The notes beneath the pieces were generated by a model. That model did no database searches, had not been told where the DNA came from, and was given only the letters and a program-made list of their open reading frames with translations. 64,000 bases of DNA from NCBI RefSeq assembly GCF_003268885.1, contig NZ_QLSX01000002.1, forward strand, positions 124,001 through 188,000, in the 5' to 3' direction. The DNA is from Onishia taeanensis (GTDB lineage Bacteria; Pseudomonadota; Gammaproteobacteria; Pseudomonadales; Halomonadaceae). A program made the position numbers and the translations under genes. Shown piece by piece: positions 1 through 64,000 of this stretch (its first letter is position 1; each line of letters opens with the position of its first letter).

Positions 1-23
1 GACCCGCGCAGGACGAACGATCG

Positions 24-2837
24 ATGACATTGCTCTGGATTCCCTTGCTGACCCTGCTGGGCGTGCTGGCTCCCATGTGCCTCGAGCGATATGGGCGCAA
101 CCTGTGCTCCCTGGGCACGGCCACGCCACCGGCTATTGCACTGCTGCTGACCCTGACCCTGGTACCGGCTCTCTCGGCCGGCGAGGTGCCCCGCATTGCC
201 ATCAGTTGGATTCCCCAACTGGGGCTGGATCTGGCCTTCCGCCTGGACGGCCTGTCGCTGCTGTTCACTACGCTGATCCTGGGCATCGGCCTGCTGATCA
301 TCCTCTATGCGCGCTACTACCTGGCGCCCGAGGAGCCCTTCGGCCGCTTCAATGCCTACCTGATGCTGTTCATGTTCTCGATGGTCGGCATCGTCATGGC
401 CGACAACCTGCTGCTGCTGTGGGTGTTCTGGGAGATGACCAGCCTGTCGTCCTTCCTGCTGATCGGCTTCTGGTCGTCCCAGAGCGATGCCCGCAAGGGG
501 GCACGCATGGCGCTGACCGTCACCGGTGCCGGGGGCCTTGCGCTGCTCGCGGGCCTTTTGCTGATCGGCGACATGGTCGGCAGCTTCGACATGGGGGTGG
601 TGCTCGATAGCGCTGACGTCATCCTCGCTGACCCGCGCTACCCGGTCATGCTGGTGCTGGTGCTGATCGGTGCTTTCGCCAAGTCGGCCCAGTTCCCCTT
701 CCAGTTCTGGCTTCCCAATGCCATGGCCGCCCCGACCCCAGTCTCCGCCTATCTGCACTCGGCCACCATGGTCAAGGCCGGCATCTTCCTGCTGGCGCGT
801 CTGCATCCGGCGATCGGCGACAGCGCCATGTGGGGCTGGCTGGTCACGCTGACCGGCATGACCACCTTCCTCTATGGGGCCTGGTTCGCGCTGCTCAAAA
901 CGGATCTCAAGGGTATTCTGGCCTTTTCCACGGTCAGCCACCTGGGGCTGATCACCGCGCTGTTGGGCATCGGTAGCCCGATGGCGATCCTTGCCGCGCT
1001 CTTCCACATTCTCAACCATGCCACCTTCAAGGGTGCGCTGTTCATGAGTTCGGGGATCATCGATCACGAAGCAGGCACCCGGGAGCTTGCCAAGCTGGGC
1101 GGACTGCGCCGGGCGATGCCGGTCACCGCCCTGCTGATGACCCTGGCGGCGGCCTCGATGGCCGGGGTGCCGCTGCTCAACGGCTTTCTCTCCAAGGAAC
1201 TGTTCTTCAAGGAGACGCTGGATGCCGGCCTGCTCGGCGGGCTGGGGTGGCTGCTGCCGCTGCTGGCGACCCTCGGCGGGGTGCTGTCGGTGGCCTATTC
1301 GCTGCGCCTGGTGCATGCAGTTTTCTTCAAGCCGGCCAAGACCGCGCCGCCGAAACATCCGCATGAGCCGCCGCGGCTGATGCGAGTGCCGGTGGAATTT
1401 CTGGTCATGCTCTGCGTCGCGGTGGGCCTGTTCCCGGCATTGCTGGCCACCGGCCTGCTGGATCTCGCCACCCAGGCGGTGCTGGGCGAATCACTCGAGT
1501 TCAAGCTGGCCATCTGGCATGGCGTCAATGCCCCCCTGGCGATGAGCATGATCGCGCTGGGCAGCGGCGTTGCACTCTATGGCGTGCATGCCTCAATCCG
1601 ACGCTTCGTGCGTCAGTTCGCCACTACCGATGCGCGAATGATCTTCGAGAGCAGCATTCAGCGGCTGGTGGCACGCAGTCAATCGCTGACCGCACGCCTT
1701 GAGAACGGCTCACTGCAGCGCTATATGAGCCTGCTGCTGGGCGCGGCGCTACTACTTGCCACCCTGGGCCTCCTGGAGCTGCCGCAGTTGTCGGGCGGAA
1801 AGCTAGAGGGCGAGCTTGACGGCGTACTGATGCTTGGCGCGGCGCTGCTGATCTTCGGCGCCCTGGGGACCGTCGTGACCCATCGCTATCGCCTGGTGTC
1901 GCTGCTGATGCTGTCGGTGGTGGGGCTGGTGGTTTCATTGACCTTCGCCCGCTTCTCGGCTCCCGACCTGGCGATGACCCAGCTCTCAGTCGAGGTGGTG
2001 ACCATGATCCTGCTGATGCTGGCGCTGTTCTTCCTGCCTCAGAAGACGCCACGAGAGTCCTCGGCCCATCGCACCATTCGCGACATCGCCTTGGCCGGCG
2101 CACTGGGCATGGTCGTGGCAAGCCTCAACTATGCAGTGCTGACTCGCGAGGTCGACAGCATTTCCCGCTTCTTCATTGATAACAGCGTACCCGGCGGCGG
2201 CGGCCATAACGTGGTCAACGTCATCCTGGTCGACTTCCGCGGCTTCGATACTCTCGGCGAGATCACGGTGCTGGCGATCGCCGGTCTCGCGATCTTCAAG
2301 CTGCTCAATCGTCTGCGGCTGTTCATGCCCCACAGCGACGCCGAGGGCCGCGTCTGGTCAGCGGACCGTTACCCGATGATCCTCACCAGTGTCTCCCAGT
2401 GGCTGCTGCCGCTGGCGCTGCTGGTCTCGGTCTTCATCTTCCTGCGCGGCCACAACCAGCCCGGTGGTGGCTTCATCGCCGGCCTAGTCACCGCGGTGGC
2501 GCTGATTCTGATCTACATGGCGCGGGGCGTGGAATGGACCCAGAGCCGTCTGGACTTCCCTTACCAGCTGGTGGCCATCGGCGGCGTTGCCGTGGCGACG
2601 CTCACCGGGCTTGGTAGCTGGCTGTTCGGCCGTCCCTTCCTGACATCCGCCTTCGGGCACTTCAAGCTGCCGCTGATCGGCGAGTTCGAGCTGGCCACCG
2701 CCATGCTGTTCGACCTCGGCGTCTATCTGGCAGTGGTCGGTGCGACCCTGATGATCCTTGCCAACCTGGGCAAGGTGACCACGCCGCACCGCCCGTCCAA
2801 GGATGCCCAGCCCGCCACCAGCAAGGAGAAAAGCTGA
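24..2837 (+). CDS. mrpA: Mrp Na+/H+ antiporter subunit A fused to B
   Basis: This 937-residue polytopic membrane protein is the largest subunit of the multi-subunit Na+/H+ antiporter that expels Na+ against inward H+ at the inner membrane. The N-terminal two thirds is a NuoL/MrpA-type proton-channel domain, with the typical [16 protein letters not shown] stretch near residue 220 and [19 protein letters not shown] just after. The last ~170 residues carry an MnhB domain ([14 protein letters not shown]), so subunit B is fused to A, as in other gammaproteobacterial group 2 Mrp systems. The start is the ATG at 24, 10 nt after AGGAC. It overlaps mrpC by one base and heads a tightly coupled operon that suits a halophile. 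Confidence 0.95.
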
Positions 2838-3184
2838 TGGAAAGCCTGTACGCCATCACCACAGGCATCCTCACCGCCTGTGGCCTCTTCCTGACCCTGC
2901 GCGGGCGCAGCTTCCCGGTAGTGGTCGGCCTGACGCTACTGTCCTACGCGGTCAATCTGTTCCTGTTTTCGATGGGTGGGCTGACCACCAATGGCGCCGC
3001 CATTCTCGACGGCAGCGGCAACTACGCTGACCCGCTGCCCCAGGCGCTGGTGCTGACCGCCATCGTGATCGGCTTCGCCATGACCGCCTTCGCGGTGATC
3101 CTGGCCATGCGTGCCCGCGGCGACATGGGCAATGACCATGTCGATGGCCGTCAGGTCGACGAGCCGCGAGAGGAGCGCCGCTGA
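2837..3184 (+). CDS. mrpC: Mrp Na+/H+ antiporter subunit C
   Basis: A 115-residue protein with three predicted membrane helices, homologous to NuoK. The segment VLTAIVIGFAMTAFAVILA near residue 75 is characteristic of MnhC/MrpC. It is a small core subunit of the Mrp antiporter. The C-terminal ~25 residues are charged and cytoplasmic-looking. Its ATG overlaps the mrpA stop and its stop overlaps the mrpD start, so translational coupling is likely throughout. Confidence 0.93.
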   Translation: MESLYAITTGILTACGLFLTLRGRSFPVVVGLTLLSYAVNLFLFSMGGLTTNGAAILDGSGNYADPLPQALVLTAIVIGFAMTAFAVILAMRARGDMGNDHVDGRQVDEPREERR

Positions 3185-4695
3185 TGCTGCAACATCTGAT
3201 TGTCCTGCCCGTCGTGCTGCCACTCGTCAGCGGTATTCTGCTGCTGATCAGCCGCCACGGCAGCACCTCTCTCAAGCGAGTGCTGGGCATCGGCAGCACC
3301 GCCCTGCTGCTGGCCGTCGCCATCGCACTGGTCGGCAAGGCGACCGGCGGCGAGGTCTCCTACTATGCGCTGGGCGACTGGCAGCCGCCCTTCGGCATCG
3401 TCATGGTGCTCGATCGCCTCTCGGCGCTGATGATCCTGCTCACCGCCGTGCTGGCGCTTGGCTGCGTGGTCTTCGCCAGTGCCGGCGACGATGAACAGGG
3501 CAGCAACTTCCATGGGCTCTTCCAGCTGCAGCTGATGGGCATCAACGGAGCCTTCCTGACCGGCGATCTGTTCAACCTCTTCGTGTTCTTTGAGGTGCTG
3601 CTGCTGGCCTCCTACGCGCTGCTGATGCACGGCGGCGGCAAGGGACGCATCCAGGCCGGCCTGCACTATGTGGTGCTCAATCTGGCGGGCTCGGCGCTGT
3701 TCCTGATCGCGGTAGGCGTGCTCTATGGCGCTACCGGCACCCTCAACATGACCCACATGGCGGTGCGCGTAGCCGAGCTCGAGGGCGAACGCGCCGGGCT
3801 GGTCAGCGCCGGCGCGCTGCTGCTGCTGGTGGTGTTCGGCCTGAAGGCGGCGATCCTGCCGCTGTATTTCTGGCTGCCAAAGGCCTATTCCTCGGCGCCA
3901 GCACCAGTGGCTGCGCTGTTCGCGATCATGACCAAGGTCGGCATCTACACGATTCTCAGGGTCTACTCTCTGATCTTCGGCGATCAGGCGGGCCCGCTGG
4001 CCGCCATCGAGCAGCCCTGGGTGTGGTGGCTGGCGCTGGGCACACTGGCGGCGTCCGCGGTCGGCGTGCTGGCAGCCCGGGACCTGCGCCTGCTGGTCGC
4101 CTACCTGGTACTGGTCTCGGTGGGCACCCTGCTGGCGGGCATCGGCATGCACACCCCCGAAGCCATTGGCGCCCTGCTCTTCTATCTGATTCACACCACC
4201 CTGGTCACCGGCGGCCTCTTCCTGCTGGCCGAGCTGATCGGTCTGCAGCGCGGCAAGGCCGGCACCCGGCTGGTCAAGGGGCGTCCGCTACGCAATGGCG
4301 GGCTGCTGGGGGTCCTGTTCCTGATGGGCGGTGCCGCCGTGGCCGGCCTGCCGCCGCTGTCCGGCGCCATCGGCAAGGCACTGCTGATGGTCGCCGCGAC
4401 GCCGGCACAGCAGCCCTGGCTATGGCCGCTGCTGCTGATCGCCGGACTGTGCTCGCTGGTGGCGCTGTCCAGGGCCGGCTCGACCCTGTTCTGGCGCAGC
4501 CACGATGGCGAGCCCAGCGATCGTCCACTGGGCCGGCGCCAGCTGTTCGGCGTGATATGGCTGCTTGGCGCTTCCCCCCTGCTGGTGCTGCTGGCCGGTC
4601 CGGTCAGCGACTACACCCAGGCCACCGCAGAACAATTGAGCTCGCCTGCAGTGCAAATCCGTGCCCTGCTGCCTGATGCCGGAGGTGACACATGA
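3184..4695 (+). CDS. mrpD: Mrp Na+/H+ antiporter subunit D
   Basis: A 503-residue polytopic protein of the NuoN/NuoM proton-pumping family, the second large channel subunit of Mrp. Family features visible are FNLFVFFEVLLLASYALL near residue 130 (with the conserved membrane Glu) and LKAAILPLYFWLPKAYSSAP near residue 220 (with the conserved Lys). The length is normal for MrpD. It overlaps mrpC by one base and mrpE by four bases. Confidence 0.94.
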   Translation: MLQHLIVLPVVLPLVSGILLLISRHGSTSLKRVLGIGSTALLLAVAIALVGKATGGEVSYYALGDWQPPFGIVMVLDRLSALMILLTAVLALGCVVFASAGDDEQGSNFHGLFQLQLMGINGAFLTGDLFNLFVFFEVLLLASYALLMHGGGKGRIQAGLHYVVLNLAGSALFLIAVGVLYGATGTLNMTHMAVRVAELEGERAGLVSAGALLLLVVFGLKAAILPLYFWLPKAYSSAPAPVAALFAIMTKVGIYTILRVYSLIFGDQAGPLAAIEQPWVWWLALGTLAASAVGVLAARDLRLLVAYLVLVSVGTLLAGIGMHTPEAIGALLFYLIHTTLVTGGLFLLAELIGLQRGKAGTRLVKGRPLRNGGLLGVLFLMGGAAVAGLPPLSGAIGKALLMVAATPAQQPWLWPLLLIAGLCSLVALSRAGSTLFWRSHDGEPSDRPLGRRQLFGVIWLLGASPLLVLLAGPVSDYTQATAEQLSSPAVQIRALLPDAGGDT

Positions 4696-5189
4696 TCACG
4701 CCCCGCTCTTGGCTACCCATGCCGCTACTGTCGGTCCTCTTGCTGGTCGTCTGGCTGCTGCTGGTTAGCAGCGTGTCCTTCGCTCACCTGCTGCTGGGCA
4801 GCCTGCTGGCCATCGTCATCCCGCTGCTGAACCGGCGTTTCTGGGACGTTCAGCCTCGCGTCAAGAAACCCTGGCTGCTGGTGCGCTACGGCCTGCGGGT
4901 GCTGGGTGACATCATTCGCGCCAACCTGCAGGTGTCCTGGCTGATTCTCAACCCCTGGCGGCGCATGCGTCCGGCCTTCGTCGAGTATCCGCTGATGCTC
5001 GAGGACCGGTTCACCATCACGCTGCTGGCCAACACCATCACCCTGACGCCGGGCACGGTATCGGCCAACCTGCGCATGGACAGCCGCACCCTGCTGATCC
5101 ACGCCCTGGACGCTCCCGATGAACAGGCGCTGATCGACGAGATTCGCGAGCGCTACGAGCAGCCGCTCAAGGAGATCTACGAATGCTAG
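4692..5189 (+). CDS. mrpE: Mrp Na+/H+ antiporter subunit E
   Basis: A 165-residue protein with two N-terminal membrane helices followed by the conserved MnhE region. FTITLLANTITLTPGTVSAN, near residue 115, is the family hallmark, and the soluble C-terminus is rich in acidic residues. MrpE is required for assembly or stability of the complex. It overlaps mrpD by 4 nt and mrpF by 7 nt, consistent with one polycistronic unit. Confidence 0.93.
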   Translation: MITPRSWLPMPLLSVLLLVVWLLLVSSVSFAHLLLGSLLAIVIPLLNRRFWDVQPRVKKPWLLVRYGLRVLGDIIRANLQVSWLILNPWRRMRPAFVEYPLMLEDRFTITLLANTITLTPGTVSANLRMDSRTLLIHALDAPDEQALIDEIRERYEQPLKEIYEC

Positions 5190-5452
5190 ATACCGCGCTG
5201 TGGATCAGCCAGGCGCTGATCCTGATGGCCCTGATGCTCAACGTCTACCGTATGGCTGTGGGCCCGTCGATGCCCGACCGGCTGCTGGCGCTGGACACCA
5301 TGTATGTCAATTCCATCGCCCTGATCGTGCTGATGGGGCTGTGGCTTAACACCAAGACCTATTTCGAGGCGGCACTACTGATCGCCATGCTCGGTTTCAT
5401 CAGCACCGTGGCGGTATGCAAGTACTTGCTGCGCGGCGACATCATCGAATAG
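5183..5452 (+). CDS. mrpF: Mrp Na+/H+ antiporter subunit F
   Basis: An 89-residue small membrane subunit with three predicted helices. The MnhF signature VGPSMPDRLLALDTM lies near residue 27, and TYFEAALLIAMLGFISTVAVCKY forms the last helix. It overlaps the end of mrpE and is followed by mrpG after a 14-nt gap that holds a GGGAG ribosome site. Confidence 0.93.
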   Translation: MLDTALWISQALILMALMLNVYRMAVGPSMPDRLLALDTMYVNSIALIVLMGLWLNTKTYFEAALLIAMLGFISTVAVCKYLLRGDIIE

Positions 5453-5466
5453 GCAGGGAGATCCCT

Positions 5467-5856
5467 ATGAACTGGTACGTGTTTCTGGAGGGGGTGATCT
5501 CGGTGCTGCTGATCGCCGGCGGCGCCTTCGCCTTCATCGGCTCGCTGGGTATGGCCCACCTGCGAGACTTCTACATGCGCCTGCATGGCCCGACCAAGGC
5601 GACCACTCTGGGGATCGGCTGCATCCTCAGCGCCTCGATGCTCTACTTCGGGGTCACCAAGGGCGAGCCGGTGATGCAGGAGATGCTGATTACTCTCTTC
5701 CTGTTCATCACCGCCCCAGTGTCGGCCCACCTGCTGGCCAAGACCGGCCTGCACCTGAAGCTCAAGCATGCCGACAAGACCCGCGGCCGACCCCACGAAA
5801 TCCACACGGAAGACGCCAACGAGAAGCCGGTACTGCACCCGGACAAGGGCCACTGA
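5467..5856 (+). CDS. mrpG: Mrp Na+/H+ antiporter subunit G
   Basis: A 129-residue final subunit of the antiporter. The sequence GSLGMAHLRDFYMRLHGPTKATTLG near residue 25 is the MnhG/PhaG signature. Three membrane helices are followed by a ~35-residue charged tail. The ATG at 5467 is chosen because it follows GCAGGGAG and fits the family N-terminus; the frame is open 51 nt further upstream, but that extension overlaps mrpF and has no family resemblance. The operon ends at the bidirectional terminator just downstream. Confidence 0.92.
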   Translation: MNWYVFLEGVISVLLIAGGAFAFIGSLGMAHLRDFYMRLHGPTKATTLGIGCILSASMLYFGVTKGEPVMQEMLITLFLFITAPVSAHLLAKTGLHLKLKHADKTRGRPHEIHTEDANEKPVLHPDKGH

Positions 5857-5883
5857 GCGCCGCCCGCGTCAGCCATCCGCATC

Positions 5884-5915
5884 AAAAAGGCCCCGGACGA
5901 TATGTCCGGGGCCTT
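5884..5915. terminator. Bidirectional terminator between mrpG and hemH
   Basis: A perfect 12-bp stem (5887-5898 with 5904-5915) around a 5-nt loop. A run of five A precedes it, giving a T tract for the minus strand. It lies 30 nt after mrpG and about 90 nt after the convergent hemH stop. The T tract favours use by hemH, but the stem can serve both operons. Confidence 0.8.
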
Positions 5916-5940
5916 GTCGTTCACGGGGGCCATGAAGCAC

Positions 5941-6000
5941 TGGGCGTGGCAAAACTGCGCTTGGCAAGACTGGGCTTGGCAAGACTGGGCTTGGCAAAAA
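5941..6000. repeat. 15-bp tandem repeat, four units
   Basis: Four consecutive 15-bp units fill 5941-6000. The consensus is TGGGCTTGGCAAGAC, with 1-3 differences in the first, second and last units. The array lies between the terminator and the last codons of hemH, ending four bases before the hemH stop codon. It belongs to the set of locus-specific short arrays seen across this window. Confidence 0.85.
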
Positions 6001-6003
6001 GGC

Positions 6004-7104
6004 CTAGAGCCAGCCGCCGAGCTCCTGCCTGGCGATCGCCGTAAGCACATCGATATGCGCCTCGTCGGCGTTTAGGCAGGGCACATAGGTGAAGGTCTCG
6101 CCGCCGGCGGAGAGGAAGGCCTCGCGGATTTCCTGCTGCACTTCCTCGAGCGTCTCGACGCAGTCCGAGGCGAAGGCCGGCGAGATTACCGCGATGTGCT
6201 TTTTGCCCGCCCGGGCAAGCTCGGCCACCTTGTCAACGGTCGCCGGCCCGACCCATTTCTCGGGGCCGAACTTGGACTGGAAGGCGGTCACGATCTCATC
6301 GTCCGCCATCTCCAGATGTTCCTTCACCAGCCGCGTCGTCTTCTGGCATTGGCAATGGTAGGGATCGCCATCGAGCAGATAGCGCTCGGGCACCCCATGA
6401 TAGGACGCCACCAGCACCTCGGGGCGGCCACCCTGATCGGCCTGGGCCCGGTCATAGGCCACCTGGATCGAGCCGCCCAGGGCCGCGATATAATCCGGCC
6501 GATCGAAGTAGGCCGGCACGGTACGCAGCGCCGGCTGCCACTTCAGCGTCATCAGGGTACGAAAGACCTCATCGTTGGCGGTGGCGGTAGTCGGCGAGCC
6601 GTATTGCGGGTAGAGCGGAAAGAACAGCAGCCGCTCGCAGCCCTGCTCATGCAGCCGGCGAATCACGCTGTCGGTCGAGGGGTTGCCATAGCGCATGCAG
6701 AAATCGACCACCACCTCATCGCCGAAGGCCGCCTCGAGGCGCTCGGCGACTTTTTCGGCCTGTTCGCGGGTAATGGTCAACAGCGGGCTCTCGTCGCGCT
6801 CGGTGTTCCAGATGCTTTGATAGGCCTTGCCGGAGATGAAGGGGCGGCGAGTCAGGATGATGCCCTGCAACAGCGGCTGCCACAGCCAACGGGAGTAATC
6901 GACCACCCGCTGATCGGAGAGAAACTCCGACAGATAGCGGCGCATCGACCAGTAGTCGGTGGCATCCGGGGTGCCCAGGTTGGCCAATACCACGCCCACC
7001 TTCTTGCGCGGCACCGGCGGATGATCGGCGCCGGCATGAGCAAGGCGCCCTTCGCCGGGCTGTTCGAGGGTGGCGGTGGGCGAACGGGGACTGGCTGCGG
7101 ACAT
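6004..7104 (-). CDS. hemH: Ferrochelatase
   Basis: A 366-residue ferrochelatase that inserts Fe2+ into protoporphyrin IX, the last step of heme synthesis. Family motifs are VGVVLANLGTPD near the N-terminus, the catalytic-His motif SYHGVPERY, and GDPYHCQCQKTTRL shortly after it. The ATG at 7104 is preceded by AAGGA 8 nt away. A TTG-started extension of 16 residues is open but lacks a ribosome site. A ~35-residue polar N-terminus before the core is longer than in E. coli. The gene is convergent with mrp and divergent from the photolyase. Confidence 0.94.
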   Translation of the reverse strand: MSAASPRSPTATLEQPGEGRLAHAGADHPPVPRKKVGVVLANLGTPDATDYWSMRRYLSEFLSDQRVVDYSRWLWQPLLQGIILTRRPFISGKAYQSIWNTERDESPLLTITREQAEKVAERLEAAFGDEVVVDFCMRYGNPSTDSVIRRLHEQGCERLLFFPLYPQYGSPTTATANDEVFRTLMTLKWQPALRTVPAYFDRPDYIAALGGSIQVAYDRAQADQGGRPEVLVASYHGVPERYLLDGDPYHCQCQKTTRLVKEHLEMADDEIVTAFQSKFGPEKWVGPATVDKVAELARAGKKHIAVISPAFASDCVETLEEVQQEIREAFLSAGGETFTYVPCLNADEAHIDVLTAIARQELGGWL

Positions 7105-7178
7105 CGTGGAATCCTTGTGACGTAACCGACTGATGGATCGACAGCTTATCAAAGGGATGCCATCGAGAAGAATGCAGT

Positions 7179-7202
7179 TATACTATCATCCATATTTGTA
7201 TA
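7179..7202. promoter_or_regulatory. Probable LitR/PplR-type light-regulator operator
   Basis: The 24 bp read TATACT-N12-TGTATA, nested in the longer inverted repeat GTTATAC-N14-GTATAAC (7177-7204). As I recall, the binding consensus of the MerR-family B12/light regulator PplR1 of Pseudomonas putida is T(G/A)TACA-N12-TGTA(C/T)A; this site fits 11 of 12 defined positions. It sits 15 bp before the photolyase start codon, in the right place to repress a photolyase promoter in the dark. No regulator gene is in the window, so this is inference from sequence. Confidence 0.55.
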
Positions 7203-7217
7203 ACTTCAGGTCAATAT

Positions 7218-8909
7218 ATGTCTAAGCCGCTGATCCTGGTGCTGGGTGATCAGCTCAGTCCGTCGATGGCGAGTCTTCAAGACCTGCCGGACAGCGCCGT
7301 GGTGGCGCTTTGCGAGGTCGACGAAGAAGGTCGCTACGTGCCCCACCACCCGCAGAAGATCGCGATGATGTTCGCCGCCATGCGCCACTTCGCCATCGAA
7401 CTCGAGGCATCGGGCGTACAGGTGCATTACAGCACTCTTGACGATGACGACAATTGCCAGCAGCTGCTCGCCGAGGCCGAGCGAGTGGCCGCCCTCCATG
7501 GCTGCGACGAGATCCGCGTGGTCCGCCCCGGTGAGTGGCGGCTGCATGCGGCCATTCAGGCTCGCGCAACTGCGGGTCAGTCCCTCGCCAATGCGAGTGG
7601 CGAAGGTGAAAGGGGCGAAAGTGGCGAAAGTGGCGAAAGTGGCGAAAGACAGCATACCGCCCTGCCCTGGCGGCTAATCGAAGACGACCGCTTCTTTACC
7701 ACACCAGCGGACTTCAACGCCTGGGCCCGGGGCCGCAAGACCTATCGCCTCGAACACTTCTACCGGCATCTTCGCAAGCGCAGCGGGCTGTTGATGGAAG
7801 ACGGCCAGCCCGCCGGCGGCCAGTGGAACTTCGATCACGATAACCGCGAGCCGCTGCCCGAGCATCTCGCCTTTCCCGCGCCGCCGACCCATGAACACGA
7901 CGCCACCACCAAGGCGGCACTGGAGCTGGTGGCCTCGCGGTTCGGGGAGCATTTCGGCTCTCTCGACACATTTCACTGGCCGGTGACCAGGACACAGGCA
8001 CTTGCCGAACTTGAGCATTTCCTCAACGCCTGCCTGCCGGACTTCGGCCGCTATCAGGACGCGCTGAGTGACCAGGCGCCCTTCCTCTTCCACTCACGGC
8101 TGTCGGCGGCGCTGAACCTGGGTCTGCTGTCGCCCGTCGAGGTCTGTCAGTCCGCCGAGGTCGAGTATCGCGAAGGGCGTGCGCCACTCAACTCGGTGGA
8201 GGGCTTCATCCGCCAGATTCTTGGTTGGCGAGAATATGTGCGAGGGCTCTACTGGACGCGCATGCCCGACTACAAGCGCAGCAACGGCCTAGGCGCCAAG
8301 CGTGACTTGCCGGCCTTTTTCTGGACCGGCGACACCGAGATGCGCTGCCTCAAGCGGGCCATCGAGATGACCCGCGATCACGCCTATGCCCACCACATTC
8401 AGCGGCTGATGGTCACGGGTAACTTCGCCCTCCTCTGCGGGGTCAAGCCGGAAGCCCTCTGCGACTGGTATCTGGCGGTGTATGCCGATGCCTGTGAATG
8501 GGTCGAGCTGCCCAACACCCTGGGCATGGTGCTGCATGCTGACGGCGGCCTGATGGGCTCCAAGCCCTACTGCGCCTCGGGCAAATACATCGATCGCATG
8601 GGCGATCACTGCAAGCACTGTCGCTATGACCCAAAACACGTCACCGGCACTCATGCCTGCCCCTTCAATAGCCTCTATTGGAATTTCATCGAAGCGCACC
8701 GCGACGTCCTGGCCGACAACCCGCGCATGAAGCTGATCTATGGCTCACTTGGCCGCATGAAAGACGAGAAGCGTGAGGCCATGCGCCAGCAGGCCGACGC
8801 CTTCCTGGCGCGCCTGGACACGGCGCCCGCCTATGGGCGAGGCCAGCACCTGGCAGGCTATCGTGACGCCGATAGCTCAGCCCCCACCACCTACCAGGAG
8901 CCTTCCTGA
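7218..8909 (+). CDS. FeS-type bacterial cryptochrome/photolyase
   Basis: A 563-residue flavoprotein of the FeS-BCP (PhrB, prokaryotic (6-4) photolyase) family, which repairs UV lesions with light. The N-terminal DUF523-like antenna domain begins KPLILVLGDQLSPSM. The C-terminal catalytic domain contains the four cluster Cys: C377, C465, C468 and C481. Their spacing matches C350/C438/C441/C454 of Agrobacterium PhrB at a constant offset of 27. Part of that offset is a Gly-Glu-Ser-rich insertion (residues ~130-145) encoded by a 9-bp tandem repeat. The stop codon overlaps the start of the next gene by one base. Confidence 0.93.
   Translation: MSKPLILVLGDQLSPSMASLQDLPDSAVVALCEVDEEGRYVPHHPQKIAMMFAAMRHFAIELEASGVQVHYSTLDDDDNCQQLLAEAERVAALHGCDEIRVVRPGEWRLHAAIQARATAGQSLANASGEGERGESGESGESGERQHTALPWRLIEDDRFFTTPADFNAWARGRKTYRLEHFYRHLRKRSGLLMEDGQPAGGQWNFDHDNREPLPEHLAFPAPPTHEHDATTKAALELVASRFGEHFGSLDTFHWPVTRTQALAELEHFLNACLPDFGRYQDALSDQAPFLFHSRLSAALNLGLLSPVEVCQSAEVEYREGRAPLNSVEGFIRQILGWREYVRGLYWTRMPDYKRSNGLGAKRDLPAFFWTGDTEMRCLKRAIEMTRDHAYAHHIQRLMVTGNFALLCGVKPEALCDWYLAVYADACEWVELPNTLGMVLHADGGLMGSKPYCASGKYIDRMGDHCKHCRYDPKHVTGTHACPFNSLYWNFIEAHRDVLADNPRMKLIYGSLGRMKDEKREAMRQQADAFLARLDTAPAYGRGQHLAGYRDADSSAPTTYQEPS
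7614..7649. repeat. 9-bp tandem repeat inside photolyase gene
   Basis: Four units of GGCGAAAGT (the last is GGCGAAAGA) run from 7614 to 7649, with more degenerate copies just upstream. The period is a multiple of three, so the frame is kept, and the repeat encodes a GES/GER run in a loop of the antenna domain. It is a likely site of length variation between strains. Confidence 0.85.
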
Positions 8910-9322
8910 TGTCCCCAACCGCCCCGCCACCCCGCCATGCCGTCTCCCCCGTGACGCTCTTTCACGACGGTCACTGCCCCTTCTGCCAGCGCGAAGTCGC
9001 TTGGCTCGAGCGGCATCCGCGCCGCGACCGCGTCAGGCTGGTCGATATCCAGGCCGATGACTTCGATGCGGCCGCTTGGGGGCGCTCCTTCGACGCCATG
9101 ATGGGCCGCCTTCACCTCGCTGATGCCAAGGGCGCCTGGTTCGTGGGCATGGATGCCAGCCGGGCACTGTATGCCGTGCTGGGCTATCGGCGGCTGGTAG
9201 GACTGACGATGCTGCCGGGCCTGGCCTGGTGTTTCGACCGCGGCTATGCGTTCTTCGCCCGCTATCGGGTCAGGCTGGGTAACTGGTGGCAAGCAAGGCA
9301 GCGCCGGCAAGAGAAGGCCTGA
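8909..9322 (+). CDS. DCC-family thiol-disulfide oxidoreductase-like protein
   Basis: A 137-residue protein of the DUF393/DCC (YuxK-like) family. The hallmark LFHDGHCPFCQREVAWLER occurs at residues ~16-35, giving a thioredoxin-like CPFC motif. The later GYRRLVGLTMLPGLAWCFDRGYAFFARYR is also typical of the family. The precise biochemical role is not established. The ATG overlaps the photolyase stop (TGATG), so the two are co-translated; DCC proteins next to photolyase or light-regulated genes are common in proteobacteria. Confidence 0.85.
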   Translation: MSPTAPPPRHAVSPVTLFHDGHCPFCQREVAWLERHPRRDRVRLVDIQADDFDAAAWGRSFDAMMGRLHLADAKGAWFVGMDASRALYAVLGYRRLVGLTMLPGLAWCFDRGYAFFARYRVRLGNWWQARQRRQEKA

Positions 9323-9374
9323 CGGGATAAGGGCTTGAGAGAGAGCGCTTTAGTGGGAAAGCCTGCCCATGGAA

Positions 9375-9436
9375 GTGCGGCTTGATAGCACAGATTAATA
9401 GTGCAGCTTGATAGTGAGGCTTGATAGTGCGGGATA
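9375..9436. repeat. 13-bp tandem repeat, about 4.5 units
   Basis: Units of 13 bp start at 9375, 9388, 9401, 9414 and 9427, with consensus GTGCRGCTTGATA; the last is partial. The gap 9323-9637 also holds a 16-bp direct repeat (9478-9493 and 9494-9509, both starting GTGGCAAGTC) and a small palindrome GCCACCGGTGGC near 9440. I see no gene in this gap. Confidence 0.85.
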
Positions 9437-9637
9437 ACCCGCCACCGGTGGCATGAACGCTCGTTCAAGGAGCGAGGGTGGCAAGTCGTAATAGTGGCAA
9501 GTCAATGAAGCCGGCGATATGCCGGAAGTGCTGATTGAGTCGTGGTCTGAAGCGCGCGGTGTGAGGCGCACAGTATGAAGCGGAAGCTCGGCAAAGGGCA
9601 TGATCCACACCGATGATGCGGTGCCCAACCATGGCGC

Positions 9638-9940
9638 CTAGAAGACCAGCGGCATACGCGAGCTGAGCGCATCGTGGTAGTGGGCGTCACGGCCGATCAC
9701 CTCGTCGTGGGCCACATACTGCACCAGATAGGCCCGGTGGACGCCGACCCGCTTGAGTTCCAGATAGATATCATCGAGGGCGCGAAAGAGCATCGGCTTG
9801 CCGCGCTGGGTCAGCAGATGACGCGCGCCCTCGATATCTTCCAGTTCCACTTGATAGAAGCGGCTGCCGGCGTGGCTGATGACGCGAATTTCGAAGTTGT
9901 CGTGTCGCTTGGCGAAAGCCTTGAAGTCTTTAAGTTCCAT
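9638..9940 (-). CDS. Conserved small protein, DUF6482-like
   Basis: A 100-residue soluble protein with no signal peptide. It begins MELKDFKAFAKRHDNFEIRVISHAG and has a mixed alpha/beta pattern ending in an acidic-aromatic tail. The style and length resemble the DUF6482 proteins of Pseudomonas and Halomonas, which have no known function; this match is from memory. The ATG at 9940 follows AGGAGGA at ideal spacing. The reading frame stays open 49 codons upstream, but that extension has no ribosome site. Confidence 0.7.
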   Translation of the reverse strand: MELKDFKAFAKRHDNFEIRVISHAGSRFYQVELEDIEGARHLLTQRGKPMLFRALDDIYLELKRVGVHRAYLVQYVAHDEVIGRDAHYHDALSSRMPLVF

Positions 9941-10053
9941 GCTGTCCTCCTGGATCGCAGGCTGGTGGCCGGACTCGATGACAGCCTGCCATGAGGCCCG
10001 GTAGTGGCGGCTCTGAATATAACGGGACCCGATAGGCTGGCTCCAGATATACC

Positions 10054-10078
10054 TGGGGCACAGTTTGGCTGTGCCCCA
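10054..10078. other. Perfect hairpin of unknown role
   Basis: A 10-bp perfect stem (10054-10063 with 10069-10078) with a 5-nt TTTGG loop lies in the 259-bp gap between the two small genes. No T tract follows on either strand, so it is not a classic intrinsic terminator. It may end transcription of the 10200-10493 gene or sit in the leader of the 9638-9940 gene. Confidence 0.5.
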
Positions 10079-10161
10079 TGACGGCAATATGACATGTCGC
10101 CCTCACCGTTGTGACCCTGGCCGCTACGCCATGTTCCACTCAAACAGCACTTCCGCCACCA

Positions 10162-10207
10162 CGTCAGCCAGCACTGACGCCATCAGTGATAATCCGCCAT
10201 CACTGAT
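10162..10207. repeat. Two tandem inverted repeats at the 3' end of a small gene
   Basis: The first inverted repeat is ATCAGTGAT-N8-ATCACTGAT (10182-10207) and includes the stop codon of the 10200-10493 gene. The second is CGTCAG-N6-CTGACG (10162-10179), just downstream in the direction of that gene. Both are perfect stems without T tracts. They could form consecutive RNA hairpins at the 3' end of the minus-strand message. Confidence 0.5.
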
Positions 10208-10493
10208 AGTCGGCGGGATCGATGGCCTTGCCAAGGGAGTTGCGGTCGACCCAGTTGCCGGCCTTGGTTTCCTTGTAGCGGAACACCACCTTGTCGCCGA
10301 CCGCGACCGGGATCTCGGAATCCTCAGTCTGATAGCTGAAGGTCTCGCCATCGACCACTAGTCGGTAGCGATACAGATCGGGCATGCCGAGCCATTCCTT
10401 GAAGGGCCCTTCGCGCTCGACTTCCTGAAGTTCGCCGCGTCCCTCGAGTTTTGGGGTCCGCTTGCGGTTGCCGCGTCGAAATCCGCCTGCCAT
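10200..10493 (-). CDS. Conserved hypothetical small basic protein
   Basis: A 97-residue protein that I do not recognise. The first ~20 residues are strongly basic (MAGGFRRGNRKRTPKLEGRG). The rest alternates beta-prone segments, such as YRYRLVVDGETFSYQT and IPVAVGDKVVFRYKET, which suggests a small beta-barrel, perhaps OB-like. The ATG at 10493 has a GAGGA ribosome site 7 nt upstream. Codon use matches its neighbours, and the clear start signal supports a real gene. A nucleic-acid-binding role is possible given the basic tail, but this is inference only. Confidence 0.7.
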   Translation of the reverse strand: MAGGFRRGNRKRTPKLEGRGELQEVEREGPFKEWLGMPDLYRYRLVVDGETFSYQTEDSEIPVAVGDKVVFRYKETKAGNWVDRNSLGKAIDPADYQ

Positions 10494-10497
10494 AAGC

Positions 10498-10562
10498 TAT
10501 CCTCGTTCCACTGACTGATTCATCTGACTGATTCATCTGACTGGTTCATTAAACTGGTTCAT
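10498..10562. repeat. 13-bp tandem repeat, 4-5 units
   Basis: Units CTGACTGATTCAT at 10511 and 10524, CTGACTGGTTCAT at 10537 and TAAACTGGTTCAT at 10550 are exactly 13 bp apart. A degenerate unit precedes them at 10498. The array lies between the dnaB stop and the start of the 97-residue gene, immediately upstream of its ribosome site, so it falls in that gene's promoter or leader. Confidence 0.87.
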
Positions 10563-10634
10563 GGGACCAAGCCGGGCATTATACGGCGGCCCATTGCAGT
10601 CTCAACCATGATCCCCGCGCCGTGGCAGGTGCGA

Positions 10635-12023
10635 CTATTCGCCGAAGTGCTGACCGTAGCTGTCGGGCGCCAGATCCTCAAAGCGGGTGTACTTGCCGAT
10701 GAAGGCCATGTGCACCGTGCCGATGGGACCGTTACGCTGCTTGCCAATGATCAACTCGGCCAGTCCCTGGTTATCGGGGTTGTCCGGGTTGTAGACCTCA
10801 TCGCGATAGACGAAGGCGATGACGTCGGCGTCCTGCTCGATGGCCCCGGACTCGCGCAGATCCGACATCACCGGGCGCTTGTTGGGACGCTGCTCCAGGG
10901 AGCGGTTGAGCTGAGATAGCGACACCACCGGGCAGCCGAATTCTTTGGCGAGCCCCTTCAGGGAGCGCGAAATCTCGGAAATCTCGCCGGTGCGGTTCTC
11001 GGAAAAACCGGGAATCTGCATCAACTGAAGGTAATCGATCATCACCAGGCCGATATTGCCGTGCTCGCGCACCACCCGGCGGATGCGCGAGCGCATCTCG
11101 TTGGGCGACAGCGCGGCGGTATCGTCGATAAATAGCTGCTTGTCTTTCAGCAGATTGACCGCCGATGTCAGACGCGGCCAGTCCTCGTCCTCGAGCTGAC
11201 CGGTACGCACCCGGGTCTGGTCGATGCGACCAAGCGACGACAGCATACGCAGCATCAGCGCCTCGGCGGGCATCTCCATGGAGAACACCATCACCGGCTT
11301 GTCGCTTGAGATCACGGCATGTTCGACCAGGTTCATGGCGAAGGTGGTCTTGCCCATCGAGGGACGCCCGGCAATGATCACCAGGTCCGAGGGCTGCAGA
11401 CCCGAGGTCATGTCGTCGAGATCGCGAAAACCGGTCGACAGCCCGGTCATCTCGCCTTCCATGTTGAACATTTCATCGATGCGATCCACCGCCTTGGCGA
11501 GCAGGTCGCTCATGCCGATGGGGCCGCCGGTCTTGGGGCGATCCTCGCTGATCTGGAAGACCAGCCGCTCGGCCTCGTTGACCAACTCATCGGCCGGTCG
11601 CCCCTGAGGCGCAAAGGCACTCTCGGCGACCTGGCTGGCCGCTTGAATCAGCTTGCGAAGCGTGGCCCGCTCGCGAACGATCTCGGCATAGGCGCGGATA
11701 TTGCTCGCCGACGGGGTGTTACGGGCAAGCTCGGCCAGATAGGCGAGCCCGCCGACGGTATCCAGCTGATCGCGGTTCTCCAGCGCCTCTGACAGCGTCA
11801 CCACATCCAACGGGTGCGAGCCCTCGGCCAGGCCTGCCATGGCATTGAAGATCAGTCGGTGCTCGTAGCGGTAGAAGTCGCCGGCCACCAGCTGCTCGGA
11901 GACCGCATCCCAGGCCGAGTTGTCCAGCATCAGACCGCCCAGGACGGACTGCTCGGCCTCCAGCGAATGGGGCGGCACCTTGAGCGCAGCAGTTTCCTGA
12001 TCGAGCTCGACGGGTTCGTTCAT
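10635..12023 (-). CDS. dnaB: Replicative DNA helicase DnaB
   Basis: A 462-residue hexameric replicative helicase. The N-terminal domain carries PHSLEAEQSVLGGLMLDNSAWD at residues ~15-40. The RecA-like domain shows Walker A AGRPSMGKTTFAMN near residue 210, Walker B IGLVMIDYLQLM, and the arginine-finger region GSLKGLAKE/SQLNRSLEQRP. The length is normal and there is no intein. The ATG at 12023 is taken as start; a GTG four codons upstream is also possible. Its distance from rplI is larger than in Pseudomonas because the porin gene intervenes. Confidence 0.95.
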   Translation of the reverse strand: MNEPVELDQETAALKVPPHSLEAEQSVLGGLMLDNSAWDAVSEQLVAGDFYRYEHRLIFNAMAGLAEGSHPLDVVTLSEALENRDQLDTVGGLAYLAELARNTPSASNIRAYAEIVRERATLRKLIQAASQVAESAFAPQGRPADELVNEAERLVFQISEDRPKTGGPIGMSDLLAKAVDRIDEMFNMEGEMTGLSTGFRDLDDMTSGLQPSDLVIIAGRPSMGKTTFAMNLVEHAVISSDKPVMVFSMEMPAEALMLRMLSSLGRIDQTRVRTGQLEDEDWPRLTSAVNLLKDKQLFIDDTAALSPNEMRSRIRRVVREHGNIGLVMIDYLQLMQIPGFSENRTGEISEISRSLKGLAKEFGCPVVSLSQLNRSLEQRPNKRPVMSDLRESGAIEQDADVIAFVYRDEVYNPDNPDNQGLAELIIGKQRNGPIGTVHMAFIGKYTRFEDLAPDSYGQHFGE

Positions 12024-12115
12024 GGAGTCGGGCACCTTCGGTGATTCGGTAAGCGGCGCTCATTCTACCCCATCCCTGCGACACACCCCATTCCTGACCG
12101 GGCTTCCTGGCAACG

Positions 12116-12145
12116 AAAAAACCCGCTGGCCCTGAGGCACGCGGG
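12116..12145 (-). terminator. Terminator downstream of porin gene
   Basis: On the minus strand a CCCGC/GCGGG stem with an inner GCC/GGC pairing is followed by six T (complement of 12116-12121). It lies about 87 nt past the porin stop. A second, stronger hairpin without T tract (AGGGCGGGCGT, 12173-12183, with 12190-12200) sits between them. Confidence 0.65.
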
Positions 12146-12231
12146 AAGGATCGATACACCGAGCTGGCGACGAGGGCGGGCGTCGCGACACGCCCGCCCT
12201 GTCGTTACATGCAGTATGGTTGAGTTTTACA

Positions 12232-13812
<1,581 letters not shown>

Positions 13813-13901
13813 ATGACCGGCGAGAATGGATATCGCCGATGTCATCGAATAGCCCCTGAACGACCCCTTCCACAAAACAGGAGTCATCGTTCAAAGCAAA
13901 A

Positions 13902-13915
13902 CTTAATCGTTTAAG
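13902..13915. promoter_or_regulatory. LacI-family-like operator 2 of porin gene
   Basis: The sequence CTTAATCGTTTAAG matches operator 1 at 12 of 14 positions and is itself nearly palindromic. The centres are 103 bp apart, close to a whole number of helical turns, which would suit repression by looping. The rest of the gap 13816-14065 holds nothing I can identify. Confidence 0.5.
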
Positions 13916-14065
13916 CCCGCCCCCGCAAAAGGAAATCGACCCTGTTCCGACCAATGTCTAAACAAGATGGGGGAGCGCTATCAGTCGAACCGTCATCCGC
14001 AGTGGCAGTTCCATCAGGCGGCGGACTGCCCATATCGGGAAGGTCGAAGGACGAAAAGCGCGCAC

Positions 14066-14099
14066 AAAAAAAGACACACAGGGAAATCCCCGTGTGTCT
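14066..14099 (-). terminator. Terminator of the rpsF-rplI operon
   Basis: On the minus strand a stem GACACAC-GGG around an ATTT loop is followed by seven T (complement of 14066-14072). It lies about 60 nt after the rplI stop codon and closes the ribosomal protein operon. Confidence 0.85.
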
Positions 14100-14160
14100 C
14101 TTCATGTCGTGCGTCACGTCATGCGCATCGAAGATGCAGCGTGACTCGCTCGGCGACGAC

Positions 14161-14607
14161 TTACTCGGCGACGATTACCACGCGCACGCTGGATGCCACT
14201 TCGGCATGCAGCTGCAGGTCGATATCGTATTCGCCAGTCCGGCGAAGCGGACCTTCCGGCATGCGGACTTCGCTCTTGGCGAGGTCGATGCCGGCCTGGG
14301 CGATGGCTTCGGCCAGGTCGCGCGGACCGATGGAACCGAACAGCTTGCCGTCTTCGCCAGACTTGGCGACCAGCGAGAGCTCGATTTCGGCCAGCTGTGC
14401 AGCGCGGGCTTCGGCTTCGGCCTTGCGCTCGGCGGCCTGAGCTTCAAGCTCGGCACGCTGGGCTTGGAAGGCTTCCAGGTTTTCTTTGGTTGCCGGAACG
14501 GCCAAGCCGTAAGGCATCAGGTAGTTACGGCCGTAACCGGGCTTGACGGTGACCTTGTCACCCAGGCCGCCCAGCTTGCCAATGTTGTCGAGCAGAATGA
14601 CTTCCAT
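14161..14607 (-). CDS. rplI: 50S ribosomal protein L9
   Basis: A 148-residue L9. The N-terminal rRNA-binding domain begins [30 protein letters not shown], the family signature, followed by the long connecting helix rich in Glu and Ala, and a C-terminal domain. The length matches E. coli. It is the last gene of the rpsF-rpsR-DUF2232-rplI operon. Confidence 0.97.
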
Positions 14608-14622
14608 CTCGTGAACCTCTTG

Positions 14623-15474
14623 TCAGACGCTGCGGGCCAGACGCGTGCGGAAGTCCGCAAACGTATCGATCAGAGCCAACAGCAGCACAATCAGAATCGT
14701 GGGCCAAGTAGTGATCAGCAGTACGTAAAAGATCACCAACCAGAGCCCCTTCATCCCCTTGAGACCAATAATTCCGTGAATCAGCGCGATGCCCGCGATC
14801 AGCAGGGGTACCCAGGCAAGAATCGCCAGCCCCGGCAACGCCAGCAGCGAGCCGAGAATCCCCAGCACCACCAGGGTCACCAGCTCCCGCGGCGCCAGCC
14901 GCAAGGAGTGAAACTCCTCGCGGAAGCCGCCGGGGTTATAGAGCCCGGATTGCCAGCCGCGCGCCATGGCCAGGCAGGCCACGGCGAGCAGCAGCACGAT
15001 GATGCCGCTGACACCACCGACGATCAGGGTCGCGAGTGCCTCGGTGGAGATGCCCTGACGGGTCAACTCCTCCAGCATTCGCTGGGCCTCCGGCGAGCTC
15101 TGACTGAGCTGATCGATCAGTGCCTGGCTGCCACCCGGTGGCAGAAAGACCCCCAGCTGGACCATGGCGGCTCCGGCTAGCGAGCCGCTGATCAGCGCCT
15201 CGGACCAGCGCAGGCGCTCTCTGAGCACCACGCCCATCAGAGTCACCAGCAGCAGGGTCGCCAGCGGGATCACATCTCCCTGAACCCACCACCATCCTGC
15301 AGGCAGGCCGGCAGCCAGGATCACCGGCAACGCCGATGCCATGCCCTGGCGCAGAGTGACCAAGCCAGCGATGGCGGCACTCATCCAGAACAACCAAGGC
15401 ACCAGCCCTGCAAGCGCGGCCCCTCCGGCAGCGTAGGGCAGCCCCCGCATCATCCAGCGGGCAATCGACAGCAT
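14623..15474 (-). CDS. DUF2232 family membrane protein
   Basis: A 283-residue integral membrane protein with about eight hydrophobic segments. Proteins of this family (DUF2232, YybS-like) commonly lie between rpsR and rplI in Pseudomonas and relatives, which supports the assignment. The function is unknown. The ATG at 15474 is preferred; a GTG one codon earlier is possible. No strong ribosome site is seen, and it starts 12 nt after the rpsR stop, suggesting translational coupling. Confidence 0.8.
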   Translation of the reverse strand: MLSIARWMMRGLPYAAGGAALAGLVPWLFWMSAAIAGLVTLRQGMASALPVILAAGLPAGWWWVQGDVIPLATLLLVTLMGVVLRERLRWSEALISGSLAGAAMVQLGVFLPPGGSQALIDQLSQSSPEAQRMLEELTRQGISTEALATLIVGGVSGIIVLLLAVACLAMARGWQSGLYNPGGFREEFHSLRLAPRELVTLVVLGILGSLLALPGLAILAWVPLLIAGIALIHGIIGLKGMKGLWLVIFYVLLITTWPTILIVLLLALIDTFADFRTRLARSV

Positions 15475-15486
15475 CACGCGAACGGC

Positions 15487-15714
15487 TTACTGGTGGCTAT
15501 CGGAGTACGGCAGCAGAGCCAGGTAGCGCGCGCGCTTGATAGCGCTGGACAGCTGACGCTGGTAGCGTGCCTTGGTACCGGTGATGCGGCTCGGAACGAT
15601 CTTGCCGGTCTCGGTGACGTAGGCCTTGAGAGTGTCCAGATCTTTATAGTCGATCTGCTTCACGCCTTCGGCGGTAAAACGGCAAAACTTACGGCGACGG
15701 AAAAAGCGTGCCAT
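15487..15714 (-). CDS. rpsR: 30S ribosomal protein S18
   Basis: A 75-residue S18. It begins [25 protein letters not shown] and contains the conserved core [34 protein letters not shown]18 forms a heterodimer with S6 on the ribosomal platform; both are encoded together here. The ribosome site GGAGG lies just upstream. Confidence 0.97.
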
Positions 15715-15738
15715 GTAAAATCCTCCTGGCGGTGCGTA

Positions 15739-16122
15739 TCAGTTAGCTTCAGCGGTTTCGGTACGTTCGCGCGGCTTGTCTTCGCGACGCGGACGCTTTT
15801 CTTCCGCCGGCTTCATCATCGGTGAAGCTTCGGTGATGGCTTCCTTGCAACGCACGACCAGGCTACGGATGATCGCATCGTTGAAGCGGAAGATATTCTC
15901 GATTTCTTCGAGGGTCTCGCCGCTGCACTCGACGTTCATCAGCACGTAGTGAGCCTTGTGGATCTTGTTGATCGGATACGCCAGGTGACGACGGCCCCAA
16001 TCTTCCAGACGATGAACGCTGCCGCCGCTCTCGGTGACGAGGCTGGTGTAACGTTCGACCATCGCCGGAACCTGTTCGCTCTGGTCCGGGTGGACCATGA
16101 ACACGATTTCATAATGACGCAT
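15739..16122 (-). CDS. rpsF: 30S ribosomal protein S6
   Basis: A 127-residue S6 with the standard start [25 protein letters not shown] and the segment [23 protein letters not shown]. The C-terminus is charged ([21 protein letters not shown]). E. coli S6 is modified by RimK with C-terminal glutamates; here the tail ends in Ala-Asn, so RimK modification is uncertain. The ATG at 16122 follows AAAGGAG; upstream in-frame sequence is the leader, not protein. Confidence 0.96.
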
Positions 16123-16265
16123 AGTGTCTCCTTTCGGTTTGACAGCTTCCATAGGGCTATGTCGAAGGTCAGCCTTCGCAGCACCAGGGGAAGCAAGGAG
16201 TGATTTAACGGGTGTGTTGTCTGGCCGCAGTCCGACCAAGCCGGACAATTGTAGTGACCGTCTGG
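16123..16265 (-). promoter_or_regulatory. rpsF leader with three hairpins
   Basis: Between the rlmB stop and rpsF lie three perfect small hairpins: GTCCG/CGGAC (16230-16246), CGAAGG/CCTTCG with a 4-nt loop (16163-16178) and CATAG/CTATG (16150-16161). Many bacteria carry an S6:S18-binding autoregulatory RNA here, marked by an exposed CCG; the first hairpin contains CCG. Assignment to that motif is tentative. Confidence 0.4.
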
Positions 16266-17054
16266 CTAGCTTGCAAGCTGGCGCTGCCGCAGAGCCTCGA
16301 ACAGGCAGATACCGGTGGCCACCGAGACGTTGAGGCTCGACACGCTGCCCACCATCGGCAACTTGACCAGGTTATCGCAGGCTTCGCGCGTCAGCCGCCG
16401 CATGCCCTTGCCTTCGGCGCCCATCACCAGCGCGCAGGGCCCGCTGAAATCGCCGTCGAAGACGCTGGCGTCGGCTTCGCCGGCGGTGCCGGTGATCCAT
16501 ACGCCGTGATCTTTCAGCTTGCCCATGGCCCGCGCCAGGTTGGTGACCTGATAGACCGGCACGCTCTCGGCAGCCCCGCAGGCGACCTTGCGCACGGTGG
16601 CGTTGAGCGGCGCGGCCTTATCCTTGGGCACGATGACGCCATCCACGCCGGCCGCATCGGCGCTGCGCAGGCAGGCACCGAAGTTGTGCACGTCGGTGAC
16701 ACCATCGAGGATCAGCAACAGCGGCGGCGTGTCCTTGGTCCAGCCCTTGAGCCGGAGCCACAGAGACTCTTCGCCCTCGACCGATAGCGGCGGACAGAAG
16801 GCCACGATGCCCTGATGCGCCGCGCCCTGGGCCAGCGCATCGAGGGTGTCGCGGGGCTGGAGCTGGACGCGGGTACCGAGACGACGAGCTTCGTCGAGCA
16901 GCTCGGCCAGGCGAGCCCCTGCATTGCCGTCCTGCACCCAGAGTTCGCGCGGGGCCTCGCCCCTCGCCAGCAGGGCGCGCACCGCGTGCACGCCATATAC
17001 CGCATCGAGGCCAGCGGGGGCCTTGGGCCCACGCTGGCCGGGACGTCGTTTCAT
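16266..17054 (-). CDS. rlmB: 23S rRNA (guanosine-2'-O-)-methyltransferase RlmB
   Basis: A 262-residue SPOUT-class enzyme that methylates G2251 of 23S rRNA. An N-terminal substrate-binding domain ([24 protein letters not shown]) is followed by the SPOUT domain. The knotted SAM site appears as [39 protein letters not shown] and [27 protein letters not shown]. The ATG at 17054 follows AGGAAA. It lies just after rnr, the usual enterobacterial and pseudomonad order. Confidence 0.94.
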
Positions 17055-17111
17055 GATCGGCTTTTCCTGATAGTTCGTAGCATGCCGGCGCCTGGCCATG
17101 ATGCTCAGCGA

Positions 17112-17145
17112 TAAGCACCTGGCCTTGTTTTAAGCACCTGGCCTT
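17112..17145. repeat. Two direct copies of a 15-bp sequence
   Basis: The 15-mer TAAGCACCTGGCCTT occurs at 17112-17126 and 17131-17145, a 19-bp period, in the short gap between rnr and rlmB. It is a two-unit member of the tandem repeat class. Confidence 0.75.
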
Positions 17146-17155
17146 ACGCCTTTGC

Positions 17156-19549
17156 TCAGCGCTTGGCGCCGCCGCCCCGCGGCTTGCGCGGCCCGCGGCG
17201 ACGGCCTGACTTGGGCTTGTCGCCCTTGGGCTTATCACCTTGCGGCTTGTCGCTGCCCGCCTGCTCGGTGCCCGGCTTGCGGCGCGGCGCACGCTTTTGA
17301 CGCGGCTTGTCGTCGACCAGATCGAAGTCGATCTTGCGGTCGTCGAGATCGACCCTTGCGACCTGCACGGTGACACCGTCGCCCAGCCGATAGCTGACGC
17401 CGGAACGCTCGCCCTTGAGGCGATGCTTCTCGGCCTCGTAGTGGTAGTAGTCGGAGGGCAGCGAGGTGACGTGCACCAGCCCTTCGACATAGACATCATC
17501 GAGGCGCACGAAGATACCGAACTGGGTAACCGAGGCGATGGTGCCTTCGAAGACATCGCCGACCTTGTCGGACATGAACTCGCACTTGAGCCAGTCTTCC
17601 ACGTCGCGGGTGGCATCGTCGGCGCGCCGCTCGGTCATCGAGCAGTGCTCGCCGAAGTGCACCATCTGCTCGAAGGAGTACGGTGCCCAGCGGCTGGGCG
17701 GCTCCACCGAGGCGCCGTCGGCGCGCAGCACGGTCGAGGTCTGGCGCGGCCCACGGATCACCGAGCGAATGGCGCGGTGCACCAGCAGATCCGGATAGCG
17801 GCGGATCGGCGAGGTGAAGTGAGCATAGGCCGGATAAGCCAGGCCGAAGTGCCCTTCGTTCTGGGGCGAATATACCGCCTGGTTCATCGAACGCAGCATC
17901 ACCGTCTGGATGATATCGGCATCCGGGCGATCCTTGATGACCTCGCGCAGCGCCTGATAGTCCTGCGGCGTCGGCTCGTCGCCGCCCCCCAGGGAAAGAC
18001 CCAGCTCGTTGAGGAACAGGCGCAGGCGATCCAGACGCTCAGGCGTCGGCGGCTGGTGAATGCGATACAACGCCGGGAGATCATGCTTGTCGAGGAAGCG
18101 CGCGGTGGCGACGTTGGCTGCCAGCATGCACTCTTCGACGATCTTGTGGGCGTCGTTGCGCGAGCGCGGGACGATGGAGTCGATCTTGCGCTCTTCGTTG
18201 AAGAGGATCGCCGTCTCGGTGGTCTCGAAGTCGATGGCCCCGCGCTCGCTGCGCGCGGTGCGCAGCAGCTGATAGAGCTCGTGCAGCTGCTTGATCGACG
18301 GTACCAGGGAGGCGTACTCATCACGCAGTGCCTGGCCTTCGGGGCTCTCCGGCTCCTGCAGGATCTTGCCGACCTTGTTGTAGGTCAGTCGCGCATGAGA
18401 CTGGAAGACCGCCTCATAGAAGCGGTAGCGGCTGATAGCGCCGGTTTTGGAGATATTCATCTCGCAGACCAGGGCCAACCGGTCGACCGCCGGGTTCAGC
18501 GAGCACAGGCCGTTGGAGAGCAGCTCGGGCAGCATCGGCACGACCTGGCCCGGGAAGTACACCGAGTTGCCGCGCACCAGTGCCTCTTCATCCAGCGCAC
18601 TGCCGGGCCGCACATAGTGCGAGACGTCGGCGATGGCGACGATCAGCTTCCAACTGCCGGACTTGGTCTGGTAGGCGCAGATAGCGTCGTCGAAGTCTTT
18701 GGCGCTTTCATCATCGATGGTCACCAGCGGCAGGTGACGCAGATCGATGCGATGCGCCTTGTCGTCCTCGGCGACCTCGGCGGACATCGAGCCGATCTGC
18801 TCGTCCACCGCCGGCGGGAATTCGTCCGGGATATTGTAGCTGCGGATGGCGATGCCGATTTCCATCCCCGGGTCCATGCGCTCGCCGAGCACCTCGGTGA
18901 CCTCACCCACTGGCTGCTTGCGGGTCTCGGGCTGCTGGACGATCCGCGCCGATACGACCTGTCCGTCCTGAGCGCCACCGCTGGCGCTATGGGGAATCAG
19001 CACTTCCTGAGAGATGCGGCTGTTCTCGGGAATCAGCACCGCGAACTCGTCGTTGTTCTGACGATAGATGCCCACCACGGTCTGGGTGTTGCGAGCGATG
19101 ACTTCGGCGATGGTTGCCTCATCACGGCCACGGCGATCGCGGCCGCTTACACGCACCAGCACATGATCGCCGTGGAAGACACGGCGCATCTGGCGTGGCG
19201 GCAATACCAGGTCAGGCTTTTTGCCGTCGTCGCGGAGGATGAAGCCGAAGCCGTCGCGGTGCCCGAGCACCTTGCCCTTGATCAGATCGAGCTTGTCGAT
19301 CAGCGCGTAGGCGCCGCGGCGGTTGCGCAGCACCTGGCCGTCGCGCTCCATCGCCGCCAGGCGACGGCGCACGGCTTCTAGCTGATCGTCGTCCTCGAGG
19401 CCCAGCAGCCGGCTCATGTTCTCATGAGTCATCGGCTTGCCGGCCTCTTCGAGGCGGCGCAGGAGGTATTCGCGGCTGGGTACCGGATTATCGTACTTGT
19501 GGGCTTCACGTTCCGCGTGGGGATCGTCGCTGAGCGTCCACTGAGTCAT
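17156..19549 (-). CDS. rnr: Ribonuclease R
   Basis: A 797-residue 3'-5' exoribonuclease of the RNase II/R family. The order is an N-terminal winged-helix region, cold-shock domains, the RNB domain (DLRHLPLVTIDDESAKDFDDAICA, with the catalytic Asp cluster), an S1 domain (FEGTIASVTQFGIFVRLDDVYVEGLVHV) and a basic tail. The tail contains a GDKPK-type repeat and many Arg, Lys and Gly. The ATG at 19549 follows AAGGA; an upstream in-frame extension of 44 residues overlaps the divergent tRNA promoter region and is unlikely. It degrades structured RNA in ribosome quality control and trans-translation. Confidence 0.95.
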   Translation of the reverse strand: MTQWTLSDDPHAEREAHKYDNPVPSREYLLRRLEEAGKPMTHENMSRLLGLEDDDQLEAVRRRLAAMERDGQVLRNRRGAYALIDKLDLIKGKVLGHRDGFGFILRDDGKKPDLVLPPRQMRRVFHGDHVLVRVSGRDRRGRDEATIAEVIARNTQTVVGIYRQNNDEFAVLIPENSRISQEVLIPHSASGGAQDGQVVSARIVQQPETRKQPVGEVTEVLGERMDPGMEIGIAIRSYNIPDEFPPAVDEQIGSMSAEVAEDDKAHRIDLRHLPLVTIDDESAKDFDDAICAYQTKSGSWKLIVAIADVSHYVRPGSALDEEALVRGNSVYFPGQVVPMLPELLSNGLCSLNPAVDRLALVCEMNISKTGAISRYRFYEAVFQSHARLTYNKVGKILQEPESPEGQALRDEYASLVPSIKQLHELYQLLRTARSERGAIDFETTETAILFNEERKIDSIVPRSRNDAHKIVEECMLAANVATARFLDKHDLPALYRIHQPPTPERLDRLRLFLNELGLSLGGGDEPTPQDYQALREVIKDRPDADIIQTVMLRSMNQAVYSPQNEGHFGLAYPAYAHFTSPIRRYPDLLVHRAIRSVIRGPRQTSTVLRADGASVEPPSRWAPYSFEQMVHFGEHCSMTERRADDATRDVEDWLKCEFMSDKVGDVFEGTIASVTQFGIFVRLDDVYVEGLVHVTSLPSDYYHYEAEKHRLKGERSGVSYRLGDGVTVQVARVDLDDRKIDFDLVDDKPRQKRAPRRKPGTEQAGSDKPQGDKPKGDKPKSGRRRGPRKPRGGGAKR

Positions 19550-19748
19550 ACGCAAGGCGTCCTTAATAAGGGAAAAACGATGCACCACGGACGTGAGGCA
19601 AGAATTCGTGTGTTCATTAACATCGCGCCAGTATAGCGTCGCAAAGAGCCCGACCCAACCATAACCGTGACTACGTCTCAAGCATTCGGCGGTCAGATCC
19701 TGGTTGGCCCGCGCGCAGAAAAATCTTTCTGGCGCCCCGGCCCACGTC

Positions 19749-19776
19749 TTGCATTGTCACATGGAATCGGTATTAT
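19749..19776 (+). promoter_or_regulatory. Promoter of the tRNA-Leu array
   Basis: A -35 element TTGCAT (19749-19754) and a -10 element TATTAT (19771-19776) are separated by 16 bp. They are followed by a GC-rich stretch (ACCGCCC) before the first tRNA at 19788. A GC-rich discriminator of this kind is typical of stringently controlled stable RNA promoters. Confidence 0.6.
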
Positions 19777-19787
19777 ACCGCCCACTT

Positions 19788-19874
19788 GCCCGGGTGGCGG
19801 AATTGGTAGACGCGCTAGCTTCAGGTGCTAGTGTCCGTATGGACGTGGAGGTTCAAGTCCTCTCCCGGGCACCA
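19788..19874 (+). tRNA. tRNA-Leu(CAG), copy 1
   Basis: An 87-nt class II tRNA with encoded CCA. The acceptor pairs GCCCGGG with CCCGGGC. The anticodon loop TTCAGGT between CTAGC and GCTAG gives anticodon CAG, reading the CUG Leu codon, and a long variable arm follows. It is the first of four copies in tandem. Confidence 0.96.
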
Positions 19875-19994
19875 TCGATGATCTCAATGCTTCGGCCCGA
19901 TCATCACGGGATGAAAATCCCACCGGCAGTAATGGCTGTTAGAAGTACCAGCAGGACCCGTTGATCACTCAACGGCACAACTTGGCTTGTGTTC

Positions 19995-20081
19995 GCCCAG
20001 GTGGCGGAATTGGTAGACGCGCTAGCTTCAGGTGCTAGTGTCCGTATGGACGTGGAGGTTCAAGTCCTCTCCTGGGCACCA
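19995..20081 (+). tRNA. tRNA-Leu(CAG), copy 2
   Basis: An 87-nt copy identical to copy 1 apart from the acceptor pair change (GCCCAGG with CCTGGGC). The paired change keeps the stem intact, so this copy should be functional. CCA is encoded. Confidence 0.96.
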
Positions 20082-20144
20082 TCCTGATCACTTTTACAAG
20101 ATGATCTCGATACACCAGCACGCGAACACCGGCCAGCATGATGC

Positions 20145-20231
20145 GCCCGGGTGGCGGAATTGGTAGACGCGCTAGCTTCAGGTGCTAGTGTCCTTATGGA
20201 CGTGGAGGTTCAAGTCCTCTCCCGGGCACCA
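20145..20231 (+). tRNA. tRNA-Leu(CAG), copy 3
   Basis: An 87-nt copy with the acceptor of copy 1 and one change in the variable arm (CTTATGG in place of CGTATGG). CCA is encoded and the anticodon is CAG. Confidence 0.96.
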
Positions 20232-20284
20232 ATTCGCATCATGTAGCAACACCTTCCCGATACGCCGGTCCCGGCGACCCCGCT

Positions 20285-20371
20285 GCCCAGATGGCGGAAT
20301 TGGTAGACGCGCTAGCTTCAGGTGCTAGTGTCCTTATGGACGTGGAGGTTCAAGTCCTCTTCTGGGCACCA
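20285..20371 (+). tRNA. tRNA-Leu(CAG), copy 4
   Basis: An 87-nt copy with acceptor GCCCAGA/TCTGGGC, a compensated pair, and the variable arm of copy 3. CCA is encoded. No clear hairpin terminator follows; the next 330 bp are pyrimidine-rich with repeats. Confidence 0.96.
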
Positions 20372-20704
20372 TCGCTTTTCCCGCTTTATCTTGCCTGTTC
20401 TCCCAACAAGCTCCTCTCCCCCATATCTTGTTTCCCCATACGTTGTTTTTGCTTAACTTTGTTTCCACCTATCCTACTCTGCACACGTTGTCCGGTATTC
20501 TTTGCCCCGCACACGTTGTCCGGTAATCCTTGTCCGGTATTCGGTGAACCCTTCCCTTTGCTGCCCCAGCTCTTGTGCTCGCCCCCTATCCGTTAGGCCT
20601 ACTCTGTACGCTACGTCTCGCACGCCTGCGCCGTGATGCACGCGACTGCCACCTAAACCGTCTCGCCTTGAGCCACCCACTTTGGCACATGCCGGGAACC
20701 AGGG
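20372..20704. repeat. Pyrimidine-rich gap with 28-bp direct repeat
   Basis: This gap has no gene that I can support. The 17-mer GCACACGTTGTCCGGTA occurs at 20481 and 20509 (28-bp period), and a third partial copy, TTGTCCGGTATTC, lies at 20530-20542. The preceding ~100 bp are unusually rich in T and C on the plus strand, with recurrent TTGTTT words, and lower in GC than the surroundings. Confidence 0.75.
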
Positions 20705-21562
20705 TTACTGAAAGCGTCCGGGACGCCGTGATACTGCCTGCAGAGCCCAACCACGGTCGTTAACGTTGCCCTCGAGACGCGCCGCCGCTGCCGAGGGCAG
20801 GTTCGGGAAGAAGTCCAGGCCAGTGCGGGCCTCTATCTCGTCGACGCTAACCAGGAACCGGTCCAGCGGCTCGCTGCCACTGACATCCTGGGGCATGATG
20901 AAGGCCAGCACGCGAGGCGTCTCGGAGGGCACGACCAGGATCTTGTAGAACGCCTCGGGCACCTGCGTGAAGCCCACCCGACGAAAGGCCCCATCGAGAA
21001 AGTCTTGGGGGTAGATGGGCCCGGTAATCACCTGAAGGGTGCCGAACCGCGGCACGAAATAATCCATGACCGCCTCCTCCAATCGCTGCCAAAGCTGGCG
21101 ATTGAGGCTGGGCCGCTGGGGCGACATATTGCTCATCAGAAAGGTCTGGCGCTGGGCCTCGCGACCATAGACGGCGGCGATGGCATAATTGGGCGCCAGG
21201 TGACCACGATCATAGCCGCTGCCGCTATAGCTATCGGTACTCACCGGCCAGAGGGTGCGCCAGTCACGCTGAAAACCGGGGCGATCGCCGATCCGCGATG
21301 TCCCCACATCGTTCAGCCAGTAGCTGACCCACAGCGGATTGACCCTCAGATCGGACCAGCCCACCAGATATCCATCGTTGCGCAGTACGCGATGCAGGCT
21401 CAGCGGAGTGGGGGTCTCCCAAGTCGTGATGCCCATCCAGCTCAGGCTGTCGCGATATTCGGCCTCCTGGCTATACCAGAGCCCGGTGGCCACTGCCGCG
21501 AACAGCCCCATGATCATCAGGCGACGCAGCCCGGCACGCCCCATCGACAACAACATCCCCAT
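20705..21562 (-). CDS. DNA/RNA non-specific endonuclease, NUC1 family
   Basis: A 285-residue protein of the Serratia-nuclease/EndoG family. An N-terminal hydrophobic segment (residues ~8-28) is a signal anchor or signal peptide, so the enzyme is membrane-tethered or exported. The catalytic motif is SGYDRGHLAPNYAI, with the DRGH His as general base, followed by TFLMSNMSPQRPSLNRQLWQ carrying the metal-binding Asn. It ends shortly after the nuclease fold. The gene is convergent with the tRNA array. Confidence 0.87.
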   Translation of the reverse strand: MGMLLSMGRAGLRRLMIMGLFAAVATGLWYSQEAEYRDSLSWMGITTWETPTPLSLHRVLRNDGYLVGWSDLRVNPLWVSYWLNDVGTSRIGDRPGFQRDWRTLWPVSTDSYSGSGYDRGHLAPNYAIAAVYGREAQRQTFLMSNMSPQRPSLNRQLWQRLEEAVMDYFVPRFGTLQVITGPIYPQDFLDGAFRRVGFTQVPEAFYKILVVPSETPRVLAFIMPQDVSGSEPLDRFLVSVDEIEARTGLDFFPNLPSAAAARLEGNVNDRGWALQAVSRRPGRFQ

Positions 21563-22137
21563 TCACGCCCCCGGCTGTAGTTTCAGCATTCCCGACGCCA
21601 AACCAGGACGCTTCCCGGCCGCCGCCTGGCCCACATCGGGCCGACCGGCGGAGTATACCAGCGTCACCTGATGCGCACAGGCGGCGCTGGGGCGGCTATG
21701 GGCCGATACAGCACGCCGAGGATTCCCTGCTCCCAGTGTCATGCACTAAACTACCCCTATCGAACTAGCCGTACTTAGCTCCCTTACATAACTACCTGTA
21801 TATAACTACCTGCATGTCACAACATGCACTGGACGACATGCACTGGACGACATGCACTGGACGACATGCACTGAATTGAGAGGATAGCGCGCCGTGAGGC
21901 GCTGTTGATCGAAATGGTAGCGAGACGGCGCGGCAGTGAGGTGCAATAGTAGCTAGGTGCAGCGCTAGCCAAACGAAGCGCTAGCAAGGCATAGGAAGAA
22001 GCAAGAGGCAGGACCAGCGAGGCAAGGTAGCCTCGCCCAAACCAGAGGCGGCCCGAGCCGCCCCTTTGACCGTGAAGCGGGTCCCGCCCCTGGCAAGGCA
22101 TCCAAGGACCCGGAAAGACCAATCCCAAGGAGATACC
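21563..22137. repeat. Non-coding gap with two short tandem arrays
   Basis: This 575-bp gap separates the divergent nuclease and HiPIP genes. Two 14-bp units ATAACTACCTGYAT lie at 21788-21815. Next come three full units and one partial unit of ATGCACTGGACGAC at 21824-21875. Degenerate repeats continue to about 22010, with AGCGCTAGC occurring twice. I find no convincing coding region. The promoters of both flanking genes must lie here, but I cannot place them with confidence. Confidence 0.8.
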
Positions 22138-22449
22138 ATGGCTAATCAGAGTCGTCGCGACTTTATGCGTAACAGCCTGCTGGGCCTTGCCGCCCTGCCG
22201 CTGGGTGCGGGCATCCTGTCACGCCAGGCCCTGGCTCAGGATCTACCGCCTCTGGACCCGGAAAATCCGCAAGCCAAGGCACTGAACTACGTCGCCAAGG
22301 CAAGCGATGCCAGCGACCATCCGGCCTACGCTGATGGCGAACAGTGTTCCAACTGCATGTTCTATAACGCCGATACCCAGGGCTGCCAGCTGTTCCCGCA
22401 GAACAGCGTGGCGGCAGGCGGCTGGTGCCAGTCCTGGACCGCTGCCTAA
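22138..22449 (+). CDS. High-potential iron-sulfur protein (HiPIP)
   Basis: A 103-residue periplasmic electron carrier with one 4Fe-4S cluster. A Tat signal (SRRDFMRNSLLGLAALPLGAGILS) targets the folded protein. The mature part carries the HiPIP Cys pattern: CSNC, then CQLF 11 residues later, and GGWCQSW near the end. The ATG at 22138 follows AAGGAG. HiPIPs typically donate electrons to terminal oxidases or reaction centres; here the cbb3 oxidase further along is a possible partner, which is inference. Confidence 0.92.
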   Translation: MANQSRRDFMRNSLLGLAALPLGAGILSRQALAQDLPPLDPENPQAKALNYVAKASDASDHPAYADGEQCSNCMFYNADTQGCQLFPQNSVAAGGWCQSWTAA

Positions 22450-22516
22450 GGCCCCGATGCTGCCGTCCCGGCGGCAGCACTGCGCTGAGGGCCAACCCAT
22501 TGTGCCCAGGCACTAC

Positions 22517-22546
22517 GACAAGACCCGCCAATTGGCGGGTCTTGTC
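22517..22546. terminator. Perfect 15-bp palindrome after HiPIP gene
   Basis: The 30 bp from 22517 to 22546 are a perfect inverted repeat (GACAAGACCCGCCAA and its complement). It lies 68 bp after the HiPIP stop and 103 bp from the convergent spoVR stop. T tracts are weak on both sides, but it probably terminates both transcripts. Confidence 0.65.
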
Positions 22547-22648
22547 GTTGCTGGGCTTGTATCAATCCTAGCTTTGCTCGACCAAGGGTTGTCTCGATCC
22601 TCGCTTGGTACAAACCATGAGCAAGCATCACCCCATATCGGTGGCTGG

Positions 22649-24205
22649 TTACTCCTGCCCCCCTTCGCTGGGCAGCGGCCACTGATAGCGACGCACCACC
22701 TCATCTTCTTCGATCGATTCGAGCCGCACCGTGAAACCCCAGAGCTGGTGCAGGTGACGCATCACCGGATACACGCTCTTGGCCAGCGGCCGGCGACGGT
22801 CCTGGACATGACGCAGCGTCAGCGAGCGATCGCCGCGAATATCGGCGGCATATATCTGGATATTCGGCTCCCGCACCGACAGCGCGTACTGAACCGATAG
22901 CGCCTCGCGCAGCCGCCGATAGCCGCGCTCATCGTGGATGGCGGCCACCGTGAGCATCTCGTCCTGGTCGTCGTCGATCACATTGAACAGCTTGAGGTCA
23001 CGAATCACCTTGGGTGACAGGAACTGCTGGATGAACGACTCGTCCTTGAAGTTACGCATCGCAAAATGCAGCGTATCGAGCCAGTCGCTGCCAGCGATGT
23101 CGGGGAACCACTCGCGATCCTCATCGGTTGGCGCTTCGCAGATGCGGCGAATGTCGGTAAACATCGCAAACCCTAGGGCATAAGGGTTGATGCCATTGTA
23201 GTAGGGGCTATCGAAGGGCTGCTGATGAACCACGGCCGTGTGCGATTGCAGAAACTCGAGGATCAACCCTTCATCGACTAGGCCCTCGTCGAACATCCGG
23301 TGCATGAGGGTGTAATGCCAGAAGGTAGCCCAGCCCTCGTTCATTACCTGCGTTTGACGCTGCGGGTAAAAGTACTGCGCCAGCTTGCGCACAATACGGA
23401 CGATTTCCCGCTGCCAGGGCGCCAGCAAGGGAGCGTTCTTCTCGATGAAATAGAGCAGGTTTTCCTGAGGTTCAGGCGGGTAGCGACCGGCCTGATGCAA
23501 CCCCAGAGGGTCATCGCCATCGTCCTGCACGCTCTCTTCCAGGCCAGAACCGGCCAGTGGAATGGTCCGCCAAAGCGTATTCACCTGCGCCTGCAGGTAT
23601 TCTTCGCGTTCGGTCTGTCTCAGCGCCTCTTCCTCGGCGGAGATCGGCGAAGGGCGCTTATAGCGATCAACGCCGTAGTTCTGCAACGCGTGGCAGGCGT
23701 CCAGCAACTGCTCGACTGCCGCCACCCCGTAACGCTCCTCACACTCGGCGACGTATTTACGTGCGAACACCAGATAATCGATGATCGAGCTGGCGTCGGT
23801 CCAGGTACGAAACAGGTAGTTGCCCTTGAAGAAGGAGTTATGGCCATAGCAGGCGTGAGCCATGACCAACACCTGCATCATCAGGGTGTTCTCCTCCATC
23901 AGATAGGCGATGCAGGGATCCGAGTTGATGACCAGCTCGTAGGCCAGACCCATCTGGCCGCGGCGATAGGCCTGCTCGACGGACAGGAACTGCTTGCCGA
24001 AGGACCAGTGATGGTAGCCCACCGGCATGCCCACGCTGGCGTAGGCATCCATCATCTGCTCGGACGTGATCACCTCGATCTGATTGGGGTAGGCATCGAG
24101 CCGGTATTCGTCGGCAAGCCTGGCAATCTCACGTTCGAACTCGGCGAGCACCTCAAAATTCCAGTCCGAACCGGTGGCGATGGGAGTCTGACGGGTCATG
24201 CTCAT
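22649..24205 (-). CDS. SpoVR family protein
   Basis: A 518-residue soluble protein of the SpoVR/YcgB family. It includes HACYGHNSFFKGNYLFRTWTDASSI near residue 140 and NEGWATFWHYTLMHRMFDEG near residue 285, both highly conserved in the family. Biochemical function is not settled. It is the third gene of the prkA-yeaH-spoVR unit, which is induced under stress or stationary phase in many proteobacteria. An AGGAGG lies 4 nt before the first ATG and 10 nt before a second ATG two codons on, so the start may be 24199. Confidence 0.92.
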   Translation of the reverse strand: MSMTRQTPIATGSDWNFEVLAEFEREIARLADEYRLDAYPNQIEVITSEQMMDAYASVGMPVGYHHWSFGKQFLSVEQAYRRGQMGLAYELVINSDPCIAYLMEENTLMMQVLVMAHACYGHNSFFKGNYLFRTWTDASSIIDYLVFARKYVAECEERYGVAAVEQLLDACHALQNYGVDRYKRPSPISAEEEALRQTEREEYLQAQVNTLWRTIPLAGSGLEESVQDDGDDPLGLHQAGRYPPEPQENLLYFIEKNAPLLAPWQREIVRIVRKLAQYFYPQRQTQVMNEGWATFWHYTLMHRMFDEGLVDEGLILEFLQSHTAVVHQQPFDSPYYNGINPYALGFAMFTDIRRICEAPTDEDREWFPDIAGSDWLDTLHFAMRNFKDESFIQQFLSPKVIRDLKLFNVIDDDQDEMLTVAAIHDERGYRRLREALSVQYALSVREPNIQIYAADIRGDRSLTLRHVQDRRRPLAKSVYPVMRHLHQLWGFTVRLESIEEDEVVRRYQWPLPSEGGQE

Positions 24206-24223
24206 GCTGCCTCCTGGAGCCGA

Positions 24224-25504
24224 TCAGGCCTCGACCTTGCGAAACAGCTCGCGAAACACCGGATAGATATCCCCCGGCTCGACAATCTGGCGCATGGCGA
24301 AGCGTGAGGGGAAGTCCTGTTCGACGGCCTCGTACTCCTCCCACAGCGCCTGATGGGCGTGGGGCGTAATCTCGACGTAGGTGAAATAGGCGAGCTGTCG
24401 CATCAGTGACTTGGTCAGAACTTCACGGCAGGTCGTGGAATCGTCGTCCCAGTTGTCGCCATCGGAGGCCTGGGCAACGTAGAGGTTCCACTCGGTGGGC
24501 GGGTAGCGGTCACGGATGATCTCGTCGACCAGGGTCAGGGCGCTGGACACGATGGTGCCGCCGGTCTCCCTCGAATAGAAAAACTCTTCCTCGTCGACCT
24601 CCTTGGCGGCGGTGTGGTGGCGCACGAAGACCAGCTCGACCTTCTCGTAGTTACGCTCGAGGAACAGATAAAGCAGTAAGAAAAAGCGTTTGGCGATGTC
24701 TTTGTGGGATTGGGTCATTGAGCCCGAGACGTCCATGACACAGAACATCACCGCCTTGTTGGACGGCGTGGGCTGGTTGACCAGGTTGTTGTAGCGAAGG
24801 TCATAGGTATCGATGAAGGGCACCGCCTCCAGGCGCTTTTCTAGCCGTTCGATCTCGGCCTTGAGCTCCTGAATGCGTGAGGGGTTGCGCAGCACCGGGT
24901 CCTTGCGCTCCTCCTCTGCCAGGGCGTCCATGGCCTCACGCAAGGCACGACGGATCGGCGCACGCATGGCGATGCGCCGGGCCTGAGCCTCGCGCATCGA
25001 GCGCACGATATTGATCCGCGACGGCACCCCGTCGCGGGTGATGCCGGACCGCACTGGCTTGACCTCTTCGAGATCCATCAGCTGCTTGCGCTCGAGATGC
25101 GGCAGCTCCAGGCCGTCGAAGACGAAATCGAGAAACTCATCGCGAGTCAGGCTGAAGGCGAATTCATCCATGCCCTCGCCCTGGTTGGAGGCCCCACCCT
25201 CGCCGCTGCCATCACCCCCGCCGCCACCGTTGGGGCGACGCAGCCGATCGCCCTCATCGAATTCGCGGTTGCCGGGACTGACGATGGAGCGATGCCCGCC
25301 CTGACCGTGCTGGAAGACCGGCTCGGAGATATCCCGCGTCGGGATAGAGACCTTTTCACCGTGCTGCATGTCGGTGATCGAACGGCGATTGACAGCTTCC
25401 TCCACCGAACGTTTGATATGAGTGCGATAGCGATCGAGGAAACGCTGCCGATTGACCGCACTCTTGTGCTTGGCATTGGCCCGTCGATCGATGAAATAAC
25501 TCAT
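24224..25504 (-). CDS. yeaH: YeaH/YhbH family protein (DUF444)
   Basis: A 426-residue DUF444 protein. It begins [27 protein letters not shown], has a Gly- and Asp-rich low-complexity stretch near residues 75-100 ([12 protein letters not shown]), and carries a von Willebrand A-like domain with the metal-site motif [20 protein letters not shown]. The ATG at 25504 follows GGGAGG. It sits 18 nt before spoVR and after prkA; PrkA/YeaG kinase is thought to act with it under starvation. Confidence 0.93.
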
Positions 25505-25638
25505 GCTGCCCTCCCGGCGCATCGCGCCGCTGGCCGGGCCGGTCACCCGGCCCGGCGATGCGCCTCACGGCGCCACCCCGTCCAGGTCTCAGTCGCGCGC
25601 TACTGAGGCCTGGGGTATCACTGGGACCTTATGAAGCG

Positions 25639-27561
25639 TCACTGGGACTTGCGAACGCGCAGGTACCATTCCGACAACAGCCGCACCTGCTTCTCGGTGT
25701 AGCCGCGATCGACCATCCGCGCGACGAAGTCTTCGTGCTTTCTCTGATCCGACTGGGACGCCTTGGCATTGAAGGAGATTACCGGCAGCAGCTCCTCGGT
25801 GTTGGCAAACATCTTCTTCTCGATCACGCCCCGAAGCTTCTCGTAGGAGCCCCAGCTGGGGTTCATGCCGTTATTCTGCGCCCGCGCCCGCAGCACGAAA
25901 TTGACCACCTCATGGCGGAAATCCTTGGGATTGGAGATGCCCGCCGGCTTCTCGATCTTCTCGAGCTCCTCGTTGAGCGACTGGCGGTTGAACAGCTCGC
26001 CGGTCTCAGGGTCGCGGTATTCCTGATCCTGAATCCAGAAGTCCGCATAGGTCACATAGCGATCGAAGATGTTCTGACCGTATTCGGAGTAGGACTCCAG
26101 GTAGGCGGTCTGAATCTCCTTGCCGATGAAATCGACGTAGCGCGGCGCCAGGAACTCCTTGATGAAGCGCAGATAGCGCTCGAAGACTTCCTTGGGCAGC
26201 TGCTCCTGTTCCAGGCGCTGTTCCAGCACATAGAGCAGATGGACTGGGTTGGCGGCGATCTCATGGGTGTCGAAGTTGAACACCTTGGAGAGGATCTTGA
26301 AGGCAAAGCGGGTCGAGAGCCCGTTCATGCCCTCATCGACCCCGGCTCCGTCGCGATACTCCTGAATCGACTTGGCCTTGGGATCGGTATCCTTGAGGTT
26401 CTTGCCGTCATACACCCGCATCTTCGAGTAGATGCTGGAGTTTTCAGGCTCCTTGAGCCGGGAGAGCACCGTGAACTGGGCCAGCATGCGCAGAGTGTCA
26501 GGCGCGCAAGGCGCCTGGGCCAGCGACGAGTGCTCGAGCAGCTTCTGATAGATCTTGACCTCTTCGGTCACCCGCAGGCAGTAAGGCACCTTGACCATGT
26601 AGACCCGGTCGAGGAAGGCCTCGTTGTTGCGATTGTTGCGAAAGGTCTGCCACTCGCTTTCGTTGGAGTGCGCCAGCACCACGCCATCGAAGGGAATCGC
26701 CCCCATGCCCTCGGTGGGGTTGTAATTGCCTTCCTGAGTGGCCGTCAGCAGTGGATGCAGCACCTTGATCGGCGCCTTGAACATCTCCACGAATTCCATC
26801 AGCCCCTGGTTGGCCTTACACAGCCCGCCGGAGAAGCTGTAGGCATCCGGATCGTCCTGTGAATAGAGCTCGAGCTGGCGAATATCGACCTTGCCGACCA
26901 GCGAGGAGATATCCTGGTTGTTCTCGTCACCGGGTTCGGTCTTGGAGATAGCGATCTGATTGAGGCGCGACGGAAAGAGACGCACCACCCGGAACTCGGA
27001 AATATCGCCGCCGTACTCCTTGAGGCGCTTGGATGCCCAAGGCGACATCACGCTCTTCAGACAGCGCCTGGGAATGCCGTACTCGTCCTCGAGCAGCTCG
27101 CCATCTTCCTCGGGGGAGAACAGCCCCAGCGGTGACTCGAACACCGGTGAGCCCTTGATGGCATAGAAGGGCACATGCTCCATCAGCAGTTTCAGGCGTT
27201 CGGCCAGGGACGATTTACCGCCCCCCACCGGGCCCAGCAGATAGAGGATCTGCTTGCGCTCCTCCAGGCCCTGGGCGGCATGACGGAAATAGGCAACGAT
27301 CTGCTCGATGGCCTCTTCCATGCCGTAGAACTCGGAGAACGCCGGGTAGCGTCGAATCACCTTGTTGGAAAAAATGCGGGATAGCCGGGAATCCTTGGCA
27401 GTATCGATCACCTGGGGCTCCCCGATCGCCACCAGCATGCGCTCGGCGGCCGAGGCGTAGGCGGTGGGATCGCTACGGCAGAGCTCCAGGTACTCCTTGA
27501 GACTGAGTTCCTCCTGCTGAACGCGTTCGTAGCGATTCTGGACATGATCGAAGATGCTCAT
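25639..27561 (-). CDS. prkA: PrkA/YeaG serine protein kinase
   Basis: A 640-residue protein with an AAA+ N-terminal domain (Walker A GPVGGGKSSLAERL near residue 105; GVVLAHSNESEW downstream) and a C-terminal PrkA kinase region. The family length is ~640. The ATG at 27561 follows AAGGAGG at good spacing; the upstream in-frame extension is discarded. In E. coli the orthologue YeaG acts with YeaH in nitrogen starvation and stationary phase under RpoS. I see no clear RpoS promoter, only a 270-bp upstream gap that includes the ltaE terminator. Confidence 0.94.
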   Translation of the reverse strand: MSIFDHVQNRYERVQQEELSLKEYLELCRSDPTAYASAAERMLVAIGEPQVIDTAKDSRLSRIFSNKVIRRYPAFSEFYGMEEAIEQIVAYFRHAAQGLEERKQILYLLGPVGGGKSSLAERLKLLMEHVPFYAIKGSPVFESPLGLFSPEEDGELLEDEYGIPRRCLKSVMSPWASKRLKEYGGDISEFRVVRLFPSRLNQIAISKTEPGDENNQDISSLVGKVDIRQLELYSQDDPDAYSFSGGLCKANQGLMEFVEMFKAPIKVLHPLLTATQEGNYNPTEGMGAIPFDGVVLAHSNESEWQTFRNNRNNEAFLDRVYMVKVPYCLRVTEEVKIYQKLLEHSSLAQAPCAPDTLRMLAQFTVLSRLKEPENSSIYSKMRVYDGKNLKDTDPKAKSIQEYRDGAGVDEGMNGLSTRFAFKILSKVFNFDTHEIAANPVHLLYVLEQRLEQEQLPKEVFERYLRFIKEFLAPRYVDFIGKEIQTAYLESYSEYGQNIFDRYVTYADFWIQDQEYRDPETGELFNRQSLNEELEKIEKPAGISNPKDFRHEVVNFVLRARAQNNGMNPSWGSYEKLRGVIEKKMFANTEELLPVISFNAKASQSDQRKHEDFVARMVDRGYTEKQVRLLSEWYLRVRKSQ

Positions 27562-27763
27562 CGAAGCCTCCTTAAGCACGATTCCTCGACGATGACGGGA
27601 TATGTCAGTTCGAGGCGGGCACATCTATCAGCGTAGACAGATTCGGTTGCCAGGGGCTTCCTGCACACTTCAACGCAACGACTATCTGACGCCACTGCCC
27701 TATAAGAGCTCAGAAGCGGGAAGATCGTTCGTTGAAAGTCGCCGAGATTTTGAACGCTAGGCG

Positions 27764-27800
27764 AAAAAGCCGCCGACCGCCAGTGAATGGCGGTCGGCGG
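27764..27800 (-). terminator. Terminator of threonine aldolase gene
   Basis: A 13-bp stem (27770-27782 with 27788-27800) around GTGAA is followed on the minus strand by five T. It begins 30 nt after the stop codon of the aldolase gene. Confidence 0.85.
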
Positions 27801-27830
27801 GGAGGAGATCAGGCGGGTGGGAAAAGCGGC

Positions 27831-28880
27831 TCAAGCCTGGCTCAGGGCATCACGCATATCGTCGAGCAGCGCATCGAGCAACTCGGTGGTGGTGTTCCAG
27901 GAACACACGAAGCGCGCCCCGCCGGCGCCGATAAACGTGTAGAAGGTCCAGCCGCGAGCCTTGAGCTCCGCGATCGCCGCCGGCGGCAGGCTGACGAAGA
28001 CGCTGTTGGCCTCGGTCGGGAACATCGCCTCGACGCCGGGCAGCCCAATCAGGCCGTCGGCCAGATAACGGGCCATGGCATTGGCATGTTCGGCGTTGGT
28101 GCGCCAGGCGCCGCTTTCCAGGAGCCCCAGCCAGGGGGCGGCAATGAAGCGCATCTTGGAGGCCAGCTGGCCGGCCTGCTTGCAGCGGTAGGCGAAATCC
28201 TCGGACAGCTCACGGTTGAAAAACAGGATTGCCTCGCCCATCGCCATGCCATTCTTGGTGCCCGAAAAGCACAGCGCGTCGATGCCGACCTGCCAGGTCA
28301 GCTCGGCGGGCGACACCTTCAGCGCCGCACAGGCGTTGGCAAAGCGCGCGCCGTCCATATGCAGACGCAGGTCATGCTTGTCGGCCATGGCGCGAATCGC
28401 CCGCAGTTCATCGAGGCTGTAGAGAGTGCCGACCTCGGTGGCCTGGGTCAGTGAGATCACTCGGGGCTTGGGATAGTGGATATCGCTGCGTTTGGTGACC
28501 AGCGCCTCGATGCCCTCTGGCGTCAGCTTGCCATGCTCGCCCGGCGAGGTCAGCAGCTTGGCGCCGTTGGAGAAGAATTCCGGCCCGCCGCATTCGTCGG
28601 TCTCGATATGGGCGAGCTCGTGGCAGATCACGCTGTGATAGCTGCGCCCCATGGCGGCCAGCGTCAGCGAGTTGGCGGCCGTGCCATTGAAGACGAAGAA
28701 GACGTCGCAGTCGTAATCGAAGAGTTCACGAAAGCGGTCGGTCGCCCGCTCGGTCCAGCTGTCGTTGCCATAAGCGAGATCATCGCTGCGATTGGCCTCG
28801 AGCAGGTATTCCATGGCCTCTGGACAGATCCCGGAGGTGTTGTCACTGGCCAAGTAGCGCGGAGTGCAGTCGGGTTCCAT
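27831..28880 (-). CDS. Low-specificity threonine aldolase
   Basis: A 349-residue PLP-dependent enzyme that cleaves threonine (or allo-threonine) to glycine and acetaldehyde. The beta-eliminating lyase fold shows FVFNGTAANSLTLAA (residues ~62-76), HMDGARFANA near 175 and the PLP lysine K209 in CFSGTKNGMAMGE. The length is typical. It is a single-gene unit with its own terminator, upstream of prkA in the same direction. Confidence 0.9.
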   Translation of the reverse strand: MEPDCTPRYLASDNTSGICPEAMEYLLEANRSDDLAYGNDSWTERATDRFRELFDYDCDVFFVFNGTAANSLTLAAMGRSYHSVICHELAHIETDECGGPEFFSNGAKLLTSPGEHGKLTPEGIEALVTKRSDIHYPKPRVISLTQATEVGTLYSLDELRAIRAMADKHDLRLHMDGARFANACAALKVSPAELTWQVGIDALCFSGTKNGMAMGEAILFFNRELSEDFAYRCKQAGQLASKMRFIAAPWLGLLESGAWRTNAEHANAMARYLADGLIGLPGVEAMFPTEANSVFVSLPPAAIAELKARGWTFYTFIGAGGARFVCSWNTTTELLDALLDDMRDALSQA

Positions 28881-29042
28881 CTGAGGTGTCCTTACACACA
28901 GTGTTCACGAAGGCGCATTGCGACGGGGTTCATCGCAACACCCTGGCAGTCGGCGTGGATTGCACGCTAAAGCCAGTCTATCACCCTCGTGAGAGGCTGC
29001 ACCTGCTTGCCCTCATCGCCCATTCCACGGCGACCCAAAGCG

Positions 29043-31136
29043 CTAGAGACGCGCCGCCAGCCGCGTGCCCTGGTCGATGGCCCGCTTGGCATCAAGCTCG
29101 GCGGCCTCGTCGGCACCACCGATCAGGTGCACCGCCACCCCGGCGGCCTCGAGCGGAGCGAAAAGCTCGCGCACCGGCTCCTGGCCGGCACAGACCACGA
29201 TGCTGTCGACCTCGAGCAGCCGCGGCTCGCCCGCCACGCGCACATGCAACCCGGCATCGTCGATAGACAGATACTCGCAGCCTGCCAGCGTCTCGACGCC
29301 ACGATGACGCAGCGAGGCCCGGTGCACCCAGCCCGTGCTAGTGCCGAGCCCCTTGCCGGGCTTGCTGGCCTTGCGCTGCAGCAGGGTCACGCGGCGCGTC
29401 ACCGGTGGACGCTGGGCAGCGGTAAGCCCCGCACCCTCGTGGGCCGAGAGATCGACGCCCCACTCCCGACACCAGTCGCCCAGCGCCTGTTGTGAGCCCG
29501 GGTCCCAGCTCTTGTCTGAGACCTGATCTGAGTCCTGGCCTGCTACCTGCTCCGCTGCCTGATCCGAGGCACCCTCCTGCGCGCCATGGGTCAGCAGTTC
29601 CGCGACATCGAAGCCGATGCCACCGGCACCGATGATCGCCACCCGCGGGCCGACCCGTTCGGGGTGGCGAATCGCCTCGGGGTAGCTCAGCACACTGGGG
29701 TGTTCGCTGCCCGGCAAGTCGAGGCGACGCGGGCGGACGCCGCTTGCCAGCACCACGGCCGAGAAGCCCTTGAGAGCCTCCAGGGTCGCTTGGGTGTTCA
29801 GGCGCACGTCGACGCCGTATTTATCGAGCATCACCGTGTAGTAGCGCAGCGTCTCGTTGAACTCCTCCTTGCCGGGAATCCGCCGGGCATAGTTGAACTG
29901 CCCGCCCACCTCGCCCGCGCGCTCGAAGAGCACCACCCGATGGCCGCGGCTGGCGGCGGTGACCGCTGTCGCCAGCCCCGCCGGCCCGGCGCCGACCACG
30001 GCGATGTCCTGGGGCGATTCGGCCGGCGTGATCGAAAGCTCGGTCTCATGACAGGCCCGCGGGTTGACCAGACAGGAGGTCAGCTTGCCCTGAAAGGTAT
30101 GATCGAGGCAGGCCTGGTTGCAGGCGATGCAGGTGTTGATCTCGTCGCTGCGCCCCTCATGTGCCTTCGACAGCCAATCGGGGTCGGCGAGGAAGGGTCT
30201 GGCCATGGACACTAGGTCGGCGTGCCCCTCGGCCAGCACGCGCTCAGCGACCTCTGGCATGTTGATGCGATTGGTGGTGATCAAGGGCACCGAGAGCTCC
30301 GCCTTCATGCGCCGCGTCACCTCGGTGAAGGCGGCCCGTGGCACGCTGGTGACGATGGTCGGCACCCGCGCCTCGTGCCAGCCGATGCCGGTATTGATGA
30401 GATCCACTCCGGCTTCTTCGAGGGCGCGACCCAGTGCGACCACTTCCTGCCAGCTGCTGCCCTCATCGACCAGATCCAGCATCGACAGGCGAAAGATGAT
30501 CAGGAAGTCCGCCCCCAGAGCGGCGCGGATGCGGCGCACGATCTCCACCGGAAAGCGCATGCGGGCGGCGAAATCCCCGCCCCAGGCATCCTCGCGCTGG
30601 TTGGTTCGCCGGCACAGAAACTGGTTGATCAGATACCCCTCTGAGCCCATCACTTCGACGCCGTCATAGCCGGCATCCAAGGCCAGGCGGGCACAGCGCA
30701 CATAGTCCTCGATCTGCTGCTCGACCTCGTCACCTTCCAGCGCTCGAGGAGTGAAGGCGCTGATCGGCGCGCGAATCGCCGAAGGAGCCACCAGCTCGGG
30801 GGAGTAGGCATAGCGGCCGGCATGCAGAATCTGCAGGCAGATGCGCCCGCCCTCGCCGTGCACCGCCTCGGTCACCGGGCGGTGAGCGCGCGCTTCATGC
30901 GCGTTGGTAAGCTTGGCGGCGCCCTGGAAAACCGCGCCCTCCGGGTTGGGGGCGATGCCGCCGGTGACGATCAACCCTACGCCGGCCCGGGTCCGCTCAG
31001 CGTAGAAGGTCGCCAGCCGGTCGAAGCCGTCGGGCGCTTCCTCGAGGTTGGTGTGCATCGAGCCCATCAGCACACGATTGGGCAGGGTCAGGTTACCCAG
31101 CGTCAGCGGTTGGAACAGATGCGGATAGGTCGTCAC
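29043..31136 (-). CDS. 2,4-dienoyl-CoA reductase / NADH:flavin oxidoreductase
   Basis: A 697-residue FadH-like flavoenzyme of beta-oxidation of unsaturated fatty acids. An N-terminal OYE-type TIM barrel (PHLFQPLTLGNLTLPNRVLMGSM) is followed by a 4Fe-4S site with C336, C339, C343 and C355, then FAD/NADPH Rossmann domains (AVVGAGPAGLA; IIGAGGIGFDVAELL). The start is GTG at 31136, which gives the family N-terminus VTTYPHLF and follows AGGA at 8 nt; longer ATG-less extensions are rejected. A Gln/Asp/Ser-rich insertion (residues ~520-548) encoded by degenerate repeats is not seen in E. coli FadH as I recall it. Confidence 0.88.
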   Translation of the reverse strand: MTTYPHLFQPLTLGNLTLPNRVLMGSMHTNLEEAPDGFDRLATFYAERTRAGVGLIVTGGIAPNPEGAVFQGAAKLTNAHEARAHRPVTEAVHGEGGRICLQILHAGRYAYSPELVAPSAIRAPISAFTPRALEGDEVEQQIEDYVRCARLALDAGYDGVEVMGSEGYLINQFLCRRTNQREDAWGGDFAARMRFPVEIVRRIRAALGADFLIIFRLSMLDLVDEGSSWQEVVALGRALEEAGVDLINTGIGWHEARVPTIVTSVPRAAFTEVTRRMKAELSVPLITTNRINMPEVAERVLAEGHADLVSMARPFLADPDWLSKAHEGRSDEINTCIACNQACLDHTFQGKLTSCLVNPRACHETELSITPAESPQDIAVVGAGPAGLATAVTAASRGHRVVLFERAGEVGGQFNYARRIPGKEEFNETLRYYTVMLDKYGVDVRLNTQATLEALKGFSAVVLASGVRPRRLDLPGSEHPSVLSYPEAIRHPERVGPRVAIIGAGGIGFDVAELLTHGAQEGASDQAAEQVAGQDSDQVSDKSWDPGSQQALGDWCREWGVDLSAHEGAGLTAAQRPPVTRRVTLLQRKASKPGKGLGTSTGWVHRASLRHRGVETLAGCEYLSIDDAGLHVRVAGEPRLLEVDSIVVCAGQEPVRELFAPLEAAGVAVHLIGGADEAAELDAKRAIDQGTRLAARL
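29520..29575. repeat. Degenerate 13-14-bp repeats inside fadH-like gene
   Basis: Four imperfect units built on (A)CCTGATCTGAG/CCTGCTACCTGCTC lie in frame within the reductase gene. They encode SDQAAEQVAGQDSDQVSD, a loop between the FAD/NAD domains. The pattern resembles the intergenic arrays but is more decayed. Confidence 0.6.
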
Positions 31137-31279
31137 GGCGAGTCCTCGCACGATGGCACGGCTTGATTTCAAACAACCGTATGACAGTCCAGCCAGGGCC
31201 GCAAGACGGCCAAGGTCGACCATCGACCCCGCAGGCGCCTAGGACAGTAAAACCAGATCGTGCGGACAAGCAATTAAAG

Positions 31280-31315
31280 CAGACGTAAGGACAGACGTAA
31301 GGACAGGTGTTAGGA
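31280..31315. repeat. 12-bp tandem repeat, three units
   Basis: Units CAGACGTAAGGA at 31280 and 31292 and CAGGTGTTAGGA at 31304 lie in the 306-bp gap (31137-31443) between the fadH-like gene and the tRNA array. The rest of that gap is A-rich on the plus strand and shows no supported gene. Small open frames there lack start signals. Confidence 0.82.
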
Positions 31316-31443
31316 GAGAGAAGTAAACAGGCGCAACGAGGGCAGGATACAACCAGAGCGCCTCGAGGCGGCGAGGAAACCACAGGGCCAGAAACGACAA
31401 AACCCCAAGCCACAAGGCTCAGGGTTAATATCGGGTATCGAAA

Positions 31444-31520
31444 TGGCGGACCGGACGGGACTCGAACCCGCGACCTCCGGCGTGACAGGCCGGCATTCTA
31501 ACCAACTGAACTACCGGTCC
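31444..31520 (-). tRNA. tRNA-Asp(GTC), copy 1
   Basis: A 77-nt tRNA including encoded CCA. The acceptor pairs GGACCGG with CCGGTCC and the discriminator is G. The anticodon loop TGTCACG gives GTC. It is the promoter-distal member of a five-tRNA minus-strand array. Confidence 0.96.
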
Positions 31521-31523
31521 GCG

Positions 31524-31600
31524 TGGTGGGTGATACTGGACTCGAACCAGTGACCCCCAGCATGTGAAGCTGGTGCTCTAACCAGCTGAGCTAATCACCC
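31524..31600 (-). tRNA. tRNA-Val(CAC)
   Basis: A 77-nt tRNA with encoded CCA. The acceptor is GGGTGAT/ATCACCC with discriminator A. The anticodon loop TTCACAT gives CAC, which reads only GUG. It lies three bases from tRNA-Asp copy 1. Confidence 0.93.
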
Positions 31601-31636
31601 ACATATTCGATAGGCGGCGCGTAATTGAATGATCGA

Positions 31637-31713
31637 TGGCGGACTGGACGGGACTCGAACCCGCGACCTCCGGCGTGACAGGCCGGCATTCTAACCAACT
31701 GAACTACCAGTCC
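31637..31713 (-). tRNA. tRNA-Asp(GTC), copy 2
   Basis: A 77-nt tRNA identical to copy 1 except for one acceptor pair (GGACTGG/CCAGTCC). CCA is encoded. Confidence 0.96.
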
Positions 31714-31769
31714 ATCGAACAACAAGTCAACACTTGCCTTGGTACTGCTTAACTACTAAATGAGAAAAG

Positions 31770-31846
31770 TGGCGGACTGGACGGGACTCGAACCCGCGAC
31801 CTCCGGCGTGACAGGCCGGCATTCTAACCAACTGAACTACCAGTCC
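31770..31846 (-). tRNA. tRNA-Asp(GTC), copy 3
   Basis: A 77-nt copy identical to copy 2, including the acceptor pair and encoded CCA. Confidence 0.96.
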
Positions 31847-31884
31847 GCATTTTTTCTCTACGCCTCCAGGGCATCTCGAAGAGA

Positions 31885-31960
31885 TGGTGGGTGGTACTGG
31901 GCTCGAACCAGTGACCCCCAGCTTGTAAGGCTGGTGCTCTTCCAACTGAGCTAACCACCC
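31885..31960 (-). tRNA. tRNA-Val(TAC)
   Basis: A 76-nt tRNA with encoded CCA. The acceptor is GGGTGGT/ACCACCC and the anticodon loop CTTACAA gives TAC. It is the first gene of the array, directly behind the promoter at 31979-32006. Confidence 0.96.
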
Positions 31961-31978
31961 TTGGGGACGTGGCGCTGC

Positions 31979-32006
31979 ATTCTACAGGGCGACGGACCAA
32001 AGTCAA
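31979..32006 (-). promoter_or_regulatory. Promoter of the Val/Asp tRNA array
   Basis: On the minus strand TTGACT (complement of 32001-32006) and TAGAAT (complement of 31979-31984) are separated by 16 bp. This -10 ends 19 bp before the first tRNA, which suits a short 5' leader. Confidence 0.7.
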
Positions 32007-32245
32007 CGCCAGCGACACAAATAATTCGTCAGAGAGCAGCCCGAATTTCACAGGGCATTCATCAACTTGCGCTCTTAACGTGCGCAAAGCCGCGCCATGC
32101 GCGGGCGGTGGGCAATTCAGTGCTCGATCACCCCGTCTTGCGCTACCGGAAGATTCATCTGATTCCGCTGGCGCCTGTTGGCGCATTCGGCCCATACGCG
32201 CCCAAGGATTTCATCTACCGGCAACTCGCCTATCGATGCAGAGGC

Positions 32246-33025
32246 TTATGCATCGGCTTTGGCGAGGGCCATGCGGGCGGCGATCGCTTCTGCCGCCTCA
32301 GCAATCAAATCAGACTGACGCAACCCGCTGCGGCGGGTCGGCGTCCAGTCATGATCTCCCGCCTCCAGAAAGTGAACCTCGGCGCAGGCGGGCAGCGCAT
32401 AGCCCTCCACTTCCTCGCGTCGGCCGAAGGGATCACGTGTGCCTTGCAGCACCAGCGTCGGACAGGCAAGCGCCGGCCAATGCGCCAGCCGGGTTCGCTC
32501 GGGCTTGCCAGGCGGATGAAAGGGATAACCACACAGCACCAGGCCGGCCACCATCGGCTGATTCGCCCGCTCGCTTCCCGTTGCGGTCTGCGGTGAGTCA
32601 CCCAGCTCGGCGGCCAGCAGGCTCGCCACGCGCCCCCCCATCGACTTGCCGCCGAGCCAGGGAGCGGGCAGCCCAGCCTGCGACAAAAAGTCGCACCAGC
32701 CGGCCAGCTCTTCCACCAGCCGTTCGACCTTGGGCGGCGGTCGCCGGCGGCCTTCCTGTCGCATCTGCTGCAGGTAGGCAAACTCGATCGCCAGCACCTG
32801 CACCCCGGCCTGGCCAAGCGCCTCGCGCAGCGCGACCAGGAAAGTCGAGTCCTGGCCGGCCCCGGCACCGTGGGTCAACAGCAGTCGACCATGGAGCGCC
32901 TCGCCGCTGACGTCGATTGGCCCTCGCTCTGCGATCCACCAGGTGCCCGTCTGCCCCTGAGCGAGTCGTTGCCCGAGTTCAGCCGGTGTTTTCAGCGACT
33001 CGCTGGCGTCGATGGGGTATGCCAC
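32246..33025 (-). CDS. Alpha/beta hydrolase, KANL3/Tex30-like
   Basis: A 259-residue cytoplasmic alpha/beta hydrolase of the COG3571 (KANL3/Tex30-like) family. The oxyanion region is LLLTHGAGAGQDSTFL near residue 50, the nucleophile elbow is LGGKSMGGR near 125, the acid is in LVLQGTRDPFG, and the His is in LEAGDHDW. The catalytic triad is thus complete. The substrate is unknown. It is divergent from ccoN and not obviously linked to it. Confidence 0.85.
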   Translation of the reverse strand: MAYPIDASESLKTPAELGQRLAQGQTGTWWIAERGPIDVSGEALHGRLLLTHGAGAGQDSTFLVALREALGQAGVQVLAIEFAYLQQMRQEGRRRPPPKVERLVEELAGWCDFLSQAGLPAPWLGGKSMGGRVASLLAAELGDSPQTATGSERANQPMVAGLVLCGYPFHPPGKPERTRLAHWPALACPTLVLQGTRDPFGRREEVEGYALPACAEVHFLEAGDHDWTPTRRSGLRQSDLIAEAAEAIAARMALAKADA

Positions 33026-33122
33026 TTACTCTCCTATTAATAATCAAAAAGTAATAACGGAAATGTGCATGAGCTTCTGGTGCGGGTGCCACGAGCGCTG
33101 GGCTAGAATCGCTTCCAGACTC

Positions 33123-33136
33123 TTGATCTGCATCAT
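33123..33136 (+). promoter_or_regulatory. Anr/Fnr box upstream of ccoN
   Basis: The site TTGAT-CTGC-ATCAT matches the Anr/Fnr consensus TTGAT-N4-ATCAA at nine of ten positions. It lies 75 bp before the ccoN start codon. Anr is encoded 10 kb downstream in the same cluster, so oxygen control of the oxidase operon is strongly suggested. Confidence 0.75.
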
Positions 33137-33210
33137 TATGGCGGCGGCATGCCTCGGGCACACTCCGGTTTTGGACGTCTCCCCGACACCGCGTTCAACG
33201 GGAACCTGAC

Positions 33211-34635
<1,425 letters not shown>

Positions 34636-34651
34636 CAGGGAACCTGCACCG

Positions 34652-35260
34652 ATGAGACACGAGATAGTCGAAAAGAACGTGGGGCTGCTCGCCGTGCTGA
34701 TCCTGTTGGTGATCAGTTTCGGCGGCCTGGCCGAGATCGTCCCGCTGTTCTTCCAGAAGGAGACGACCCAGCCGGTGGCGGGCCTCGAACCGCTGAGCCC
34801 GCTGGAACTCGAAGGCCGCGATATCTACATCCGCGAGGGCTGTGTCGGCTGCCACTCGCAGATGGTGCGCCCCTTCCGCGCCGAGACCGAGCGCTACGGG
34901 CACTACAGCGTCGCCGGCGAGTTCGTCTACGATCACCCCTTCCTGTGGGGCTCCAAGCGCACCGGCCCGGACCTGGCGCGGGTCGGCGGCCGCTACTCGG
35001 ACGACTGGCACCGGGCGCACCTGTACAACCCGCGTGACGTGGTGCCGGAATCCAAGATGCCGGCCTATCCCTGGCTGTTCGCCAACACCCTCGACGGTGA
35101 GGCCACCGAGACCAAGATGCGCGCCCTGCAAAGCATGGGCGTGCCCTACACCGACGAGCAGATCGCCGGCGCCGGGGACAGGATTCGCGGCGAACAGGAA
35201 ATCACCGCGCTGGTCGCCTACCTGCAGCAGTTGGGCACCGTACTCAAGGGTGCGCGCTGA
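34652..35260 (+). CDS. ccoO: cbb3-type cytochrome c oxidase subunit II
   Basis: A 202-residue membrane-anchored monoheme cytochrome c. An N-terminal helix (residues ~10-33) anchors the periplasmic domain. The heme site is C64VGCH68, followed by [15 protein letters not shown]. The likely axial Met lies in the conserved [13 protein letters not shown]. It starts 16 nt after ccoN. Confidence 0.96.
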
Positions 35261-35262
35261 TC

Positions 35263-35478
35263 ATGGACATGGGCACCTTTCGCGGCATCACCACCCTGCT
35301 GATCCTGATCGCCTTTCTGGGCATCGTGGCCTGGGCCTACTCGAAGCGTCGCCGCAAGGACTTCGATGAGGCAGCCAACCTGCCCTTCGCCGACGAACAG
35401 GACGACGTGATGCATGACGACCGTGCCTCGCCGGACGAGGTGGATTCCCGACAGGACAGGGGAGACAAGAACACATGA
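35263..35478 (+). CDS. ccoQ: cbb3-type cytochrome oxidase subunit CcoQ
   Basis: A 71-residue protein with one N-terminal membrane helix, followed by KRRRKDFDEAANLPFADEQ, the usual FixQ/CcoQ motif. It stabilises the assembled oxidase. It starts two bases after the ccoO stop and overlaps ccoP by four bases. Confidence 0.92.
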   Translation: MDMGTFRGITTLLILIAFLGIVAWAYSKRRRKDFDEAANLPFADEQDDVMHDDRASPDEVDSRQDRGDKNT

Positions 35479-36398
35479 ACAACCTATGGGGCGACTCCCT
35501 TTCAGGCTTCTGGAGTGGTTGGATCATCGTCATCACGCTGGGCACCATCGCCTTCTGCTGGTGGATCCTGTTTGCCAACCGCAAGACCGACAAGGTCCCG
35601 GACGCCGAGGGCAACGTGGGCACCACCGGCCACCAGGCCGATGGCATCGAGGAATATGACAACCCGCTGCCACGCTGGTGGTTCATGCTGTTCGCCGGCA
35701 CCATCATCTTCGCGCTCGGCTATCTCGCCCTCTATCCCGGGCTTGGCAACTATGGCGGCCTGCTCGGCTGGACCCAGGAAAGCCAGTGGGACCAGGAAGT
35801 GGCGCGCGCCGAGGAGCGCTATGCGCCGATCTTCGCTCAGTACAACAACGTGCCGGTGCCGGAGCTTGCCAAGGACAGCGAGGCCATGCGCGTCGGCGAG
35901 CGCATCTTCCTCAATAACTGTGCGGTCTGCCACGGCTCCAACGCCCAGGGCGGCTACGGCTTCCCCAACCTGACCGACGACGACTGGCTTTACGGCGGCG
36001 CGCCGGAGAACATCAAGACCACCCTGCGCAACGGGCGCAACGGCCTGATGCCCGCCTGGCAGCAGCTCGGCGAGACCAACATCGACAATGTGGCCAACTA
36101 CGTGATGTCGCTCTCCGGCGCCGAGCATGACGCCGACGCCGCCGCCCTTGGCCAGCCGATCTTCGCCGCCTCCTGCGTGGCCTGCCACGGGCCGCAAGCC
36201 AAGGGCAATCAGGCGCTGGGCGCCCCCAATCTGACCGACGACATCTGGCTCTACCGCCAGCCCGGCCAGCCGCTTGGCGACGCCATCCGTCAGACCCTGC
36301 GCAATGGCCGCAACGGTCATATGCCCGCTCAAGCCCCCTACATCGGCGAGAACAAGGTGCACCTGGTCGCCGCTTACGTTTACAGCCTCTCGAACTGA
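35475..36398 (+). CDS. ccoP: cbb3-type cytochrome c oxidase subunit III
   Basis: A 307-residue diheme cytochrome c that delivers electrons to CcoN. Two N-terminal membrane helices flank the EYDNPLPRWW motif. Two heme sites follow: CAVCHGSNAQGG near residue 154 and CVACHGPQAKGNQ near 235, each followed by a Met-bearing loop (GLMPAW; GHMPAQ). The ATG at 35475 overlaps the ccoQ stop. Confidence 0.96.
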   Translation: MNNLWGDSLSGFWSGWIIVITLGTIAFCWWILFANRKTDKVPDAEGNVGTTGHQADGIEEYDNPLPRWWFMLFAGTIIFALGYLALYPGLGNYGGLLGWTQESQWDQEVARAEERYAPIFAQYNNVPVPELAKDSEAMRVGERIFLNNCAVCHGSNAQGGYGFPNLTDDDWLYGGAPENIKTTLRNGRNGLMPAWQQLGETNIDNVANYVMSLSGAEHDADAAALGQPIFAASCVACHGPQAKGNQALGAPNLTDDIWLYRQPGQPLGDAIRQTLRNGRNGHMPAQAPYIGENKVHLVAAYVYSLSN

Positions 36399-36523
36399 GC
36401 CATCGCTCGCCGGGTGCGTCTCGCCGTCGCACCCGGCCGCCTGCCAGCTAACCGCCCGCTACAATAGCGATGTGCCCGGCATCCGCCGGGCCCCCAAGAG
36501 CCCCGAGCCGACGCGGTGATGTC

Positions 36524-37957
36524 ATGTCCGACAGGATTCCCACTCAAGACGTAACGACAGACGCAAGCGTCGGCCACCATGACCCGGCGCCAGCGACGTC
36601 CACCGCCATGTACCAAAGCCGGCGTCACATTTACGTGCGCGAGATCAAGGGCGTCTTCCAGCGTCTGAGACGCGCCTCCAACTGGGTGTTGATGGGCCTG
36701 TTCTTCGGTCTGCCCTGGCTCTCCTGGGGCGGTCGTCCGCTGATCCTGTTCGACCTGCCCGCCCGCCAGTTCCATATCTTCGGCGGCACCTTCTATCCCC
36801 AGGAATTCATACTGCTGTCCTGGCTGTTAATCATCTGCGCCTTCGGACTCTTCTTCATCACCGTCTTCGCCGGCCGGGTGTGGTGCGGCTATACCTGCCC
36901 GCAGAGCGTCTGGACCTGGCTCTACATCTGGGCCGAGAAAGTCACCGAAGGCCGTCGCAACCGCCGCATCAAGCTCGACCAGCAGCCCATGAGCCTCGAC
37001 AAGGCCTGGCGCAAGGGGACAAAGCACCTGCTGTGGCTCATCATCGCCCTGGCCACCGGACTGGCATTCGTCGGCTACTTCACGCCCATCGAGGGGCTTA
37101 TCGCCGACCTCGCCCACTTCGAGCTGGGCGGCTGGGCGCTGTTCTGGACCGGGTTCTTCACGGTATTCACCTACTTGAACGCCGGCTGGCTGCGCGAACA
37201 GGTGTGCATCTACATGTGCCCCTATGCCCGTTTCCAGTCGGTAATGTTCGATCAGGATACCCTCGTCGTGTCCTATGACATCGCCCGCGGCGAACCGCGT
37301 GGCGCCCGCAAGAAGTCCACCGACCACCGTGCCGCCGGGCTCGGCGACTGCATCGACTGCGATCTGTGCGTGCAGGTCTGTCCCACCGGCATCGATATCC
37401 GCGATGGTCTGCAGTACGAATGCATCAGCTGCGCGGCCTGTATCGATGCCTGCGACAGCGTGATGGACAAAATGGGCTACCCCCGTGGCCTGATCCGCTA
37501 TACCACCGAGCATGCCCTGGAAGGCGGCACGACCCATATCCTGCGTCCGCGGCTGATCGGCTATCTGGCGGCCCTGCTGGTGATGGTCGGGCTATTCGCC
37601 TGGGCGGTGAGCGACCGAGACACCCTGGAGTTCGATATCGAGCGAGACCGTAACCAGCTCTACCAGATGACACCGGACGGGCGCATCAGCAACGCTTATA
37701 CCCTGACCATCCGCAACCTGGATGACCGCGAGCATACCTACCGCATCAGCATGCAGGGTCTGCCGGGCATCGAACTGATCGGCAGCGAGGCGGTCACCAT
37801 TGGCGCGGGCGACAGCCGCCTAGTCACCCTGCAGGCCGTCGTCGACGCCGATACCATCAGTCTGCCCAGCCACGAACTTCAGGTGATTCTTGAGGCCAGC
37901 GATGACGACATTCGCCAAGAGCATGAGACCCGCTTCATCGGACAGATCAGGAGATGA
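36524..37957 (+). CDS. ccoG: cbb3 oxidase assembly protein CcoG
   Basis: A 477-residue membrane protein with ferredoxin-like clusters, thought to reduce copper for cbb3 assembly. Membrane helices surround RVWCGYTCPQSVWTWLY. Two 4Fe-4S motifs are CIDCDLCVQVCPTGIDIRDGL and CISCAACIDACDSVMDKM. A periplasmic Ig-like C-terminal domain follows. The ATG at 36524 fits the family; the reading frame is open a further 18 codons upstream without a better ribosome site. It overlaps ccoH by 4 nt. Confidence 0.93.
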   Translation: MSDRIPTQDVTTDASVGHHDPAPATSTAMYQSRRHIYVREIKGVFQRLRRASNWVLMGLFFGLPWLSWGGRPLILFDLPARQFHIFGGTFYPQEFILLSWLLIICAFGLFFITVFAGRVWCGYTCPQSVWTWLYIWAEKVTEGRRNRRIKLDQQPMSLDKAWRKGTKHLLWLIIALATGLAFVGYFTPIEGLIADLAHFELGGWALFWTGFFTVFTYLNAGWLREQVCIYMCPYARFQSVMFDQDTLVVSYDIARGEPRGARKKSTDHRAAGLGDCIDCDLCVQVCPTGIDIRDGLQYECISCAACIDACDSVMDKMGYPRGLIRYTTEHALEGGTTHILRPRLIGYLAALLVMVGLFAWAVSDRDTLEFDIERDRNQLYQMTPDGRISNAYTLTIRNLDDREHTYRISMQGLPGIELIGSEAVTIGAGDSRLVTLQAVVDADTISLPSHELQVILEASDDDIRQEHETRFIGQIRR

Positions 37958-38478
37958 CCTTGAACTCACAGCCGACTAACCCGTGGTACAAGGAGTTCTG
38001 GCCCTGGATGCTTCTGGCCGTGCTCGGCTCATCGATCATCGCCGGCACCACCTTTCTGGTGCTGTCGATCACCAGCTACGACGGCATGGTCGAGGACAAT
38101 TATTACAAGACGGGACTGGCCATCAACCAGGTGATCGCCCAGGACCACCGAGCCACCGAGATGGGCATGGCCGCCAGGATCCGAGTCGATGACCTGACCG
38201 GTGACATCAATGTCGATCTCAGCGGCGAGGCCCGGCCCCAGCGACTCCTGCTGACGCTGACCTTCCCCACCCGCGACGATCGCGACCAGCAGTTGATCCT
38301 TGAGCACGTCCGCGGCAGACACTATGTCGGCCAGGCGCCAAGCCAGCTCGAGTATCGCTGGTACCTGCAGCTGGAGCCCGACGTTCAGGACCCCGAATGG
38401 CGCCTGCAGGGTGAAGCGACCTTCCCCAGTGCAGAGGCCTTCCGCCTGAAGGCCCAGGCGCCCGACGATAGCCAGTGA
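37954..38478 (+). CDS. ccoH: cbb3 oxidase assembly protein CcoH (FixH)
   Basis: A 174-residue FixH-family protein. One N-terminal membrane helix (residues ~15-37) follows the conserved WYKEFWPWMLL, and MVEDNYYKTGLAINQ then starts the periplasmic beta domain. It interacts with early assembly intermediates of cbb3 oxidase. It overlaps ccoG by four bases. Confidence 0.93.
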   Translation: MTLNSQPTNPWYKEFWPWMLLAVLGSSIIAGTTFLVLSITSYDGMVEDNYYKTGLAINQVIAQDHRATEMGMAARIRVDDLTGDINVDLSGEARPQRLLLTLTFPTRDDRDQQLILEHVRGRHYVGQAPSQLEYRWYLQLEPDVQDPEWRLQGEATFPSAEAFRLKAQAPDDSQ

Positions 38479-38524
38479 GCGCCATGACCGATAAGCGCAT
38501 CATTCAGATCACGCCAGCCGCCTC

Positions 38525-41008
38525 ATGAGTGTCGAGGCGGCGTCACAGGGTGTCGACACCGGCTGCTATCACTGCGGCAGCCCGGTGCCCGCCGGCGCCC
38601 CCTGGCAGCTGGTGCTCGATGACCGGGCCCACTCGCTGTGCTGTCCCGGCTGCGAGGCGGTGGCCCACGCTATCGTCGAGGGCGGACTCTCGAGTTACTA
38701 CCGCTTTCGCACCGAACTGCCCGAACGGCCCTCGAGCGATTCGAGCACCCGGCGCGCCCAGGCTGAAACCTGGCAGGTGTTCGACGACCCGGCACTGCAA
38801 AGCGAATTCGTGCACGCCAACGGCGATGGCCTGACCGCCACTCTAGCGGTAGATGGCATCACCTGCGCGGCCTGCGCCTGGCTGATCGAGCATCGCCTGA
38901 ACGCGCTCGATGGCGTCACCTCAAGCGCCGTGAACCTGAGTCATCACCGGCTAAGCATCAGCTGGGACCCGGCGCGCATCGCCCTCTCGCAGCTGCTCGC
39001 CGAGCTCGCCGCTATCGGCTATCCCGCTCAGCCTTACGCGCCCGACCAGGCGCAGCAGCGGCTCAAGCATGACGAGCGCATGGGCGTGCGCCGGCTGATC
39101 GTCGCCGCCGTGGCGATGATGCAGGTGATGATGTTCTCCGTGCCGATCTACTTGAGCGACCCCGGCGAGATGTCCAGGGACTTCCTGGTGCTCTTTCACT
39201 GGCTGTCCTTCGCCCTGGCCACCCCGGTGGTGCTGTTCTCGGCGGCGCCCTTCTTCCACAACGCCCTGCGCGATCTGCGCAACCGCACCCTGGGCATGGA
39301 CGTACCGGTGTCGCTCGCGATCGGTGGGGCCTATCTCGCCAGCGGCTACGCGGTGCTTTCCGGTCAGGGCGAGGTCTACTTCGACTCGGTGTCGATGTTC
39401 ACCTTCTTCCTGCTGTTCGGACGCTATATCGAGATGCGCGCCCGACGCCGCAGCGGCCATAGCGGCAATGCGATGGCCGGGGTGCTGCCCGCCTCGGCGA
39501 CTCGCCTCGAGGCCGATGGCAGCGAGCGCGTGCTGCCCGCCAACCGCCTGACCGCCGGCGACCGGGTGCTGGTGCGACCCGGCCATGGCGTGCCTGCCGA
39601 CGGGGTGATCGAAGACGGCACCTCGAGCCTGGATGAATCGATGCTCACCGGCGAGTCCCGCCCGGTCACCCGCCGCCCGGGAGACGCCGTTACCGGCGGC
39701 AGCCACAACGTCGATAGCCCGCTGGTGGTGCGCGTTACCCATGTCGGCCACGAGGCCCGTGCTTCGGCGATCCTCGATCTCACCGACCGGGCCTTTGCCA
39801 AGCGCCCGCGCATCGCCGAACTGGCCAGCCGCTGGGCGCACCTCTTCGTGCTACGCCTGCTGGTAGTGAGCCTCGGCGTGGCCATTGCCTGGGCCTTCAT
39901 CGACCCGTCACGGGCGCTGTGGGTAACGCTCTCGGTGCTGGTGGTGACCTGTCCCTGCGCTCTGGCGCTGGCCACGCCCACGGCGCTGACCGCAAGCCAC
40001 GGCCGGCTGCGCCGCCGTGGATTCCTGATCACCCGCGCCCACGCCCTCGAGGGACTCGCCCAGGCTAGCCGGGTCATCTTCGACAAGACCGGCACCCTGA
40101 CCACCGGCCGCATGACGCTTGTCGAGACGCATCCTGTGGCCGGGTTCGAGACACAGCGGGCGCGCGCCATCGCCGCGGCCCTGGAGGCGCACTCCGAGCA
40201 CCCCATCGCGCGGGCGTTCAGCCCTCACCGAGACGTCACCATCAGCGCCGAGACAGTGATCAACCGCCCCGGACAAGGACTGGAAGGCGGCCTCGAGGGT
40301 CGCCGCTGGCGGCTTGGCAAGCCCGCTTTCGCCGCCGGCAGCGACGCCCCGCCGCCACCCGGCCAAGGCCAGTGGCTGCTGCTCGCCTGCGAGGGGAAGC
40401 CGCGCGCCTGGTTCGCGCTCAAGGATGATCTGCGCGACGACGCCCCAACCACCGTGCAAGCTCTAAAGCGCCTGGGGCTGTCGGTCGAGCTGCTCTCCGG
40501 CGACCAGGAGGCATCGGTTGAGGACCTCGCGCAGCGGCTGGGCATCGAGGACTGGCGTGCCGGCGCCAGCCCCGAAGACAAGCTCGCCCGTGTCGAAGCC
40601 CTTCAGGCGCAGGGGGAATCGGTGGTGATGGTCGGCGACGGCATCAACGACGTGCCGGTACTGGCCGGCGCCGAGGTGTCGATCGCCATGAACGGCGCCA
40701 CCGATCTGGCCCGTACCCGTGCCGATGCCGTGCTGCTCAGCCCGCATCTGTCGCGTATCGTCGAGGCCATCGAGGTCAGCCGTGCCACCCGCCGCATCAT
40801 TCGCCAGAACTTGGGCTGGGCGCTTTGCTACAACCTGACCGCCCTGCCGCTGGCCGCCTGCGGCCTGGTACCGCCCTGGCTCGCCGCCATCGGCATGTCG
40901 GCAAGCTCGCTGGTGGTGGTCGGCAACGCTCTGCGGCTGGGCCGCCCCCATCGAAGCGTAGTCACCGCTGCCACGCCGCCGCCTCACGCCCGAACAGAGC
41001 CTCTATGA
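38525..41008 (+). CDS. ccoI: Cu-translocating P-type ATPase for cbb3 assembly
   Basis: An 827-residue P1B ATPase that exports copper to the periplasm for CuB insertion. An N-terminal CYHCGSPVPAG segment precedes an HMA domain with GITCAACAW near residue 115. The transmembrane metal site is TCPCALALATP near 480, the phosphorylation site is FDKTGTLTTG near 520, and the hinge is MVGDGINDVPVLAGA. The N-terminal zinc-ribbon-like part is typical of FixI/CcoI rather than CopA. It overlaps ccoS by four bases. Confidence 0.95.
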   Translation: MSVEAASQGVDTGCYHCGSPVPAGAPWQLVLDDRAHSLCCPGCEAVAHAIVEGGLSSYYRFRTELPERPSSDSSTRRAQAETWQVFDDPALQSEFVHANGDGLTATLAVDGITCAACAWLIEHRLNALDGVTSSAVNLSHHRLSISWDPARIALSQLLAELAAIGYPAQPYAPDQAQQRLKHDERMGVRRLIVAAVAMMQVMMFSVPIYLSDPGEMSRDFLVLFHWLSFALATPVVLFSAAPFFHNALRDLRNRTLGMDVPVSLAIGGAYLASGYAVLSGQGEVYFDSVSMFTFFLLFGRYIEMRARRRSGHSGNAMAGVLPASATRLEADGSERVLPANRLTAGDRVLVRPGHGVPADGVIEDGTSSLDESMLTGESRPVTRRPGDAVTGGSHNVDSPLVVRVTHVGHEARASAILDLTDRAFAKRPRIAELASRWAHLFVLRLLVVSLGVAIAWAFIDPSRALWVTLSVLVVTCPCALALATPTALTASHGRLRRRGFLITRAHALEGLAQASRVIFDKTGTLTTGRMTLVETHPVAGFETQRARAIAAALEAHSEHPIARAFSPHRDVTISAETVINRPGQGLEGGLEGRRWRLGKPAFAAGSDAPPPPGQGQWLLLACEGKPRAWFALKDDLRDDAPTTVQALKRLGLSVELLSGDQEASVEDLAQRLGIEDWRAGASPEDKLARVEALQAQGESVVMVGDGINDVPVLAGAEVSIAMNGATDLARTRADAVLLSPHLSRIVEAIEVSRATRRIIRQNLGWALCYNLTALPLAACGLVPPWLAAIGMSASSLVVVGNALRLGRPHRSVVTAATPPPHARTEPL

Positions 41009-41373
41009 GCATTCTCTACCTGCTGATCCCGTTATCCCTGCTGCTGCTGTCGCTGGCCGTCTGGGCGTTCTTCTGGGCGGTCAAGAACGACCAGTTCGAT
41101 GACCTCGAAGGTCCAGCGCATCGCATACTCTTCGACGATGACGACAATGACCTCTCGCCGGCCGCCCGCCTGCGCCGCGAACAGGCGAAAACCACGCCCG
41201 CGAATAAGCCCCAGGCCCAACCCGGTGATGCCCAGCCTAATGAAGAGACGACCCCGCAGGGCGCAGACGACAACAGTCGCGCTGAACTCAAGGAAGAAGG
41301 AGCAAGGCAAGAAGAAAGAGAAGGAGAAGAAACAAGCAATAAAGACGATGGCCGGGAGGCCGGGCCGCGATGA
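41005..41373 (+). CDS. ccoS: cbb3 oxidase maturation protein CcoS, with long charged tail
   Basis: A 122-residue protein whose first ~48 residues are the CcoS core: one membrane helix and WAVKNDQFDDLEGPAHRILFDDD, the family hallmark. CcoS proteins are usually about 50-70 residues. Here an extra ~60 residues of Gln, Glu, Lys and Arg rich, low-complexity sequence follow (AELKEEGARQEEREGEETSN). The tail is probably cytoplasmic and disordered. It overlaps ccoI and the next gene by four bases each, so the tail is held in frame between coupled genes. Confidence 0.88.
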   Translation: MSILYLLIPLSLLLLSLAVWAFFWAVKNDQFDDLEGPAHRILFDDDDNDLSPAARLRREQAKTTPANKPQAQPGDAQPNEETTPQGADDNSRAELKEEGARQEEREGEETSNKDDGREAGPR

Positions 41374-42062
41374 ACCCAACCGGCCTCGATCTGCCGCCGC
41401 TGGCCGCCGCCTTCGTCTTCGGCCTGCTCGGGGGCGCCCACTGCATCGGCATGTGCGGTGGCATCATGAGCGCGCTGAGTTTCGCCGTACCGCCCAGCAT
41501 GCGCCATCCGGCAAGGCTCACCGGCCTGTTGCTCGGCTACAACCTGGGCCGCATTGGGAGCTACATGCTCGCCGGCGCCCTGGTGGCCGGGCTCGGCACC
41601 CTGATCGGCGGGCTCGCCAGCGGGGTGCGCCTGGCGCTGTCGACGCTTTCCGCCGTCATGCTGATCCTGATGGCGCTGTATATCGCCAACTGGTGGAAGG
41701 GCCTGCTCAGAGTCGAGGCCCTGGGGCGGCGCCTGTGGCGCCATCTGGAACCGGTCGGCCGACGCCTGATGCCGGTAGTTAGCCTGCCCCAGGCCGTCGC
41801 CTTGGGGGCCGTCTGGGGCTGGCTGCCCTGCGGGCTGGTCTATTCGATGCTGGCCTGGAGCCTGGCCACCGCCGAGCCCCTCGCGGGCACCGCCCTGATG
41901 GGGGCCTTCGGGCTCGGCACCCTGCCCGCTCTGCTCGCCACTGGCCTCGCCGCACGCTCGCTTGGCCGCCTGATCCGCCACCCAGCAACCCGCGCCCTGG
42001 CGGCGGGGCTGATCATCGCCTTCGCGCTCTGGCAGCTGGCCAGCGCCTGGCGGCTGATATAA
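41370..42062 (+). CDS. TauE/SafE-like membrane protein (COG2836)
   Basis: A 230-residue membrane protein with about six helices. FGLLGGAHCIGMCGGIMSAL near residue 17 is the hallmark of the COG2836 sulfite exporter TauE/SafE-related family; GWLPCGLVYSMLAWSLAT near 150 is its repeat. The paired Cys and Met suggest metal (copper) handling. The same gene lies between ccoS and hemN in Pseudomonas aeruginosa (near PA1547), so a role in cbb3 biogenesis is plausible but unproven. Confidence 0.88.
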   Translation: MNPTGLDLPPLAAAFVFGLLGGAHCIGMCGGIMSALSFAVPPSMRHPARLTGLLLGYNLGRIGSYMLAGALVAGLGTLIGGLASGVRLALSTLSAVMLILMALYIANWWKGLLRVEALGRRLWRHLEPVGRRLMPVVSLPQAVALGAVWGWLPCGLVYSMLAWSLATAEPLAGTALMGAFGLGTLPALLATGLAARSLGRLIRHPATRALAAGLIIAFALWQLASAWRLI

Positions 42063-42090
42063 ACCTGGCGGGCCGCCATTTCCACGGGAC

Positions 42091-42104
42091 TTGACCTGGC
42101 GCAA
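42091..42104 (+). promoter_or_regulatory. Possible Anr box upstream of hemN
   Basis: The site TTGAC-CTGG-CGCAA keeps both TTGA and CAA half-site cores but matches only seven of ten consensus positions. A -10-like TAGACT lies at 42127-42132, about 42 bp from the box centre to the expected start of transcription, the usual class II activator geometry. HemN is Anr-dependent in Pseudomonas. Confidence 0.45.
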
Positions 42105-42164
42105 GGGGCCAGGCCTCTGGCGACACTAGACTGGAGGCATTCGCATCCAGTGGAGTATGCAGTG

Positions 42165-43568
42165 ATGTTTAGCCCCATGCCCGCCCCCTCGTCGTCCCAT
42201 GCCTGGGACCCGGCGCTGCTCAAGCGCTATGACATCAGCGGGCCGCGCTACACCTCCTACCCGACCGCGCCCTCCTTTCACCAGGGCTTCGGCGCCGAGG
42301 ACTTCGAGGCGGCGCTGGTGCGCAGCAACGCAAGGTCCCGTCCGCTGTCGCTGTATGTGCATGTGCCCTTCTGCCGGCGCATCTGCTTCTACTGCGCCTG
42401 CAACAAGATCGCCACCAAGAACACCCGGCTGGCCGAGCCATACCTTTCCCGAATCGATCGCGAGATGGTGCTCACCAGCCGCCGGTTGGACACCGCCCGC
42501 GAGGTCACCCAGCTGCACTGGGGCGGCGGCACCCCCACCTTCCTGACGCTTGGCCAGATGGGGGATCTGTTCGACCGCCTGGATGCGCGCTTCGGCCTCA
42601 GCAACGCGCCCGATCGCGACTACTCCATCGAGATCGACCCTCGGGAGGCGAACGTGCTGACCCTGCGTCACCTTCAGGCACTGGGCTTCAACCGGCTGAG
42701 TCTCGGCGTTCAGGACCTGGACCCCAAGGTCCAGCAGGCCATCAACCGGGTCCAGCCCCGGGTACTGACCGAAACGCTGATCGACGAGGCCCGACGGCTG
42801 GGATTTCGCTCGCTGAACCTCGATCTGATCTATGGCCTGCCGCACCAGACGCCGTCGAGCTTCGCCGCAACGCTCGCCCAGGTCATCGAAATGACCCCGC
42901 CGCGGCTGTCGGTGTTCAACTATGCCCACCTGCCCAGTCGTTTTGCGCCCCAGCGTCGCATCCGTGAGGCCGACCTGCCGGACAGTGACGCCAAGCTGGC
43001 CATGCTGCAGACAAGCATCGACATGCTCGAAGACGCGGGCTATGTGCACATCGGCATGGATCACTTCGCGCTGCCCGACGACAGCCTGGCCCGCGCTCAG
43101 CGCCAGGGCACCATGACCCGCAACTTCCAGGGGTATTCGACACACGGCAACAGCGACCTGGTAGGGCTGGGCGTTTCGGCCATCAGTCGGGTGGATGACT
43201 GCTATGCCCAGAATCCCACGGCGCTCGGCGACTACGAAGTGGCGCTGGACGCCGGGCGGCTGGCCACCGTCAAGGGCATCCGGCTGAGCCTCGACGACCG
43301 CCTTCGCCGCCGCGCCATCGAACGGCTGATGTGTGACATGGCGCTCGATCTTGAGACGCTGGGGCACGAATTCGGCCTCGACGCGATGCTCTGGCTCGAC
43401 GATGCCCTGGCCCGCCTGGCTTCCAGCATCGAGGATGGCCTGATCGAACAGCACGGCAGCCGGCTGACCGTGACGCCGCGTGGGCGCCTGCTGATCCGGC
43501 ATCTGGCCATGGCCTTCGACGCTCGGCTGCCCGAGCAGGCCAAAGAGCGCTATTCGCGCATCCTATGA
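42165..43568 (+). CDS. hemN: Oxygen-independent coproporphyrinogen III dehydrogenase
   Basis: A 467-residue radical SAM enzyme that oxidatively decarboxylates coproporphyrinogen III to protoporphyrinogen IX without O2. The cluster motif YVHVPFCRRICFYCACNK holds C70, C74 and C77. The N-terminal RYDISGPRYTSYPTAP and the GYSTHGNSDLVGLGVSAISR region distinguish true HemN from HemW-like paralogues. The ATG at 42165 follows GGAG. It supplies heme for the oxidase under low oxygen, alongside the O2-independent last step by hemH elsewhere in the window. Confidence 0.95.
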   Translation: MFSPMPAPSSSHAWDPALLKRYDISGPRYTSYPTAPSFHQGFGAEDFEAALVRSNARSRPLSLYVHVPFCRRICFYCACNKIATKNTRLAEPYLSRIDREMVLTSRRLDTAREVTQLHWGGGTPTFLTLGQMGDLFDRLDARFGLSNAPDRDYSIEIDPREANVLTLRHLQALGFNRLSLGVQDLDPKVQQAINRVQPRVLTETLIDEARRLGFRSLNLDLIYGLPHQTPSSFAATLAQVIEMTPPRLSVFNYAHLPSRFAPQRRIREADLPDSDAKLAMLQTSIDMLEDAGYVHIGMDHFALPDDSLARAQRQGTMTRNFQGYSTHGNSDLVGLGVSAISRVDDCYAQNPTALGDYEVALDAGRLATVKGIRLSLDDRLRRRAIERLMCDMALDLETLGHEFGLDAMLWLDDALARLASSIEDGLIEQHGSRLTVTPRGRLLIRHLAMAFDARLPEQAKERYSRIL

Positions 43569-43729
43569 GCCTGGAGCCTGTAGACTTATGTCTATGGCCC
43601 AGCAGCGGCGCTCACAGCGCCACTGCCCGAGTTCGAGAACCAAGGAAACTTTGCCTCCTCCGCTCTCTCTTCCATAATGGGCCCCGCGGATGAACTAGAA
43701 TGTATAAGGATGCAGCCAAGGAGAAGGAC

Positions 43730-44476
43730 ATGCCCGCCAATGCGCTCGGTCACCGAGCCCGCCTCACCGAAACCCGCTGCCAGACCTGCAGCCTCAGTTC
43801 GCTGTGCCTGCCCCTCGCGCTGGAAGTGGAGGACATGGACCGCTTCGATGCCATCATTCGTCGTCGCGCGCCTCTCAAGAAGGGCGAGACGCTGGTGCGT
43901 CAGGAGGCGCCCTTCTCCAGCGTCTTCGCGGTACGCTCGGGCAGCCTCAAGCAGCTCATCAGCGCCGGCAGCGGCGATGAACAACTGAGTAACTTCTATC
44001 TGCCGAGCGAACTGGTCGGCCTGGACGGCATCGACGAGGAACGCTATCCGGGCACGGTAGTGGCGCTGGAGACCACCACCGTCTGCGAGATTCCCTTCGA
44101 CCGGCTCGACGGGCTGTCGGAGCACCTGCCGGAACTGCGTGCCCAGCTCTATCGCAGCCTGAGCAAGGAGCTGCGCGACGACCGGCGCATGCTGCGCCTG
44201 CTGTCACGCATGACCGCCGACGAGCGGCTGGCAAGCTTTCTGGTCAATCTGTCGTCGCGCTTTCGCCGCCGCGGTTACTCGGCCTACAGCTTCCGGCTAT
44301 CGATGTCCCGCGCGGACATCGGTAACTATCTGGGGCTCGCCGTGGAAACCGTCAGCCGCATCCTGGGACGCTTTCAGCAACAGCAGCTGCTGGCCGTATC
44401 GGGACGCGAGGTCAACATCATCGATCTCAAGAACCTGGCCGAGCTGGCCAACGATGGCTGCCCTTACGACGGTTAG
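43730..44476 (+). CDS. anr: Oxygen-sensing transcriptional regulator Anr (Fnr family)
   Basis: A 248-residue Crp/Fnr regulator. The N-terminal cluster ligands are C17, C20 and C26 (CQTCSLSSLC) and the fourth is C119 in TTTVCEIPF, so a 4Fe-4S oxygen sensor is complete. A cyclic-nucleotide-like fold and a dimer helix follow, then the HTH MSRADIGNYLGLAVETVSRILGRFQ with the Fnr-type E-SR recognition pattern. The ATG at 43730 follows AAGGAG; an ATG ten codons upstream lacks this spacing. Position after hemN matches P. aeruginosa. It likely activates ccoN and hemN. Confidence 0.95.
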   Translation: MPANALGHRARLTETRCQTCSLSSLCLPLALEVEDMDRFDAIIRRRAPLKKGETLVRQEAPFSSVFAVRSGSLKQLISAGSGDEQLSNFYLPSELVGLDGIDEERYPGTVVALETTTVCEIPFDRLDGLSEHLPELRAQLYRSLSKELRDDRRMLRLLSRMTADERLASFLVNLSSRFRRRGYSAYSFRLSMSRADIGNYLGLAVETVSRILGRFQQQQLLAVSGREVNIIDLKNLAELANDGCPYDG

Positions 44477-44500
44477 CCACCCAGAGCGCTCATACAACGC

Positions 44501-44533
44501 AAAACGCCAAGCCCTGAGGCTTGGCGTTTTTTT
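44501..44533. terminator. Bidirectional terminator between anr and ttcA
   Basis: A 13-bp stem (44501-44513 with 44518-44530) around CTGA has A on one side and seven T on the other. It terminates anr and can also stop the convergent ttcA message. Confidence 0.9.
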
Positions 44534-44537
44534 ATGG

Positions 44538-44615
44538 GGCTGATCTGGACGACGCGCCTGGACAAAGCGCCTGGACAAAGCGCCTGGCCGATACGTCTGG
44601 TCAATGCGTCTCGGA
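44538..44615. repeat. 13-bp tandem repeat, six units
   Basis: Units of exactly 13 bp start at 44538, 44551, 44564, 44577, 44590 and 44603, with consensus AAAGCGCCTGGAC. The outer units are more diverged than the central ones. The array lies between the anr/ttcA terminator and the ttcA stop codon and is the longest of its class in the window. Confidence 0.88.
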
Positions 44616-44627
44616 GCGGCGCGTCGG

Positions 44628-45551
44628 CTAGGCCTCGCCGCCAAGGTCCAGCGCATCGATACGATTCTCCCGGCGGCGTGCCTGTTCGGCTTCAAGGCCC
44701 TTGAAGTCGAAGAGTTCGCGATCCGCCAGCTGTGACGGCGCCACATTGGTTACCGCCTTGAACATGCTTTCCAGGCGCCCGGGATGTTTGGTTTCCCATT
44801 CGGCCAGCATCTCCTTGACCACCTGACGCTGCAGATTGGGCTGCGAACCGCACAGGTTGCAGGGAATGATCGGAAACGCCATGCGCTGGGAAAACTCCTC
44901 GATATCCGCCTCGCGACAGTAGGCCAGCGGACGAATCACGATGTTCTTGCCGTCGTCGGAAAGCAGTTTGGGCGGCATCGACTTGAGGCTGCCGCCGAAG
45001 AACATGTTCAGGAACAGCGTCTCGAGGATGTCTTCGCGATGATGGCCAAGCGCTACCTTAGTGGCCCCGATCTCTTCGGCGAAACCGTAAAGCGAGCCGC
45101 GCCGCAGGCGTGAGCAAAGCGCGCAGGTGGTCTTGCCTTCCGGGGTCTTTTCCTTGACCACCGAATAGGTGTCACGCTCGAGGATGTGGTAATCGACGTC
45201 GAGCTTGTCCAGGTATTCCGGCAGCACGTGTTCGGGGAAGCCCGGCTGCTTCTGGTCCAGATTGACCGCCACCAGCGAGAAATTCACCGGCGCATTGCGC
45301 TGAAGGTTCCTGAGGATCTCCAGCATGGTGTAGGAGTCCTTGCCGCCGGACAGGCAGACCATGACCTTGTCGCCCTCTTCGATCATGCCGTAATCGATGA
45401 TGGCGTTGCCGACCTGACGCCGCAGGCGTTTCTGCAGCTTGTTGAAGGCGCGCTTGTCATTGGCGGCAGCGTCCGCCGCCGCAGCGTCGGCTACATCGTT
45501 AGCAGAGGTATCGGAGACGCTCGGGGGGTAAGTCACGGCAGTATCGGTCAT
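44628..45551 (-). CDS. ttcA: tRNA 2-thiocytidine(32) synthetase TtcA
   Basis: A 307-residue PP-loop enzyme that thiolates C32 of some tRNAs. The ATP-binding motif is S68GGKDS73. Cluster or sulfur-handling Cys are C143 and C146 (CALC) and C231 and C234 (CNLC). An N-terminal ~30-residue Ala/Asp-rich extension ([13 protein letters not shown]) precedes the core. The ATG at 45551 is supported by family length. It is next to anr, as in Pseudomonas relatives, and is itself an Fe-S enzyme. Confidence 0.94.
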
Positions 45552-45670
45552 GATCGCAGCAAAAGGGGACAGAAATGAGGCGCCATCTTACCACCGGCAC
45601 CCGGGGCTAGCGACCGGGCATGCCATTAAGGCTGCGTTAATTCCTTTAGCGTAATGTCATTTGCGGTAGG

Positions 45671-45765
45671 GTCCTGCCACGACATAGAGTCCTTCATCGA
45701 AAGGTCCTGCCACGCGGAGCCCTGCCATGCAGAGCCCTGCCCCGGCAGAGACCTGTTTCGACAGA
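45671..45765. repeat. 15-16-bp degenerate tandem repeat, six units
   Basis: Units start at 45671, 45689, 45704, 45719, 45734 and 45750, with consensus GYCCTGCCAYGCRGA; lengths vary from 15 to 18 bp. The array lies in the 351-bp gap (45552-45902) upstream of the glycosyltransferase gene, probably between its promoter and start codon. The gap shows no other gene; the frame open through it is an artefact of the repeats. Confidence 0.82.
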
Positions 45766-45902
45766 GTGTTCTGCTACGAGGTCATGAGCCCGACGCTCAA
45801 CATGGAGCGTGTAACTGCCAAGACGGCGGCGACGCGTCCGGTGCTGGCCATTTCGACGCCTCCCCGGCGTGGAATATTTCCATCTACCGGAGTATTGCCC
45901 CG

Positions 45903-47171
45903 ATGTCGCTTGCGCAACGCATTCGCACCAATACCATCCTGAAGACCCTCGCTCAGAGCGCCGAGAAACGCCTGAAACGCCGACTGACCAGCCTGCTGTG
46001 GCGGCTGCTGCGAGCTCCCGAGGCCACCGCGATCGATGAACTGGGCGACGTCCGGCGGATTCTGCTGATCCGGCCCAACTATCGTATCGGCAACGCGCTG
46101 ATCAGCACGCCGGCAATCGACGCTTTCCGGTCACGCTTTCCCGACGCCCGCCTCGACCTGCTGGCCACCGACAAGACTCGGGGGCTGTTCGACCATCTGC
46201 CGGTGGATCATTGCCACACCATGACGCGGCGCGCCATCCTGCGTCCCTGGCTGCTGGTAACACTGCTTGCCCGCCTGCGCAGGGAGCGCTACGACCTGGC
46301 CGTGCAGCTGGTGCCGGGCTCACTGACCGGGGCCATCTGCACCCGACTGATTGGCGCCCAGACCACTATGGGGCGCGCCAAACCCGAACAGCGCTGGTTC
46401 GACATCGAAGTGGAAGGCGCCACACCGCATGCCTATGATGCACCGCGCCCCTTCGCGCATGCCCTGGGGGTGGCCTGTCGCAACCGCCCGCGCCTGCACC
46501 TTAGCCACGACGAACAGGCCCGCGCCGAGGCGACCCTGGCGCACTGCCTGCCCGCCGTCGAACCAGCATCTGTCAAGCCTGACACCGCTGGCGTGACGCC
46601 TACGTGCGAGCCCTTCGTCGCCGTCTTTATCGGCGGTCATCTGGACAAACGCCTTCCCTGGGCGCAATGGTTCGACATCCTGAACGCCCTGGAAGCGGCC
46701 AATCAACGCCACCTGGTGTGCCTGGGCCCGGAGGAGGCAGATCTCGCACCGACCATCTCGCATCACCTGGAGGGCAGCCGCTTCGGGGCCCTGTGCCCAC
46801 CGCAACCCCTGCGAGACTTCGCCGCTCTGGTGGCTCGATCCGGCGTGCTGATCAGCCCCGACTCGGGGCCCCTGCACCTGGCAGCCGCCCTGGAGGTGCC
46901 CACCATCGCCCTGATGCAGGTAAAGAAATCGCAGAAGTTCGTGCCCCGAGAGCCCCATGATCAGGCCCTGTGGCGGCCCACCGCCGAAGAGGTCGTTCAG
47001 GCCGTGACGCGGCTTGATTTGTTCAGGCGCACGTACATCAAGGCCGTGGTAACGGCATCGCCAAGTGCCGTATGGCGCCCCATGACCGGCACGCCGAGGG
47101 ACTCGGCCATGGCCTCGAAGCGCAGGCTGGGCTCTATGTCCGGGCTTACGCGACGCACTGCCCGGGCATAG
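45903..47171 (+). CDS. Glycosyltransferase family 9 (heptosyltransferase-like)
   Basis: A 422-residue cytoplasmic enzyme of the GT9 family, which adds heptose or related sugars to LPS core. The N-terminal domain shows ILLIRPNYRIGNALISTPAIDAF near residue 60, and the C-terminal domain shows LISPDSGPLHLAAALEVPTIALMQ near 320. The ATG at 45903 fits the family; the frame runs upstream through a repeat array and is not coding there. The last ~57 residues lie over the 3' end of the convergent exonuclease gene. The homologous part seems to end near VVQAVTRL (about 47017), so the tail is probably read-through after loss of the original stop. Confidence 0.85.
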   Translation: MSLAQRIRTNTILKTLAQSAEKRLKRRLTSLLWRLLRAPEATAIDELGDVRRILLIRPNYRIGNALISTPAIDAFRSRFPDARLDLLATDKTRGLFDHLPVDHCHTMTRRAILRPWLLVTLLARLRRERYDLAVQLVPGSLTGAICTRLIGAQTTMGRAKPEQRWFDIEVEGATPHAYDAPRPFAHALGVACRNRPRLHLSHDEQARAEATLAHCLPAVEPASVKPDTAGVTPTCEPFVAVFIGGHLDKRLPWAQWFDILNALEAANQRHLVCLGPEEADLAPTISHHLEGSRFGALCPPQPLRDFAALVARSGVLISPDSGPLHLAAALEVPTIALMQVKKSQKFVPREPHDQALWRPTAEEVVQAVTRLDLFRRTYIKAVVTASPSAVWRPMTGTPRDSAMASKRRLGSMSGLTRRTARA

Positions 47172-47614
47172 CGCTGGGCGATATCGACGGTGGCATTGGG
47201 CAAGTCGAAGCCGAAACGAGGACGCAGCTGGCGATTGAGCATGGCAATATCGAAGGCCACGCACCAGCCCACCAGCGGCCGGTTACCGACGAAATCCAGA
47301 AACTGCGCGAGGGCATCCTCGACGCTCGCGCCGCCTTCCAGGTCGATGCCGCGCAGGCCATGGATGCAGATCGAGTCACCGGTCAGGCGGGCCGGACGCG
47401 ACAATCTCAGATCCAGCGACTCGCTGGTCAGCACCCGGTCGCCGCGTACCTTGACCGCGGCGATCGAGACCAGCTCGTCGCGACGCGTATCGAGGCCGGT
47501 GGTCTCGCAGTCGATGGCCACCATCTCGTCGCCGGTATAGGGATTGAACAGCCAACCGTAATCGCCACCGGCCTGGCGACGACGATCGGTCACACGGCGC
47601 CACGCTTTTAACAT
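46997..47614 (-). CDS. DnaQ-like 3'-5' exonuclease
   Basis: A 205-residue DEDD-family exonuclease. ExoI is VAIDCETTGLD (D35, E37), ExoII is LVGWCVAFDIAMLNRQL, and ExoIII is HTALGDAVTTALMY, giving a complete DEDDh set. The ATG at 47614 follows AGGAGG and overlaps the upstream CBS/DUF294 gene region only by spacing. In Vibrio and Pseudomonas a similar exonuclease gene follows the CBS protein next to the acetate symporter genes, so a functional link is likely though unexplained. Confidence 0.9.
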   Translation of the reverse strand: MLKAWRRVTDRRRQAGGDYGWLFNPYTGDEMVAIDCETTGLDTRRDELVSIAAVKVRGDRVLTSESLDLRLSRPARLTGDSICIHGLRGIDLEGGASVEDALAQFLDFVGNRPLVGWCVAFDIAMLNRQLRPRFGFDLPNATVDIAQRYARAVRRVSPDIEPSLRFEAMAESLGVPVMGRHTALGDAVTTALMYVRLNKSSRVTA

Positions 47615-47628
47615 CCTGCCTCCTGCCG

Positions 47629-49446
47629 TCAATATTCCAGATGAAAACGCTGGGTCAGACGCTGTTTGAAGTCCTTGACGATATGCAGCGCCTCACGCAG
47701 CAGGTCACGTTCCAGTGACGACAGCTGCTGCACGACGACCCGATTGGCGTCGCGCTCGGCATTGACGCCGTCCAGGTGCTCGAGCTGCTGCTTGAGGCGC
47801 AGCTCGGTGAACAGCGACAGAGCCTCGCCCAGATCCTCGGCGAAGCGCGCATCCAGGCGGCCATCGGCCACCAGGGCATCCAGCCGCTCCAGCGTCGACG
47901 TGGCGCGAATGCCCCGTTCCAACGCCAGAGTGCGCACCCCATGCACGATGGGGAAGATGCCCCCCTTCTTGATATCGATGCCGTGCTGGGGTTTCTTCAG
48001 GGTGCCAAACAGGCTCAGCGGCGTGGAGAACTGCAGCGCCGCTCGGGCGAAGTACGTCAGCAACAGCTCGTTACCCCCGCAGGCCTCGAACAACCCATCA
48101 CGTACCTCGTCGAGCAGGGCCGAATTGCCGGCCACCGCATGGGCGTCGAGGATGATCGCAAGCTTCATCAGGCTTTCGCCGTCGCGGCGCTCGACCCACC
48201 GGATGATGCGCTCCCGCCAGTCCTTGACCCGCCCGACCCAGGCCGGGTTGGAGACCATGATATTGCCCAGGCAGCGCGGATAGCCGAGCGCCACCAGGGT
48301 CTCGGTGAAGTTCTCCATCTCGACGCTACAGTCGGGCCAGTCGGCGTCGTCGGCAAGGATCAAGCCGTTGTCCTGATCCGTCTTGAGAATCTGCTCGCCA
48401 CGTCCTTCGCTGCCCATCACCATCAGGCAACTTTGATGCTGGCGCGCCTCATCGATCTTAAACACCCAGGCCTTGTGCATGATGCGACCGTTCAGCGCCG
48501 CCAGCAGGTCCATGGCGAAACGCAGCTTGACGCCCTGTACCATCAGCGCCTTCACAAGCTCTGGGGTGCGCGCGCTGGCCGCGGCAAGCTCCTCGAGGCT
48601 GTCCGCCTGCTCGACCTGCAGGCTGACCACATAGCTGCGGCTCGAGAAGTAGCTCAGCACGTCGGTGAGCTCGACCACCCCCACCGCCTGAGTGCCCTCG
48701 ATCACCACCACCCTCGCCACCTCGTGGCGCGTCATATTGACCAGCGCCTCGAACAGATACTGATCGGGACGAGCACTGACCAGCGAGAAGTGAGCGATTT
48801 CGACCACCAGGCTTTGCTGATCGCCGCCGTCGATCACCAGAGCATTGAGCAGGTCGGTCTTGGTGACCATCCCCAGACGCGGCCCCTGGCGAACCAGCAG
48901 GCTGTCGGCACGGCTGTCGTTGAGGGTGCGCACCGCCGTGGCGATGCTGGTGTCTTCCTCGACCAGTAGCGGCGGTCGCATGCATTCGGCGATACGCGCC
49001 AGCATGAAGCCGGCCATGCTCACGCCACCCTCGGCACGTCGTTCGGTCATCAACCGCGTCTTGTCGGAGAGGCGCTGGCGGAAGAACTCGGCGAAAGCAG
49101 GGTAGCGCTCGCACAGTCGTTCGAAGAGCGTGTGCGGCAACAGGTAGCAAAGGCATTCCTGTTCGGCCTTGAAGCGGTAGCGGCTCTTACCGTTGAGAAT
49201 GCTGATTGCGCCGAACAGATCCCCCGCCGTGTAGTGGCCGATGCGAGCCGTAGCACTGGGTTCGGAGGTATCCAGCTCGGCGACCTCACCCTTGTGAATC
49301 AGGTAGACGTATTCGCCGGGCTGGCCCGCGTCGAGCAGTACCTCGTCGCTTTCGTAATAAGCCAGATCCACGCCACGCCGCACCAGCTCACGCCCGTCAT
49401 CATCGAGCAGCGAGAAAGGCGGTTGGGAGAGATCGACATCGACCAT
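47629..49446 (-). CDS. cNMP-binding / CBS / DUF294 nucleotidyltransferase-like protein
   Basis: A 605-residue soluble protein. An N-terminal cyclic-nucleotide-binding domain (EYVYLIHKGEVAELD, AGDLFGAISILNGKSRYRF) is followed by two CBS repeats (residues ~160-280) and a DUF294 nucleotidyltransferase-like domain with GSEGRGEQILKTDQDNGLIL. The C-terminal DUF294_C region follows. The PII-uridylyltransferase-like domain is often tied to regulation of carbon uptake; the substrate is unknown. The ATG at 49446 is preferred over an in-frame start 11 codons earlier. It is divergent from the DUF4212/symporter genes. Confidence 0.88.
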   Translation of the reverse strand: MVDVDLSQPPFSLLDDDGRELVRRGVDLAYYESDEVLLDAGQPGEYVYLIHKGEVAELDTSEPSATARIGHYTAGDLFGAISILNGKSRYRFKAEQECLCYLLPHTLFERLCERYPAFAEFFRQRLSDKTRLMTERRAEGGVSMAGFMLARIAECMRPPLLVEEDTSIATAVRTLNDSRADSLLVRQGPRLGMVTKTDLLNALVIDGGDQQSLVVEIAHFSLVSARPDQYLFEALVNMTRHEVARVVVIEGTQAVGVVELTDVLSYFSSRSYVVSLQVEQADSLEELAAASARTPELVKALMVQGVKLRFAMDLLAALNGRIMHKAWVFKIDEARQHQSCLMVMGSEGRGEQILKTDQDNGLILADDADWPDCSVEMENFTETLVALGYPRCLGNIMVSNPAWVGRVKDWRERIIRWVERRDGESLMKLAIILDAHAVAGNSALLDEVRDGLFEACGGNELLLTYFARAALQFSTPLSLFGTLKKPQHGIDIKKGGIFPIVHGVRTLALERGIRATSTLERLDALVADGRLDARFAEDLGEALSLFTELRLKQQLEHLDGVNAERDANRVVVQQLSSLERDLLREALHIVKDFKQRLTQRFHLEY

Positions 49447-50115
49447 GGCGATGACCTCGTTGTGCGGCGGCCATGTCACCGCGGATAACGACTCAGCTCA
49501 CCGGCCGCATGGCGCGACCTTCGTCTTATCTGTATCGAGAGCGAGTGCAAGCGCCTTTTCACGTCACGACAGTGATGGCTGATCTGACGGCGCCCGCCAA
49601 ACATCATTTCACTGTCAGGCAGCATAGCAACAGCTTCTCACGGACCGACACCTAGACCATCGTTCAACCTTTTTCCTTTTGGATGATGTCGATCAAAACC
49701 GGGCTATACCATCGTCCTAACCGAACGACTAAAGACAGGTTAATAAAAACCACAATAAACAGTAAAACATTGAATTAAAAGGAATTTAGAAAAACCTTTC
49801 ACAACGCCTGCGTGCCCTGATACCAAAGTCTGGGATTGTTTTTCCAGGGTTATTGACCAGTATCAGGGCTGATGAATGCAGTGACATCAGCGCGCATTCC
49901 ACCAAAGACAAAGAAACAATAAACCAACGTCTTATCGAGGCACCGAGAGAAGGCCGATGATGAGGACAATTCTGATGACATCTCGCCCTAACCTCGCAAT
50001 TTCATCCACGACTGGAAACGCGACTCGGGGTGATGCTCGAAGAATGATCGACCTGATACATCGCGCTTAATGTCGGTACAACAACTCAACCCTGGAACAT
50101 CCGGAGAGCATGACT
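49447..50115. promoter_or_regulatory. Long AT-rich regulatory gap upstream of symporter genes
   Basis: This 669-bp gap separates the divergent CBS protein and DUF4212/symporter genes. It has the lowest GC in the window (about 49670-49800 is markedly AT-rich, with poly-A and poly-T tracts). It also holds a 10-bp inverted repeat, GCCCTGATAC at 49814-49823 and GTATCAGGGC at 49860-49869. Promoters of both transcripts and binding sites of their regulator are expected here. I see no coding region; short open frames lack start signals. Confidence 0.6.
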
Positions 50116-50376
50116 ATGGCAGATGAAAAATCCAATGCTGCTGCTTACTGGTCGGCCAACGTGCGTCTAATCACCGGCTGCCTGATCGTCTGGGCGCTGG
50201 TGTCCTATGGCTTCGCCATTCTGCTGCGTCCGCTGCTGGCGGGCATTCCCGTGGGCGGGACTGACCTGGGCTTCTGGTTCGCTCAGCAAGGATCGATCCT
50301 CACCTTCATCGGCATCATCTTCTTCTACGCATGGAAGATGAACCGCCTCGACAAAAAGTTCGGTCTCGGGGAGTAA
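50116..50376 (+). CDS. DUF4212 sodium symporter small subunit
   Basis: An 86-residue protein with two membrane helices (YWSANVRLITGCLIVWALVSYGFAILL and SILTFIGIIFFYAWKMNRLDKKFG). DUF4212 proteins precede VC_2705-type sodium:solute symporters and act as small partner subunits. An ATG at 50110 is also in frame, but GGAG lies only 3 nt from it and 9 nt from 50116, so the latter is chosen. It ends 4 nt before the symporter start. Confidence 0.9.
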   Translation: MADEKSNAAAYWSANVRLITGCLIVWALVSYGFAILLRPLLAGIPVGGTDLGFWFAQQGSILTFIGIIFFYAWKMNRLDKKFGLGE

Positions 50377-50380
50377 TCGC

Positions 50381-52177
50381 ATGAGTCAATTTGCCATTAA
50401 CCTGCTATTCGTGGGCGCTTCCTTCGCCCTGTATATCGGGATCGCGATCTGGGCCCGAGCGGGTTCCACCAAGGACTTCTACGTCGCTGGCGGCGGGGTA
50501 CATCCGGTCACCAACGGCATGGCCACGGCCGCCGACTGGATGTCGGCGGCATCATTCATTTCCATGGCCGGCCTGCTGGCTTCTGGCGGCTACGCCAACT
50601 CCACCTTCCTGATGGGCTGGACCGGCGGCTACGTCATCCTGGCGATGCTGCTGGCCCCCTACCTGCGCAAGTTCGGCAAGTTTACCGTGCCGGACTTCAT
50701 CGGTGACCGCTTCTACAGCAACACCGCGCGCCTGGTAGCGGTGATCTGCCTGATCGTGGCCTCGATCACCTACGTCATCGGTCAGATGACTGGTGCCGGC
50801 GTTGCCTTCTCGCGCTTCCTCGAAGTCAGCAACACCTGGGGAATCTGGATCGCCGCCTTCATCGTGTTCCTGTATGCGGTCTTCGGCGGCATGAAGGGCA
50901 TTACCTACACCCAGGTGGCCCAGTACGTGGTGCTAATCATCGCCTACACCATCCCGGCGGTGTTCATTGCGCTGGAACTGACCGGCAATCCCATTCCCGG
51001 GCTCGGCATGTTCAGCACTCACACCGCATCCGGTGTGCCGCTGCTCGAGAAACTGGATGATGTGATCAATGCACTGGGCTTCCGCGACTACACGGCAGAC
51101 GTCGACAACAAGCTGAACATGGTGCTGTTCACCATGTCGCTCATGGTCGGTACCGCGGGCCTGCCCCACGTCATCATCCGCTTCTTCACCGTGCCCAAGG
51201 TCGCCGATGCGCGCTGGTCCGCCGGCTGGGCACTGGTCTTCATCGCCCTGCTCTACCTGACCGCCCCGGCCGTGGGCTCCATGGCACGCCTGAACCTGAT
51301 GACCACCGTCTATCCGGACATGGCCGGCCAGGTCGAGAGCTACGAGGACGCCGCCAACAACCCGATCCTCTATGCCGACCGTCCCGAGTGGATCAAGACC
51401 TGGGAAGAGACCAATCTGATCACCTTCGACGACAAAAACGGCGACGGTCGCATCCAGGTCTACAACGACAGCAACGCCGACTTCGCCGAGACTGCCGCAC
51501 AGCGTGGCTGGAACGGTAGCGAGCTCAACGTCAATAACGACATCCTGGTACTGGCTAACCCGGAGATCGCCAACCTGCCCGGCTGGGTCATCGGCTTGAT
51601 CGCTGCAGGTGGTATCGCGGCAGCCCTGTCCACGGCCGCCGGCCTGCTGCTGGCCATCTCGTCGGCGGTCAGCCATGACCTGATCAAGACCATGATCAAC
51701 CCGCAGATCACCGAGAAGGGCGAGATGCTGGCGGCACGCATCTCGATGGCCGGTGCCATCCTGCTGGCGACCTTCCTGGGCTTGAACCCCCCGGGCTTCG
51801 CGGCGCAGACGGTGGCCCTGGCCTTCGGCATCGCCGGTGCCTCGCTGTTCCCGGTGCTGATGATGGGCATCTTCTCCAAGCGGATGAACAACCATGGCGC
51901 CGTGGCCGGCATGCTCTCGGGCCTGGTCGCCACCCTGCTGTACATCTTCACCTACCTGGGATGGTTCTTCATTCCGGGCACCAACACTCTGCCTAATACT
52001 CCGGATAACTGGATCCTGGGCATCTCGCCGCTGTCCTTCGGTGCGGTAGGCGCGATGATCAACTTCGCCGTGGCCTTCAGCGTCTCCCGCGCCACCAAGG
52101 CGCCGCCGCAGGAAATCCAGGACCTGGTGGAAAGCGTCCGCTATCCGAAGGGTGCTGGCATGGCGGTGGATCACTAA
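50381..52177 (+). CDS. Sodium:solute symporter, VC_2705 subfamily (acetate uptake)
   Basis: A 598-residue transporter of the SSS family with about 13 membrane helices. FYVAGGGVHPVTNGMATAADWMSAASFISMAGLLA near residue 30 and GTAGLPHVIIRFFTVPKVADAR near 250 are family motifs. A ~75-residue hydrophilic loop (residues ~320-395) contains DDKNGDGRIQVYND, an EF-hand-like calcium loop. Gene order with DUF4212, acs and a CrbS/CrbR-like pair implies acetate or similar short-chain acid uptake coupled to Na+, fitting a halophile; substrate is inferred. GGGGAG lies 8 nt before the ATG. Confidence 0.92.
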   Translation: MSQFAINLLFVGASFALYIGIAIWARAGSTKDFYVAGGGVHPVTNGMATAADWMSAASFISMAGLLASGGYANSTFLMGWTGGYVILAMLLAPYLRKFGKFTVPDFIGDRFYSNTARLVAVICLIVASITYVIGQMTGAGVAFSRFLEVSNTWGIWIAAFIVFLYAVFGGMKGITYTQVAQYVVLIIAYTIPAVFIALELTGNPIPGLGMFSTHTASGVPLLEKLDDVINALGFRDYTADVDNKLNMVLFTMSLMVGTAGLPHVIIRFFTVPKVADARWSAGWALVFIALLYLTAPAVGSMARLNLMTTVYPDMAGQVESYEDAANNPILYADRPEWIKTWEETNLITFDDKNGDGRIQVYNDSNADFAETAAQRGWNGSELNVNNDILVLANPEIANLPGWVIGLIAAGGIAAALSTAAGLLLAISSAVSHDLIKTMINPQITEKGEMLAARISMAGAILLATFLGLNPPGFAAQTVALAFGIAGASLFPVLMMGIFSKRMNNHGAVAGMLSGLVATLLYIFTYLGWFFIPGTNTLPNTPDNWILGISPLSFGAVGAMINFAVAFSVSRATKAPPQEIQDLVESVRYPKGAGMAVDH

Positions 52178-52223
52178 GTCATAATGCACGCCTGACAGCG
52201 CCACCCGGCGCCACGGCATCACC

Positions 52224-52253
52224 CAATCGGGCTTCCAGCAGGAAGCCCGATTG
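52224..52253 (+). terminator. Terminator after symporter gene
   Basis: A perfect 13-bp stem (52224-52236 with 52241-52253) around AGCA is followed by CTTTG. It lies 47 bp after the symporter stop and just before the ribosome site of the next gene, so it may attenuate rather than fully stop read-through. Confidence 0.75.
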
Positions 52254-52271
52254 CTTTGAGGAAACCCGAAT

Positions 52272-52787
52272 ATGATGTGGCACCTGATCGCGGCGGTCTT
52301 CGCCGGTCTCGGCGCGGCGGGCATCGCCCTGCTGCTGAGAAAGCTCAGCGGCAAGCGGCTGCCGCGCTGGATCATCCCGGCCTTTGGCGGACTCGGCATG
52401 CTGGCCTACCAAATCCATGCCGAATACAGCTGGTTCGATCACAAACAGCAGCAGCTGCCGCCCTCGGCCAAGGTGGTATCGAGCGAAAAGAGCGAGGTGT
52501 TCTGGCGGCCCTGGACCTATTTCTTCCCGATGACGACAGCCTTCCAGGTCATTGACCGGGAGAACCTGATCCGTCGCCAGGCAGGTGATGATCAGCTCGT
52601 CGAGTTCATTCGCTATCGCTTCGAGAAACAGGCCATTGACCATGTCACCACGCGGTCCTACCTGATGAACTGCACCACCCGCGAGCGGCTGCCGCTTGAC
52701 GAGTCTACCGGCGAACCGAAGCTTGACGAACTCGTACGCCTCGAGACCGACGACCCGGTCTTCAAGGCGGTCTGCACCGCCTCCTGA
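52272..52787 (+). CDS. Conserved hypothetical membrane-anchored protein
   Basis: A 171-residue protein I do not recognise by domain. Two N-terminal hydrophobic segments (residues ~3-22 and ~32-48, split by LLRKLSGKRLPRW) anchor a ~120-residue soluble domain containing YSWFDHKQQQLP, FWRPWTYFFPMTTAFQVIDREN and a later LMNCTTRERLPLDE. The soluble part is mixed alpha/beta with several Trp and Phe. It lies alone between the symporter and the sensor kinase and has its own terminator. Its position makes a role in acetate uptake or signalling possible, but there is no sequence evidence for one. Confidence 0.78.
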   Translation: MMWHLIAAVFAGLGAAGIALLLRKLSGKRLPRWIIPAFGGLGMLAYQIHAEYSWFDHKQQQLPPSAKVVSSEKSEVFWRPWTYFFPMTTAFQVIDRENLIRRQAGDDQLVEFIRYRFEKQAIDHVTTRSYLMNCTTRERLPLDESTGEPKLDELVRLETDDPVFKAVCTAS

Positions 52788-52826
52788 GGGCCATACCAGT
52801 CGTCCCCGCCACTCCATCTGCCGTCC

Positions 52827-52848
52827 AGGCCCCACCGGGGCCTTTCCT
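52827..52848 (+). terminator. Terminator after hypothetical gene
   Basis: A 7-bp GC-rich stem (52827-52833 with 52837-52843) with a 3-nt loop is followed by TTCCT. It lies 40 bp after the stop codon of the 171-residue protein. Confidence 0.6.
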
Positions 52849-53027
52849 GCACTGATCGACTGCCAAGCGCTCCATATCTTGAGCTACCGAGCCTGTGAGC
52901 CTCATCGAGACTTATGCTCGACGGAGGGCCTGGTCCTCGGACCATTGGCCTGATCCGATGCCCCTCACCGGCTGCCTTCCGGGGCGGCATTGCCCTAGAA
53001 TGGGTCGACATTCGAGGGAGAGCAGGC

Positions 53028-56000
53028 ATGTTCCACGGCTGGCTACTGATCGCCATATCGCTTCTGTATATCATCGTCCTCTTCGCCATTGCCTGGCGGG
53101 GCGACCGTCATGCCCAGCAGCATGGGCCAAGCCAACGACGCCCAATCATCTACAGTCTGGCGCTGGCCATCTACTGCACCTCCTGGACCTTCTATGGTGC
53201 AGTGGGTGAGGCCGCCACCTCGGGCTGGTCGTTTGCCAGCATCTTCGTCGGCCCGATCCTGACCTTCCTGCTGTTCTGGCCGGTGCTGGCCAAGATGATC
53301 CGCGTCGCCAAGCATCAGAACGTCACCTCGATCGCCGACTTCATCGCCTCCCGCTACGGCAAGACCCAGTCGCTTGCCGCCTTTGCAAGCCTGGTGGCGC
53401 TGATTGGCACCCTGCCCTACATCGCCCTGCAGCTGAAGGCGGTAGCGGCCGCCTTCCAGGTGCTCACCGACAGCACCGACGTGACCCGCGCCCCGCTGTT
53501 CGCCGACACCGCCTTCTACGTAGCGGCGGTGATGGCGCTGTTCGCGATCCTCTTCGGCACCCGCCATACCGATGCCACCGAACATCACGAGGGCCTCATC
53601 CAGGCCATTGCCTTCGAGTCACTGGTCAAGCTAGCGGCCTTCCTGATGCTCGGCGCCTACGTCACTTGGGGGCTCTTCGACGGCCTGGGTGACCTGCTGG
53701 CACGGGCCGACATCCAGCTCGAGCTGCAGCGCCAACTGGCCGAACAGGACTTCGGCAACGGCTTCTGGGCGCAGACCCTGCTGGCGATGCTGGCGGTCTT
53801 CTGCCTGCCGCGTCAGTTTCACGTTGCCGTGGTCGAGAACACGCACCGCGACGATGCGCGGCGCGCCCGCTGGCTGTTCCCGCTCTACCTGGTCGCCTTC
53901 GGGGTCTTCGTGCTGCCGCTGGCCGCCGCCGGCCTGACGCTGTTCGCCGGCACCAACATCGAGCCCGATACCTATGTGCTGGCCATTCCCATGGCGGCCG
54001 ACAATGTGCCGCTGACGCTGCTGACCTTCATCGGCGGCTTCTCGGCGGCCACCGGCATGGTGATCGTCGCCACCGTGGCGATCTCGATCATGATCTCCAA
54101 CGAGATCGTCATTCCGCTGCTGTTCCGCCTGCGCTGGTTCGATACCAAGGCTCGGGACTATGGCCGACTGGTGCTGCGCGCCCGCCGCGTCACCATCGTG
54201 ATCATCCTGGGGCTTGCCTACGGCTTCTATCAGCTGACCGCTGAATTCAGCACCCTGGCCTCCACCGGCATGCTGTCGTTCGCCGCCGCCGCCCAGTTCG
54301 CCCCGGCTCTGCTCGGCGGCCTGTACTGGAAGCGCGGCAATCGTCTGGGCGTGATCGTCGGCATGAACATCGGCTTCGCCATCTGGGCCTACACGCTGCT
54401 GACGCCTGCCCTTATCCAGGCCGGGGTGCTGCCCGGCGATTGGCTCGCCGGCGGGCCGCTGGGCATTGGCTGGCTCTCGCCCACTGACCTGTTCGGCCTC
54501 AATGTCAGCGATAACTTCACCCACGGCGTGATGCTGTCACTCGGCCTCAACCTGTTCGGTTATATCTTCGTCTCGCAGATGACCCCGCAGCGGGTGGTCG
54601 AGCGCATCCAGGCGTCACTGTTCGTCGACAGCGTCGAGACCCGCCAGACACCGGTCAACAGGCCCTGGGCGGGCGCCACCACGGTGGGCGATCTCAAGGT
54701 ACTGTGTGAGCGCTTCCTCGGCGCCGATCAGGTGCAGCGCGCTTTCGATGACTACGCCCGGCGCAACGGCAAGAACCTCGAGGACCCGCAGCGCGCCTCC
54801 ATCGATATCATCCAGTTCACCGAGCGCTTCCTGGCTTCGGTGCTCGGCGCCTCCTCGGCGCGCATCGTCGTCAACTCTGCACTGCAGGGGCGCGGTATCG
54901 GTATCTCGGACGTGATCTCGATCGTCGATGAGGCCTCCCAGGTGCTCGAGTTCAACCGCGCCCTGCTTCAGGCCACCATCGAGAACATCAACCAGGGCAT
55001 CAGCGTGGTCGACCAGAACCTGCGCCTGGTGGTGTGGAACCAGCGCTACCTGGAGCTGTTCCGCTTCCCCGACCATCTGATTCGGGTCGGCGCTCCCTTC
55101 GACAAGGTACTGCGCTATAACGCCCACAACGGCGAATACGGCCCGGGCGATCCCGAAGAGCATGTCGAGTTGCTGGTCGACAACATCCGCGAGGGTCAGC
55201 CCCACCGCTATGTGCGCTATCGCCAGGACAGCACCGTGCTCGAGGTGCAGGGCATGCCGATGCCGGGGGGCGGCTTCGTCTATACCTACCAGGACATCAC
55301 CCGCCAGAAGCGCACCGAGGAAGCGCTGATCCGCTCGGAGAACAACATCCGCATCTACACCGACAACGTGCCGGCGTTGATCGCCTACTTCGACAAGGAA
55401 TGTCGCTACCTCTTCACCAACCGTGCCTATGAACAGGTCTTCGGCATCGACCGCAATGCGGTGATCGGCAAGCGCTTCGAGGAGGTGATGCCGCGGCACG
55501 TCGCCGACGAGGGCCTGCCCTGGATGCGCCGCTCACTGTCCGGCGAGCGGGTCAGCTTCGAGATTTCCCAGCGCGATGACGAGGGCGGCACCCGCTACCT
55601 GCTGGTCACCTATACGCCGCACTTCGGCGACAGCGGCACCATCCTCGGTTTCTTCGCCCTCTATCAGGACATCACCGAACGCCGTCTAGCCGAGATTGCC
55701 CTCAAGGAGACCAACGAGAACCTCGAGGAACGAGTGCGCGAGCGCACCCTGGCGCTCTCGGATGCCAACGCCGCCCTGCGCCAGGAGAACCGGGTACGCG
55801 CCGAGGCCGAGCAGGCCCTGCGCCAGGCCAAACAGGTGGCCGAAGATGCCAACGCCTCCAAGACCCGCTTCCTGGCGGCGGCCAGCCACGACCTGCTGCA
55901 GCCCTTGAACGCCGCGCGCCTGTTCACCTCGGCACTGGCCCAACAGGACGACGCCGAAGACCTGTCACGCACCATCGGCCATATCGACAACTCGCTGCAG

Positions 56001-56981
56001 GCGGCCGAGGAGCTGCTCAGCACCCTGCTCGACATCTCCAAGCTGGACGCCGGGGCCCTGACCCCGCGCCGCAGCCACTTCGCACTGGCCGATGTCTTCC
56101 GTCCGCTGCGCGCCGAGTTTGAAGTAATGGCCGAGGAGCGGGGCCTGGACCTGGTGGTGGTTGCGACCGAACAGTGGGTCGACAGCGACGCCCAGATGCT
56201 CAGGCGCATCGTGCAGAACTTCCTCTCCAACGCCATCCGTTACACCCAACAGGGTCGGGTGCTGCTGGGCTGTCGCCGCCGCGAGGGACAGCTGGTCATC
56301 GAGGTCTGGGATACCGGCCCCGGCATTCCCGAGGCCAAGCAGGCCGAAATCTTCCAGGAGTTCCGCCGCCTCGATCAGGCCTCGCGGCACAAGGAAAGCG
56401 AGAAGGGACTGGGCCTGGGGCTGTCGATCGCCGACCGCATGAGCCGGGTGCTGGACCATCCGATCCGGGTGCGTTCCTGGGAGGGCGTCGGCACCGTCTT
56501 CTCGGTGGCCGTACCGATGGTGGCCGCCCAGCAGGTAAGCACTCAGGAAGAGCCCTCTCCGCGGCGCGCCGGCAACAAGCTCGCCGGCACGCGCGTAGTC
56601 TGTATCGACAACGAGACGCTGATCCTCGAGGGCATGAAGGCCATGCTCACCGGCTGGGGCTGCGAGGTTTTCACTGCCACCTCGATCGGCGGCGCCAAGT
56701 CGATCCTGCGCCACCTGCAAAGTGATCCAGATGCAATACTCGCCGACTATCATCTGGACAACGAGGTGACCGGCCTGATGGCCCTGGACGCCCTGGCCGA
56801 ACGCAGCGAGGGCCCGGTTCCCGGCATCGTGATCACCGCCGATCGCACCGAAGAAGTCGCCGAGGAGATCAAGCGAGCGGGCTACCAGCTGCTGCTCAAG
56901 CCGGTTCGCCCCGCCGCCCTGCGCGCGCTGCTGACCCGCACCCTGCAGGCCAACCGCGCCAGCAGCCGCCACGAGAGCTGA
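53028..56981 (+). CDS. Symporter-fused hybrid sensor histidine kinase, CrbS-like
   Basis: A 1317-residue hybrid kinase. Residues ~1-520 form a 12-13 helix SSS transporter-like domain (IYCTSWTFYGAVGEAATSGW, SIADFIASRYGK). Two PAS domains follow (~640-760 and ~770-890), then a coiled coil, the HisKA site H954 in AASHDLLQPLNAARLF, an HATPase (N-box near N1064, DTGPGIP) and a C-terminal receiver with D1240. This architecture is that of CrbS of Vibrio and its Pseudomonas homologues, which control acetate switch genes. The ATG at 53028 follows GAGGGAG. It is convergent with the response regulator gene. Confidence 0.92.
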   Translation: MFHGWLLIAISLLYIIVLFAIAWRGDRHAQQHGPSQRRPIIYSLALAIYCTSWTFYGAVGEAATSGWSFASIFVGPILTFLLFWPVLAKMIRVAKHQNVTSIADFIASRYGKTQSLAAFASLVALIGTLPYIALQLKAVAAAFQVLTDSTDVTRAPLFADTAFYVAAVMALFAILFGTRHTDATEHHEGLIQAIAFESLVKLAAFLMLGAYVTWGLFDGLGDLLARADIQLELQRQLAEQDFGNGFWAQTLLAMLAVFCLPRQFHVAVVENTHRDDARRARWLFPLYLVAFGVFVLPLAAAGLTLFAGTNIEPDTYVLAIPMAADNVPLTLLTFIGGFSAATGMVIVATVAISIMISNEIVIPLLFRLRWFDTKARDYGRLVLRARRVTIVIILGLAYGFYQLTAEFSTLASTGMLSFAAAAQFAPALLGGLYWKRGNRLGVIVGMNIGFAIWAYTLLTPALIQAGVLPGDWLAGGPLGIGWLSPTDLFGLNVSDNFTHGVMLSLGLNLFGYIFVSQMTPQRVVERIQASLFVDSVETRQTPVNRPWAGATTVGDLKVLCERFLGADQVQRAFDDYARRNGKNLEDPQRASIDIIQFTERFLASVLGASSARIVVNSALQGRGIGISDVISIVDEASQVLEFNRALLQATIENINQGISVVDQNLRLVVWNQRYLELFRFPDHLIRVGAPFDKVLRYNAHNGEYGPGDPEEHVELLVDNIREGQPHRYVRYRQDSTVLEVQGMPMPGGGFVYTYQDITRQKRTEEALIRSENNIRIYTDNVPALIAYFDKECRYLFTNRAYEQVFGIDRNAVIGKRFEEVMPRHVADEGLPWMRRSLSGERVSFEISQRDDEGGTRYLLVTYTPHFGDSGTILGFFALYQDITERRLAEIALKETNENLEERVRERTLALSDANAALRQENRVRAEAEQALRQAKQVAEDANASKTRFLAAASHDLLQPLNAARLFTSALAQQDDAEDLSRTIGHIDNSLQAAEELLSTLLDISKLDAGALTPRRSHFALADVFRPLRAEFEVMAEERGLDLVVVATEQWVDSDAQMLRRIVQNFLSNAIRYTQQGRVLLGCRRREGQLVIEVWDTGPGIPEAKQAEIFQEFRRLDQASRHKESEKGLGLGLSIADRMSRVLDHPIRVRSWEGVGTVFSVAVPMVAAQQVSTQEEPSPRRAGNKLAGTRVVCIDNETLILEGMKAMLTGWGCEVFTATSIGGAKSILRHLQSDPDAILADYHLDNEVTGLMALDALAERSEGPVPGIVITADRTEEVAEEIKRAGYQLLLKPVRPAALRALLTRTLQANRASSRHES

Positions 56982-57040
56982 TCAGCGCCCCCGTTTTCGG
57001 GTCATCCGAGCCTTCAGCAATAAAACGAGCATTAACCAAT

Positions 57041-57073
57041 AAAAAAAGCCCGCCGAGATGGCGGGCTCTTTCT
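57041..57073. terminator. Bidirectional terminator between kinase and regulator
   Basis: An 8-bp stem (57047-57054 with 57060-57067) around GAGAT has seven A before it and CTTTCTT after it. It serves both convergent genes, the kinase and the response regulator. Confidence 0.85.
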
Positions 57074-57171
57074 TGTCGGGAAGACCGGCGAGGACGGCCT
57101 GTCGGCGACACGCCTGGCGGGGCTTCGGTGCCGCTCTCAGACGCTGGTCTCAGGAACGGCCTGGCCGGCGA

Positions 57172-57834
57172 TCAGGACTCGACCTTGGGCGGCTCGACCT
57201 CGAGCTTCTGGGCAGCGATCACCGCCTGGGTGCGGGAGTGAACGCCGAGCTTGCGCAGGATGGCGGTCACATGCGCCTTGATGGTCGCCTCGGAGACATT
57301 CAGCTCATAGGCGATCTGCTTGTTGAGCAGCCCTTCGGTGAGCATGTTGAGGACCCGAAACTGCTGCGGCGTCAGCGACGCAATGGCCTCGGCGAAGCGC
57401 GACTCTTCCTCGTTGGCCTCGCCGAGCACGTCAGCAAGCTCGGCGGGCAGCCACACTTCACCGTCGAGAATCTCACCCACCGCCTCGGCGATCAGCGACA
57501 GAGAAGAAGACTTGGGAATGAAGCCGGAGGCGCCGTAGTCGATGGCGCGACGCACCACATAGGGTTCATCGCTGCCGGAAACGACCGCCACCGGCACATC
57601 GGGATTCTGGCCGCGCAGCTGGATCAGCCCAGAGAAGCCATGGGCACCCGGCATGTGCAGGTCCAAAAGGATCAGGTCGGCATCCGGGTGGCGAGTCACC
57701 ACCTCGGTGGTGGCTTCCATGGTGTCGGCTTCCACGATCTCGGCCTGGGGCGCCAGCTGCCTCAGCGCTTGAGTGAGGGCAGCGCGGAACAGCGGATGAT
57801 CATCGGCGACGATGAATTTCTGGGCAAAGGCCAT
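57172..57834 (-). CDS. LuxR-family response regulator, CrbR/ErdR-like
   Basis: A 220-residue response regulator. The receiver domain has D11/D12, phospho-acceptor D58 (LILLDLHMPG) and K108 (GFIPKSSS). The C-terminal LuxR HTH (residues ~150-210) reads FRVLNMLTEGLLNKQIAYELNVSEATIKAHVTAILRKLGV. It fits CrbR/ErdR regulators that activate acs and the acetate symporter. Being convergent with the kinase and upstream of nothing else, it is a single gene with its own promoter. GGAGGAG precedes the ATG. Confidence 0.9.
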   Translation of the reverse strand: MAFAQKFIVADDHPLFRAALTQALRQLAPQAEIVEADTMEATTEVVTRHPDADLILLDLHMPGAHGFSGLIQLRGQNPDVPVAVVSGSDEPYVVRRAIDYGASGFIPKSSSLSLIAEAVGEILDGEVWLPAELADVLGEANEEESRFAEAIASLTPQQFRVLNMLTEGLLNKQIAYELNVSEATIKAHVTAILRKLGVHSRTQAVIAAQKLEVEPPKVES

Positions 57835-57978
57835 TGAGACTCCTCCGGATCCTCTTGTCAGCGACCAACGTACCGGTAGACGCTGGTGAGTTCGCCGTTG
57901 TTTTACGGCATGTTACCCCATGGTAGCGGGTATTCCCAAGCTTACCGGGGAATTGTCGACATTTACTTGCCACAGCAC

Positions 57979-58001
57979 AAAAAACCGGCCCGAAGGCCGG
58001 T
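57979..58001 (-). terminator. Terminator of acs
   Basis: On the minus strand ACCGGCC-TTCG-GGCCGGT, a UUCG-type tetraloop stem, is followed by six T (complement of 57979-57984). It lies 125 nt after the acs stop codon, so the acs message has a long structured 3' untranslated region. Confidence 0.85.
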
Positions 58002-58125
58002 ACAAGACAGGAAAGAACCCCGGGCTGGCGTGTCCCCTGACCCCGCGGATCCCGGCAGGCAGCAACGCCTGCCAAGCTCCGACGACGGGTCGGCGTTCCT
58101 CCCTGATACGTCGGTTCAGAAGACG
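58002..58125 (-). other. Structured 3' region of acs transcript
   Basis: The ~120 bp between acs and its terminator contain further strong hairpins on either strand: GGCAGGC-N6-GCCTGCC (about 58054-58073) and CCGAC-N5-GTCGG (58079-58093). It has no coding potential. The high structure so far from the stop could be mRNA stability elements or a small RNA released from the acs message. Confidence 0.45.
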
Positions 58126-60075
<1,950 letters not shown>

Positions 60076-60232
60076 TGAGGAACCTCGTCCAGAAGAGTGC
60101 CAGAAATGGAGTGTCGCCGGCCGCGGTTTACCTATCGCCGCCGACCCGGAAAACTAGTCCAGCATATACCCGTGCTTGCGGCCGCGCCTTTTAGACATTG
60201 GTAGACACTCAATCTTATTGAATAACAAAGGC

Positions 60233-60808
60233 TTACTGGCTTTTCCCGAATGCCTGCGCGGATTGATAGACCAAGGTCTCGGCACATTGTCGACAGCGAT
60301 ACGCCTGGCCGCGCATGGCCCGGCGGTGCCGACGCAGGCTGAAGAAGTGCGCCTGGCAGCCACAAGCATAGCGATAAGGCGCAGGGCTCGCCCGGGCCAC
60401 ATCGAAACGATGGGTGGTGCTGGGCGAGAGCCCAAACAGCTGGCGCATCACCGTCTTCCACTCATGGCCATGGGGGCGCAGGCGAGGGCCTTCGTCGAGG
60501 TGCCAGACCAGCCAGTGCGCCATCTCGTGGGGCACCACCTCGACGAGGAATGCCTGACGGTTCTCGGCGAAAAGTTGGGCATTGAAGCGCAGACCGCCGC
60601 GGCCGAAATGCGCCTGGCCGGCGCTCTTGCCACGCAGGTCGAGCCACACCTTTGGCCGAGGCAGGCCAGGATGGACCTCTCGACACAGTTGCCAGGCGGC
60701 CTCGACCCGCCGATGAAGACACGCCTGGAGCGCAGCGGCATCCAGCGGCTCTAGCTCCTCGGGGGCCGGGGTTGGCAGAACGGGAGCGGAAGAAGATGGG
60801 GTGGTCAT
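60233..60808 (-). CDS. sprT: SprT-like zinc metalloprotease
   Basis: A 191-residue SprT family protein. The zinc site is H94EMAHWLVWH in VVPHEMAHWL, and a distal Cys4 ribbon reads YACGCQAHFFSLRRHRRA plus YRCRQC near the end. Relatives include human Spartan, a DNA-protein crosslink protease; the bacterial role is unproven. The first ~25 residues are Pro- and Ser-rich. The 157-bp gap to acs contains the palindrome TTATTGAATAA at 60215-60225. Confidence 0.88.
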   Translation of the reverse strand: MTTPSSSAPVLPTPAPEELEPLDAAALQACLHRRVEAAWQLCREVHPGLPRPKVWLDLRGKSAGQAHFGRGGLRFNAQLFAENRQAFLVEVVPHEMAHWLVWHLDEGPRLRPHGHEWKTVMRQLFGLSPSTTHRFDVARASPAPYRYACGCQAHFFSLRRHRRAMRGQAYRCRQCAETLVYQSAQAFGKSQ

Positions 60809-60888
60809 GGGATGCTAGAATGGCGCGCCATGGCAGGCGCGTAAAGTGCCTCTTATTCTCCCTGGCGAGACCGACGACGAGATTTCCG

Positions 60889-61539
60889 ATGTCCGAGACC
60901 CCCGTTCCCACGCCCCTGATCGACGACGAGGCACTCGACCGCCTCGATGACTTCCTCGAATCCGAGCGCGTCGATGCCGACGCCCTGGATGTGATTGGCG
61001 CCCACGGCTTTCTGGTGGCCCTGGCCGTCGCCCCCCGCGAGACGCCCGCCACCACCTGGGTCGGCGAGCTTTTCCACGGCGAACCGGACTTCACGGACAG
61101 CGCCGAGCGCGACGAGATCCTGGGGCTCCTCGAGGCCCTGAAGGCGAATGCCATCTCGACCATGGAGCAAGGTGGTCTGCCAGAGCTGCCCTTCGACCTG
61201 GAGCTTGGCGGCATCGCGCCCGCGGAAACGCCGATCGGCGACTGGTGCGCGGCCTTCATGGAGGCGGTATTCCTCGACGAGACCGCCTGGTTCGAGGGTG
61301 ACGAAGAGAGCGCCGCCACCCTGCTGCTGCCTTTCATGGCGCTATCGGGGCTGTTCGACGACGAGCCGGACATGGCGGAGCTGGCAGGCGACGAGGCGCG
61401 CCTCGAGTCACTGGTGCGCCAGCTGCCCGAGCTGGTGCTGGATCTCTACCTCAACTATCGAGTACCGCCGGAAACCGCCAAGCCGACCCCGCGCAAGAAG
61501 AAGCCGGCCGGCAAGGGCGGCAAGGGGCGCCGCCGCTAG
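60889..61539 (+). CDS. UPF0149 (YecA/YgfB) family protein
   Basis: A 216-residue acidic protein of the YecA/YgfB family. The core shows AHGFLVALAVAPRETPATTWVGELF near residue 40 and GDWCAAFMEAVFLDETAWF near 120. The C-terminal tail is strikingly basic (PTPRKKKPAGKGGKGRRR), unlike the acidic body. YgfB relatives act as repressors or anti-activators in Pseudomonas, but this paralogue is not assigned. The ATG at 60889 is chosen by homology; no strong ribosome site is seen. Confidence 0.83.
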   Translation: MSETPVPTPLIDDEALDRLDDFLESERVDADALDVIGAHGFLVALAVAPRETPATTWVGELFHGEPDFTDSAERDEILGLLEALKANAISTMEQGGLPELPFDLELGGIAPAETPIGDWCAAFMEAVFLDETAWFEGDEESAATLLLPFMALSGLFDDEPDMAELAGDEARLESLVRQLPELVLDLYLNYRVPPETAKPTPRKKKPAGKGGKGRRR

Positions 61540-61556
61540 CGGGCGGACAGCGAGGC

Positions 61557-62678
61557 TCAGCGTAGCCGGGTGAGCAGAGAATCCACGCTGCCCCACAGCC
61601 ATTCGCGCAGCCGCTGCAGCCTCGGGCGCTCTGCCCAGCGCTGGGCATCGACCTCCTGGCTTGCCAGGAAGTTGCGCTCGAACAGCGCCTGTACTTCGCC
61701 GGCAAAACGGACGTCGCGCACCTCCTGATTGGCCTCCAGATTCCACTGCAGGTTCCAGTGGTCGAAGTTGCAGGAGCCGATCGCGCTCCAGTTGTCCGCC
61801 AGCGAGAACTTGGCATGGATGAAACTTGGCTGGAACTCGAAGATACGCACCCCGGCGCGCAGCATACGGCCGTAGAAACGCTGGCCGGCATAGCGCACGC
61901 CGGGGTGATCATGGCCCACTCCCGGTAGCAGCAGGCGCACGTCCACACCGCGGCGCGCCGCCCGCACCAGGCGGTTGCGCAGACTCAGGGTAGGCACGAA
62001 ATAGGGCGTGCAGATCCAGACCCTGTCCTGCGCCGACTTCAGCTGCGCAAGCAGCGAACGGCGAATCGCCTGGTAGCGATAGCCCTGCCCCCAGACCACC
62101 CGCCCCAGCATGCCGCTCGCTCCGCGGTCTTCCTGCGGTGCCACGCGCAGCCCCCGCACCAGGGCAGCTTCTCCCTCGCCGCGACTCAACGACGAATCCC
62201 AAAGCTTCGAGAAGAGCCGCACCCAGTCGGCGACCACCGGCCCTTCAATACGCACTGCCACTTCGTACCAGGCGCCGAGGAAGGCATCGACCGACCCGAA
62301 GCCCCCGGTGAAGGCCACCTCACCGTCGATCACCAACAGCTTGCGATGATCACGAGTCAGATTGTGGGCAAGCGACCGCCAGGCGAGAGGGTTGAAGTAA
62401 CGCATCGCCACGCCGCGCTCGGCGAGTCGCTGGCGATCGGCGGTCTCGAGCCCCATGGCACCGTAGTCGTCGAGCAGCAGCAGCACCGTCACGCCTCGCT
62501 CCGCGGCCGCTCCCAGGGTCTCGATCAGGGATTCGGAGAGCCGCCCTGACTCCATCAGGTAGAGCTCGAGGATCACCGACTCCCGGGCAGACTCGATGGC
62601 CTTGAACATCTCGGGAAGAAACTGCTGGGCCTCTGCCAGCAGCGTGAAGCGATTGCCGTCGCGCCAGTTGCCTTGCAT
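61557..62678 (-). CDS. clsB: Cardiolipin synthase B
   Basis: A 373-residue phospholipase D superfamily enzyme. Two HKD motifs are present: H111RKLLVID118 with following GGFGSVDAF, and H288AKFSLAD295 with IGSCNFDHWNLQWNLE. It lacks the N-terminal membrane helices of ClsA, so it fits the soluble, membrane-associated ClsB type. It makes cardiolipin from phosphatidylglycerol or phosphatidylethanolamine at the inner membrane. AAGGA precedes the ATG by 8 nt. It is convergent with the UPF0149 gene and divergent from plsB. Confidence 0.9.
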   Translation of the reverse strand: MQGNWRDGNRFTLLAEAQQFLPEMFKAIESARESVILELYLMESGRLSESLIETLGAAAERGVTVLLLLDDYGAMGLETADRQRLAERGVAMRYFNPLAWRSLAHNLTRDHRKLLVIDGEVAFTGGFGSVDAFLGAWYEVAVRIEGPVVADWVRLFSKLWDSSLSRGEGEAALVRGLRVAPQEDRGASGMLGRVVWGQGYRYQAIRRSLLAQLKSAQDRVWICTPYFVPTLSLRNRLVRAARRGVDVRLLLPGVGHDHPGVRYAGQRFYGRMLRAGVRIFEFQPSFIHAKFSLADNWSAIGSCNFDHWNLQWNLEANQEVRDVRFAGEVQALFERNFLASQEVDAQRWAERPRLQRLREWLWGSVDSLLTRLR

Positions 62679-62931
62679 GCTTGCATCCTTTTCGCGTGTG
62701 TCGTGTCACACCCTGTGCTTGCTTACCGGTGAGGCAGCGAGTGTCGCCCTCGACCTACACAGTGCCTGTCCCCGCTTATTTACCCACCCCTTGCCACCGC
62801 TTTGCGCCCCTTCCGCGACTCCTTCTAGCGACGGCAAGCGGGTCGGCACCTGCATCTTGGAGCGATGCGGGCGCTCAGATCGGCGCCACCGGCGCTATAC
62901 TAGGCCCTCTCATATTGCATAAGGTAAGGGA

Positions 62932-64000
62932 ATGCCCTGGACTTCAGCCCTTGCCGGCCTCCTGTGCCGCCCCGTTCGGGCCCTTATTCGCGCCTGGGTC
63001 GAGGTGCGCCTGACCGAACCTGATCCGGCATCGCTTGGGCTGTCCCCGACGGCAGCGACGGTCTATGTACTGCCGCATCCGGCACTCTCGGATCGCTTGC
63101 TGCTCGAAACCCTGTGCGCGCGAAGGGGACTGCCCGCACCGACCCTGCCCCTGAGTGAACATCACCCGACGCTGCCACGCTGCGTGGCCCTGCCGGGACG
63201 GCGCCGAAAAGCTCAGGCGCCCTTCCTTAGCTACCTCGAGTGGCTACATGACCACCCCGAGCAGGATCTCGAACTGCTGCCGGTCAGTGTCTTCTGGGGA
63301 CGCGCGCCGGGCAAGCGCTTCGGGCTCTGGTCGCTGCTCACCGCCGATGACTGGGCGCTGACCGGCCGTCTCAGGCGTGCCCTGGCGGTGCTGGTACACG
63401 GGCGCAGCGTCGAGGTGCACTTCGGGGCACCGCTGTCGCTGCGCGGGCTGCTCGAAAGGCGACCCGATGCTCTTACCAACCGCAAGGTAGCGAGGCTATT
63501 GAGAGTGCACTTCCGGCGCCAGCGCACCCGGGTGCTGGGTCCCGACCTGTCCCACCGGCGCACCCTGATTGACGGCGTGGTGGCAAGCCCGACGGTGCGC
63601 CAGGCCATCGCCGAGACCGCCAAGTCCGAACGCCTGAAGACGCCCCGCGTGAAGGCGCGAGCCCGACGCTACGGTCGCGAGATCGCCTCCAACATGACCT
63701 ATCCGGTGCTGAGGCTGCTCGACGGACTGCTCGAACGGCTATGGACACGGCTCTACGACGGCGTCGACGTTCAGGGTATCGAATCGGTCAAGGCCCTGGC
63801 CGGCGACCATACACTGGTCTATGTGCCCTGCCACCGCAGCCATATCGACTATCTGCTGCTGTCCTACGTGCTCTTTCATGAGGGGCTGATGCCGCCGCAT
63901 ATCGCCGCCGGTCGCAACCTCAACATGCCTCTCGTTGGGCCGCTGCTGCGGCGCGGTGGCGCCTTTTTCCTGCGCCGCAGCTTCAAGGGCAACCGCCTCT
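62932..64000 (+). CDS. plsB: Glycerol-3-phosphate acyltransferase PlsB (5' part)
   Basis: The coding region starts at ATG 62932 after TAAGGTAAGGGA and runs in frame to the end of the window, truncated there at ~356 codons. The 5' part matches PlsB, the inner-membrane enzyme that acylates glycerol-3-phosphate in the first step of phospholipid synthesis. Motif I is CHRSHIDYLLLSYVLFHEG, with H301 and D306. Motif II is AGRNLNMPLVGPLLRRGGAFFLRRSFKGN. A TATACT at 62896-62901 is a possible -10; I see no matching -35. The rest of the gap 62679-62931 holds nothing I recognise. Confidence 0.94.
   Translation, partial: MPWTSALAGLLCRPVRALIRAWVEVRLTEPDPASLGLSPTAATVYVLPHPALSDRLLLETLCARRGLPAPTLPLSEHHPTLPRCVALPGRRRKAQAPFLSYLEWLHDHPEQDLELLPVSVFWGRAPGKRFGLWSLLTADDWALTGRLRRALAVLVHGRSVEVHFGAPLSLRGLLERRPDALTNRKVARLLRVHFRRQRTRVLGPDLSHRRTLIDGVVASPTVRQAIAETAKSERLKTPRVKARARRYGREIASNMTYPVLRLLDGLLERLWTRLYDGVDVQGIESVKALAGDHTLVYVPCHRSHIDYLLLSYVLFHEGLMPPHIAAGRNLNMPLVGPLLRRGGAFFLRRSFKGNRL

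Follow-up and report, generated by a model that had tools for sequence, protein, structure and literature searches.

In Onishia taeanensis an inverted repeat lies between an FeS-type photolyase gene (phr) and the divergent ferrochelatase gene hemH, which raises the question of which regulator binds there and which of the two genes it serves. The locus was analyzed in a window of 64,000 nucleotides (the whole stretch of DNA under study) and compared with a family sample of 151 Halomonadaceae genomes. The sites, the genes around them, their conservation and their co-occurrence with candidate regulators support, with a probability of about 0.75, the reading that a class II LitR regulator, paired with a short blue-light receptor of the LOV type, uses the repeat as an operator common to the FeS-photolyase-DCC operon on the forward strand and to hemH on the reverse strand. 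The features concerned are listed in Table 1.

Table 1. Genes and putative regulatory elements around the hemH-phr intergenic stretch (window coordinates).
Feature	Position	Strand	Remark
hemH, ferrochelatase	6004..7104	-	Opposite orientation to phr; ATG at 7104 assumed as start
Candidate extended -10 of a second hemH promoter (TGATAAGCT)	7143..7151	-	Weak here
Inverted repeat around the operator	7173..7208	.	11-nt arms, 91% complementary
Predicted LitR-type operator, TATACT-N12-TGTATA	7179..7202	.	11/12 to PplR consensus; upstream of 62/87 family FeS-phr genes
Candidate phr -10 in the left half-site (TATACT 7179-7184 or TACTAT 7181-7186)	7179..7186	+	
FeS-type photolyase/cryptochrome gene (phr)	7218..8909	+	PF04244; closest solved chain CryB 3zxs
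DCC1-like thiol-disulfide oxidoreductase	8909..9322	+	Start overlaps phr stop
Gene taken by us to be PA4642-like	9638..9940	-	Many genomes without the phr-DCC pair have it next upstream of hemH

The first-pass annotation had described the site as agreeing at 11 of 12 positions with the PplR consensus, and direct reading of TATACT-ATCATCCATATT-TGTATA against TRTACA-N12-TGTAYA, the Pseudomonas-derived PplR1 consensus as quoted in PMC9758184, confirmed this exactly. The site was the sole match with at most one mismatch across the 64-kb window, of which 100 shuffles gave a mean of 0.04 such matches (at least one match in 4 of the 100), and of 20,000 dinucleotide-based shuffles of the 113 bp between hemH and phr only 0.165% scored 11/12 or better. 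The inverted repeat extends beyond the site, with arms at 7173-7183 and 7198-7208. The core TRTAC-N14-GTAYA was found at 47 places against 32 for the control when seven genomes of the genus were summed; in the 3.74-Mb O. taeanensis genome the reversed control matched at 8 places and the core at 7, indicating no enrichment. Counting of the motif genome-wide was therefore dropped as proof of an operator; by itself the motif is weak, and the case leans on conservation, position and context. At position 6 of the left half-site, read towards phr, each of 58 aligned sites had T or G and none had the consensus A. An explanation of this T by the phr -10 was weakened, because identical letters are kept at hemH in genomes lacking phr.

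The phr product aligned end to end with the solved FeS-BCP/CryB-PhrB photolyases (3zxs, E 2e-168; 4dja, E 8e-157), and the cysteines of these proteins (C-x2-C and a later C) aligned with cysteines of the phr product, so that an FeS cluster is predicted from the sequence. A 9-bp tandem repeat within the gene (GAAAGTGGC, 4.6 copies, window 7608-7648) inserts a Gly-Glu-Ser stretch where the alignments of most relatives break. The phr stop codon (TGA 8907-8909) overlaps the ATG of the DCC gene at 8909, and a DCC gene was found downstream of phr in 27/30 and 47/59 loci of two family sets, supporting the earlier proposal that the DCC protein belongs to the operon.

An FeS-phr match was present in 89 of the 151 family genomes, and 87 loci entered the site count after two weak or fragmentary matches (G003 and G071) had been left out. 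A site of at least 11/12 was located upstream of 62 of these 87 genes, in agreement with the earlier assignment of the operator to the FeS-photolyase promoter. In the main scan, in which the start was located for 81 loci, 58 had such a site within 200 bp, 56 of them at -38 to -40. With the pattern reversed as a control, no locus reached 11 and one reached 10. G098 carries an 11/12 site at -39 before phr, and in G057, G045, G030 and G079 one lies some 64-65 bp upstream of the first phr start codon in frame. In a second, named set that partly overlaps the 87 loci, the site was found in 53/59 family loci, all at -38 to -40 and among them L434 and L462, which represent Vreelandella venusta and Chromohalobacter israelensis, and in 0/21 FeS-phr loci from outside the Halomonadaceae. 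Likewise, none of 23 FeS-phr loci from six other families of the order had a site of at least 11/12 in about 1.1 kb upstream, where the best score was 10.

The gene on the other side of the site, hemH, was overlooked by the first-pass annotation. A hemH match was present in all 151 family genomes, and hemH was divergent from phr, with an intergenic stretch common to both, in 74 of the 87 phr loci (58/59 in the named set). The site was sought at hemH in 70 family genomes that have no intact FeS-phr beside it (60 promoters fetched and 10 taken from the loci), and an operator of at least 11/12 was found in 31. Among the 60 fetched promoters it was present in 22/54 from phr-less genomes and in 0/6 from genomes with phr elsewhere (control 0), and of the 10 taken from the loci nine scored 11/12, G112 being without a site. 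This set includes G071 with its phr fragments, G101 with a divergent DCC gene and G137 with phr elsewhere. At 24 of the 31 sites the upstream neighbour found was a PA4642-like gene running in the same direction as hemH, leaving these sites with no evident divergent gene. Between this neighbour and the operator lay at most 100 bp in 15 of the 24 and 145-251 bp in the other nine, where a small gene could be accommodated. The hemH sites of phr-less genomes span several genera, and several weaker hemH promoters retain part of the layout. Several phr-less genomes have only the DCC gene divergent from hemH (L006 of G006, L288, L293, L323, L327, L330 and others), an arrangement suggestive of phr loss with retention of DCC.

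These counts bear on the alternative that the operator serves the photolyase-DCC operon only, its closeness to hemH being accidental. The tight placement of 57 of the 62 sites at 38-40 bp before the phr ATG is what such an operator would give, light induction of FeS cryptochrome genes is known from Pseudomonas (PMC9758184), and some hemH-only sites may be leftovers of phr loss, as the phr fragments of G071 allow. Retention of the site at hemH in 31/70 genomes without an intact adjacent phr, and its persistence over several genera, nevertheless make this alternative unlikely. The site is probably also, and perhaps first, a hemH operator. We lean slightly towards a stronger form of this proposal, in which hemH is an independently kept class II LitR-LOV target in the Halomonadaceae: blue light would de-repress ferrochelatase and so drain the photosensitiser protoporphyrin IX, the same operator would switch on the FeS photolyase, and a second promoter would supply housekeeping heme. 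A candidate for that promoter is an extended -10-like element in the hemH direction, TGNTANNNT, seen in 26/28 and 54/57 aligned relatives about 27 nt past the operator; it is weak in the O. taeanensis genome. If only this downstream element were used, the operator would sit near -54 of hemH, an odd position for a simple repressor.

The regulator had been expected outside the window, and a LitR/PplR-type gene was indeed found there, on contig C12. It was the only LitR-sized gene among seven MerR matches in the genome (303 aa, L015:7636-8547, minus strand), and its promoter carries a 12/12 site. Behind litR lie genes for a class I-type photolyase (phr), SnoaL-like, SDR, FAD oxidoreductase, DUF1365, CMAS and DUF2878 proteins, and the order litR-phr-SDR-FAD oxidoreductase-CMAS recurs in loci of other families. 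With W permitted at the inner base of each half-site, 27/30 family litR promoters scored at least 11/12; as a positive control, 12/12 sites were seen at litR operons in four or five genomes from outside the family (f21). The litR promoter of G137 (L223, in the set L209-L228) has TGTACA-N10-TGTACA in place of the N12 spacing.

The first-pass annotation had attributed the site to a MerR-type, B12-dependent light sensor. A MerR gene of LitR size is present; its dependence on B12 was not supported. In the predicted LitR model (mean pLDDT 86) the best fold match was Thermus CarH (5c8d), which was also the best sequence match, and the model resembles class I LitR/CarH in its MerR HTH, helical bundle and Rossmann-like fold, matching the CarH cobalamin-binding domain. 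It differs in that no Pfam B12 domain, including B12-binding_2 (PF02607), matched up to E 10, and in that E-H and H of 5c8d align with Q-R and G in LitR. We take E-H and H to be the B12 ligands of CarH. A CarH-like regulator without these ligands means that the B12-sensor proposal is probably wrong; from model and alignment we infer a LitR that would be CarH-like in fold and would not bind B12. PF02607 is reported for PmlR1 and PmlR2, and PplR and PmlR proteins act without B12, the short LOV protein being the sensor (PMC9758184). By analogy with Pseudomonas mendocina (PMC9758184), LOV is the likely light sensor in O. taeanensis as well. That a B12-dependent class I LitR/CarH binds the site is thus very improbable: the CarH match in fold and sequence favours it, as does a passage of PMC11417400 that in passing calls class II LitR B12-dependent, against which stand the absent domains, the replaced residues and the reported B12 independence of the class.

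LitR-like matches were found in 147 of the 151 family genomes, four of them marginal. The operator was present at hemH in 93/116 genomes with a LitR of at least 55% identity and in 0/28 with a more distant or no LitR (7 of the 151 genomes were left out of this count), an association with a Fisher p of 4e-16 that ignores phylogeny and uses a 55% cut picked after viewing the list. A close LitR without an 11/12 site at hemH was seen in 23 of the 116. Since hemH is present in all 151 genomes and the operator in none of the 28, hemH does not require the element. A mere TATA-rich core promoter of hemH and phr that resembles the PplR consensus by chance, as the -10-like TATACT and the chance-level core counts might suggest, is therefore highly improbable, the more so as some genomes without a close LitR (e.g. 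G050, G015 and G072) have divergent hemH and phr and as the litR and folE promoters bear the same motif.

The proposed light receptor is a short LOV protein of 157 aa with the motif DCRFLQ, which contains the photoactive cysteine; it is encoded near the end of contig C4 (L045:5768-6241) and matches the Pseudomonas short-LOV chains 3sw1 and 7r5n at E 4e-53 or better. LOV matches at E 1e-52 or better were counted by hand in 126/151 family genomes. The lov gene is not adjacent to litR, and no site was found in the lov promoters of 30 family loci (best 10/12). An apparent start of a transposase gene, recognized by eye, lies just past lov at the contig end (L045:6562-6790). Two longer proteins (L020; L021-L022) have the LOV-type cysteine motifs NCRFLQ and SCRFLQ.

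The search for further sites suggested by the first-pass annotation yielded, besides that of litR, 11/12 sites at folE and at a fasciclin gene of the O. taeanensis genome. The folE site was present in six of the seven genus genomes, the seventh having no folE match, and a folX-like gene of the FolB family lies behind folE in O. taeanensis. Among family folE promoters 16/30 scored at least 11/12 (control 0). Similarity of the site sequence identified the fasciclin-gene site in 5/7 genus genomes; the gene itself was read in O. taeanensis only. Other candidates were set aside: the core sites C1:474710 and C15:16493 fall within long reading frames, the core site C9:46073 near cysZ recurs in the same species only, and a site at a puuE-like gene (TATACA-N12-TGTATA, 49 bp upstream; L201 and L196) was seen in G070 and G081 only.

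Like the regulator and the operator, most targets have counterparts in the class II LitR-LOV systems of Pseudomonas, which makes this a new instance of a known system. Operator consensus, regulator class and LOV partner are like those of PplR1-3/PpSB-LOV of P. putida and PmlR2/PmSB-LOV of P. mendocina, and the targets are alike as well, namely a litR-phrB-ufaM type cluster, cryB and folE/folX (PMC9758184). The genes pmlR1, phrB, ufaM, cryB and folM-folE-folX are reported to be light-induced, and the litR cluster of O. taeanensis resembles the one described for pmlR1 (PMC9758184). The differences are the Halomonadaceae host, a single litR-size gene where Pseudomonas has two or three, and a lov gene apart from litR, whereas pmlR2 and pmSB-LOV lie together; adjacency was not treated as defining, nor was PF02607, which LitR here lacks and PmlR1 and PmlR2 have, treated as defining class II LitR. 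The photolyase operator would also differ in being common to a divergent hemH.

PmlR2 is a repressor to which illuminated PmSB-LOV binds, acting through the HTH domain and abolishing DNA binding (PMC9758184), and by homology the same working may hold here. Binding, the effect of light, the sign of control and the promoters used are what we infer from this likeness. In the dark, LitR bound to the inverted repeat would cover the phr -10 region, would cover or flank a hemH promoter, and would hold transcription down. Blue light would form the cysteine adduct in LOV, which would then bind the HTH domain of LitR and take LitR off the DNA, so that photolyase, DCC protein and extra ferrochelatase would be produced together. 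The separate extended -10 promoter could maintain basal hemH expression in the dark, which would suit a gene that is needed then too. The same LitR would govern its own phr/ufa-type operon, folE-folX and the fasciclin gene.

The new part is hemH as a predicted target. Neither hemH nor ferrochelatase is mentioned in the main text of PMC9758184, as distinct from its supplement. No statement on a LitR-controlled hemH was found in literature on ferrochelatase with LitR/CarH or on hemH with light and photolyase, nor in that on LitR in Halomonas or, among the best 10 of 175, on LOV/MerR in Halomonas; the target list of Sumi et al. 2020 may include hemH. The target is biologically sensible, since a Shewanella hemH1 hemH2 double mutant is reported to be light-sensitive and ferrochelatase loss light-lethal (PMC6664582), and a light-driven ferrochelatase would thus protect the cell directly from the phototoxicity of its own porphyrins. 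According to PMC4336711, the RpoE2-ChrR regulon of Shewanella oneidensis likewise groups phrB-cfa, the photolyase-related SO_4169 and a ferrochelatase gene, hemH2; it differs in its regulator, an ECF sigma factor instead of LitR-LOV, and in that hemH2, a paralogue, shares an operon with a glutathione peroxidase gene. If the proposal is true, one light receptor would both dispose of a phototoxin that the cell itself makes and repair the damage it causes, and the recently described class II LitR-short LOV system of Pseudomonas would extend to a whole halophile family, with predicted targets.

In other-family genomes of f21 (L405-L408) hemH is paired with a TIGR01777-like gene, and a 12/12 site separates this pair from a divergent FAD oxidoreductase gene; the rudS-like-litR-phr operon is adjacent. 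The position of the site suggests a possible link to hemH in those genomes too.
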